From IMG/VR virus record IMGVR_UViG_3300037331_000047, positions 1 to 35,940 of that record: a stretch of DNA of 35,940 nucleotides; one strand, written 5' to 3'. This document shows, piece after piece, positions 1 through 35,940 of this stretch. A model generated the notes under the pieces. That model saw nothing but the letters and a program-made list of their open reading frames with translations. It had not been told where the DNA came from and searched no databases. Made by a program: the position numbers and the translations under genes. Numbering within the stretch: position 1 is the stretch's first letter; every line of letters begins with the position of its first letter. Origin of the DNA: a virus.

Positions 1-599
1 TCGGAGTTAGCTCCGACACGCACCGCATCACCGGCTACATAACCTCACCCGGCTCCTCTGTGGGCCTCGTCGGCCCCGGTCACTGGCCCGTGGAGGTGCA
101 AGAGATGAACGCGCCTAGCTGGGACGATGCGCTGGATGGGTGGCGAGCACGCAAGGCTCCCGACGGGCAGAGAACGAAGTACTACGTCTTCGTCGTCGAC
201 GACGCTCAGGGCTTGGCCGCGGGCATCTTCGCGGTGCCGGTCAAGCATGTCGTCGGTGCCTGGAGTGCCTCAGTCGACGCTCGCTTTCACGCCGAGGCCA
301 TCGCCAAGAAGGCCGAGACAGACCTGGCCAAAGAGCGAGAAGACCGCGTGGAGATTGCCAGAACGCAGGGCGAGTCGGCCATGAATCACCGCGTGCTGGC
401 CATCAACGACTTTGTCGCTGAGGTGGTGGGCAAGCCTGACGCGGTGCGCGTCACCGCCAGGGGCAGTGTCGGCTGGGACAGCATCCTCGACCGAGCACGG
501 TTCACCGTCGCTGGCACAGTGACGATGACCATTGCCGACTTCAACCGTGTGCTCAATACCATCAGCGAGTTGAAGACTGAACTCGCTGACCGAGGGTAG
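1..599 (+). CDS. Hypothetical protein, 5' truncated
   Basis: The frame is open from base 3 to a TAG stop at 597-599, and the residues before the first possible start (GTG at 60) read as ordinary protein. The gene therefore probably begins left of the window. The visible part is about 198 residues. It has a charged stretch around the middle rich in Ala, Glu and Lys that may be helical, followed by a C-terminal part with alternating hydrophobic residues. I recognise no family. It is the first of a rightward string of small genes. If it is complete, the GTG at 60 would be the start, but no convincing ribosome binding site precedes it. Confidence 0.6.
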   Translation, partial: GVSSDTHRITGYITSPGSSVGLVGPGHWPVEVQEMNAPSWDDALDGWRARKAPDGQRTKYYVFVVDDAQGLAAGIFAVPVKHVVGAWSASVDARFHAEAIAKKAETDLAKEREDRVEIARTQGESAMNHRVLAINDFVAEVVGKPDAVRVTARGSVGWDSILDRARFTVAGTVTMTIADFNRVLNTISELKTELADRG

Positions 600-611
600 C
601 CACGCTGTACC

Positions 612-635
612 GGGGGGCGGGCAAGCCCCGCCCCC
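612..635 (+). other. GC-rich hairpin between genes
   Basis: A G-rich arm (ggggggcgggc) and a C-rich arm (gccccgccccc) separated by AA fold back with one bulge. There is no T-run after it, so it is unlikely to be a simple intrinsic terminator. A similar structure occurs at 1532-1547, also just upstream of a start, which suggests a processing or translation-control element. Confidence 0.4.
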
Positions 636-677
636 TGCGACCCCCACCCGCCACAAACAACTCCAAAGGAGGTAATC

Positions 678-1439
678 ATGACCATCACAGACCTCACCGA
701 GAAGGTGACGTTCGACACCTACAGCTACCTGCAGGATGGCCTCGACTATTGGCCGGTGTGCAAGCGTTGCGGGGGCACCGGCAACGTCGGCATCTACTGG
801 GTCGAAGGCGGTAGCTGTTTCGACTGCCGCGGTCGTGGCACAACCGCGCGAGTTCCACTGACGGAAACCCAGGCCCGCACGCGGGCACAGCAACTCAACC
901 GCTCACGAGATGCCCGCGTGGCAAAGCGCGCAAGCGAGCAGGAGAGCGGCCTTGCCACCGCGCTCGCTCTGCGAGCAGCGTTTGAAGCTGCGCATCCGGA
1001 GCTTGTCGGCGCACTGCAGTCGGCTCAGGGTGGCTTCTTGGAACGACTGCGCGAGGCGCTGGAGCAGAACGGAACGCTCACCGCGAACCAAGTCAAGGCA
1101 GGCCTCGACGTGATGGCCAGCGATGCCGAGAGGGCACTCCTGCGGGATGAACGAAGCCTCCTCAGCCACGCTCTCGGTGAGCCGGGGGAGAAGGTCGCAG
1201 TCACCGGCACCATCGAGACCCTGACCAGCATTGCGGGAAGCTACGGAAGCTCGATGCTGGTGGTCTTGGTCACTGATGGGCAGGTCGTCGTCAAGACCTT
1301 CACCACAGCGGCATGGGGCTGGGAGGTATCGCGCGGCGAGCGGGTAACCCTGGCAGGAACCGTCAAGAAGAACGAGACCTACCAGGGCGTGACTGCCTCG
1401 GTACTGACTCGGTGCAAGAAGACAGCGGCAAGCGCGTGA
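678..1439 (+). CDS. DnaJ-type zinc-motif protein with OB-like C-terminus
   Basis: A 253-residue protein. Near residues 28-55 it has two CxxCxGxG-type knuckles (CKRCGGTG and CFDCRGRG), the signature of the DnaJ central zinc-binding domain, here as one pair instead of the usual two. The middle is helical and Arg/Ala-rich. The last 80 residues alternate strands and glycines in a way that resembles an OB fold (VAVTGTIETL, then VTLAGTVKK), which is my inference. There is no J domain, so it is not a chaperone cofactor. A role in nucleic acid or protein binding is more likely. The start is well supported by AAAGGAGG about seven bases before ATG. The stop overlaps the GTG of the next small gene. Confidence 0.75.
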   Translation: MTITDLTEKVTFDTYSYLQDGLDYWPVCKRCGGTGNVGIYWVEGGSCFDCRGRGTTARVPLTETQARTRAQQLNRSRDARVAKRASEQESGLATALALRAAFEAAHPELVGALQSAQGGFLERLREALEQNGTLTANQVKAGLDVMASDAERALLRDERSLLSHALGEPGEKVAVTGTIETLTSIAGSYGSSMLVVLVTDGQVVVKTFTTAAWGWEVSRGERVTLAGTVKKNETYQGVTASVLTRCKKTAASA

Positions 1440-1525
1440 GGCGGCTCGGGCAGGTCATCGGCGTTCTCATCCTTGTAGGGCTGTACCTCGTAGCGGGAAG
1501 TATCTGCGAAGTTCCAGCGTGCTAA
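1436..1525 (+). CDS. Putative 29-residue membrane peptide
   Basis: A short frame begins with GTG overlapping the upstream TGA (GTGA) and ends at TAA 1523-1525. The peptide is two Arg, then a hydrophobic stretch (VIGVLILVGLYLVAGSI) long enough for one membrane span, then a short tail with two Cys. The overlap and the clear hydrophobic character favour a real gene. The small size and weak ribosome site keep confidence moderate. Confidence 0.45.
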   Translation: MRRLGQVIGVLILVGLYLVAGSICEVPAC

Positions 1526-1531
1526 GCACTC

Positions 1532-1547
1532 GGGGGGCAAGCCCCCC
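1532..1547 (+). other. Perfect GC hairpin in leader of next gene
   Basis: GGGGGGC, AA, GCCCCCC form a near-perfect stem directly after the stop of the small membrane peptide and 35 bases before the next ATG. No T-run follows. It resembles the hairpin at 612-635 in sequence and position. Confidence 0.4.
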
Positions 1548-1581
1548 AGACCCCCCACCAACACCGACGAAAGGCACGCTC

Positions 1582-2127
1582 ATGGATGACACACGATTTA
1601 CTGCAGGCAACGGCTGGTGGGTGGAGGGGGTGGTTCTGCGCCATCCAGGTGGTGCGCCCGAAATGAACGTCTTATCCAGTCCTGCGCAAGCCCTCATGGA
1701 GTACGGCGCGCGCAACGCTCAGGCTGAGCGCGACGCAGAGTTGGGGCGGTGGCGGTCAGTAGCACACCCTGACTGGGTTGTGTACCTTGCCTCCGACGCC
1801 GGTGATATTGACGATGCGAATTACCGGGAATGTGTCGTGATTGACGAACGCAATGGTGAGCGGTGGCGCTATGGCTCGGACATCACGGTTTGCCATAGCG
1901 GTGAAGGTAAGGAGGTGGCTCGTGAGTTTTTCGCGGCGCACCCTGTCCCTGAACTAAAACCGTGGCACGATGCCGAAGAGGGCGAAGTGTGGGTGCTGAC
2001 TGCCCCCCGCACTGAGTTCGCGGCGCTCTATCTGAGCGGAGCGTTTCGACACGCGGGTAGCGGCGTGGAACTGATACTGACCAACGTAATTGCGGGTCGG
2101 CGTATCTGGCCGGAGATGACCCCGTGA
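1582..2127 (+). CDS. Hypothetical protein
   Basis: A 181-residue acidic protein (first residues MDDTRFTAGNGWW). It contains several Trp-containing segments (WRSVAHPDWVVYLASDAGD, then WRYGSD) that could form a small beta-rich domain. I do not recognise the family. The ATG at 1582 is chosen over the longer frame because GAAAGG lies eight bases before it, inside a leader that recurs before the start at 2330. The stop overlaps the next start as GTGA. Confidence 0.65.
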   Translation: MDDTRFTAGNGWWVEGVVLRHPGGAPEMNVLSSPAQALMEYGARNAQAERDAELGRWRSVAHPDWVVYLASDAGDIDDANYRECVVIDERNGERWRYGSDITVCHSGEGKEVAREFFAAHPVPELKPWHDAEEGEVWVLTAPRTEFAALYLSGAFRHAGSGVELILTNVIAGRRIWPEMTP

Positions 2128-2288
2128 CTGACGCGCAGGCGGCGTTAACGGAGATTCGCGAGCTATCTGCCCGCGTGGCAGAGCACCATACCGACCACAT
2201 CAGCACTCACTATGAGGGCTGTTTCGTATTCCACGCCGGTTGCTTGGCCCACGTCATTCACACGATGTGCGTGGAGGTCTCCTGGTGA
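2124..2288 (+). CDS. Small Cys/His-containing hypothetical protein
   Basis: A 54-residue frame begins with GTG overlapping the preceding stop (GTGA) and ends at TGA 2286-2288. The first half is a likely helix (AQAALTEIRELSARVAEHH). The second half carries six more His/Cys residues (HISTH, CFVFHAGCLAHVIHTMC), which could bind a metal. The overlap geometry matches the other small genes of this operon. No family recognised. Confidence 0.55.
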   Translation: MTDAQAALTEIRELSARVAEHHTDHISTHYEGCFVFHAGCLAHVIHTMCVEVSW

Positions 2289-2329
2289 GTTCTGGCCCCC
2301 TACCAACAACACCAACGAAAGGCACGACC

Positions 2330-2500
2330 ATGATGAACATGCTAGAAGGCTCCGCGAGTGTGGGGGAGTGGCGCGTCCGTGTACAGGGCGAATGGGTGTT
2401 CACGGGAACCCGCAAAGAAGCGCGTCGTCAGGCTGATGCTGAGGCTGAACGAGAGTGGCAACCCGACGCGAAAGTGACCATAAGGATTGTCAAGAACTAG
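2330..2500 (+). CDS. Small hypothetical protein
   Basis: A 56-residue protein starting MMNMLEGSASVGEW. It has a short beta-like N-terminus, an Arg/Ala/Glu-rich predicted helix (KEARRQADAEAERE) and a final strand (KVTIRIVKN). This arrangement is common in small phage DUF proteins, but I cannot name one. The start at 2330 follows the repeated leader ACGAAAGGCACGACC. A second ATG at 2333 is also possible. Confidence 0.6.
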   Translation: MMNMLEGSASVGEWRVRVQGEWVFTGTRKEARRQADAEAEREWQPDAKVTIRIVKN

Positions 2501-2563
2501 CAGGTCGAAACCGCGAGAGCGGTCTTGGGGTGATGCCCCAACTGACGAGACCAAGGAGTCATC

Positions 2564-2959
2564 ATGCACCTCAGCACCCGCAGTGCGGCAAAGCGCCGAG
2601 AGCAAGCCATCAAGATTCTGCAGGCCCGAGTGGCTCTGCGGATGACAGCCTTTCCGGAGGTCTTCCCTGGAGGAGAGAACCTCCTGCGGCTGAGCCTCGA
2701 ACGACTCGATGAGTACACCTCGCGGAAAGACCCGTTCGTCGTTACGCGGAGGGTCTATCTGCCCACATTTCGAGAGCACCAACGGCTCAGCAACCTGGGG
2801 TTAACTGAGGTCGAGTACATGCTGGAAACTATCTCTCGCGGGTGGCTCCTACTTGCCACAGCGGAGACCTCAAAGGTCAGCATCACTCCCCAGAGCATCA
2901 TCGAGTACAAACCCCTAAGCCGATTCTTCAAGAAGGAGAGCACCAATGAAGCTGTTTAG
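2564..2959 (+). CDS. Hypothetical protein
   Basis: A 131-residue basic protein. The first 35 residues look helical and Arg-rich (STRSAAKRREQAIKILQARV). The rest mixes short helices and strands. The start has a good ribosome site (AAGGAG, five bases before ATG). A small hairpin (TTGGGGTGATGCCCCAA) precedes it at about 2525-2541. The end overlaps the next gene by 14 bases. No recognisable family. Confidence 0.65.
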   Translation: MHLSTRSAAKRREQAIKILQARVALRMTAFPEVFPGGENLLRLSLERLDEYTSRKDPFVVTRRVYLPTFREHQRLSNLGLTEVEYMLETISRGWLLLATAETSKVSITPQSIIEYKPLSRFFKKESTNEAV

Positions 2960-3332
2960 CCTGTTCCGTAAGAACCCCCTCGTCCAGCAGATTGCAAGCG
3001 ACAGCGGAGCAACCACCCTCACGCTCAACAGCGCCTACGCAGAAGAACGGCGAGCGCGAAACGCGCACTGGTGGGCGTGCGCTACCGAAGCAGTAGAGCG
3101 GCTCGTGCTGAGGAACCGCCCCTTCACCGCAGACGATGTCTGGTACGAGTTGCGGGCCACGCGGCCCGAAGCACAGACCACCGACAACCGAGCAATGGGG
3201 AGCGTCATGCAGGCCGCATGCCGCGATGGTCTCATCGTGCCTACCGCGGAGTTTCGAGCCAGCAACCGCCGCTCGACGCATCGTAACCCAAAGCGCGTTT
3301 GGGCACCCGCACCCGCGGGAGGCACCGTGTGA
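2946..3332 (+). CDS. Winged-helix-like hypothetical protein
   Basis: A 128-residue protein. Residues 35-105 (roughly from ARNAHWWACATEAVERLV to ACRDGLIVPT) have the spacing of a winged helix: three helices, then a short wing ending before a basic tail (SNRRSTHRNPKRVW). Similar small proteins in actinophages are thought to bind DNA. Both the fold and the role are inferences. AAGAAGGAGAG precedes the ATG. The gene shares GTGA with the next gene. Confidence 0.6.
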   Translation: MKLFSLFRKNPLVQQIASDSGATTLTLNSAYAEERRARNAHWWACATEAVERLVLRNRPFTADDVWYELRATRPEAQTTDNRAMGSVMQAACRDGLIVPTAEFRASNRRSTHRNPKRVWAPAPAGGTV

Positions 3333-3550
3333 GCCTCCGTAAGGAGATGAAGCAACTCCAAGAAGAGGCTACCAATCAGGGGTGGGAAGTGCGCATCCTC
3401 ACTTCCGGTCATTTATGCTGGGTCTCCCCCGAGGGCCGAAAGGTGTTCGGGGCACAGACACCCTCAGACCCCCGCGCAATACTCAACCACCGCTCGATAC
3501 TCCGCAGGTACGGGTTCCGAGTCGTGGCACTCCAGGAGAAGTCAAAGTGA
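3329..3550 (+). CDS. HicA-like small protein (orphan mRNA interferase fold)
   Basis: A 73-residue protein starting at the GTG that overlaps the previous stop. Its order of elements matches the HicA/dsRBD-like fold: helix (LRKEMKQLQEEATNQGW), strand, a Ser-Gly-His turn with His28 followed by aromatic residues, strand (SPEGRKVFGA), and a C-terminal helix (ILNHRSILRRYGF). HicA toxins use a His in an equivalent G-S-H turn to cleave mRNA. No HicB-like antitoxin lies beside it. The product could be a host-directed nuclease, an RNA-binding protein or a domesticated relic. Assignment is by motif and fold order only. Confidence 0.6.
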   Translation: MSLRKEMKQLQEEATNQGWEVRILTSGHLCWVSPEGRKVFGAQTPSDPRAILNHRSILRRYGFRVVALQEKSK

Positions 3551-3571
3551 AGCACAAGAAGGAGAATGACA

Positions 3572-3787
3572 ATGTCGAACAGCACATCGCCTCACACCAT
3601 TGGTGGCGAGGTCTACTTAACCGGAAAGGAGCTCGCCATTCACGTCGGGTTCCCCTACCCACAGCTTTGGACGCGGCTCGCAAGAGGCACCCTGCCTTTA
3701 GCGGACGTGAACCTGGGTCTCAAGCCGCTCTGGAAGATGAGCAACGTCGACGTCTGGCTCAAGGAGCGGGAGGAAGCGAAGCCGTGA
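3572..3787 (+). CDS. AlpA/excisionase-like HTH protein
   Basis: A 71-residue protein with a MerR-like DNA-binding layout. It has YLTGKELAIHVG as the first helix pair, PYPQLWTRLARG as the recognition region, then a wing and a helix ending in WLKEREEAKP. The family includes excisionases and AlpA-type activators. The start is set at ATG 3572 because AAGGAG lies seven bases before it. The in-frame ATG at 3566 would leave only one base of spacing. No integrase is visible, so regulation of this or the opposing operon is as likely as excision. Confidence 0.6.
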   Translation: MSNSTSPHTIGGEVYLTGKELAIHVGFPYPQLWTRLARGTLPLADVNLGLKPLWKMSNVDVWLKEREEAKP

Positions 3788-4110
3788 GCAACCTAGCACC
3801 ACAGCTTCGCGCGGCCATCGAGGTTCTGGAGCAGCTTCGGGCTGACAGCACCTCGGTGGCCGGAGCAGGCTCGGCGGCGGGAGAGGTCGCGGGGTGGGAA
3901 GAGGCGCATCGAGTCCTCAGCCTGCACCGGCTGTTAGATGCCCAGACGCAGTCACTGCAGGCAGGCTTGGTGTGGGTGCAAGAGTTCGAGAGCAATCCCG
4001 ACATGGTCTACCGTGACGGACGCAGAATGCCGGTAGACCGACTCTTCAAAGCCACCCCCGATGGGCGAGCATGCCTACGGCTCGTCGAAGCACTACTCAC
4101 CGCGAAGTAG
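3784..4110 (+). CDS. Hypothetical helical protein, last gene of rightward operon
   Basis: A 108-residue protein starting at GTG in a GTGA overlap. It is largely helical (PQLRAAIEVLEQLRADS, then HRVLSLHRLLDAQTQSLQ) with an acidic centre. The last third (RRMPVDRLFKATPDGRACLRLV) may be a separate small helix-turn. No family recognised. A strong intrinsic terminator begins 17 bases after its stop, which marks the end of the operon. Confidence 0.6.
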   Translation: MSNLAPQLRAAIEVLEQLRADSTSVAGAGSAAGEVAGWEEAHRVLSLHRLLDAQTQSLQAGLVWVQEFESNPDMVYRDGRRMPVDRLFKATPDGRACLRLVEALLTAK

Positions 4111-4126
4111 CGCCCCAGGCGCGCAC

Positions 4127-4168
4127 AAAGCCCCCCACTTCCGAGCAATCGGTGGTGGGGGGCTTTTC
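4127..4168 (+). terminator. Intrinsic terminator between convergent operons
   Basis: AAAGCCCCCCAC (4127-4138) pairs perfectly with GTGGGGGGCTTT (4155-4166) and runs into TTTT. It ends the rightward operon. On the other strand the same hairpin is followed only by CTTTGTG, so it may also stop leftward transcription, though less efficiently. It sits between the last rightward gene and the end of the leftward gene at 4232. Confidence 0.85.
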
Positions 4169-4231
4169 GTGTTTCAGCGTGTCTTACCTGCGGCTACCCG
4201 AAGCCGAGCCTCAGACGAGCCTGTTATCAAC

Positions 4232-5761
4232 TCAGATGTCTTCTAGCGCCTGCTGGATAATGAGCGTGGTCTGCTCCTCTGAGAGCTTCGCAGGCTCATC
4301 CCTGACGGCCTGAGCTTGGTTGCCAAAGATGCGGCTGAGCACCCCCCCAGAAGACTGCCGCTCGATGGTGATGCGCTCGAACTCACGGTTCTCATCCATC
4401 TTTTTCATGGTGGAAACGAGCTTGAAGAGGCGGTCTACTTCTTGGCTCAAGTTGGGGTCGCTGTAGCCTCCTCCAACATCCTCCGCGAACTTCATGAAGG
4501 CCACCCGTTGCCCCTGCATCTCAACAACGGACAGGAGAAGCGCCTTCAACTGGTCGGCAGTTTGTACCTGTACCGGAAGGTTAAACGCGCAGACCGAACC
4601 GGGCTTGAAAGCGGGGCAGTTGGCCGCGACAAAGCAGGTGTCGCACTGCCGCATGCTGGTCGCCTGAGAGCGCATCATGGGCAAGTCTTTGAGCGTCTGT
4701 GTGCCGTCTTCTGCGACGTCGATAACCTTCTGTATCTCGATACCTACCCCAGGCAGAATTGTCATCTCCTGGGGGTCACGAGGGGCCGGAGGAGTGGCAC
4801 TAACATTCCGCACTCCGACATCACTGTTAGTAGATGCCCCCATGCCCATTTCCATCAAACCGGTGTATAGGGTGTCATCACTGTTATCAGCTACTTTCTT
4901 GCCCTCGCCCGGTGTGCGACCCCCGGGGATGGAAGTAAGTCTCTTTTTACGCTCTTCTTTGTCCATGGCAATCTCCAGTTGACGGTATGACCACACAGCA
5001 ACCTTGGTGGCTTCCAGGGTGTCGTCATCGAGGAACTTCTCAAAGTCCAAGCCAGCGCCCGTGACTAAGCTCTTGTACCGAGGCCGAGCCTGGGCCTTCA
5101 TCCGCTTGGGATAGCGGACAAGCTTGGAGCCATCCCAGACAATAGTCTCGCCTCGGCGCATCGGGGAGAGCCACGAGAGCGTGCTGGCGGTGCTAAACGG
5201 AATCTGCCGGAGGTTGTCGGGCTTAGCCACGGCGAGAGCGTGGAAGGCCACAGGGTACTGCGTCTGCAACTGGCGCGTGATGCCCGCAAGGTTTGTGGCG
5301 GATTCGACCGTGGCCCCGGGGATAGCGATGTTCGCGTATGACTCCGCCCACCTCCGTAAGACGGGGATACCGTAGCTTTCGTGCCACACCACCCACATCT
5401 TCGGGTCGTTCTCAAAAGCTGCGCGGTTAGCCGCAATGGCCGGAAGCCCCAGCTTCTGACTGTCAAACTCGACCCAGCCCTCGATGCGGTCGTAGTTGTA
5501 GGCAATGAAGTCTTCGTACTCACCGGCGTACTCATCACGCTCTCGGACAGTGAGTTCAGCCTTGTCGGCTTGAACAGAGCCGCTGTCTATCCAGACCTTC
5601 ATCTCGGGTAGGAAGTGCTCCCCCACAAGATACGGCTTCGTCTTGGGCAGGCCGCGCTTGCGCAACCCCCAGAAGTTGAGCATGACGGAGTCGACTCCTG
5701 CGCGCTCCAACAGGGTGCGGTTAGAGGGAACCTCTACCCCGCCAAAAACAAGAGCGGTCAT
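4232..5761 (-). CDS. TGT/DpdA-like protein fused to a four-cysteine domain
   Basis: A 509-residue protein with two parts. Residues about 20-250 resemble the tRNA-guanine transglycosylase/DpdA barrel: a strand ending IDSGS (Asp59), an EDFI helix, a WVEFD strand, the WVVWHESYGIPVL segment, AESYANIAIPG, then HALAV and a Ser-Thr-Ser-Trp-like turn. TGT enzymes exchange guanine for a 7-deazaguanine in tRNA; DpdA does so in DNA. Residues 373-391 form a C-x2-C-x5-C-x8-C cluster, followed by a helical tail. This cluster is not the C-x-C-x2-C zinc site of true TGTs. The start overlaps the upstream stop as ATGA. Barrel identity is an inference from motif order; no preQ0 synthesis gene is visible. Confidence 0.55.
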   Translation of the reverse strand: MTALVFGGVEVPSNRTLLERAGVDSVMLNFWGLRKRGLPKTKPYLVGEHFLPEMKVWIDSGSVQADKAELTVRERDEYAGEYEDFIAYNYDRIEGWVEFDSQKLGLPAIAANRAAFENDPKMWVVWHESYGIPVLRRWAESYANIAIPGATVESATNLAGITRQLQTQYPVAFHALAVAKPDNLRQIPFSTASTLSWLSPMRRGETIVWDGSKLVRYPKRMKAQARPRYKSLVTGAGLDFEKFLDDDTLEATKVAVWSYRQLEIAMDKEERKKRLTSIPGGRTPGEGKKVADNSDDTLYTGLMEMGMGASTNSDVGVRNVSATPPAPRDPQEMTILPGVGIEIQKVIDVAEDGTQTLKDLPMMRSQATSMRQCDTCFVAANCPAFKPGSVCAFNLPVQVQTADQLKALLLSVVEMQGQRVAFMKFAEDVGGGYSDPNLSQEVDRLFKLVSTMKKMDENREFERITIERQSSGGVLSRIFGNQAQAVRDEPAKLSEEQTTLIIQQALEDI

Positions 5762-6252
5762 CGGTCGTTCCCGAAGTTGACACCCTCGGTGCGCTTGACG
5801 CGAGCATCCTGCGTGCGCTGGGTGTTCTGCTTCTCGATAGCCGCCTCGATTTCCCCCCAGGAACGAAACGCCCGCGGGGCATCGGGGCGAAACTCTGCTC
5901 GTAGATACGAGGGGACACCGAACATGACGCTGGGGATGCCGAGGTCAAAGGCGAACGCCCACAGGGTGGGGTTCGAAGTGATGAAGAGGTCTATCGACCC
6001 GCGAGAACGGGCGGCGGTGATTTGGCGCTTGGGAAGCTCCTCGTCGACGAGGCCAATGGAGGTATCCACGATGTCGTCGAAGTCGACAATCTTGTTGATG
6101 TCGAGCCACCGCTCAGTGTCGATGCGCGGTGACGACGACATGAGCACGAGCTGGTTGAAGACGGTCAGCGTACCGACAAGAATTACTCCCGTGGCAATAG
6201 GCTCCTCAGCCCTGCCCCGCATAACTCCGTCAATCTCCACAAGAATACGCAT
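5758..6252 (-). CDS. Degenerate HAD-like protein
   Basis: A 164-residue protein that opens with a hydrophobic strand and EIDGVM. This is the position of HAD motif I (DxDG), but the nucleophilic first Asp is Glu. A later segment (FNQLVLMSSSP) fits motif II. The strand-turn GSIDLFITSNP and Lys/Arg-rich regions follow. HAD enzymes form a phospho-Asp intermediate, so the substitution argues against normal phosphatase activity. It overlaps the downstream TGT-like gene by ATGA, so the two are translationally linked. Confidence 0.5.
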   Translation of the reverse strand: MRILVEIDGVMRGRAEEPIATGVILVGTLTVFNQLVLMSSSPRIDTERWLDINKIVDFDDIVDTSIGLVDEELPKRQITAARSRGSIDLFITSNPTLWAFAFDLGIPSVMFGVPSYLRAEFRPDAPRAFRSWGEIEAAIEKQNTQRTQDARVKRTEGVNFGNDR

Positions 6253-6290
6253 AGGCCCATCTTAACGACGATTGTTCTCAGCCGCGGGGG

Positions 6291-7205
6291 CTAAGCACCC
6301 CCACGAACGTACTGCAGTGCCGCACGGCGGATGAGGACATCCGCAGACGGAAGCTCGGCTCCGTAGAGCTCCATCTCGCGCTTGGAGTTCATAGACGAGA
6401 TGTGCTCCCGCAGAACCCTGAGCATCGGGATAGTGCCCGAACGCTTAGCGGCTTGCCAGCGGTAGTTGTGGAAGTCGTTGTAGCCCTCGCCCTGCGGGGA
6501 AAACGCCAGCATGCGGTTCTGGTGAATCTCGTCAAAGAGAGCGTCACCCTGCTGAGCTGCGGCCAGAAGACGAACCTCCACATTGCGACGTTGGGGGCCT
6601 GCACGGGTGTTATCCCAGTCCTGCTTAGCCTGGAGGAAGCGTGCGGAGGCTTGCGCGGCCATCACTCGGTCATTGTGCGCCACAGACTCCCACGCGGGAG
6701 GGCTCGGTGCGGTAGCTCCGGGGTCGGGGGTGACTGTCCACTCATTGAACTTCAAGTCGTACGCCGCGTAGGGATGAATGGTACGGATGTCCGTGGCTCC
6801 GGGGTTGACGTAGAACGTCACCTCGTAGTTATTCCAGTTAGCTGTTTTCGGCTGGAGTCCAGTGCGGAACTCCTCGTTCATTTGAAAGCTAATCTCCCGG
6901 TCAGACAGGCCGGAGTACTCCGGGTTGGCGCGACGGAAGTCAACGTAGTCAACGCCGACGAGAACATCGAGGTCTCCCGGCGAGCGAGCCGCTTCCCACT
7001 GGTACGAGACCCCCGAGCCCGCAATCCAGGCGTGGCTCCAAAGTTCGGCGTGGCGGTACTCTTTGGCATAAAAGTCGTACAGCAGCGTGAGAAGTCCCTG
7101 ACGGACCCAACTGCGAATGGTTCGGCCCTCAAACAGGGTCGGGTCGAGAATCTGTGACGGCGCACTGAAGTACGACGTCGGGTAGTTCTCGCTGAAAGAA
7201 TCCAT
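6291..7205 (-). CDS. Nucleotidyltransferase-superfamily protein
   Basis: A 304-residue protein. Residues 62-80 hold the signature of the Pol beta/MNT nucleotidyltransferase superfamily: AGSG (Gly63, Ser64), a 13-residue gap, then DLD (78-80) on a hydrophobic strand (LDVLVGVDY). The third acidic residue could be the Glu in the strand NYEVTFYVNP. Such enzymes move NMP onto protein, nucleic acid or small-molecule targets. The target is not evident. The C-terminal third is helical, with many Arg and Gln. Similar genes are common in actinophages. It stands in the same transcription unit as the TGT-like gene. Confidence 0.7.
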   Translation of the reverse strand: MDSFSENYPTSYFSAPSQILDPTLFEGRTIRSWVRQGLLTLLYDFYAKEYRHAELWSHAWIAGSGVSYQWEAARSPGDLDVLVGVDYVDFRRANPEYSGLSDREISFQMNEEFRTGLQPKTANWNNYEVTFYVNPGATDIRTIHPYAAYDLKFNEWTVTPDPGATAPSPPAWESVAHNDRVMAAQASARFLQAKQDWDNTRAGPQRRNVEVRLLAAAQQGDALFDEIHQNRMLAFSPQGEGYNDFHNYRWQAAKRSGTIPMLRVLREHISSMNSKREMELYGAELPSADVLIRRAALQYVRGGA

Positions 7206-7246
7206 ACTTTCAGTTTAGGGCGTTTCCGCTCCTTTGGAGATGCTAC

Positions 7247-7666
7247 CTACGCGTGAGGGTCTTTGATAGAAAGCTCAATGCCGCGCTCGGCCAGCGCCAG
7301 ACGAAGGGTGTCGGCCTGAGTCGCAGGGGTCGCCATCTGCGACGACATCATGGACTGAAGGACATTAGCAACGCTGTCGATGATGACACCGTTGTTCATC
7401 TCCGTCGCAATCTTCTGGCAGGTAGAGATGATGTCGGCGGAGGTGGCGTAGCGGTCGACCTCGGGGGGCTTGACTGGGAGTTCTGAGGTGCGCAGTACAA
7501 CACAGCCGTCGTGCTGTACTTCTACCATGAAGTAGAAGACGGCCTTGTGGGCTTCCGGGTTCTCGGACGACTCAGAAGTCTCGTCCTGGGGTGCCGCGTC
7601 GACGTGGTCGTCGGCCTCGGTGACGGGGAAAGAGTCTTCGGGGGAGTGTGCCTGGTCGTGTTCCAT
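7247..7666 (-). CDS. Hypothetical acidic protein
   Basis: A 139-residue protein. The first 45 residues are strongly acidic and probably disordered (rich in Asp, Glu, Ser). The rest has a strand pair (AVFYFMVEVQHDGCVVLRT) and a helical C-terminus (IISTCQKIATEM, SVANVLQSMM). No family recognised. The ATG is preceded by AAGGGACATC, a reasonable ribosome site. Confidence 0.6.
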   Translation of the reverse strand: MEHDQAHSPEDSFPVTEADDHVDAAPQDETSESSENPEAHKAVFYFMVEVQHDGCVVLRTSELPVKPPEVDRYATSADIISTCQKIATEMNNGVIIDSVANVLQSMMSSQMATPATQADTLRLALAERGIELSIKDPHA

Positions 7667-7674
7667 GATGTCCC

Positions 7675-8238
7675 TTAGTTGTCGTAGAGGCCTGCGAGCG
7701 CACGCCTCTTTGTGGTCATAACGCTTTGCATGGGGCAGAAGTTACACAGGTAGGTCTTCGGTCCCCCCGAGTTGGCGGGGTCTGGCATACCGAGAGCTAT
7801 GCGCTCTTTTTTGGTCTCCGGCAGGAGCCGCTTCTCGGGAGTCTGGTAGTCCGGGCAGGAGTCCGTCGGACGTAGGTGGTAGGAGTAGCAGGACATAGCG
7901 TCTTCTGCGAACTGCATCTTGGTGCTGTAGAAGTCGCCCTCTTCGGTCATGGCATCGAGACCCGAGGAGCCCCCGTCGCGCAGTTGCTTGATTATCTCTT
8001 TGCGCTGTGACTCGTTTGCCCACGTCTTAACCGGAAGCAGGAAGAGTTTGCCTTTGTGCGGGTCGCCGCTGGGGAAGCGATGGCGCTCGACGGTAATCTC
8101 CAGGAGGTCGTCGGTCTCGGGAGGCCCATCATGCGGAGGTAACTCGTCAATCGAGTTGCAGACAAAACAAAAGAGGAGCCGAATAATCGGTCCCCCGTGC
8201 TCGAACTCGCGCTTACCGATGAGGGGTGCGTCAGCCAT
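7675..8238 (-). CDS. Cysteine-rich hypothetical protein
   Basis: A 187-residue protein. Cysteines fall in three groups: CFVC near residue 26, CYSYH...C near 125-135, and LCNFCPMQS near 170. The pattern suggests one or two metal sites (zinc or Fe-S). The central part (KLFLLPVKTWANESQRKEIIKQL) looks like a mixed alpha/beta domain. ATG at 8238 is chosen because TGGAGA lies six bases upstream. An in-frame TTG at 8250 is less likely. Function unknown. Its position in the same operon as the TGT-like and nucleotidyltransferase genes suggests a shared process, which is inference. Confidence 0.6.
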   Translation of the reverse strand: MADAPLIGKREFEHGGPIIRLLFCFVCNSIDELPPHDGPPETDDLLEITVERHRFPSGDPHKGKLFLLPVKTWANESQRKEIIKQLRDGGSSGLDAMTEEGDFYSTKMQFAEDAMSCYSYHLRPTDSCPDYQTPEKRLLPETKKERIALGMPDPANSGGPKTYLCNFCPMQSVMTTKRRALAGLYDN

Positions 8239-8294
8239 GTAATTCTCCAATTAGTGGTCGTCAAAAAGCCTAGCAGGTTGACAACAGAAACAGT

Positions 8295-8333
8295 TTCGCT
8301 CCAGGAGGTAGGTAACCACACCCCTGGAGCGAA
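8295..8333 (-). terminator. Stem-loop after small gene, possible weak terminator
   Basis: Reading leftward, TTCGCTCCAGG and CCTGGAGCGAA form a perfect 11-bp stem around a 17-base loop, just after the stop of the gene at 8343-8549. The tail (ACTGTTTCTGTT) is only partly T-rich. It may be a weak terminator or an RNA processing site dividing the operon. Confidence 0.5.
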
Positions 8334-8342
8334 CACCTCAGC

Positions 8343-8549
8343 TTACTTGCCTGGGTTGACCTGTGCGGGATATTCGCTGGTGGCAAAGCCGTACCCGTAA
8401 AAAGGGTGCAGGGTCTGGCGGTTTGCCATGGTGACCTCGTGACCTTGGCCAGGGCTGACCTCGGTGTCGGGGCGGGCTTTGCGGTATTTGCCGTCGGTTG
8501 CGCCCTCATTGAGGCCCGCGTTCATCGAACGGCTGGTGTTGACTGCCAT
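8343..8549 (-). CDS. Small hypothetical protein
   Basis: A 68-residue protein starting MAVNTSRSMNAGLNEG, rich in Gly, Asn, Pro and aromatic residues, with no obvious fold. A good ribosome site (AAGGAGAAAATGTA) precedes the ATG, and the start overlaps the upstream stop as TAATG. It belongs to the block of small low-complexity proteins up to 13607. Confidence 0.6.
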   Translation of the reverse strand: MAVNTSRSMNAGLNEGATDGKYRKARPDTEVSPGQGHEVTMANRQTLHPFYGYGFATSEYPAQVNPGK

Positions 8550-8839
8550 TACATTTTCTCCTTACGAAGCTGTTTGGTGGTTTTCATCGTTCGGGGCTTG
8601 CCGTAGTTATTGGTGCCGCCCTCTTCGCCCAACTCAAAGGCGTAGCTACCGGGGTTTCCCATGGCGTTGAGGTGCGCCTTGACGCTGCCCTCTAGCGGAC
8701 CGTTGTAAGGTCCCCTACGCTGGGGGAGCATAGCGCTGTGGCTGTAGCCCGCACCGGCGGGGTACGGGTCACCGTGATAGAAGTCGTACAGCCCCTGTCG
8801 ACGGGGGTGGTTTGCTCTGTCGGGTACGATGTGGCTCAT
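8549..8839 (-). CDS. Small hypothetical protein, Gly/Pro/Tyr-rich
   Basis: A 96-residue basic protein. Its N-terminal half is Pro/Gly/Tyr-rich (GLYDFYHGDPYPAGAGYSH) and its C-terminus is Lys/Arg-rich (MKTTKQLRKEKM), as in proteins that bind nucleic acid or virion surfaces. AGGAGAATC precedes the ATG. No family recognised. Confidence 0.6.
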   Translation of the reverse strand: MSHIVPDRANHPRRQGLYDFYHGDPYPAGAGYSHSAMLPQRRGPYNGPLEGSVKAHLNAMGNPGSYAFELGEEGGTNNYGKPRTMKTTKQLRKEKM

Positions 8840-8875
8840 GATTCTCCTGCCTGAAGGGCTGTGGTGAGGGCCTGT

Positions 8876-9076
8876 TTAGGCCATCTTCTTCTTGACTCGC
8901 TTTTTCGCCCTTGCCTCATGGCAAGAGGGGCATACTCCGTAGGAGTACATAACGTCCACAGGAGACATCACTGCGCCGCACGCGGGGCAGGGGTATGAAC
9001 CATGGTACATCGTGGTATGGTGCGCAATCTGGCCAGCCTGTAGCTCCATCGTAAAAGCTCCGTCTCCGTCATCCAT
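8876..9076 (-). CDS. Zinc-ribbon protein
   Basis: A 66-residue protein with CPACG followed 18 residues later by CPSCH, a classic zinc ribbon, and a very basic C-terminus (ARAKKRVKKKMA). It probably binds nucleic acid or a polymerase. ATG 9076 lies immediately after the upstream stop (TAACATG). A longer in-frame start at 9175 would overlap that gene by almost 100 bases and is rejected. Confidence 0.65.
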   Translation of the reverse strand: MDDGDGAFTMELQAGQIAHHTTMYHGSYPCPACGAVMSPVDVMYSYGVCPSCHEARAKKRVKKKMA

Positions 9077-9077
9077 G

Positions 9078-9461
9078 TTAGACACCGTCCATACTGTTGC
9101 GGGGGCTACCGGAGTACCCAGCAGGGCCTCCGGAGAACCACGAAACTCGCGGCTCTGTGTACACACGGTCAACACTCACGACATCTTCAATCGTGGGCTG
9201 TGTCCGAGGCCCAAAACCAAAGCGGTCAGGGAAAAGGCGAATCTGGGGCAGGTTGGGGCGAACGAGGTGCGCAATCTGGTCCGAAGGAATGGTGGCGGCG
9301 GCGATTGCCTGCTGAGTCAACCGCTCCTCGTTCGAAGCCCACGGCCCCGTATAGCTCCATCGGGGCTGGACTACGTCCGAAGGGATACCTGAGCGCCACG
9401 GCTTGGTGTGGTCATAGACGCCATCGACCTGCTGTCCAGCAGGAACATTGAACCCAGACAC
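9078..9461 (-). CDS. Hypothetical protein
   Basis: A 127-residue protein beginning with GTG that overlaps the upstream stop by one base (TAGTG). It contains Pro/Trp-rich segments (KPWRSGIPSDVVQPRWSYTGPW) and a helix (EERLTQQAIAAATI). No known motif. Composition resembles its neighbours in the 8343-13607 block. Confidence 0.6.
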   Translation of the reverse strand: MSGFNVPAGQQVDGVYDHTKPWRSGIPSDVVQPRWSYTGPWASNEERLTQQAIAAATIPSDQIAHLVRPNLPQIRLFPDRFGFGPRTQPTIEDVVSVDRVYTEPRVSWFSGGPAGYSGSPRNSMDGV

Positions 9462-10870
9462 TAGAAGAGCTGCCCGTCGACCTTAGTGCGTGCAAAGTCG
9501 ACTGGTTTGCGCTTTTTAAACTGAGTGCCGATGTTGTGTTCCGGGCTATTTGACCGAGGTACTTTAGGCTCTTTCGGTAGAGCGTTAACCCGAGAGTTGT
9601 ACTCTGCGTCTTCGTTGTTGGCGCGGCGAGTGCCCGCCCAACCCGTTTCTTGAACAAGCATGGCGGGGACAGTCGAACGCAGGCCCATCATCGCACGCAA
9701 CTGAGTAGCCGTCTGGTGAACAGCCTCTTGATGTACAGAGTGCTCGATGCCGATGGGGGTAATCCGCTTGTCCCCCGCGCCGAGCATCGCGGTGCCGCCG
9801 CCGCGCTTAGTGACCTTCTTAGTAGTCACACGTAGTGCGTCGCTGGAAACCTTGTAAGCCTTGCCCGGTTGGTTAAAGCTCATGCGATTCTCGTGCATGT
9901 CTGCCGGAGTCAGGGCGCGGTCACTCAGCGCCCCTTCGTTTGAGTCCTGCAACCCAAAAAGGTCGTGCGACTCTTGGTAGGACCCCGACCTCAACGCCTC
10001 ACCAACTTTTCGGGCGCGGTCACGGTACTCGTACTCGATGTCGCCGTCGGGAACTGCCATCTCGTGGGCGCGAGCGTAGCTGACTGTCTTGGGGTTGGTC
10101 TGCGGGTTGCTCGGGTTACCCTGCAACACCTTGTGGGCGTTTGCCACGTTGGCGCGAATAGCTGTTTTAGAGAGATTGTCCAAGTCCGCGTTGGTGTGTG
10201 GTCGGATAGTTTCGCGAATATCTGGATGAGTAAGCTGTGATGCAGCTTCCGGGTTCAACTCGCGAAACGGAACAATTCTTCCCTGTTGCTCCTTGGGAAC
10301 AGTAACTAATTGCTGACCACGCTTGTTCTTTAAGCTGTGCAGAGCGAGTACAACATCCGGGGTCATGTTGACGAGTCCCGAACCATGAGCCTGCAACAGC
10401 GCTTTAGTAGCCGCCTTCTCGGCTTCAGGCTTAGTGCGGACACTCAACTTGCTTGTTGCGTCTAGGACCTGCGCGAGGGGAATATCGCTGTTTTCACGTA
10501 CTTTGTTAATCTCTCGCATGTGGTCAAAGTAGAAGCCCTCACCGCCGATGCCCTCACCGTCTTTAAGTACGCCCTTCGCAGCAGACGTCATGTACTTAAT
10601 ACGTGAGTCCACAGCACCCTGAACAGTGAAGGGCTTATTGCGTACAGCAGGCAGGGCGTTAAGGGCGCGCTGAGACCGCTGCTTCTCCGGCTGTGAAAGG
10701 TTCGTACGCGTTTCCAACTGGTCAGCAACGCCTTTGACCAAGACCTTAGCCTTCATGCTGACATTGTTCACGGCACCGACGGCGAGTGACTGTTCTGCTT
10801 GTGTCATATCTGCAAATGTCAATGGGTCACGACCTGACTCGAAAGCCGCTGTTCGCTTTTTAGTTACCAC
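9461..10870 (-). CDS. Large hypothetical protein
   Basis: A 469-residue basic protein, the largest in the block of unknowns. Residues 110-200 form a helical core (FYFDHMREINKVRENSDIP, then PEAEKAATKALLQAHG). The C-terminal half is rich in Arg, Asn and Gln and probably extended. I see no catalytic motif I can name. Start is GTG with CTGGAGATAGACC upstream. Conserved actinophage proteins of similar shape exist, but I cannot assign a function. A DNA-binding or virion-internal role is possible. Confidence 0.65.
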   Translation of the reverse strand: MVTKKRTAAFESGRDPLTFADMTQAEQSLAVGAVNNVSMKAKVLVKGVADQLETRTNLSQPEKQRSQRALNALPAVRNKPFTVQGAVDSRIKYMTSAAKGVLKDGEGIGGEGFYFDHMREINKVRENSDIPLAQVLDATSKLSVRTKPEAEKAATKALLQAHGSGLVNMTPDVVLALHSLKNKRGQQLVTVPKEQQGRIVPFRELNPEAASQLTHPDIRETIRPHTNADLDNLSKTAIRANVANAHKVLQGNPSNPQTNPKTVSYARAHEMAVPDGDIEYEYRDRARKVGEALRSGSYQESHDLFGLQDSNEGALSDRALTPADMHENRMSFNQPGKAYKVSSDALRVTTKKVTKRGGGTAMLGAGDKRITPIGIEHSVHQEAVHQTATQLRAMMGLRSTVPAMLVQETGWAGTRRANNEDAEYNSRVNALPKEPKVPRSNSPEHNIGTQFKKRKPVDFARTKVDGQLF

Positions 10871-10873
10871 GGT

Positions 10874-11404
10874 CTATCTCCAGACAGGCTTGAGGTACGA
10901 GAGCTGGTTAGCTCGTCGAACATTGAGGGTTCCGGGCTCGTTGGCGATGGTGTTGGCCTTGCCGTCGTTGACGAGGTTCGGGGCAGGGGTAAGTCGAATC
11001 TCCGGGGCCGCGCGGGGGACCATGAACTGGACCGCGCCATTGACGTTGACGGGTCGAGCTTTCATCTGCCGCTGTAGGCCGGACTGCGAGCCAAACTCTG
11101 GGCTCCAGAAATAACTGCTTGCGTCAATGCGCTCACCCTTGTGAACACCGCGCTGATAGGCCTTTTGGTTGAGACGACTTTTGATGGAGTCAAGAAGGCG
11201 GTCATCCCGCCGTGAGCGGATGCTGCCCAAATAGCCATCGGGGTACTCTGCGCTGGGTACACGACCGGTGCCAATACGAACAGAGTCAAGCTCCGAACGG
11301 GCTACTGGGGTGCCGTCTCCACCTTGATTGTTATATCCGTAAAAGCCATTTCCACCCAGAGACTGCCAATTCTGGCTAGGTGCAAAGCTGTTGTAATCGG
11401 ACAT
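10874..11404 (-). CDS. Hypothetical protein
   Basis: A 176-residue basic protein. The N-terminus is Gly/Asn/Tyr-rich (SLGGNGFYGYNNQGGDG), followed by an Arg-rich middle (SIRSRRDDRLLDSIKSRL). No family recognised. The start is uncertain: ATG 11404 has GGAG only one base away, whereas an in-frame GTG at 11422 has no clear ribosome site. It ends four bases before the next gene begins. Confidence 0.6.
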   Translation of the reverse strand: MSDYNSFAPSQNWQSLGGNGFYGYNNQGGDGTPVARSELDSVRIGTGRVPSAEYPDGYLGSIRSRRDDRLLDSIKSRLNQKAYQRGVHKGERIDASSYFWSPEFGSQSGLQRQMKARPVNVNGAVQFMVPRAAPEIRLTPAPNLVNDGKANTIANEPGTLNVRRANQLSYLKPVWR

Positions 11405-11446
11405 ACTCCAATGGTCTCGCACCTATTGCAGTGCGGGGGGCTGAAC

Positions 11447-11662
11447 CTACCGCGGAGCAACGCCAGTAAAGATTACGCCGAGGTCCTCGTCCATGGTGTA
11501 AACAATGCGGCTTCCATCGGGAAATGCCGCGTCCAAATCGTCGGAAACATCAAGCAGAACCGGTACGAGAGCCCCGCCGGGAGCCACCGAGGAAACTCCG
11601 TCAGGTAAATCCAGCAGGAAATCAAAGTCACTGGCATTGATGTAAAAAGTTTTACGAGCCAT
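11447..11662 (-). CDS. Small hypothetical protein
   Basis: A 71-residue acidic protein with alternating hydrophobic residues (KTFYINASDFDFLLDLPDG, RIVYTMDEDLGVIF) that suggest a small beta-rich fold. ATG 11662 is chosen because GAGGG lies nine bases upstream. An in-frame ATG at 11680 is possible. No family recognised. Confidence 0.55.
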   Translation of the reverse strand: MARKTFYINASDFDFLLDLPDGVSSVAPGGALVPVLLDVSDDLDAAFPDGSRIVYTMDEDLGVIFTGVAPR

Positions 11663-11676
11663 TCCCAAACGCCCTC

Positions 11677-11799
11677 TCATGTCCCCAACGAGCCTGCAGG
11701 GCAGTTATATGGAACTGCGCCCTGCGGCCACTGGGAGTACTCATCTGGGTTGACGATAGCGCAATTACCCTCGGCGCTACAAACACGCTCGTTCTGGTG
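11677..11799 (-). other. Open frame directly after an in-frame TAA, no start codon
   Basis: Directly downstream of the TAA of the 11800-12651 gene and in the same frame lie 40 more sense codons ending at TGA 11677-11679. They read as plausible protein with three Cys (CSAEGNC, VPYNC). No ATG, GTG or TTG lies near their beginning. This could be a former C-terminal extension, a readthrough product, or chance. A 30-codon frame starting MSTPSGRRAQ in another register also crosses this stretch. Confidence 0.3.
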
Positions 11800-12651
11800 T
11801 TACAAGGTGGGGGTATTGCCTACCGCTGGCGGGGTGGCGGGGGGTGCTGCTGGCGGCAAAACCGACCTATGCGTATACGCATAAAAGTCGCGGGCCTTAT
11901 CCGTGCGGCGCTCGTTAATGCCCCGCAAAAGCTCACCCATCGTGTGACGTTGGGGTGCCTCCCCGGTGGGGTTGCCGTCCGCATCCATAGCGCCGACAGT
12001 GCCGCCGACGACTTTCCATGAACGGTTTTGTGCTTCGTACCGAGTAAACCCGCGAGTTCCGGACAGTGTGGGGTTCCAGCGGGAGTCGGAGTCGTTTACT
12101 CCAAACTGATGAAGGACTTTTGGCACCGGGGCTGCGACGGGAGTTTGTGGACCTGGCCCCGCGGGGTTCTTTGGAAGCTCCATCGGGGTCTTGAAAGCCC
12201 CCATGCTGAGAAGTACGTCGGTACCCTCCTTACCCGCACGGGCTCCGCGTGGCGCTCGAAGGGCAGTGTTGGGGGATGCCCATGCGGCCTGCTGAAGCTG
12301 CTCGTTACCCGCGGTGCGGACCTCGTCAAGGTCTTTAATTCGCCGGGAAACATCCATAACGTAGCTCTTGTCAGAAATCTTCCAGCCGCCCTGGGCGGCA
12401 TTGGGGTCACCCATATGCCGAGCCGCGTGTTTTGCGTGAAAGTCAGCTACATCTTGGGGGTTAGCCGGGAGGGAGTACTCAAGGTCCTGCTGACCGGCTT
12501 TAAGCTCATCCGATGCCTGGCCAACCATAAAGCCCCGACCTGTCACGGTTTTGCGGGAATCTAGGTACGTCGAAGAGCCCCCCTTGCCGATAGCGGAGGC
12601 AATGCGGACATCGGCTTCCGTTGGGGACTTCTGAGCGGGATTGAAAGCCAT
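11800..12651 (-). CDS. Hypothetical protein
   Basis: A 283-residue protein. The N-terminal half is polar with short helices (DVADFHAKHAARHM, DVSRRIKDLDEVRTAGNEQLQQAAW). The C-terminus ends in a Pro/Ala-rich tail (PPAAPPATPPAVGNTP). No recognised domain. The ATG has no visible ribosome site, unlike its neighbours, so it may be leaderless or the start may be wrong. It stands divergent to the small rightward gene at 12702, leaving only 50 bases between them. Confidence 0.6.
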   Translation of the reverse strand: MAFNPAQKSPTEADVRIASAIGKGGSSTYLDSRKTVTGRGFMVGQASDELKAGQQDLEYSLPANPQDVADFHAKHAARHMGDPNAAQGGWKISDKSYVMDVSRRIKDLDEVRTAGNEQLQQAAWASPNTALRAPRGARAGKEGTDVLLSMGAFKTPMELPKNPAGPGPQTPVAAPVPKVLHQFGVNDSDSRWNPTLSGTRGFTRYEAQNRSWKVVGGTVGAMDADGNPTGEAPQRHTMGELLRGINERRTDKARDFYAYTHRSVLPPAAPPATPPAVGNTPTL

Positions 12652-12669
12652 ATATCAATGGTCTACTGT
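12641..12669 (+). promoter_or_regulatory. Possible promoter for the lone rightward gene
   Basis: TTGAAA (12641-12646) and TACTGT (12664-12669) are spaced 17 bases apart, upstream of the isolated rightward gene at 12702. The -35 is a good match and the -10 a weak one. The main argument is that a single gene opposed to all its neighbours needs its own promoter. Confidence 0.25.
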
Positions 12670-12701
12670 TAGAGACATCACCACAGGCTAAAGGACAACC
12701 C

Positions 12702-12869
12702 ATGACTGCATCACACAAAACAGTAGTGACCCACGGTCGCGACGGTCTCCGTCAAGCGTGGTGCGTATCTCTGGGCTGTGGCTGGTTAGGTGAGAACCTA
12801 ACGGATGCCGGACTCGCCCGGCGTGAGGGCGACGAGCACTCTCGGACTAACCCTCAACCTGTGGCCTAG
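12702..12869 (+). CDS. Small zinc-finger-like protein, opposite strand to neighbours
   Basis: A 55-residue protein (MTASHKTVVTHGRDG start). It contains WCVSLGCGWLGENLTDAGLA, followed by HSRT-type residues. A Cys pair spaced C-x4-C with a later His resembles the small finger proteins of actinophages, though I cannot name it. CTAAAGGACAACCC gives a good ribosome site. It is the only rightward gene between 4232 and the right edge, and its end overlaps the end of the leftward gene at 12847 by 23 bases. Confidence 0.6.
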   Translation: MTASHKTVVTHGRDGLRQAWCVSLGCGWLGENLTDAGLARREGDEHSRTNPQPVA

Positions 12870-13131
12870 AAGGCGAATCTTCAAAGTTCAAGGTCGTTCC
12901 CCGAGTCTGCTTTGAATACGACAGCGGGTTGCCCGAGCCCTGACCCGCGCGCCAAGCAGTAGCTTGTGCCACTGAGCCGAAGGTTGAACTGCCGCTGGAC
13001 AGCGGGTTACCGCCGTCCATGTGCTCTTGGACATTGGCAAGGCCTAAGCCGCCAGTGTCGGAATCGTCCATGTTCGACTTGACGCCGTACCGCTGAAAAG
13101 CAACCGCAGAAGCGTTGCGGTTAACTTCCAT
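12847..13131 (-). CDS. Small hypothetical protein, Gly/Ser-rich
   Basis: A 94-residue protein rich in Gly, Ser, Asn and Gln (GGNPLSSGSSTFGSVAQATAW, GQGSGNPLSYSKQ) with an internal GNPLS repeat. No family recognised. It starts at ATG overlapping the upstream stop (TAATG), so translation is coupled to the gene at 13131. The end overlaps the opposing small gene. Confidence 0.6.
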   Translation of the reverse strand: MEVNRNASAVAFQRYGVKSNMDDSDTGGLGLANVQEHMDGGNPLSSGSSTFGSVAQATAWRAGQGSGNPLSYSKQTRGTTLNFEDSPSRPQVEG

Positions 13132-13607
13132 TAGTACATCGAGCCCTGCATCGAGCCCTGCATTGCGTCTCCGAAGTCTGCCGTGTTGCGGGCGTGGACC
13201 GAGGGGACCAGGCGAGCACTGTTCATCGTCTCTGCGGCGACCGGGTCAACGCAAGCTGAGTAGTGTGCGGTGACGCGGTACTGCGCACCCATACGCTCCA
13301 GCACGTTGGTGCGGTGCGCAACGGCCCCATACCCGGTGGGGTCTTGAGACTGGGTGTTGTGCTTAGGAACCATCGTCCCGAACTGCTCGGGAGCGACCTC
13401 GCTGGTCATGTCCGGCAGTTGAGCCGCAGCGGCATCCGAAGCGGCTCCGTACGTCACACGGGCACTGCCCGCAATGACAGCTTTGGCGTAGTGCTCATCT
13501 GCGGTGTGAATGGTGCGTGCCATGTGGGGTCCTGCCGATTCAAGATAGTTGGAAGGGGTACCGTTGCGGCGACGCATCGCGTGGCCAATGTCGTACGGGG
13601 ATGCCAT
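13131..13607 (-). CDS. Hypothetical protein
   Basis: A 158-residue protein with a strong ribosome site (AAAGGAG, five bases before ATG). It is Ala/His/Met-rich with no named motif. The C-terminus ends in a duplicated MQGS (MQGSMQGSMY), encoded by a 12-base tandem repeat at about 13137-13161. Composition groups it with the other unknown proteins of this block. Confidence 0.65.
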   Translation of the reverse strand: MASPYDIGHAMRRRNGTPSNYLESAGPHMARTIHTADEHYAKAVIAGSARVTYGAASDAAAAQLPDMTSEVAPEQFGTMVPKHNTQSQDPTGYGAVAHRTNVLERMGAQYRVTAHYSACVDPVAAETMNSARLVPSVHARNTADFGDAMQGSMQGSMY

Positions 13608-13649
13608 GAGGACTCCTTTAGAAAGGTCTTCCTCTAGGGTACCCCCCGC

Positions 13650-13949
13650 TTAGCTCGCAGTAACGATGAATACCATCGCGGAAATATCGCCGTCCCGTGA
13701 AGAAATTGTCGTAAAGGCGGGCTTGCAGGTCAGGTCGAGACCTTTCGGGGCAACATAGCCGCGAGCGATGGCGAGCGCCTTGACGGCCTGGTTCACTGCC
13801 CCGGCCCCTACGGCGCGAAGGCTAACCCTGCGGTTTTCGTACAGGGCGTGAGCAACAGCAGAAGCTACCGACTGAGGATTAGACCCTGCGCTGACGCGGA
13901 GAAACGGTTCTTCGGAAGATACGGGAAGTGTGGGGAGTTCGTTAGACAC
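13650..13949 (-). CDS. spoVS: SpoVS-like (Alba-superfamily) protein
   Basis: A 99-residue protein. From residue about 16 it follows the SpoVS pattern closely: LRVSAGSNPQSVASAVA, then a helix, then GAGAVNQAVKALAIARGYV and APKGLDLTC, ending in a strand that matches the family C-terminus. SpoVS is a short DNA-binding Alba-like protein needed for spore development in Bacillus. In a phage the role is unknown; nucleoid or replication-complex binding is plausible. GTG 13949 is chosen because AAAGGA lies nine bases upstream and it gives nearly the usual family length (about 86) plus a short leader. An ATG at 14030 without a ribosome site is rejected. Confidence 0.8.
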   Translation of the reverse strand: MSNELPTLPVSSEEPFLRVSAGSNPQSVASAVAHALYENRRVSLRAVGAGAVNQAVKALAIARGYVAPKGLDLTCKPAFTTISSRDGDISAMVFIVTAS

Positions 13950-14026
13950 GAGTAGTGGTCCTTTGGGGTTCGAGGGTGCCTTCCTCGCCCCCAGAGTACC
14001 TAATGAAACGTCCCTGAACTGCCTAA

Positions 14027-14632
14027 TCAACCGCGCTGGTTGCGGGGGTCTGAAGCAAACAGCCCCACCAGCAGGGCAAACTCTTCGGGGCTTTGATAGT
14101 GCTGCGCCGCAATAAATGCCAGGGCCAGGGCATCGGTGGCGTTGTCGTCCGTAATCGCTGCCCGCAACCGAACATTCACTGCCGTGACGACCTCTAGCTT
14201 TGTGGCGTTACCGCGGCCCGTGATGTACTTCTTCAGTGTCGTCGGAGGGACCAGGATGGGATACCGGACAGCCGAGTGTGCGTGCTCCCGGAAGGTCATT
14301 TTAACAACCCCAGAGAGCTCCCCTAAAACAGACGCGGAGTGGCTAGCTCGGACGGTGTTCTCCATAGCGGCATCGACCACTTGGCAATCCCGCTCCTCTA
14401 GCCGCACAATGAAGCCTCGAAGAAACGCCGAGATGTCGTGCAGGCGGTCGACTCCCCGCTCTGCGGAGCGATATACCTCGGAGTAGTACTGCTCTGGGGC
14501 TAACCCTGCCGGAGAAGGCGTAGACACCGCCGCGACCGCGAACCCTGTCAGGCTCTGGTCTACTCCCAGGTACACATTCCCCGGAGCTAGGGGGCGGGCG
14601 CTCTCAAAAGTCTTGGTGCGAGAGCTAGGCAT
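14027..14632 (-). CDS. ruvC: RuvC-like Holliday junction resolvase
   Basis: A 201-residue RNase H-fold nuclease of the RuvC family, predicted to cut branched DNA. Motif I is GVDQSLTGFAV (Asp25), Glu91 lies in AMENTV after a strand, and the C-terminal acidic cluster is DDNATDALALA (Asp162, Asp163, Asp167). These are the four metal-binding acids expected. Phages use such enzymes to resolve recombination intermediates and clear branches before packaging. The ATG lies inside the upstream stop region (8-base overlap), so translation is coupled to the kinase. Confidence 0.85.
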   Translation of the reverse strand: MPSSRTKTFESARPLAPGNVYLGVDQSLTGFAVAAVSTPSPAGLAPEQYYSEVYRSAERGVDRLHDISAFLRGFIVRLEERDCQVVDAAMENTVRASHSASVLGELSGVVKMTFREHAHSAVRYPILVPPTTLKKYITGRGNATKLEVVTAVNVRLRAAITDDNATDALALAFIAAQHYQSPEEFALLVGLFASDPRNQRG

Positions 14633-15188
14633 CTAGGTTGCCGATAGCAATGAACATCCGAGCCGCGGCGCGGAGTTCTGCAACCCCCCGGTCATTGGGC
14701 ACGGTCACCGCAAAGTTGGGGTAATCGTCGAGCGAGTTCTCGCTGGGGTGTGCGTTAGCCGGACGAACTCCCGGGCGCTCTACCCGCAACAGTTGACCGC
14801 CTCGACGGACAATGGCGGAGGCTTCGTTGTGGTAACGGACGTCAGTGATAACGACCTTCGAGTGCTCTAGCCCGTCCAGGAGATAATTCACCCAAAAGTC
14901 TGTGCCGAACATCTCTCGACCGACCTCGGTGCCGAACCGCTGGAGAAGACCGCGGGTCTCGGGAGTGTCACGCTTGGCACCCTCCCAGCCCCTGTCGGCA
15001 ACGACATCCACCAGCGACAGGGGTACTCCCGCAACAGTGACGAGGGGGTTGAGCAGTAGCAACGCCTGGCGCATCGGCTCGGCAAACGACATCCGTGTGA
15101 ACCCCGCCTCCTCGATAAGGACCTGTGCAAAGGTGTCCTTACCCGACTGCGCCCAACCGGAAATGCCGATAATACTGGGACTGTTCAC
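14625..15188 (-). CDS. Deoxynucleoside monophosphate kinase
   Basis: A 187-residue P-loop kinase. GISGWAQSGKDTFA (residues 8-21) matches the GxxxxGKDT loop typical of phage dNMP kinases, which convert dNMPs to dNDPs for replication. The following FTRMSFAEPMRQAL segment fits the NMP-binding region, and VVITDVRYHNEA resembles the family strand-helix near the lid. GTG 15188 overlaps the previous stop (GTGA). An in-frame GTG at 15200 has AAGGGG too close. Substrate preference cannot be read from the sequence. Confidence 0.8.
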   Translation of the reverse strand: MNSPSIIGISGWAQSGKDTFAQVLIEEAGFTRMSFAEPMRQALLLLNPLVTVAGVPLSLVDVVADRGWEGAKRDTPETRGLLQRFGTEVGREMFGTDFWVNYLLDGLEHSKVVITDVRYHNEASAIVRRGGQLLRVERPGVRPANAHPSENSLDDYPNFAVTVPNDRGVAELRAAARMFIAIGNLDA

Positions 15189-15649
15189 GGTGCCATCCAC
15201 CCCTTACGAGAGAACTGCTGGTCATTGGTGCGGCGAGTTATCTCCCGAGAAACCAGCGTGATGTCTCGCTGGTGGTTATCCAGCAGCATCTGAACCATCT
15301 TCCGGTAGGTGGTCTTTGCGGCTAACGACTGCGCCGCCGCCTGGACACTGGGCTCGATGTTGACCTGGGCGCGAATCAGGGTGATGCGGTCTCCTGTGGA
15401 CTTTGTGCCCATCTTCTGCACAAGCAGTCGGTCGAAGCCGAGCTTGTACAGACGCTCGGCGGTGTCCTCCTGGTCTTGTGCCAGCACCAGCTCTGAGGCG
15501 ATGTAGTCTGCCCACGCAGTAAGCTCCGTGAACTTCTGGGCGAGCTGCTCGCTGGACAGCAGTGTGATGTCGTAGGGAAGCTGAACCTGCTCCAGCTCGG
15601 GGCGCGTGTACCCAATGCCCCAGTCGGGGCCAACAGACATGTCGCTCAT
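15185..15649 (-). CDS. Hypothetical helical protein
   Basis: A 154-residue, mostly helical protein (SSEQLAQKFTELTAWADYIASEL and a long C-terminal helix to TLVSREITRRT) with an extended Pro/Trp N-terminus. It may form a coiled coil. ATG 15649 follows TAGGAGCAC, a good ribosome site. Its position between a Cas4-like nuclease and the kinase suggests a nuclease partner, which is inference. Confidence 0.65.
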   Translation of the reverse strand: MSDMSVGPDWGIGYTRPELEQVQLPYDITLLSSEQLAQKFTELTAWADYIASELVLAQDQEDTAERLYKLGFDRLLVQKMGTKSTGDRITLIRAQVNIEPSVQAAAQSLAAKTTYRKMVQMLLDNHQRDITLVSREITRRTNDQQFSRKGWMAP

Positions 15650-15656
15650 AGTGCTC

Positions 15657-16622
15657 CTAGTAGTTTTGGCATTGCTTGCACTTGCCCGAGGGGTTGTTAG
15701 TGCAGTCGGGTTCTGTGCCTGAGTCGACGTATTCAATTACTCGCTCGGCTTTATCGAAGACATGCCGAACCAGCTCGAAGTCGCGCTTACGCGTGAACTC
15801 CTTGAAGGCGTTATCGGCTTTGAGTTCGTAAACAAACACTGCCTCGTCAATAGGCTGTCCATCGAGGTCCCGAAGGCCCATGCGGTATGCCAGCTCCAGG
15901 TACACCTGAATCTGAAGAACGTGGGCTCCGAAGGGGGCTTTAATGAGGTTCCAGGCCTTCATGAAGTCTCCGTTGGCCTGGGACATGAACTGTGGCCCCA
16001 TCCAGCGAATGGTTCCGGGGCCGATGGTCTTAATCTCCAGGAAGCAGTCGTCGCCCAGACCGCGGAGCCAACCGTCGGTGTGGCCAGCAATGCGGAGGGC
16101 ATCGTCGTGGAGCCTGACCTCGTCGTAGAACAGGTGCGGAGAGGCGCAGTGCTCACACTCTGCGGGCGAGGTACCGACGGTGATGAGGTCACACAGTCGA
16201 CAGCGGAACTTCCCGTGCATGACCCCCATCTCAGAGAACCACTTCTGCCACTTCTCGTGCGTCTGGTGGCCCTGGTCGAAGATAGCCTGCATCCGCAGAT
16301 TGGGGCGCTCTGCGCGGCTGGCAGTGCCCGTCATAAGGAACCAGGAGGAGCGAAGGCAGAAGTCCGGCTTGATAATCTCCGAGGGGTGCAGGACCGTCGT
16401 AGAGCGGTTCTCTGGCGGACGAGACATGAGGTGGCGCTCTATCGCCCCCAGTACCCGGTTAGGGGTCTTCTTGGCGTCTAAGAACCGCTTCATGGCGTCA
16501 CTGCCCGAAGAAGCCGGAGGGGCCTGATATGGCGTGTTATCGGGCGTGCTGCTGGACGAACTCAGCGAACCCCATGTGTCGCGCTGTACGATGCCATTTT
16601 CTGACGAGAGCATTTCTTTCAC
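15657..16622 (-). CDS. Cas4/RecB-like Fe-S nuclease
   Basis: A 321-residue PD-(D/E)XK nuclease. His181-Thr-Asp183, the Glu196-Ile-Lys198 strand and Gln239/Tyr241 form the active site seen in Cas4 and AddB/RecB. Cys89 plus C307-x7-C315-x2-C318 could hold the iron-sulphur cluster of that group. An extra insert carries CRLC (141-144) and CEHC (156-159), a zinc ribbon. It is predicted to degrade or process DNA ends for recombination. Start GTG 16622 has GGGAGGA ten bases upstream but overlaps the WhiB gene by 86 bases; ATG 16493 is an alternative that loses only a low-complexity Ser-rich stretch. There is no CRISPR array nearby. Confidence 0.8.
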   Translation of the reverse strand: MKEMLSSENGIVQRDTWGSLSSSSSTPDNTPYQAPPASSGSDAMKRFLDAKKTPNRVLGAIERHLMSRPPENRSTTVLHPSEIIKPDFCLRSSWFLMTGTASRAERPNLRMQAIFDQGHQTHEKWQKWFSEMGVMHGKFRCRLCDLITVGTSPAECEHCASPHLFYDEVRLHDDALRIAGHTDGWLRGLGDDCFLEIKTIGPGTIRWMGPQFMSQANGDFMKAWNLIKAPFGAHVLQIQVYLELAYRMGLRDLDGQPIDEAVFVYELKADNAFKEFTRKRDFELVRHVFDKAERVIEYVDSGTEPDCTNNPSGKCKQCQNY

Positions 16623-16866
16623 GATGGCTTAGTCCTCCCCATATTCCGTGTTCTTCATTATTGGTTACGCCAGAAACCAAGCACTCAGTCCGTACGGGAC
16701 AGGGTGGCCGAGAATCTGAGCCAAAGCAGTGCTCTCTGGCTTGATTAGCAATCTTGTTGTATAAAAGGCGGTCCCTAGGGGGAAAGAAAAGCTCAGGGTC
16801 CACATCGGGCTTAGAACATGAGCCTTGTGTGCGCCAGGACTCTGCGGGGTCTTCTTCAATCAGCAT
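16537..16866 (-). CDS. whiB: WhiB-like iron-sulphur regulator
   Basis: A 109-residue WhiB-family protein, a group found only in Actinobacteria and their phages. It has Cys17, Cys47, Cys56 and Cys62, with CPVRTEC (56-62), then GIWGGLSHRER (74-84), the family turn. The first two gaps are 29 and 8 residues. The usual C-x2-C gap is here C-x8-C, a six-residue insertion. WhiB proteins carry a 4Fe-4S cluster and bind sigma factors; phage WhiB of mycobacteriophage TM4 inhibits the host WhiB2. The ATG overlaps the upstream gene's end by 11 bases. A longer frame exists, but MLIEEDPAESW is the typical leader. Confidence 0.85.
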   Translation of the reverse strand: MLIEEDPAESWRTQGSCSKPDVDPELFFPPRDRLLYNKIANQAREHCFGSDSRPPCPVRTECLVSGVTNNEEHGIWGGLSHRERNALVRKWHRTARHMGFAEFVQQHAR

Positions 16867-17221
16867 CCGGTGCGGAATCCTCTGCTTGTACGGGGAGTGC
16901 CCGTAAACGTTCCCGGTCGTCAAAGACTTCGATGAAGTCGTTCTCGTCCAGAATAACGTAATTCTTTCCATTTAGAGAAATCCCAAATACCGGCATCCGA
17001 CCGTCCATAATGGCCTCGGTACTAATCTTCTCTAGCTCTCTGGAAGAGATAGTTTTTGTCAGCTTTCCAGTCCATTTATGCTCGATAAGGAGCTCTGCAG
17101 AGCGCACATCCCCCTTGCGGCTCCAGAACGCTCCAGAGGCGGCGGTGGTAGAGCCCCCAATGCGTTTAGCTAAACGCTTTTCGTGAGCTTGAGACTGCTT
17201 CTGTCCCTCTGACTTAGCCAA
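16856..17221 (-). CDS. PD-(D/E)XK resolvase-like nuclease (Hjc-like)
   Basis: A 121-residue protein. Glu14, then GSTTAASGAFWSRKGDV (Asp38), then AELLIEHKWT (Glu47, Lys49) follow the archaeal Hjc/PD-(D/E)XK order. Hjc enzymes cut Holliday junctions. A C-terminal strand (MPVFGISLNGKNYVILDE) completes a small alpha/beta fold. Start codon is TTG, immediately after the upstream stop. This makes two junction-type nucleases in the window. Assignment is moderate because small PDEXK proteins are easily confused. Confidence 0.6.
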   Translation of the reverse strand: MAKSEGQKQSQAHEKRLAKRIGGSTTAASGAFWSRKGDVRSAELLIEHKWTGKLTKTISSRELEKISTEAIMDGRMPVFGISLNGKNYVILDENDFIEVFDDRERLRALPVQAEDSAPDAD

Positions 17222-17401
17222 TTACTCGACCGCGGGGGACTGCTGAAGGACGAGGTCAACTACCTGTTCGGCCATAAGGAGGCTCTTTGGGCATAAGACG
17301 TCGAAACAATCGCAGGCGTAATTGCGGTTTAGAAAGCCCGCGACGCGGTCAACAGCCGCATTTCGGAAAAGCTGCAATTCTGCATTTCGGTCAATCTGCA
17401 T
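17222..17401 (-). CDS. Small hypothetical protein between RecA and nuclease
   Basis: A 59-residue frame. Its ATG overlaps the end of recA by 11 bases (ATGCAGATTGA), the same overlap form as the WhiB start. It ends with TAA directly before the next TTG. The protein opens MQIDRNAELQLFRNAAVDRV and has a Cys group (YACDCFDVLCPKS). Third-codon bias and tight packing favour a real gene. No family recognised. Confidence 0.6.
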   Translation of the reverse strand: MQIDRNAELQLFRNAAVDRVAGFLNRNYACDCFDVLCPKSLLMAEQVVDLVLQQSPAVE

Positions 17402-18452
17402 TAGTGCCCACTACGGCTTGCGGAGCAGTGGGGGTGTTAGCCATGACTTCGGCTTGCATCGCGTCAAACAGGTCGGGGTCTTCGCGAACGGCCTGCAGTA
17501 GGGCCTCTTGCCCGTTCCACTTAGCGTCTCCGCGGTAATACCATGCCCCGCGACGGTCTACCGTGCCGAGGATGATGGCAAGGGACACAACCTCTTTCGC
17601 GAAGTCGTAGTCTCCGGCCTCGTAGATGCTGTGGTTTTTGAAGTAGAAGTCGACGTAGGCCACCTGCTGGGGAGGAGAGACCTTGGACTTAATGGTGCGA
17701 ATCTTGACTCGTTGACCGACGCGGACCTTGTTGGCCCCAGAGCCGGTCTCAATCCACTCATCACGGCGCACCTCGCACCGCACGAAGTAGGCGTAGTCCT
17801 TGCCCTTCCCGCCGGGAGTGGTGCGGGGGTCCCCGTGCATCACTCCAATTTGCATGCGGAACTGGTTAATGATGATTCCCGTTACGGGGCGCTCGTTCTC
17901 TGTCAGACTGCGCTTCATCGCGGCTCCGGCTTTGCGGAAAAACTTATTGGTAATCAGAGCGCCGCGGCCAACGGTCATCTCGTCCATCTGCTTCTCGTCC
18001 TCAGGAGCAGGAACCAGTGCGGGCAAAGAGTCCACCACGATGGCGTCAATAGCCTTGGACTCGGCAAAGTCAATAACTGCTTGGTATGCCTCCTCCATGA
18101 TGTTGGTCTCGATAACAATGACGCGCGAGTGGTCGACTCCACACAGGGTGGCGTACGCCGGGGACCACTGTTCGGCGGCGACCCACACAGCAACCCAGTC
18201 GGGGTCGCGGCGCTGGTTGGCGGCAACGAACTTGAGGGCCAGCATGGTCTTCCCGTGGCTTGGCTCACCCACCAGCTCAGTCCACTGGTTGCTCGGGAAA
18301 CCACCATTGAGGATGTAGTCCAAGGTCACGGAGCCCGAAGGAGAGCAGCCCACGAGGTCTTCACGGATGTCCTCACCAATGACGACAGAGTTGTCTCCGA
18401 GCTTCTTATTGATAGCGGCCATGACCTTCTTGGCTTCTGCGCTGATTGGCAT
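17391..18452 (-). CDS. recA: RecA-family recombinase
   Basis: A 353-residue RecA homologue, near the bacterial length. Walker A is GEPSHGKT (62-69), followed by VAVWVAAEQWSPAYATLCGVD, which holds the catalytic Glu and matches the RecA DAEHALDP...GVD region. AIVVDSLPALVP is Walker B, and INQFRMQIGVMHGDPRTTPGG matches the L2 loop and following strand. It should form filaments on ssDNA for strand exchange. Start ATG 18452 follows TTAGGGACAAC. It is the first gene of a group that includes two junction nucleases and a Cas4-like nuclease. Confidence 0.92.
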   Translation of the reverse strand: MPISAEAKKVMAAINKKLGDNSVVIGEDIREDLVGCSPSGSVTLDYILNGGFPSNQWTELVGEPSHGKTMLALKFVAANQRRDPDWVAVWVAAEQWSPAYATLCGVDHSRVIVIETNIMEEAYQAVIDFAESKAIDAIVVDSLPALVPAPEDEKQMDEMTVGRGALITNKFFRKAGAAMKRSLTENERPVTGIIINQFRMQIGVMHGDPRTTPGGKGKDYAYFVRCEVRRDEWIETGSGANKVRVGQRVKIRTIKSKVSPPQQVAYVDFYFKNHSIYEAGDYDFAKEVVSLAIILGTVDRRGAWYYRGDAKWNGQEALLQAVREDPDLFDAMQAEVMANTPTAPQAVVGTNAD

Positions 18453-18459
18453 GTTGTCC

Positions 18460-18849
18460 CTAACCGTCAATTCTTCCGATGATGCCCTGCGGGTTCCAGT
18501 TGCTTACGCCGTCGTTCCCGCGAGAGGACTGCGTCGGACCCTCTACGTTTGCACCCGTCAACGAGCCAAAACGACTGCCCGACTGCTCAATGGGGTATCC
18601 ACAGTCGTAGCACCGCAGAGCAATCTGGGGTGTCGGGCGCATGTAGTTGACCGAGCTGCACTGGGGGCAGTTCTCAGTCTGCTGAGCGGATGCCGCCTTC
18701 GGCTGCTGGAACTGCTGAAAGGAGGGCAGTGGAGCCATAGGCTGCTGTGTCTGGGGTACGAGAGAAGGCATCTGCGCCTGCTGTTGCTGTTGCTGCTGTG
18801 GGGCAGGTGCGTTGCCCAACTTACGCGCCCACCAGTCTGCGTTGTTCAC
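18460..18849 (-). CDS. Gln-rich zinc-ribbon protein
   Basis: A 129-residue protein. The N-terminus carries a run of seven Gln followed by a Gln/Pro-rich stretch. Then come CPQC and CYDC about 20 residues apart, a zinc ribbon. The C-terminus is Gly/Ser/Asn-rich. It starts at GTG overlapping the upstream stop (GTGA). Zinc-ribbon proteins next to RecA may recruit recombination factors to DNA, but no specific function is evident. Confidence 0.65.
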   Translation of the reverse strand: MNNADWWARKLGNAPAPQQQQQQQAQMPSLVPQTQQPMAPLPSFQQFQQPKAASAQQTENCPQCSSVNYMRPTPQIALRCYDCGYPIEQSGSRFGSLTGANVEGPTQSSRGNDGVSNWNPQGIIGRIDG

Positions 18850-19283
18850 TTCTTACCCTTCTCCGTTTTCAGAACAGCCGTAGGTGTGCCAAGAACCAGT
18901 AGGCCGAGGCCCAGTAACTGCGAGATAGATGCCGCGGTAGACCGCAGGATGACCTCCGAGAGGGATGCCTGAGAGGCCACGGCAAACTCCATCACCCGCT
19001 CGCGTTCTTCGGGGGACAGTGACTCCAGGTGCTCCGCGACCATCGCACCAGAGGACGCGAGAGAGTGCGCGGCAAGCAGGGGAATAAGAGTCTGTACGTT
19101 TTTTAGCCGCTCTTCGCTCGCTTGCTCTTCGTGGTCCAGAACGTCGGGCGACATGGGGACCTTATCCGGAGAAAGGTGCCGGTGAGCGTTAGGCAGTCCT
19201 GTGTCCGAAAGGAACGTATGCAGGTGCTCTACTAACGGAATAGACAAAACAATAGCGGAGGGCTTACGGCGGAAAAACTTCAT
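18846..19283 (-). CDS. Hypothetical protein, possible membrane-associated
   Basis: A 145-residue helical protein. It opens MKFFRRKPSAIVLSI, and a hydrophobic C-terminal segment (ISQLLGLGLLVLGTPTAVL) could lie in the membrane. The middle is acidic helices (SPEERERVMEFAVASQASL). It shares ATGA with the polymerase stop and GTGA with the next gene. No family recognised. Confidence 0.6.
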   Translation of the reverse strand: MKFFRRKPSAIVLSIPLVEHLHTFLSDTGLPNAHRHLSPDKVPMSPDVLDHEEQASEERLKNVQTLIPLLAAHSLASSGAMVAEHLESLSPEERERVMEFAVASQASLSEVILRSTAASISQLLGLGLLVLGTPTAVLKTEKGKK

Positions 19284-21337
19284 TTGGCCTCTCCCCAGCG
19301 GTCAACAATCTTGACGTCAGCAATAAGCGGAACTGTCATTTCCGGCAAGTGAATGCCTTCCATAGATAGCCTAATGGCTTCTGCTGTTTCTTCCGCACGG
19401 CTCGCCGGAGTAGAAGTTACTAGCTCATCGTGAACCGTCAAAAGGACGTTTATATCGGGCTCATCGAGAAAGCAGGAGTGGGCGCGGACAATAGCGAGCT
19501 TCATGATGTCCGCCGCGGAGCCCTGAATAACGGTATTGAAAGCCTGCCTCTCGGCGCGAGAACGACGAGAACGCTGTTCTTTATCCTTCTCCGTCATATC
19601 GCGGTACGGAATTGTCACGGCGGGCAGAAGGAGGTCAGGGATATACCGCCGTCGACCAAAGACTGTCTCGACATACGGGGTTCCTGAGCGCTGACGTGCG
19701 AGCCTCACAATGCGGGCTTTGTACTGGCTGATGCGGGGGAACTGCGCCTCAAAGTCCGTCATGAGCTGGCGTGCGTCGGTCATACTGCACCCGATGCTCG
19801 TGGCGACCTTATCCGGACCAATCCCGTACGACAGCGCCAGAACCAGGGTCTTACCACCGGAGCGGTCGATGTTGAGGCGCTCGGCGATGGCGGTGTAAAT
19901 GTCACGCCCTGCGCGGTAGTTCTCAATAAGGTCAGGGTCATTCGAAAAGGCAGCAATAACCCGCGGCTCAATCTGCGAGTAGTCCGCCACGACAAGCTGG
20001 TTACCGGGCTCTGCGATAAACAGGTTACGCACCATCTTCCCGTAGTCCGTTCGGGGATTAGGGATATTCTGCATATTGGGCTTTGACGACGATATGCGGC
20101 CAGTTTCCGCTCCGTGCGCCTTGAAGTCGGTGTGGACACGTCCGTCAATCAGCAGGCTCTCTCGCGGTACGAGCCTGGTCTTGCCGTTGGTAGTGCGCTT
20201 GACGAGGCCACCGGTGTACGGCATGACGTACGTTGTCATGAGCTTGTTGAGGTCCTGGTACGCCAGTAGCGCGTCTATCAACGCGTCTTTGCCGCGGTAG
20301 AACTCCAGGGCATCCGCAGAGGTCGACAGCATCGTGTGGTCTACGTCATTACCGGCCTTGACCGCCTCGCGCCCACGCTCCGTAAGCGCCGCCTGGAACT
20401 TGCGGTCGGGGTTAATGCGCGGCTTCTTGCCGTCTGCCTGCGGGGCAAACAACAGCCGTTGCTTCTCTTGAATTGAATTGATGGGAAAGGCTTTACCCGC
20501 TAGGCGGTAGACGTTGCCCTCGGCCTCTTCAATGTCCGCAAGAAGCTGAACCCGTAAGGTCTCTAGCTTGTCGACGTCCAGAACGGCCCCCCGCAGCTCC
20601 ATATCGCACAGGGCAACCAGGACATCCATCTCCAGCCGCCAGACGCGGCTCAAGGAGCCCTCCAGCTTGACGGCGAGCTTCTTGTACAACTGCCACGTCA
20701 ACTCTGAGTCAATGGCTGAGTACAGCGCTACGTCTTCAAACGAGTGCAGGGCAATGTTGACTCCGATGCCCTTCTCCATCTCGACTCCGAGATTCCTCTT
20801 CACCGAGTCCTTTAGCTTCAGAGAGTTCTTGTGGAGGTTGTTGATGATGAACCCCGCCATCATGGTGTCAAAGTGCGGGCCTGCCGGAACTGCGCCCCGG
20901 AAGTACTTCGCAACGGACTCCAGGTCAAACTTTGCGTTGTGCGCAATCTTGAGCGCAGGGCCGAACATGACCGGTCGAAGGGCCGCGAACACCGCCCCTG
21001 GGGTGAGTTGCTGTGGTGCCGGACCAAACACCGGCTCGCGCTTGCTGTCGGCTTGGGAGTAGTGCTTATCCGTTACCTCTTTGCCCTCGGCAAGCCTCCG
21101 GCGACCCTCCGCCAAGATAGGACGGTTCCAGCTTAGGAAAGAGCCGTGTGGGTGTCCCATGGGGATAACGTCGGTGCGGTTATCGGTCGCAAAGCTAATC
21201 CAACAGACGTCGTTTATCTTGCGGATAAGGCGGTTCTCGCCAATGGTCTCAACGTCGAAGGCGAAGGCCTCGACGGAGCGGTAGTGCGCGACGAACTCAG
21301 CTAGCTGAGACTCGGTGGTAATGAGATTGAACTCCAT
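19280..21337 (-). CDS. polA: Family A DNA polymerase with 3'-5' exonuclease
   Basis: A 685-residue polymerase without a 5'-3' exonuclease domain. The exonuclease has FDVET (Asp28, Glu30), IAHNAKFDLE (Asn134, Asp138) and YSAID (Tyr206, Asp210). Polymerase motif A is VVADYSQIEPRV (Asp452), motif B is RSGGK...YG (Arg492, Lys496, Tyr504), motif C is VHDE (His636-Glu638). Position 500, equivalent to Phe762 of E. coli Pol I, is Leu. An insert of about 45 residues (60-115) separates Exo I and Exo II. It replicates phage DNA with the DnaB and DnaG products. AGAGGACATC precedes the ATG. Confidence 0.93.
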   Translation of the reverse strand: MEFNLITTESQLAEFVAHYRSVEAFAFDVETIGENRLIRKINDVCWISFATDNRTDVIPMGHPHGSFLSWNRPILAEGRRRLAEGKEVTDKHYSQADSKREPVFGPAPQQLTPGAVFAALRPVMFGPALKIAHNAKFDLESVAKYFRGAVPAGPHFDTMMAGFIINNLHKNSLKLKDSVKRNLGVEMEKGIGVNIALHSFEDVALYSAIDSELTWQLYKKLAVKLEGSLSRVWRLEMDVLVALCDMELRGAVLDVDKLETLRVQLLADIEEAEGNVYRLAGKAFPINSIQEKQRLLFAPQADGKKPRINPDRKFQAALTERGREAVKAGNDVDHTMLSTSADALEFYRGKDALIDALLAYQDLNKLMTTYVMPYTGGLVKRTTNGKTRLVPRESLLIDGRVHTDFKAHGAETGRISSSKPNMQNIPNPRTDYGKMVRNLFIAEPGNQLVVADYSQIEPRVIAAFSNDPDLIENYRAGRDIYTAIAERLNIDRSGGKTLVLALSYGIGPDKVATSIGCSMTDARQLMTDFEAQFPRISQYKARIVRLARQRSGTPYVETVFGRRRYIPDLLLPAVTIPYRDMTEKDKEQRSRRSRAERQAFNTVIQGSAADIMKLAIVRAHSCFLDEPDINVLLTVHDELVTSTPASRAEETAEAIRLSMEGIHLPEMTVPLIADVKIVDRWGEAK

Positions 21338-21360
21338 GATGTCCTCTGCGTAGTAGCCAA

Positions 21361-21408
21361 TAAAGACAAGAAGAAGGCCCCGCTAGTCATGGGATAACTA
21401 ACGAGGCC
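21361..21408 (-). terminator. Intrinsic terminator inside the replication operon
   Basis: Reading leftward, GGCCTCGTTAGT and ACTAGCGGGGCC pair along 12 positions (two G-T wobbles) around a nine-base loop, then TTCTTCTTGTCTTT. It follows the stop of the gene at 21423-22091 and precedes the polymerase start at 21337. It should reduce expression of polymerase and downstream genes unless antiterminated or served by a new promoter. Confidence 0.85.
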
Positions 21409-21422
21409 CTCCACGGTGGGGG

Positions 21423-22091
21423 CTACTTGAGGCCGACGAGCGCCTGGGCGACCGTCATGTGCTCCTCATAGCTGAGAACGCGAATCTCGCTGGAGTCGTA
21501 CGGTACGAGGTTGTGCAGGAGGCTGTCGGAGACCGCGGGGTCAAGCTCCCACTCCTCGGACAGGTCCTCGCGCTTGACGCGCTCCAGGGTGTAGGTCGTC
21601 TGAGGACCACTGCCCTGGCGAGAAACTGACCAGAAGTGCTTGCTCAACGGCCCACGACGGGCGTCGTCGTTTGCGGCCTTAAGCTGACGAGCAAGGGTCG
21701 GCGGTGCCGTCAGAATCTGGAGGTTGGGGACGTCGTCCGTCAACACCAAGACATTGAAGGCAAACTTGCCGCGCGGCTTTTGGCCCGCCACAACGGACAA
21801 GGGGTCTTCGTCGCCGAGGCTGACGTAGGACTTCTTGCCCTCTTTCTCAATCCAGAACTGCTCGTAGACAGCGAAAGGCTTGTCTTCGACGAAGCGGACG
21901 AGTTGTGCCGACTCTGTGAACTTGAAGTCAACGGCATAGTCGCTGTCTTTCTTGTCCATCAGCTTCGACGCGTCGTCCCAGCCACCGGCTTGAACCGAGG
22001 TCTGGTGCTTACCAACAGCGCTTGCAGAATCTTCGACTAGGTCACCTGAAAAGTTGACGTAGCGGGCTGCATCCATGGTGGGGTTTTGCAT
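21423..22091 (-). CDS. Probable single-stranded DNA-binding protein
   Basis: A 222-residue protein. The pattern DYAVDFKFTESAQLVRFVE, then YEQFWIE..GKKSYVSLG and GKFAFNVLVL, followed by HFWSVSRQGSGPQTTYTLERV, resembles phage OB-fold ssDNA-binding proteins in the T4 gp32/actinophage manner. It would coat ssDNA at the fork. Lack of an acidic C-terminal tip is unusual for SSBs. Location next to polymerase and helicases supports the role. Identification is by pattern and context only. Confidence 0.6.
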   Translation of the reverse strand: MQNPTMDAARYVNFSGDLVEDSASAVGKHQTSVQAGGWDDASKLMDKKDSDYAVDFKFTESAQLVRFVEDKPFAVYEQFWIEKEGKKSYVSLGDEDPLSVVAGQKPRGKFAFNVLVLTDDVPNLQILTAPPTLARQLKAANDDARRGPLSKHFWSVSRQGSGPQTTYTLERVKREDLSEEWELDPAVSDSLLHNLVPYDSSEIRVLSYEEHMTVAQALVGLK

Positions 22092-22157
22092 TGGTTCTTC
22101 TTTCGGTCATGAGGCCCAGGGCTCTCGGGGGATTTAGGTTGTGAGGCACTACGGCTC

Positions 22158-22631
22158 TCAGGCCACTGCGTCCTTCCAGCGGGCAATGATGCTTGCCGTT
22201 AGGTCGTGGTGGTGTGACCACTCTACACGAGCCGCACCCAAAAGATTACGACTTGAAAACTCTTCAATAGCAATCTCAATGAGAATCCGAGTGTATACCC
22301 GATTTCCATTGACCTGCTTACCCTGCAGTGTCTTCGCTTTGAGCCGATACGGGGCGGCGGGGATGTAGCCCCGCTTCTCCCAGGAGCGAATAGTGACCAC
22401 GCTTTTCTCTAGCGCCAGGGCCAGCGCGCCAATAGAAAACAACGAGGTCTCTACCCCGCGGACACTGCGGATAATGGGCGACTGGTCCCAGCCGGTGGGC
22501 TCTTGGAATGCTTTCTGACGGTTCTTGGCGGCGGTGACGTTGTCCGGTCGGCGGGCACTCTTAGAGCCGGGGGCACGGTCGAGGCCCTCAAATGAGCGCA
22601 GAACGTCCTCCGCACTGCGAAGTCCAACCAC
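22158..22631 (-). CDS. MerR-like HTH protein
   Basis: A 157-residue protein. Residues 64-100 form a MerR-type helix-turn-helix and wing: LFSIGALALALEKSVVTIRSW, then EKRGYIPAAPYR. The C-terminus (NRVYTRILIEIAIEEF) fits the linker helix. It may bind phage DNA or regulate transcription. GTG 22631, just after the upstream stop, is preferred. A GTG at 22679 gives a 46-base overlap. Confidence 0.7.
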   Translation of the reverse strand: MVGLRSAEDVLRSFEGLDRAPGSKSARRPDNVTAAKNRQKAFQEPTGWDQSPIIRSVRGVETSLFSIGALALALEKSVVTIRSWEKRGYIPAAPYRLKAKTLQGKQVNGNRVYTRILIEIAIEEFSSRNLLGAARVEWSHHHDLTASIIARWKDAVA

Positions 22632-22633
22632 GG

Positions 22634-23101
22634 TCAGTTCTTCCGGGGTGCGCGGGGCTTCTGCGGGGTCAGCGCCCACGTCACGGTCACGGGGTAGAGG
22701 GCATCCAGGTCATCCTCGGAGATAAGACCCTCCCAGTGCGCCTGGAGGAGTTCCTCCTCGTCAATGGCCTGTGTCACGACCGTCTTTACGACGCGGTCCT
22801 CCAGCCCCAACTGCTTCAACCGCTCGGTGACCGTCTCCGTGTCCAGGAGCTTGCGCGATGAGCGACGCTGCTTCTGGATTCCGGTGTAGCCCTCAATGGC
22901 GTTCGGGAACAGGACGTTGAGGCTTCCTTTGTCGTCTTCTTCGCCAAGGGCATCCAGAAGTTCCAGGAGCTTGTCGCGGTCTACTTTCATCTCTTCGGAC
23001 AGGGCATCGACAAGAACCTTCTTCTTGAGGAAGGAACGACTGACCCCATCGAGGGTGTCGGTGTCCAGAATGCGGGGTTCCGTGGGGATGATTTCAACCA
23101 T
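22634..23101 (-). CDS. Hypothetical replication-region protein
   Basis: A 155-residue, highly charged, mostly helical protein (LDTDTLDGVSRSFLKKKVLVDALS, VTERLKQLGLEDRVVKTVV). It may have two helical domains separated at about residue 75. Strong ribosome site CAGGAGCAGATA. It lies between the SNF2 helicase and the MerR-like gene, suggesting a replication accessory role. No family recognised. Confidence 0.65.
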   Translation of the reverse strand: MVEIIPTEPRILDTDTLDGVSRSFLKKKVLVDALSEEMKVDRDKLLELLDALGEEDDKGSLNVLFPNAIEGYTGIQKQRRSSRKLLDTETVTERLKQLGLEDRVVKTVVTQAIDEEELLQAHWEGLISEDDLDALYPVTVTWALTPQKPRAPRKN

Positions 23102-23116
23102 TATCTGCTCCTGTTG

Positions 23117-24682
23117 TTAGTTGATAGCTTGCTTCAGGAATGCTAGCAGGCTCCGGCTATCTAGTTCCATCCCGCCGACGTCGTCGACGCCGGAACCATC
23201 CAGCAGGGCACCGGCTACTGCAAGCTTCTGGTGGACCAGGTCATGCTGGCGAATATCCAACGAGCGCTCCACTAGGAAGTCCTGGACAATGACCATCTTC
23301 CACTCCGAGGAGACCCTCTGAATGCGGCCATTTCGCTGGAGAAGAGCACCCGCTGACCAGGGGAGGTCGACGTTGACCAGCAGATTGGCCTGGGGGAGGT
23401 TGACGCCGTATCCGCCAGCATCTGAGCTGACGAACACCCGCACCTCGGGGTCCTCCTGGAACAGCTTCTTGTTGGCGTCTTTCTGCGCGAGGGATAGCCT
23501 CCCGGAGTAGGGAACCGCCTTCGCCCCGAAGCGCGCGACCAAAGTCTCGACAGCATCGACCCAGGAGACAAACACCACGACCTTGTAACTCGGGTCAATC
23601 TCAAGAAACTCCGTGACGTAGGCCTCTACGGCATCGAGCTTGGGAGTGCCGTAATTGAACGCCAGCAGTCCCTCGTCAACCAACTGCGCGGCGTACGCGC
23701 TGCCGTCATCGCGGGTCGGGTCGTGGTGATGCTGCGCGGAAAGGGTGATGAGCTCTGGAGACACGCAGAGTTGCCGGAGGCAGGTGATTCCGGACATCAC
23801 CGCACCGAGCACAGCGTTTCGGGGGTCTTGATAGCCGAGGCCCGCTCCGCCATACAGCGTCGACAGGCTAAAGACGCCGCCGGTCTGCGCAAGCTTCTCT
23901 AGATGGGGCATAAGGTCTCCCACCAGCCTGCTATGGAGCTTTCGGCTCCGAGCATCGAGAGGCACCACGATGGGGTCGCGGTACATCGTGGTGGGCAGAT
24001 ACGGGGCGACCGCGGGGTCGGCTTGGGTACGGCGGACCATGACGGAGTCAAGCCGAGTGTGCAGGCCCGCTAGGTTTCGGTACCGCTCGACAGCCCCAAA
24101 GGTGTTGCGCTCGATGTAGGCCTCGTCAAAGGACTTAAAGTCGCCTAGAACTGTGCGGTCGACAAACTCCATAATGGAGAACAGCTCCTCCGCGCGGCCA
24201 TTCTCGATGGGGGTCCCCGTGAGCGCTAAGCGGTATGCGACCTTACGGGCCAGGGCCTTGACGCGGCGGGTGCGCTGAGCTCTGAAGTTCTTCAGGGCAG
24301 TTACTTCGTCGCAGACGATGGCTGAAAACTCCATCTTGCCGAGCAACTTCCAGTCCTTGGTCACCTGCTCGTAGTTGACGATGACATACGAGAAGGTGCG
24401 CGCGAGGGAATACTGCTCAGCGCGCTGTTTCGGGGTTCCGGAAATGACGATGGATTTACGGTCGGTGAACTTTGCGATTTCTCCCGCCCACTGCGCCTTC
24501 AGCGTGGACAGCGCGACGATGAGCACCGGCTTCGTTACCGCTCCCTGCTCCCGCAGAGTTTCGATGGCCGCAAGAGACGTCGGAGTCTTACCAAGACCCA
24601 TCTCGTACGCTACTAAGGCGCGGCCCGACAGGAGGACTTGTAGGTCCTGCTGTTGGTAAGGGTGAAGGGTTCCCGTAAACAT
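23117..24682 (-). CDS. SNF2-type helicase
   Basis: A 521-residue superfamily 2 helicase. Q-motif-like HPYQQQDL precedes GLGKT (29-33). Motif II is CDEVTAL, motif III is ALTGTPIENG, motif V lies near VFVSSDAGGYGVNLP, and motif VI is QRNGRIQRVSS. SNF2 proteins translocate on duplex DNA and remodel bound proteins. Phage members may clear or restart forks. ATG 24682 is chosen, though ATG 24715 also exists. Either start overlaps the end of the primase by 95-128 bases. Confidence 0.85.
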   Translation of the reverse strand: MFTGTLHPYQQQDLQVLLSGRALVAYEMGLGKTPTSLAAIETLREQGAVTKPVLIVALSTLKAQWAGEIAKFTDRKSIVISGTPKQRAEQYSLARTFSYVIVNYEQVTKDWKLLGKMEFSAIVCDEVTALKNFRAQRTRRVKALARKVAYRLALTGTPIENGRAEELFSIMEFVDRTVLGDFKSFDEAYIERNTFGAVERYRNLAGLHTRLDSVMVRRTQADPAVAPYLPTTMYRDPIVVPLDARSRKLHSRLVGDLMPHLEKLAQTGGVFSLSTLYGGAGLGYQDPRNAVLGAVMSGITCLRQLCVSPELITLSAQHHHDPTRDDGSAYAAQLVDEGLLAFNYGTPKLDAVEAYVTEFLEIDPSYKVVVFVSWVDAVETLVARFGAKAVPYSGRLSLAQKDANKKLFQEDPEVRVFVSSDAGGYGVNLPQANLLVNVDLPWSAGALLQRNGRIQRVSSEWKMVIVQDFLVERSLDIRQHDLVHQKLAVAGALLDGSGVDDVGGMELDSRSLLAFLKQAIN

Positions 24683-25688
24683 ATGCCCGCTCGCCGTAGA
24701 GGTAGGAGATTGCATTCTCCATTCCCCAAGTGATTTCCTCGTCGGTCATCTCTCCGGGGTCTTTCTTTCCAGTACTACCGTAGTTGAAGAATCGAGCATT
24801 AACGCCATATTTGTGGCACAGTTCCATAACCTCCTGCGAGGCCTTTCGACCGGCGGTATCGAGGTTGGGATTGTCAAAAGCAAAAACGACGTTATCCACC
24901 GAGCGAATGAGCTTGAACTGCTCATCGGACATAGAGGAGCCGCAGATAGCTACTGCGGATATGTTTCCCACATCATAAAAACGGATGCAGTCCAACGGAG
25001 ACTCCACAACCACTACCGAGTCTCCAGTGAGCTGCGGCAAGCCAAAGAGCGTCCGTGACTTCTTCATCCCCGGCGGTCGGTTGAAAAAGTGCTTGTGGAA
25101 CTGGCCCTTCTCCTGCCATCCCAGCAGGTCGGGCCTAGAAGAGGCTCCAGAGTTATCCACCGAGCTGTCGAACTGCCAAATTGGAAGTACCCAGAGCTGC
25201 TTCTTCTCGTCCCAGAGGACTCCAAAGTGCGCAATGGCCTCTCCACTAACTCCTCTAGCCGTAAGTGCCTCCGTAGGAGGTGGCCCGAAGAGCGCCAGTC
25301 GGGCGCGGGACATCGGAACAACCGAATCAGCCGACTCCATGACACGCTTTGGGATGGACGCCAGCAGCGTCGCCAGCCGGTCGGGGTCAATCTCGGCGAT
25401 GTTGTCCAGCCACGCGCGGGCGGCGACAAAGTCATACGAGACCTCATCGCCCCAAAGTACGGTGACGAAGCCCTGGACATCGGCCACCAGCGCAAGGAGC
25501 CCCCCGGAATAGTGGCAGGAGAAGCAGATGTGCTGGCCCGTGGAGAGGTTGACCCACCAGGAGGGGCTGTTGTCTTCGCGACCAACAATGCGGCGATGCG
25601 CAGGACACAGCGCGTTGGCCTCATTTCCCCGCACGCTGTAGTCGAGTCCGAGGGCCTGCAGGACCTCCTCGACATTTACGGTGCTCAC
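24588..25688 (-). CDS. dnaG: DnaG-type primase
   Basis: A 366-residue primase. CPAH (Cys28, His31) and CFSC (Cys55, Cys58) form the CHC2 zinc finger. The TOPRIM core shows VVVVESPLDCIRF (Glu) and FAFDNPNLD (Asp pair). It should make RNA primers on the DnaB-unwound strand. GTG 25688 overlaps the DnaB stop (GTGA), so helicase and primase are translationally coupled. The last 40 residues are Pro/Ser/Gly-rich and read through the start of the helicase gene in another register. Confidence 0.88.
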   Translation of the reverse strand: MSTVNVEEVLQALGLDYSVRGNEANALCPAHRRIVGREDNSPSWWVNLSTGQHICFSCHYSGGLLALVADVQGFVTVLWGDEVSYDFVAARAWLDNIAEIDPDRLATLLASIPKRVMESADSVVPMSRARLALFGPPPTEALTARGVSGEAIAHFGVLWDEKKQLWVLPIWQFDSSVDNSGASSRPDLLGWQEKGQFHKHFFNRPPGMKKSRTLFGLPQLTGDSVVVVESPLDCIRFYDVGNISAVAICGSSMSDEQFKLIRSVDNVVFAFDNPNLDTAGRKASQEVMELCHKYGVNARFFNYGSTGKKDPGEMTDEEITWGMENAISYLYGERAYVYGNPSPLPTAGPTSPPVGPRLSSVRDGSW

Positions 25689-26953
25689 GGCGTTTGGGAC
25701 CAGACCGCGGAGTCGTTGCAGAACTGGCACGAGAGCTGCTGTGACTCATCATGAAAACAGCCACGGTCCCAGTTCCACGTAATAGAGGTCTCTGAGGGGG
25801 GACAGTTACGCGACTGGACAATCTTCAGCAGGCGGATGCCCTCATCCCCTTCGACTGGCTCCAGGCCAAGAATGACGTCGGAGTCTTGGAAGAACGATGA
25901 GGAGTAGCCGATGGAGTCCGCAGAGACCTTGTTCCCCTTCATTTTCCACAGCAGAGTCTGGGTCGTGATGACGATGGGGATATTGAGCTTCTGCGCCATC
26001 CGCTTGAGTCCGCGGGTGATGTTCGTCAGCGCCTGAGGGGTATTGGCCTCTCCGGTGACCTCGTCCAACATCAGGTAAACACCGTCGATGAACACGATGT
26101 CGGGCTTCTTCTGCTCGACACTGGCCAGGATAGAGCTGATGGTGAGACCGCCCACTGCATCGGTCAAGTGGAAGGGCTGCTCGCCGTTCATGGCGATGAG
26201 CTCATTCTGGTAGCGGAGCTTCTCGTCGTCATGCAGTGCCCCGCGACGAAGTCGGGCGTGCGAGATATGCGCACGCATGGCGTCGGCCCGCTGTTGCTGT
26301 TCATGGTTGTTCATCTCGAAGGACTGAAAGATGGGTACCTTGCCGGATTTGTGGATGTTCAACGCCACCTGCAGGGCAATCATCGACTTTCCCGTCTTGG
26401 GCGGGGCGATGATAGTCACAAGCTGTCCCGCCTGCAGGCCCGCGGTCGCCTCATCAATCTTCTCAAAACCGGTGGCGATGCCGAGCAGAGCACCGGAGGA
26501 GTTAACGAGGTCTTCGTACGCCTCGAAGCGCTTCTCAGCGTCTTTCGTGAGGTCGATGTGGGTGGTCCCCTGGACCCCCTGCTCGTTGACAATCGTGAGG
26601 GTCTTCTGCATCTCCAGCAGAGCAGCCTCGTGGTCGTTTGTCTGCAGACTCTCGACGACCTGCGCTGTTCCCGAGAGGGTCAGCTTCTTGCGGCGAAAGG
26701 CCACCATCTGGTCAACGAGATAGTCGATGGTGTCTTCGACATTGACGGCTTTGAAGTTGGGGTAGTTATCCCGAACGGTGGTGTACGTCGGCACCTCTCG
26801 GTATTGCGCGTAGTGCTCCCGCACAAACGTCCAGACCCGGCGGAGGTCATCATCGACAAACCAATCGTCTTTGATTCCTGTTTCCAACAGAGGAATGATA
26901 TTGCGGTCAAGAATTGCCTTGCTAAGAAGGCGGTATTCATTATCGTGCGCCAT
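25685..26953 (-). CDS. dnaB: DnaB-family replicative helicase
   Basis: A 422-residue helicase. An N-terminal helical domain is followed by Walker A APPKTGKS (183-190), the H1a motif IFQSFEMN, Walker B DIVFIDGV, and the H4/arginine-finger region GYSSSFFQDSDVILGL. A C-terminal CQFC pair may bind zinc, which is unusual for DnaB. It should form a hexameric ring loaded by the DnaC-like gene. ATG 26953 has GGGATAAATAC upstream. Confidence 0.88.
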   Translation of the reverse strand: MAHDNEYRLLSKAILDRNIIPLLETGIKDDWFVDDDLRRVWTFVREHYAQYREVPTYTTVRDNYPNFKAVNVEDTIDYLVDQMVAFRRKKLTLSGTAQVVESLQTNDHEAALLEMQKTLTIVNEQGVQGTTHIDLTKDAEKRFEAYEDLVNSSGALLGIATGFEKIDEATAGLQAGQLVTIIAPPKTGKSMIALQVALNIHKSGKVPIFQSFEMNNHEQQQRADAMRAHISHARLRRGALHDDEKLRYQNELIAMNGEQPFHLTDAVGGLTISSILASVEQKKPDIVFIDGVYLMLDEVTGEANTPQALTNITRGLKRMAQKLNIPIVITTQTLLWKMKGNKVSADSIGYSSSFFQDSDVILGLEPVEGDEGIRLLKIVQSRNCPPSETSITWNWDRGCFHDESQQLSCQFCNDSAVWSQTP

Positions 26954-27009
26954 GTATTTATCCCGAAATAGTAGAAGGCGAAAGGTAAATGCGTGCCGTG
27001 CAGAACTCG

Positions 27010-27426
27010 CTAAAGGTTGAGAGAAAAGTACCAAGAGCCGTAGCGAGCGGCTCTCTGGTGCATGTCGACCACACCCTGCAGGTTAGGTCGGTACGGCAGG
27101 TCGTTGATGAAGTCTTCAACGCTGGGGTAGACCTCGGCGTGGTTGAACGGGTTGGCCCCCCGGCCATCCAGTCGAGCCATGACGCGGTCAAGGTCCGACT
27201 GTTCCCAGACCTCGTCCGCAAAGGCGACAAGCTCCACACTGAGTCCATGCTTGCTGGAGAAGTTCCAGAGGTAGGACAAGACGCGGTTGTCGTAGCTCAC
27301 CTCTGAGCGCTTGGTAACCGAGCGTCGAAGGAGCTTCTTATCTTCTTCGACTTCCGAGGAACCAATGACGTCAATAACAACAATGAGGCGGCGGGGTGTT
27401 TCGTTAGAGATGTCTCCGCCGCGCAT
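27010..27426 (-). CDS. Degenerate HAD-like protein
   Basis: A 138-residue protein. RRLIVVIDVIGSSEVEED at residues 12-29 resembles HAD motif I but lacks the second Asp. A later segment (SVEDFINDLPYRPNLQGVVD) recalls a family of actinophage HAD-like proteins. It probably keeps a Rossmann-like fold with altered or no catalysis. It overlaps the SWIM gene stop (TAATG) and precedes dnaB. Confidence 0.5.
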   Translation of the reverse strand: MRGGDISNETPRRLIVVIDVIGSSEVEEDKKLLRRSVTKRSEVSYDNRVLSYLWNFSSKHGLSVELVAFADEVWEQSDLDRVMARLDGRGANPFNHAEVYPSVEDFINDLPYRPNLQGVVDMHQRAARYGSWYFSLNL

Positions 27427-27734
27427 TAGTCGTCCAGCACAACGACGCGTGCGGAGTGCGCAAGCATGTGCCGGAAACGGGGAGCATCATCCATCAGGTT
27501 TTGGACGTCCTCGTCGGGGACGGTATCGGGAATCTGGATGGAGTACGTCCCACCCTGCTTGACCTGGCTCAGGACGTACGCCATGTGGCGGCACCGGCCA
27601 AACCCGCGGCGGGTGGGGCAGGTACACCGAAGCTTGGTGTAGTCAAGGCGGTCGAGTGAAACTTCACACACGCCTTCAGGCTCTAAAAAGAACTGGACGG
27701 TTAGCCAGTTGATGCTTTTTGTCATAGAGCTCAT
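27426..27734 (-). CDS. SWIM-type zinc-finger protein
   Basis: A 102-residue protein with a SWIM motif: CTC (37-39), then CRH (48-50), i.e. C-x-C-x8-C-x-H. SWIM fingers bind DNA or protein partners and occur with recombination factors and helicases. The gene shares ATGA with the loader gene. It may help assemble the replication complex, by context. Confidence 0.7.
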   Translation of the reverse strand: MSSMTKSINWLTVQFFLEPEGVCEVSLDRLDYTKLRCTCPTRRGFGRCRHMAYVLSQVKQGGTYSIQIPDTVPDEDVQNLMDDAPRFRHMLAHSARVVVLDD

Positions 27735-28474
27735 TTCCCCTCACCTCCAGGGTACTTGCGAAGGTCTACGCCGTGGACCTCTACTGGAACAAAAGCCTCG
27801 TTGAAGAAGCTCTCCATAACGGTTCCGTATTTAGCGGCCCACAGATTAGCGGGGACATTAGTAGTAATGATGGTCGGCAGTGCGCGGTCATACCGAGTAC
27901 GCAGAATAGCGTCGAATGAGTGGTCATCGTATTCCGAGCCGTATTGCTTATTGATGTCATCCAGAACGAGAACTCGAACATTGAGTCGGTCGTTTTTGGC
28001 GATGCCGAGGTAGCCGTCGAGCTCATCAGTCATTTGGGCGTACTCCGCACCGGAGGCCGAGAAGGAGGCTTTGCGCTGGCGGAGGTAATCAATCATGGTC
28101 AGGTAGTACACCGGGCGACAGCGGAGGCTCATGTCCGAGTCGCTGTAGCCCAGTACCGCTTTGCGCTCAGAGGCCTCCACGCGGCGTAGGACCTCCATAG
28201 CGGCCACAACCGCTGTGGTGGTCTTGCCGAGTCCGGGAGGGCCGGAGAACAGCAACCCACGGCCTGTGGTGGCACTGCCGGGGTTGCGGATGACCTGTCC
28301 GGAGACAACATCCTGGACCCAGTTCTCGACCAGTCCCGACCAACCGGCGTTGGCAGTCAGGCTGGTGGGGATGCGGCCCCAGAGGCGCATCGGGATGTTG
28401 CTGTTGTTTTGAAGCCAGAACCGAAGGGTGGAGTCGGTTGGCGGTACACGGAGAGTCGAAATAGCTGTGTTCAC
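27731..28474 (-). CDS. dnaC: DnaC-like helicase loader
   Basis: A 247-residue AAA+ ATPase. P-loop GPPGLGKT (78-85) precedes Walker B LVLDD and the sensor IITTN, and an N-terminal helical region could bind DnaB. It would load the hexameric helicase at the origin. GTG overlaps the upstream stop (GTGA). Its position between the initiator and the helicase fits this role. Confidence 0.85.
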   Translation of the reverse strand: MNTAISTLRVPPTDSTLRFWLQNNSNIPMRLWGRIPTSLTANAGWSGLVENWVQDVVSGQVIRNPGSATTGRGLLFSGPPGLGKTTTAVVAAMEVLRRVEASERKAVLGYSDSDMSLRCRPVYYLTMIDYLRQRKASFSASGAEYAQMTDELDGYLGIAKNDRLNVRVLVLDDINKQYGSEYDDHSFDAILRTRYDRALPTIITTNVPANLWAAKYGTVMESFFNEAFVPVEVHGVDLRKYPGGEGK

Positions 28475-29526
28475 TTCGTCCTTTCGAGGAGTCGAGATTC
28501 GTATTCCGCGAGGTGCTTACGCCCGCCAGGAGTATCGGAGAAGGTGGTTCCGTCCGAGGCCACCGGAGGTTGCTGTGCGAGCAACTGGGCGGCTGGGGAG
28601 GTGTGGCTGGGTGCAGAAAATATGACCGTAGCAGGTGCTGACGTCGATTCATTCCACGACATTCCGGCGTGGGCATAGCCCGCCACGATGTTGGCCCGGT
28701 AGAAGTGCAAAAACTTGCCCAGAAGCTGGGCGGGGGTCAGCGATTCGATGCCGGTGACGTTGCGGGGCTCTTCGAACCAAAGCTCCACAATCGCCTTCTC
28801 GACTTCGTGCGGAACCGAGTACTGACGGCGATACTGCGCCAAAATCTTGGCCAGGGCCATGACGTTAAGCATCTTCGGCACCAACGGGTTGGCCTCCGAC
28901 AGCCGACGGGAGATGTCGGTGGCGGTGTGGCGAGTGTTGGGCTGAGACTTCCTGTTTCGCTTTTGGTCCTTGGCATCAAGCTCTTCGGGAAGGAGACCTG
29001 CCGCGCCGCCGCCGTCGAAGTCATCCTCGTAGCGATTTACCATCGGTGTGCTCTTTCCCTTCACCTTGCGCGCATCGCGTGCAAGGGTAAGACGAACGTA
29101 GTGAGTCTTACGAATAGCTAACTGGTTCCTGTTAGTCATTGACTGTATGGGCAGGTCACTAAGTGTGGACCCCACATCTGTGTGGGATGGTGCGGCTTCT
29201 ACTTCGGCTGACCACCCCACGGGTTTGTGGGGTATGTGGGGTGGTGAATCCACGGGGTTGTGGGGTGGTGGTGGTAGCAGAAGTCGATACACGTTGAAGT
29301 AGAACCTGCCGAAGTTGCGCTTGGTTCTGGTGATGAGAATAAGGTTCTTCTCTTCCAAGCCGCGGAAGGCACGCCGAAGAGATTCGGTCGAATAGCCGGT
29401 CATCCCGGCAAGCTCTTCTGTAGAGGCGGTGACAATGTCTTTTTCCGCGACTTGGTATAACGCAACCAGGGTCTTGAACTCTGCTCCCGTGAGGTCAGAC
29501 GAGAATATCTCGGGGGGCAAGAGCAT
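28471..29526 (-). CDS. Winged-helix replication initiator
   Basis: A 351-residue protein. Residues 1-85 form a winged helix: FSSDLTGAEFKTLVALYQVA, then ASTEELAGMTGYSTESLRRA and FGRFYFNVYRLL. This is the DNA-binding part of phage initiators. Residues 90-115 are Pro/His-rich and encoded by repeats. The C-terminal half is helical and could bind the loader. ATG 29526 has GGAG five bases upstream. It stands first in the replication order, as in lambda O, where the origin lies inside the gene. Confidence 0.75.
   Translation of the reverse strand: MLLPPEIFSSDLTGAEFKTLVALYQVAEKDIVTASTEELAGMTGYSTESLRRAFRGLEEKNLILITRTKRNFGRFYFNVYRLLLPPPPHNPVDSPPHIPHKPVGWSAEVEAAPSHTDVGSTLSDLPIQSMTNRNQLAIRKTHYVRLTLARDARKVKGKSTPMVNRYEDDFDGGGAAGLLPEELDAKDQKRNRKSQPNTRHTATDISRRLSEANPLVPKMLNVMALAKILAQYRRQYSVPHEVEKAIVELWFEEPRNVTGIESLTPAQLLGKFLHFYRANIVAGYAHAGMSWNESTSAPATVIFSAPSHTSPAAQLLAQQPPVASDGTTFSDTPGGRKHLAEYESRLLERTK
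29181..29270. repeat. Iteron-like repeats, candidate replication origin
   Basis: TGTGGGGT occurs at 29226-29233, 29235-29242 and 29259-29266, with a near copy TGTGGGAT at 29181-29188. ACCACCCCAC (29211-29220) pairs with GTGGGGTGGT (29236-29245). Lambda O and many plasmids carry such repeats inside or next to the initiator gene. The repeats also encode a Pro/His-rich linker, so they could reflect protein composition alone. Confidence 0.45.
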
Positions 29527-29566
29527 GTTTCTCCAGTGGTCGATGTGTGACCTGAGCATACATGTT

Positions 29567-29872
29567 TCAGCGGCGGCGGTGAGAGGAGTTTGGAACAACA
29601 ATCGTCGGTCGGTTAAGCCAGTTTTGGGCCATTAAAGCGATAGCCGCTCCGGCACCCGCCAAAAGGATAATGTCTCCGGCGGAGTCCTCTAAGTACCAAG
29701 CCCAAGATGTAGTGATGGCCACCGTGGAGACGCGCTGTATGTAGGGGGCCAGGGAGTCTGGGTCAATGTCCTGTCGGAGCAGCGACACTAAACGAGATAC
29801 TCCCCGGCCCACGAGCTCCGCGAGAATTAGAGCAAAAAGTCCCAGCATAATTGCAGAAAAGAAAAGGTCCAT
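29567..29872 (-). CDS. Probable holin
   Basis: A 101-residue membrane protein: MDLFFSAIMLGLFALILAEL is the first span, IILLAGAGAAIALMAQNWL another, and a weak middle hydrophobic part (VSTVAITTSWAW) may be a third. The C-terminus ends SSHRRR, as in many holins. It lies next to the amidase gene. Holin is inferred from size, spans and context. It would time release of the endolysin. Confidence 0.7.
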   Translation of the reverse strand: MDLFFSAIMLGLFALILAELVGRGVSRLVSLLRQDIDPDSLAPYIQRVSTVAITTSWAWYLEDSAGDIILLAGAGAAIALMAQNWLNRPTIVVPNSSHRRR

Positions 29873-29893
29873 AAGACCCAGTCTAGTTAGTCC

Positions 29894-31120
29894 TTACACG
29901 CTATTGACAAAGCGCTGGAAGGCACTCCAGGTTCCGTTTCCGGGGATACCGTCGATGGGTCCTGAATAGCCCCAGCTTGCTTTTAGCCAACGCTGGAATG
30001 CCTTATTCGTACCGGTTCCAGGGTCACCGTCGATGGGTCCGGTGTACTTCCAGTTGCGCGCTAAGAAACGCTGCATCGCGCTCCAGCTTCCGTGGCCAGG
30101 AATGCCGTCAATGCCGCCGACGTAGCCCCAGTCTCGGGCAAGCCAGGTCTGCGCACGTCGCCACGTTGTGGGGCCTGCGTGACCGTCAATGCCGGTACGG
30201 GGAAGAACCTGCGCGGGGGCATTCCGGACACCGCGAGCAGCACGCGCCAGTGCGACGCTTGTCCGCGGGCCGAAGAGTCCATCTAGTGCTCCTAAGTAGC
30301 CGTGCGAAGCCTGCAGCCAGCGCTGAGCGGCGGTCCAGGACAGTCGACCAGGAAGCCCGTCGATGGCCCCCTGGTATCCCCAGTGCGTTCGCAAGAAGCT
30401 CTGCAGTGCGGTCCAGGTCAAGCTTCCTGGGATTCCGTCGATGATGCCGGTGTAGCCCCACTCGCGGGCAAGCCAGGTCTGTAGCCCTCGCCAGGCGTTC
30501 TTGCCTGCAAAGCCCCCGAAGTCAACGCCCGAGGCCACGCTGGTGGTGGCCGCTGGTGCTGGCACGGGTGCTGGTGCCGGTGCTGCACCGGGCGTTGGTG
30601 TCGCACCTGCGGGCTCTCCCAAAAGTTCTGCCGCCCGCTGGGTGATGGCTTCTACCGGGTGCGGTCCTGGGCAAAAGGTTGCGTAGGAGGCGCGGTGTTG
30701 TAGCCAGAGGTCGCGGTGGCCGATGACTGTGCGGATGGAATACCGCGCCCGCAGGTCGTTGAGTAGCCGCGCTGCTGCGTCAGTGGCGGCGGCAGAGATG
30801 GGCCAGTCTGGGGCTCCGCTCTCATTTTCAATTTCGACGGTGATGCTCCGCCGGTCCCACGCGGCACCCTTGCCGCCATCGCGGGTCGAGCCTGAGGTCC
30901 ACGCTCGAAGGTCCTCGTCGACGACGAGGGTGATGCGCCCCTCGTTGCTGATGGTGTAGTTCGAGGAGACCTGCCGAGTGCGGTTGACCATCATGTCGAT
31001 TACTGCGTCGTCGTTTGTTCCAGCCTGGTGGTGAATGAGGTAGGTATCAATGGTTGTGCCGTTGCGGTCTGAGGACTGCGGGGACAGTCGAATCTGGTTA
31101 GTGAGGGCCGAGTGGGTCAT
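29894..31120 (-). CDS. Endolysin: amidase with peptidoglycan-binding repeats
   Basis: A 408-residue lysin. The N-terminal amidase_2/PGRP domain shows LIHHQAG (zinc His30 or 31), VIGHRDLW and a Cys-Pro-Gly-Pro-His end, so it should cut the MurNAc-L-Ala bond. After an Ala/Pro linker, about seven 26-residue units follow the pattern W..QxWLxxxWGYxGxIDGxPG. One (unit four) is degenerate. They would bind peptidoglycan. GAAGGAGAAATC precedes the ATG. There is no signal peptide, so release depends on the holin. Confidence 0.92.
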   Translation of the reverse strand: MTHSALTNQIRLSPQSSDRNGTTIDTYLIHHQAGTNDDAVIDMMVNRTRQVSSNYTISNEGRITLVVDEDLRAWTSGSTRDGGKGAAWDRRSITVEIENESGAPDWPISAAATDAAARLLNDLRARYSIRTVIGHRDLWLQHRASYATFCPGPHPVEAITQRAAELLGEPAGATPTPGAAPAPAPVPAPAATTSVASGVDFGGFAGKNAWRGLQTWLAREWGYTGIIDGIPGSLTWTALQSFLRTHWGYQGAIDGLPGRLSWTAAQRWLQASHGYLGALDGLFGPRTSVALARAARGVRNAPAQVLPRTGIDGHAGPTTWRRAQTWLARDWGYVGGIDGIPGHGSWSAMQRFLARNWKYTGPIDGDPGTGTNKAFQRWLKASWGYSGPIDGIPGNGTWSAFQRFVNSV

Positions 31121-31157
31121 GATTTCTCCTTCGGTATAGCGGTGGGGTTGAGCACAA

Positions 31158-31179
31158 GTACGTGAGGTACGTGATGTAC
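31158..31179. repeat. Tandem nine-base repeats upstream of endolysin gene
   Basis: GTACGTGAG, GTACGTGAT and GTACGGCGT follow one another with a nine-base period in the 63-base gap before the endolysin start. They may be an operator or a promoter element, but no clear -10 or -35 was found. Confidence 0.3.
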
Positions 31180-31183
31180 GGCG

Positions 31184-33286
31184 TTATGCAACGCCCACAA
31201 AGTCGACCTGGGTTCCGCCGTCGAAGTGCGTTATCACTCGGTACGGAGTTTCCATGGGGAGATAGTTGGGGAGCTCCTTGCGAAGCTGCTCTAGCCGGGA
31301 AATCTTGTTCATGTACTTGTAGGAGATAGAGGCGTTATCGACCCCGGCCCAGCTCGCGCCACCTGCTACGTAGGTCCCGTCAAAGTAGTCTCGCGGTTCG
31401 TACGTTGTTTCAATCTGCCCCGCATCGAGTTCTAGAGTGACGTTGTTCGCGTCGGTCTCTACCGAGAGCGTCACTGCGGGGTTTGCACCGAGTTGGTCTG
31501 GCCCAATTCCGCAGGCGGCGCAGGTGCTGACTACCGCGTAGAGCCGCTGCCATGTCGCCGTCAGGGTGTAAGGCACCTCGATGCGCGCCGCGGGGGTTTG
31601 GTCTGAGTAGCTGACTGCCGCCACCATGCGCACTGCGACTTCGCCCACCGTGCAGCGCGCGTAGATAGCGCAGGAGTGCCAGACCCCCAGTGGTCGGTCG
31701 GTAATCGTGGCAGAAACACCGCTTTGCCCAGCGGCGTTAGTCACAACCCTCAGCACTCGCGCCCCGGTGTCAACACCCGCTGGTCCTTGGCTTTCAATAA
31801 CGTCACTGCTGGCGGCGTCGATAACCCAGCCGGTAGTGCTTGCGGGAGCGGCCAGGATAGCGGCTCTTCCAGGACGGGCAGCACGCGCCCCGGTGGCCTC
31901 AAAGCTGGGGTTAGGGAGCAGGTTTGTTTTACTGGGTTCCAAAAAGACATCCACCGAGCGCGGCTCAAAGTACTCTGTAACGCTCGACAGCGAAAACTGC
32001 ACCATGTCGATATGCACCACACTTGCGGCGCTAAAACGAACGCTGAGGGTAGCGAACGCCGCTGTGGCCGGGGCAACGAGCGGACCCTGCGAGAGACGCG
32101 TCCAAGCAGCAGTAGCTGCTGTGGGAGTTCCAGTTACGGTCGACAGTGCAGTGCCGCGGAAGTCATGCCAGGTCACTGCCAGTGTGATGTTTGTATCGAC
32201 AGTGCGCTGAGCGTACAGCGAGAAGGCATACGACACGTCCCCCCTAACGGGTATCCCGAGAGTGCTGGGGCTGGAAAAGCCATAGCTCAAAAAGGCGTTA
32301 GGGCTTGTGACTGTTGCTTTGCCAGTAAAGAACCTGTCGATGGAGTTGGGGGCTTGAAGAGACGTCGGCGGCGGGAGGGTATCCACGGCGTCTAACAGAA
32401 CTCCGGCGTTGGCCTCCCAGAGGCCGGTGTCTTGGGCAAAAGTTCCATCCTGGTAGCGAAGGAGCCTATTGGGAGATTCTGTCACTGTCGGAGCAAAGCC
32501 CGTGATTGCCTCGATGGCGTTGGCCGCACCCTGCAGTGTCCCCTTTGTGGCGAACAGGTTCCGGGCATCTTTGACCATCCTGCGCTGGTGGCGGGTGCTG
32601 CTGGTGGTCTCTAGGGGAAGGCCCAACTCCTGCGCCCGAAGAGCGAGCCGCTCGGGGGAAAGATTCAACGCATCGCGGTCTGGGATGAGCAGGTCAGCAT
32701 ACGTCATCAGCTCATCAACGGTGTAGGAGATGCTGGCCAGAAACGTCCAGAGGTCACTGTCGATGTCGACCTCATCGAGGGGGTTACCGGTGGCGGTGGT
32801 GTACACCCGCGGCAGGAGGTCCATGATGCGCTCATGGGTCGTCTGAGTTCGGGCATCGCCGTCACCCAGGGGCACAGCGTGGTCCGTAGCCAACAGGGTG
32901 TAGGCGTAGCTTGCGGGGAACCAGCCATCGTCGAGCAAGAGCCAGATGGCGTAGAAAACAAAGCCCCCTGGGGTCAGCCCTACTGCTGCCGCTCCGACGT
33001 TTTCTTGACCGTCTCGGTAGAGCCGCGTATTGCGGTACTCACTCTCGATTGCGGTGTCAATAAGGTAGACGCCGTCTTCTTCGTTTTCGGGGATATTGCC
33101 CTGATTGCGGATAAGCCGGAAACGGCTAAAGGAACCCGAAGGAGGTACCCACCGAACGTCGATTCTGCGGTAGTCCAAGGCCTGGACGGCGAAGGGCTCG
33201 ACATCCAGAGATGAGGAGGGCTGTGTGCCGTACAGGACAGCTCCCGCACCGGGCGGGTTGTACAGAAAGGTGCCATAACGTGCCAC
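31184..33286 (-). CDS. Large tail protein with P2 gpI-like region
   Basis: A 700-residue protein. Residues 150-275 match the P2 tail protein I pattern: MDLLPRVYTTATGNPLDEVD, then LASISYTVDEL and LALRAQELGLPLETTSSTRHQRR. Later parts have carbohydrate-binding-like beta domains (LLPNPSFEAT, residues about 460-600). The product probably joins the tail tip to receptor-binding proteins. GTG start with TAGGGACCTAACTC upstream. Tail type cannot be fixed from this gene alone. Confidence 0.75.
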   Translation of the reverse strand: MARYGTFLYNPPGAGAVLYGTQPSSSLDVEPFAVQALDYRRIDVRWVPPSGSFSRFRLIRNQGNIPENEEDGVYLIDTAIESEYRNTRLYRDGQENVGAAAVGLTPGGFVFYAIWLLLDDGWFPASYAYTLLATDHAVPLGDGDARTQTTHERIMDLLPRVYTTATGNPLDEVDIDSDLWTFLASISYTVDELMTYADLLIPDRDALNLSPERLALRAQELGLPLETTSSTRHQRRMVKDARNLFATKGTLQGAANAIEAITGFAPTVTESPNRLLRYQDGTFAQDTGLWEANAGVLLDAVDTLPPPTSLQAPNSIDRFFTGKATVTSPNAFLSYGFSSPSTLGIPVRGDVSYAFSLYAQRTVDTNITLAVTWHDFRGTALSTVTGTPTAATAAWTRLSQGPLVAPATAAFATLSVRFSAASVVHIDMVQFSLSSVTEYFEPRSVDVFLEPSKTNLLPNPSFEATGARAARPGRAAILAAPASTTGWVIDAASSDVIESQGPAGVDTGARVLRVVTNAAGQSGVSATITDRPLGVWHSCAIYARCTVGEVAVRMVAAVSYSDQTPAARIEVPYTLTATWQRLYAVVSTCAACGIGPDQLGANPAVTLSVETDANNVTLELDAGQIETTYEPRDYFDGTYVAGGASWAGVDNASISYKYMNKISRLEQLRKELPNYLPMETPYRVITHFDGGTQVDFVGVA

Positions 33287-33302
33287 GAGTTAGGTCCCTA
33301 CG

Positions 33303-33740
33303 TTAGGCGCTGCCGCCGTCGAGTGACAGCGCGCGCAGTGCTCCGGCGGGGGTAATAGCGGCGACCGCTACTCCACCCGAGTTTCGTGCTTCAAAGAGAT
33401 TCGCGGTCTGGCTCACGGCAGACCGAAGTGCGAGGTTGACAGTGGTTGTCGCGGTCGGCAGGATGACTGAGCCACCAGCCAAACGCACGAAGTCGTTAAT
33501 GACGGTGAAGACACCGTCTTCGACGTTTTTGATGCGCTGCCCGACCGTGACAAGCGACGTTGCTGCGCTGGAGAAGGACCCAATGCCCCATGCGGTGGAA
33601 CGCGCTTGGGGGTTGAGGCCGACAGTGTTTGCAATCGCCGCAACCTCTTCATAGACGAGGTTGATGTCGTTAGCGTCGACGGCATCTTGCAGGTTGACCT
33701 TGGTGGCGAATGAGACTGACGCACCGGGATAGTTAGCCAC
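33303..33740 (-). CDS. Tail fibre N-terminal-like protein
   Basis: A 145-residue protein. The opening MANYPGASVSFATKVNLQDAV with DANDINLVYEEVAAI is typical of actinophage fibre or minor tail N-termini that anchor to the tail. The remainder is beta-rich and Ala/Ser-rich. GTG start with TAAGGAGTTCCT. It lies between the large tail protein and the M23 peptidase. Confidence 0.65.
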   Translation of the reverse strand: MANYPGASVSFATKVNLQDAVDANDINLVYEEVAAIANTVGLNPQARSTAWGIGSFSSAATSLVTVGQRIKNVEDGVFTVINDFVRLAGGSVILPTATTTVNLALRSAVSQTANLFEARNSGGVAVAAITPAGALRALSLDGGSA

Positions 33741-33765
33741 AGGAACTCCTTACGAGATATTGGCG

Positions 33766-34710
33766 CTACGGCTTGTTTTGGCCGAGGAACTTAGTGAGTG
33801 CTTCAGAGAGCACTTGGACAAAGCGAGTGAACCATCCGGGGGTGGTATCGGTGCTCGGGGGTACGACTACCGGCGGTACGACGACTGCTGGCGGAGGTAC
33901 GACTACAGGCTCCGGAACAACTACAGGCTCCGGAACAACTACCGGCGGGGGGACAACTACCGGCGGTACGACGATTGGCGCTGGCACGACCACGGGGGGC
34001 GCTACGGCTACCGGCGGAGGTACAACGACCGGCGGGGCGGGGAGGGGCGTGACGTCCACTAGACCGGAGGTGCTTATGGAGGTGAATCCGCCGCTCCAGT
34101 ACCAGAGACCGCCCGCGGCGCTAAACCAGACAGAATTGCCGCCGACGCTCTCGCCGCGAAGAGTAAAGCCCACCAGAGTGACGACAGAGCCACGAGGCGC
34201 GAGAGCTCCCGCTGCTCGGCTTCGATTAGGGTCTTGGCGAGAATACGCTCCGTTAGGACCCACTTGGCGCTGGTTAGCCGCCAACGGCGGAGGTGTATCG
34301 GTTCCCGGCAGGTTACGCGAAAAGTAGGGGTTAGGGTCGACGCGGGTGCCAGAGATGTACAACTCAAAGTGCAGGTGGATTCCGCTGGCGCGTCCGGTGT
34401 CGCCCATTGTTCCGAGGTGCTGACCTGCAAACACAGTCGCTCCCACGGCTACCGTGAGGCTCCCTGTCCGTAGGTGGCTGTACGCGGTGCGGACCGTGGG
34501 GGTGTGCTCCACCACGATGCGGTTGCCCCAACCGAGGTTGTCCCCGCCGCCATCTTGAACAGAGACCACACGGCCCGGAGCAGAAGCGACTACCCTCCGT
34601 GACCCGGTGATGTTTGCGTTGAACCAGCCGTAATCTTTGCCCTTGTGACCGGCGTAGGACATCCAATCAGCAGATTCCCAACCGGCGGGTGCGGGGGATA
34701 TGAGCTTCAT
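33766..34710 (-). CDS. M23 peptidase with Pro-Val stalk
   Basis: A 314-residue protein. M23 zinc residues are His22-x3-Asp26 (GHKGKDYG), plus His79 and the GIHLHFEL motif (His112, His114). It cuts peptide cross-links in peptidoglycan. Residues 140-220 look like an SH3-type domain. Then some 60 residues of PPVVVP repeats form a rigid stalk, with an amphipathic C-terminal helix (WFTRFVQVLSEALTKF). Placed among tail genes, it may be a virion-bound lysin, not a second endolysin. GAAGGGTAGACC precedes the ATG. Confidence 0.88.
   Translation of the reverse strand: MKLISPAPAGWESADWMSYAGHKGKDYGWFNANITGSRRVVASAPGRVVSVQDGGGDNLGWGNRIVVEHTPTVRTAYSHLRTGSLTVAVGATVFAGQHLGTMGDTGRASGIHLHFELYISGTRVDPNPYFSRNLPGTDTPPPLAANQRQVGPNGAYSRQDPNRSRAAGALAPRGSVVTLVGFTLRGESVGGNSVWFSAAGGLWYWSGGFTSISTSGLVDVTPLPAPPVVVPPPVAVAPPVVVPAPIVVPPVVVPPPVVVPEPVVVPEPVVVPPPAVVVPPVVVPPSTDTTPGWFTRFVQVLSEALTKFLGQNKP
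33903..33938 (-). repeat. Tandem 18-base repeat in the M23 stalk
   Basis: Two perfect copies of an 18-base unit (ctacaggctccggaacaa on the given strand) encode VVVPEP twice. Neighbouring imperfect units extend the array. Such arrays vary in length among relatives and may tune stalk length. Confidence 0.7.
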
Positions 34711-34770
34711 GGTCTACCCTTCACGTTTTTGCGGCGGTCAATCAACCTCTATTGTCTCCTGCGGGTGGGG

Positions 34771-34788
34771 GGTTCAGTGGCCTGAACC
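34771..34788. other. Perfect palindrome in a 148-base gap
   Basis: GGTTCAG, TGGC, CTGAACC form a perfect inverted repeat in the gap between the genes at 34859 and 34710. No T-run follows on either strand, so it is not an evident terminator. It could be an operator. The rest of the gap holds a GTAGCC-rich stretch near 34799-34823 and no gene. Confidence 0.4.
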
Positions 34789-34858
34789 GAGACAGCCCCG
34801 TAGCCGCTATCTGTAGCCGGTAGCTGTTTTGGTCGATGGCGATTCCTTCGGCAGGTTG

Positions 34859-35149
34859 TTAAACCGCCGCAGCGTCGGGAACAGGCGGCTCCGCAGCACC
34901 CGCAGCTACGTGGGACGCAACCCAGTCGGCCAGGTACTGCCCCCCATCGCGGTTTTGCAGAGCTCGGTCATACGCCCACCACAGCAGCGGCCCAGCCGGT
35001 CCCCCATCTGTGGACCCGATGAGCCTGAAGCACCGACCACAATCGCACACCCAAACAGTGTTTAGCAGCACAGTGTCGTCAATTTGTGGCGCAAGCGGGA
35101 GGCAGAAGTGGACGTTAGCGCCTGTGTAGACGCCAAGATTGTGACTCAT
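34859..35149 (-). CDS. Small Cys-motif protein
   Basis: A 96-residue protein. CDCGRCF (about 35-41) is a likely metal knuckle, followed by Gly/Trp-rich sequence (GGPAGPLLWWAYDRAL) and an Ala/Pro tail. TTAGGAGAACTTA precedes the ATG. No family recognised. It lies between the tail fibre and M23 genes. Confidence 0.6.
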   Translation of the reverse strand: MSHNLGVYTGANVHFCLPLAPQIDDTVLLNTVWVCDCGRCFRLIGSTDGGPAGPLLWWAYDRALQNRDGGQYLADWVASHVAAGAAEPPVPDAAAV

Positions 35150-35158
35150 TAAGTTCTC

Positions 35159-35940
35159 CTAAGCTGGAATCTCTTCAACGATGATGTGGGGATGGTGCTG
35201 GGTGCCGTTGTCTCCGGACAAAAGCGTTGCTGTTCCAGATAGCGCGTTGATGTCTTTGCCCGCACTTCCCCAAAGCACAGTCCCATCGTAAGACCGAAAA
35301 AGAATGCGGAATTGCGCACTAAACACACTGTCAACAATTAACGGGTTGATGAGCAATGTGTTGTTGTACGCCAAAATATCCGGCCCGTTCAAGGTCATAT
35401 TCTCGTATCCGGTGCTACCTAGACTTTGGTACGTTCCGCCGTTAAAGCTAACCTGGGGTTCTATATACACACCGCCCCAAGAGGAGCTGTTGTTCCTCAT
35501 AGGAATATGGTAAAAAAGCTTAAGTCTACTGTTGGCTTTGAATCCCGTTATGTCCGCAAAAGTCGGTCCAACCACCCATGCCTGCCCCGCCGAACGACTG
35601 GTGGTGTCTACCTGAACTACGGCTATATTTGACGTTTTGGATGTCAGTGCGGTCACGCTCGCCACCAGCGCCTGCTGAACTATCGGGTCATACTGACCCA
35701 CAATAGACGCGGCCCACACGATGTAGCGGGCTACTATGTAAGGCTGAAGGTTGTTGTGTGCTTCGCCTGAGCCGGAGTTTTGGTTTGTAGCGGTGGTTGT
35801 CTGGTTCGTGGCTGTGTTGCCGATTACAGAGACGTTGCTGGAAGATGCGTTGTTCGTTGCCGTCGTGTTCTGCGGAGTCAGTCTAAAAATCTGGTTGTTT
35901 GTGCCGCCCGCTAATCCCCAGCCGCCCTGCGTGCCCCCGC
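35159..35940 (-). CDS. Tail fibre with collar-like C-terminus, N-terminus missing
   Basis: The leftward frame is open from 35940 to TAA 35159-35161, about 260 visible codons, so the gene begins right of the window. It shows GGWGLAGGTNN, a Thr/Asn-rich part, then HNNLQPYIVARYIVWA, which matches the collar/tail-tip signature HNNMQPY of phage fibres. The last 180 residues are a beta-rich receptor-type domain. The GTG at 35719 lies inside the signature and cannot be the true start. Confidence 0.75.
   Translation of the reverse strand, partial: GGTQGGWGLAGGTNNQIFRLTPQNTTATNNASSSNVSVIGNTATNQTTTATNQNSGSGEAHNNLQPYIVARYIVWAASIVGQYDPIVQQALVASVTALTSKTSNIAVVQVDTTSRSAGQAWVVGPTFADITGFKANSRLKLFYHIPMRNNSSSWGGVYIEPQVSFNGGTYQSLGSTGYENMTLNGPDILAYNNTLLINPLIVDSVFSAQFRILFRSYDGTVLWGSAGKDINALSGTATLLSGDNGTQHHPHIIVEEIPA

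Follow-up and report, generated by a model that had tools for sequence, protein, structure and literature searches.

Putative initiator-binding dyads and a paired DNA hairpin within a phage replication initiator gene: a candidate in-gene origin of the lambda O type

Does the gene for a phage replication initiator also carry the origin at which its product would act? The question is raised by a virus record of 35,940 bases (hereafter, the window: the whole stretch of DNA that was analysed), in which a sequence-only reading noticed short repeats inside a winged-helix initiator gene and likened them to the origin within lambda O. An origin inside the initiator gene is textbook knowledge for lambda. 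We believe that the repeats are putative initiator-binding sites (iterons) of the phage replication origin, which would be embedded in the coding sequence for the initiator's own linker, a part of the protein predicted to be disordered; judging from sequence comparisons, we put the probability of this reading at about 0.86.

The genes of the minus-strand block (Table 1) follow in the order initiator, DnaC-like loader, two small genes, DnaB, primase, SNF2-type helicase, a weakly SSB-like gene, family A polymerase and RecA. The loader stands directly after the initiator and the DnaB-like helicase after the two small genes; the succession of initiator, loader and DnaB described in the sequence-only reading is thus borne out, with the E-values given in Table 1. 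The shift in GC skew that had been proposed as a check is absent: there is no switch at 29.2 kb, and the skew is positive on both sides.

The initiator is similar to PHROG 678 and 270 (O-like, replication initiation; E 1.1e-05 and 3.9e-07, partial matches), and its start was set by homology. The AlphaFold2 model of the winged helix has block pLDDT values of 91-95 at residues 31-90, then 67 and 85. The Pfam family HTH_Crp_2 matches at E 1.7e-04, which is under the family cut-off; a PDB sequence search with the initiator profile gave weak matches, mostly to CRP-type helix-turn-helix proteins (the best, at E 5e-4, is a repressor), and Foldseek with the model gave winged-helix matches, none of them at E<=0.001. 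The linker is predicted to be disordered (pLDDT below 50 at residues 130-204), and in the predicted model the repeats fall within it, between the winged helix and the C-terminal helical domain.

Table 1. Features of the initiator locus and of the replication block in the window
Feature	Positions	Strand	Remarks
Family A DNA polymerase	19280..21337	-	
DnaG-like primase	24588..25730	-	Toprim; CHC2 zinc finger slightly under cut-off; similar sequence at 77 of 80 loci
DnaB-like helicase	25685..27034	-	Pfam DnaB_C, E 3.9e-28; PHROG, E 1.4e-61
DnaC-like helicase loader	27731..28474	-	PHROG, E 3.6e-20; similar sequence at 75 of 80 DnaB loci
Initiator gene	28471..29526	-	351 aa counted from ATG; 376 aa from upstream TTG at 29601
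C-terminal helical domain	28477..28938	-	Residues 222-375 of the 376-aa reading; AlphaFold2; conserved among relatives
ATG matching the internal in-frame start of relatives	29041..29043	-	Shine-Dalgarno matches of >=4 bases absent from the stretch examined
Hairpin 2, CCTTGCACGCGATGCGCGCAAGG	29064..29086	-	9 of 10 pairs, loop GAT
Hairpin 1, GTAAGACTCACTACGTTCGTCTTAC	29087..29111	-	9 of 11 pairs, loop TAC; lies where 49 relatives have their strictly paired hairpin
Putative opening tract	29112..29170	-	From the last dyad to hairpin 1; a weak tract in the window, with 53% A+T (computed for 29111-29170) vs 43% for the gene
Dyad (iteron) 3, CCCACACAGATGTGGG	29171..29186	-	Perfect 6-4-6
Dyad (iteron) 2, CCCACAAACCCGTGGG	29216..29231	-	1 mismatch
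Extra lone half-site, TGTGGGGT	29235..29242	+	Outside any dyad
Dyad (iteron) 1, CCCACAACCCCGTGGA	29249..29264	-	2 mismatches
Winged-helix DNA-binding domain	29281..29511	-	Residues 31-107 of the 376-aa reading

Two other features of the window can be mentioned here. An Amidase_2 endolysin gene with peptidoglycan-binding repeats (Pfam) lies at 29894-31120 on the minus strand and contains five 66-nt DNA copies with 62-71% identity to the first copy. The lysis cassette may be inserted between the initiator and the gene of a 700-aa ORF beyond it, since the endolysin and a 101-aa ORF (29567-29872) have no match in 80 DnaB loci and the 700-aa ORF is matched in 56. A queuine tRNA-ribosyltransferase-like gene (4232-5761, minus strand; PHROG 887, E 3e-55) might serve a 7-deazaguanine change of the phage DNA.

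Relatives were collected in two scans. With the DnaB of the window as the query, the best 80 of 315 relatives were kept (at these viral loci DnaB is 66-73% identical to that of the window), and 57 of these best 80 loci encode a homologue of the initiator. The second scan used an alignment query; the best 80 of its 237 relatives were kept, and its loci overlap those of the DnaB scan. The resulting 157 sources, with the window included and a piece of the window (L001) excluded, gave 143 with a match, 134 roughly full-length genes and 93 distinct ones; clustering at 95% left 80 non-redundant initiator genes. Shuffled controls permute codons among synonymous positions inside each gene. Named relatives are lacking in what was searched: the window initiator as the query found no relatives in IMG/VR and no match among 50,697 named phage records, two other initiators of the group found none among the same records, and a distant DNA search with a 3.9-kb stretch gave no match. 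Among the matches listed in the literature search, no paper on this phage group was found. One relative outside the 80 genes, L157 (4314-4334), lies on a contig of a Microbacteriaceae metagenome assembly and has the hairpin in another reading frame; it hints at Microbacteriaceae as the host group, although the contig could be mis-binned.

The sequence-only reading had counted four 8-mer repeats and a 10-bp inverted repeat inside the initiator gene, and both were confirmed. Exact copies of TGTGGGGT start at 29226, 29235 and 29259 (plus strand) and at 29169 (minus strand), copies with one mismatch at 29181 (plus) and 29214 (minus); the inverted repeat ACCACCCCAC/GTGGGGTGGT pairs 29211-29220 with either 29236-29245 or 29260-29269. 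Two further exact copies of the 8-mer are found elsewhere in the window (12067 and 13523). Copies with at most one mismatch number 40 in the whole window vs 31.2 expected by chance, and 40 was reached in 6 of 100 shuffles; considering that this count is barely above chance, the 8-mer by itself is weak evidence. It was rejected as the repeat unit, being a single arm of the 16-bp dyad CCCACA-n4-TGTGGG. Thus, the presence of repeats stands, the unit is amended to a 6-4-6 dyad, and the element extends, with two hairpins, to about 29041, past the stretch marked at the outset.

Dyads with no or one mismatch occur in the window only at 29171 and 29216. Two mismatches are found at 29249, as well as at 27838 and 34899, and the window total at three or fewer mismatches (19 vs 20.2 expected) is at chance level; nothing is remarkable, therefore, beyond the two best copies and the clustering. 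The dyad-family score, i.e., the score for a family of dyads with a common half-site, was matched in the window by 9 of 2000 codon shuffles that kept the protein and the codon usage. By cruder measures on the window alone, one perfect dyad appeared in 15 of 200 shuffles and the longest stem in 31 of 200.

The relatives speak more plainly. The linker regions of the 80 genes contain 64 perfect 6-4-6 dyads vs 7.3 after codon shuffling (maximum 14 in 200 shuffles); in the C-terminal control region the numbers are 4 and 4 (one shuffle per gene). A perfect dyad is present in 45 genes, only 22 of which individually pass the 5% level. A dyad-family score of at least 5 is reached by 59 of the 80 genes vs 8.9 codon-shuffled (maximum 15 in 100), and 23 of the 80 have no confident dyad family. 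The dyads are mostly 24-54 bp apart, with spacings that are multiples of 3 in most genes.

Conservation at synonymous sites was compared in pairs of related genes: 65 genes gave 113 pairs in which the C-terminal codons differ by 5-45% and each part offers no fewer than 20 codons to compare, and the values given here are those of 28 disjoint pairs. Among degenerate codons for the same residue, the share that differs is 13.0% for the linker, 36.6% for the N-terminal part and 32.6% for the C-terminal part, and the linker value is below the C-terminal one in 27 of the 28 pairs. Synonymous drift of the repeats in related phages had been named as an observation that would speak against the origin; since synonymous codons of the linker change about 2.5 times less, that objection does not hold.

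The half-site varies between phages together with the recognition helix of the winged-helix domain. CCCACA goes with S.E[ST].RR[ASG][FL]R.LE helices (the window and nine relatives), GTTTCA with SRTT[LIV]WR[DE] in 10 of 12 genes, GTAACA with SRMQISR (5 genes), GTGTCA with SRSSVHRAV (3 genes), and CGGTAA/TGGTAA with SDKT[IV]RSAL (4 genes). The exception, L033, has an SRTTLWRD helix together with a half-site called as GTACTA, perhaps from a false dyad. In the 57 of 80 genes with a score of at least 5, at least two dyads and at least two G/C in the half-site, the distance between half-sites correlates with that between recognition helices (Mantel 0.606), with 0.387 for the preceding protein part and 0.341 for the C-terminal part. 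For the helix given the C-terminal distance, the partial Mantel value of 0.546 was reached by none of 5000 permutations; for the C-terminal part given the helix, the value is 0.141, reached by 13 of 5000. Linkage of helix and linker in one gene could mimic part of this covariation; it does not readily account for the helix outperforming the protein part just before it.

The dyads are followed by a tract and by hairpins. In the 50 genes with hairpin 1, the two 30-base steps before its loop have mean A+T contents of 65% and 73% (56% and 63% when shuffled). A TCAACA block lies 3' of the dyads (41 occurrences vs 4.6 expected) in 40 of these 50 genes. Between the last dyad and hairpin 1, relatives are also enriched in ACT/TAG-type k-mers and a TCAACAGCTG-like block; TCAACAGCTG itself is absent from the tract of the window. 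The enrichment might reflect a pattern for binding to single strands, akin to the DnaA-trio.

The hairpin-1 class was defined by a TTC or TAC loop between C and G and at least 7 of 10 pairs, and takes in 50 of the 80 genes. Of these, 40 have all 10 pairs, 9 have 9 and the window, which is counted among the 50, has 8. In the 49 genes without the window, all 343 cells of pairs 2-8 are Watson-Crick vs 95-138 of 343 in slid controls, although part of this strictness and of the excess over the controls is due to the choice of rows by pairing and loop; with the window added, 348 of 350 cells are Watson-Crick. Over the same pairs, the tree of the C-terminal part requires at least 46 pair changes, and neither G-T nor A-C is found among the 343 cells. 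All three codon frames are represented at the loop (2 for the 49 genes, 0 for the window, 1 for L157), which means that the hairpin DNA is kept while the peptide changes (mostly of the NTSY/NTTY, THYV and ILRI kinds). The 80 loci, 806 kb in all, contain 58 loop-3 hairpins with at least 8 pairs inside the initiator genes and 9 outside them, and the C-terminal control region has no excess of stems (4.46 vs 4.41 codon-shuffled). Thirty of the 80 genes are outside the class, and in 4 of the 80 no loop-3 or loop-4 hairpin of 6 pairs was found. Binding of the initiator at hairpin 1 was considered and is disfavoured: the same stem occurs together with CCCACA half-sites in L087 and with GTTTCA in L057.

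A second hairpin with at least 5 perfect pairs is present in 41 of the 50 genes vs 9.6 shuffled (maximum 18 in 60). With wobble-type cells allowed, 47 genes give 298 Watson-Crick, 9 G-T and 6 A-C cells. Where hairpin 2 is a perfect loop-3 hairpin, it has a GNN triloop on the coding strand in 14 of 17 cases. At its loop, the coding strand of hairpin 1 has either C(TTC)G or C(TAC)G, equivalent to C(GAA)G and C(GTA)G, respectively, on the non-coding strand. Seven genes outside the main class (L069 and L066 with a GTA loop; L077, L136, L141, L146 and L150 with a GAA loop) have a single hairpin, roughly where hairpin 2 would be, whose GNA-type loop is on the coding strand.

Past the hairpins, an in-frame start codon preceded by a Shine-Dalgarno match of at least 6 bases is found in 32 of the 80 genes vs 8.3 shuffled (maximum 15 in 100) and in none of 571 control windows; matches of at least 4 bases at this internal start occur in 74 of the 80 vs 40.8. 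In the window, two pairs of hairpin 1 and one of hairpin 2 are mismatched. Hairpin 1 alone was reached by 129 of 2000 codon shuffles of the window, and both hairpins by 1 of 2000; folded as DNA, the non-coding strand gives -15.3 kcal/mol (z -4.6) and the coding strand -11.8 (z -2.8). The copy in the window is a weak and divergent one, with two mismatches in one of its three dyads, imperfect hairpins, a tract of 53% A+T and no clear internal Shine-Dalgarno sequence.

Four other explanations were weighed. The Pro/His-rich linker peptide may be what is selected, with the DNA repeats following from codon usage. Indeed, the repeats encode PxHxxVG-type units in several relatives, the spacings of the dyads are mostly multiples of 3, and the window-wide count of the 8-mer is near chance. 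We find this hardly credible, considering that a protein-preserving codon shuffle removes most dyads, that synonymous sites of the linker are conserved, that other phages carry other dyads and other peptides at the same place, that the hairpin core is read in three frames and that the linker is predicted to be disordered. Composition, which the sequence-only reading put forward as the rival, is not sufficient across the family in view of the codon shuffling and the synonymous conservation. A second possibility is that the dyads are autoregulatory operators through which the initiator represses its own operon, and not an origin; covariation of dyads with the winged-helix recognition helix is equally expected in this case. 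Still, the position of the dyads is mid-gene, the A/T tract and hairpins that come after them in relatives give an order like that of the lambda origin, and the loader and DnaB genes are downstream of the initiator gene, which makes operators very unlikely.

The other two explanations concern the hairpins. Their action could be in mRNA, in internal-start translation or transcript stability, and not in DNA; this is compatible with the origin reading, and the position of the hairpins 5' of start codons with Shine-Dalgarno matches is in its favour. An RNA stem, however, would be expected to tolerate G-U, and hairpin 1 has no G-T or A-C cell; the 9 G-T and 6 A-C cells of hairpin 2 show no clear bias to the mRNA strand, and in the window it is the non-coding strand that folds better. 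Since pairing is kept while the letters change and G-T is absent, a DNA structure is favoured, and we consider action in RNA rather unlikely. The strict pairing might also be a mutational footprint: template switching during replication makes and mends perfect inverted repeats, by a mechanism described in PMC8794818. Such a footprint seems most improbable as the cause, since the hairpins occur at one place and are rare elsewhere in the same loci (58 vs 9), and stems are not in excess in the C-terminal control region.

If the repeats are origin iterons, the following order of events can be proposed. Winged-helix dimers of the initiator would bind the dyads, one helix per half-site, as their symmetry and the covariation of half-site and helix suggest, and the bound array would open the adjacent tract as in lambda. 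Once one or both strands are exposed, hairpins 1 and 2 would fold there and mark the entry of the phage primase or of the loader-helicase complex, one of which we presume to be the reader. By analogy with lambda O and from the gene order, the C-terminal domain would recruit the loader and DnaB; in many relatives this domain may also be made alone, from the internal start just after the hairpins. A primase site is our preferred role for the hairpin, a tentative choice held at less than even odds, with helicase placement next.

It is tempting to go further and to propose a strand-coded hairpin module, which we regard as doubtful when all its parts are taken jointly. The non-coding strand would carry the stable GNA-type triloop of hairpin 1, and the coding strand, in most cases where hairpin 2 is a perfect loop-3 hairpin, a GNN triloop of hairpin 2. 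On opening of the tract, the hairpins opposite to these would be melted by the single-strand-binding protein, and each strand would keep one that is folded. The phage's own primase (or an RNA polymerase) would read each of the two, and the two forks would thereby be primed in defined directions. With the helicase-recruiting domain also made alone, one gene would serve as initiator, origin and second replication factor, and the lambda palindrome would be the same element.

Among known systems, RepA_N plasmids offer a likeness in that their origin DNA encodes a linker. Foldseek with the initiator gave 4pql, 4pt7 and 5kbj at E 0.02-0.07 (a weak match), which we take to belong to RepA_N-type plasmid initiators; no RepA_N domain is among the Pfam matches of the initiator at E<=1. 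The N-terminal domain of pSK41 Rep is described as binding Rep boxes located centrally in the rep gene, and the part of the protein encoded by the origin DNA as a linker, which can be deleted (PMC5703833). Those, however, are plasmid initiators, and the structural match is weak. For extrachromosomal mycobacterial prophages, the authors suggest that, as in lambda, the origin is inside repA or immediately upstream of it, and they report no repeats in the region they examined (PMC7157519); this RepA-like case is likened to ours by description and differs in the dyads.

The promoters of the N4 virion RNA polymerase are short DNA stems with a 3-base loop and a sheared G:A pair, in which the non-conserved stem bases are free if paired; the hairpin extrudes from supercoiled DNA, and that of one strand survives the single-strand-binding protein (PMC4496689). 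Hairpin 1 is similar in its short stem and 3-base loop, with C(GAA)G or C(GTA)G on the non-coding strand, and differs in having one place per locus, inside the initiator gene. No N4-type virion RNA polymerase was found among the 23 window proteins (a subset of the ORFs) scanned against Pfam. TrfA of plasmid RK2 has two forms, the shorter of which comes from an internal in-frame start; the putative short form here would, in contrast, lack the entire DNA-binding domain.

The closest comparison is with lambda. The origin lies in the middle of the initiator gene in lambda and in Stx lambdoid phages, and 18-19 bp inverted-repeat iterons bound by O dimers adjoin an A/T-rich tract (PMC7466680, PMC3349717, PMC5043065, PMC6022878). 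The lambda record has four annotated iterons, the A/T tract and a 12+4+12 palindrome in this order inside O. The dyads and palindrome of this phage group, with the putative tract between them (on average A/T-rich in the 50 genes with hairpin 1, weak in the window), are likewise inside the initiator gene, and since the order is the same, the locus is best read as an in-gene origin of the lambda O type; the likeness to lambda O that the sequence-only reading proposed is supported as to anatomy and amended as to the repeat unit and its extent. The best reading, from the sequences compared, is therefore such an origin in a group with no close named relatives (three initiators tried), together with a DNA hairpin module that perhaps serves priming or helicase loading.

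The locus differs from the lambda type in several respects. The initiator is similar to O-like families at the PHROG level only (E 1.1e-05), the distances between dyads exceed the 20-24 bp of the lambda iterons, the half-site changes between phages, relatives have a second hairpin and an internal start, and the helicase and primase, along with a DnaC-like loader, are encoded by the phage. The group comprises dozens of natural variants, and its many half-site types with their recognition helices are a ready key to origin specificity. The origin hairpin here keeps its pairing while its letters change. These variants and the pairing-conserved hairpin make the role of the palindrome at the lambda A/T tract, and the choice of the strand primed first, directly testable.
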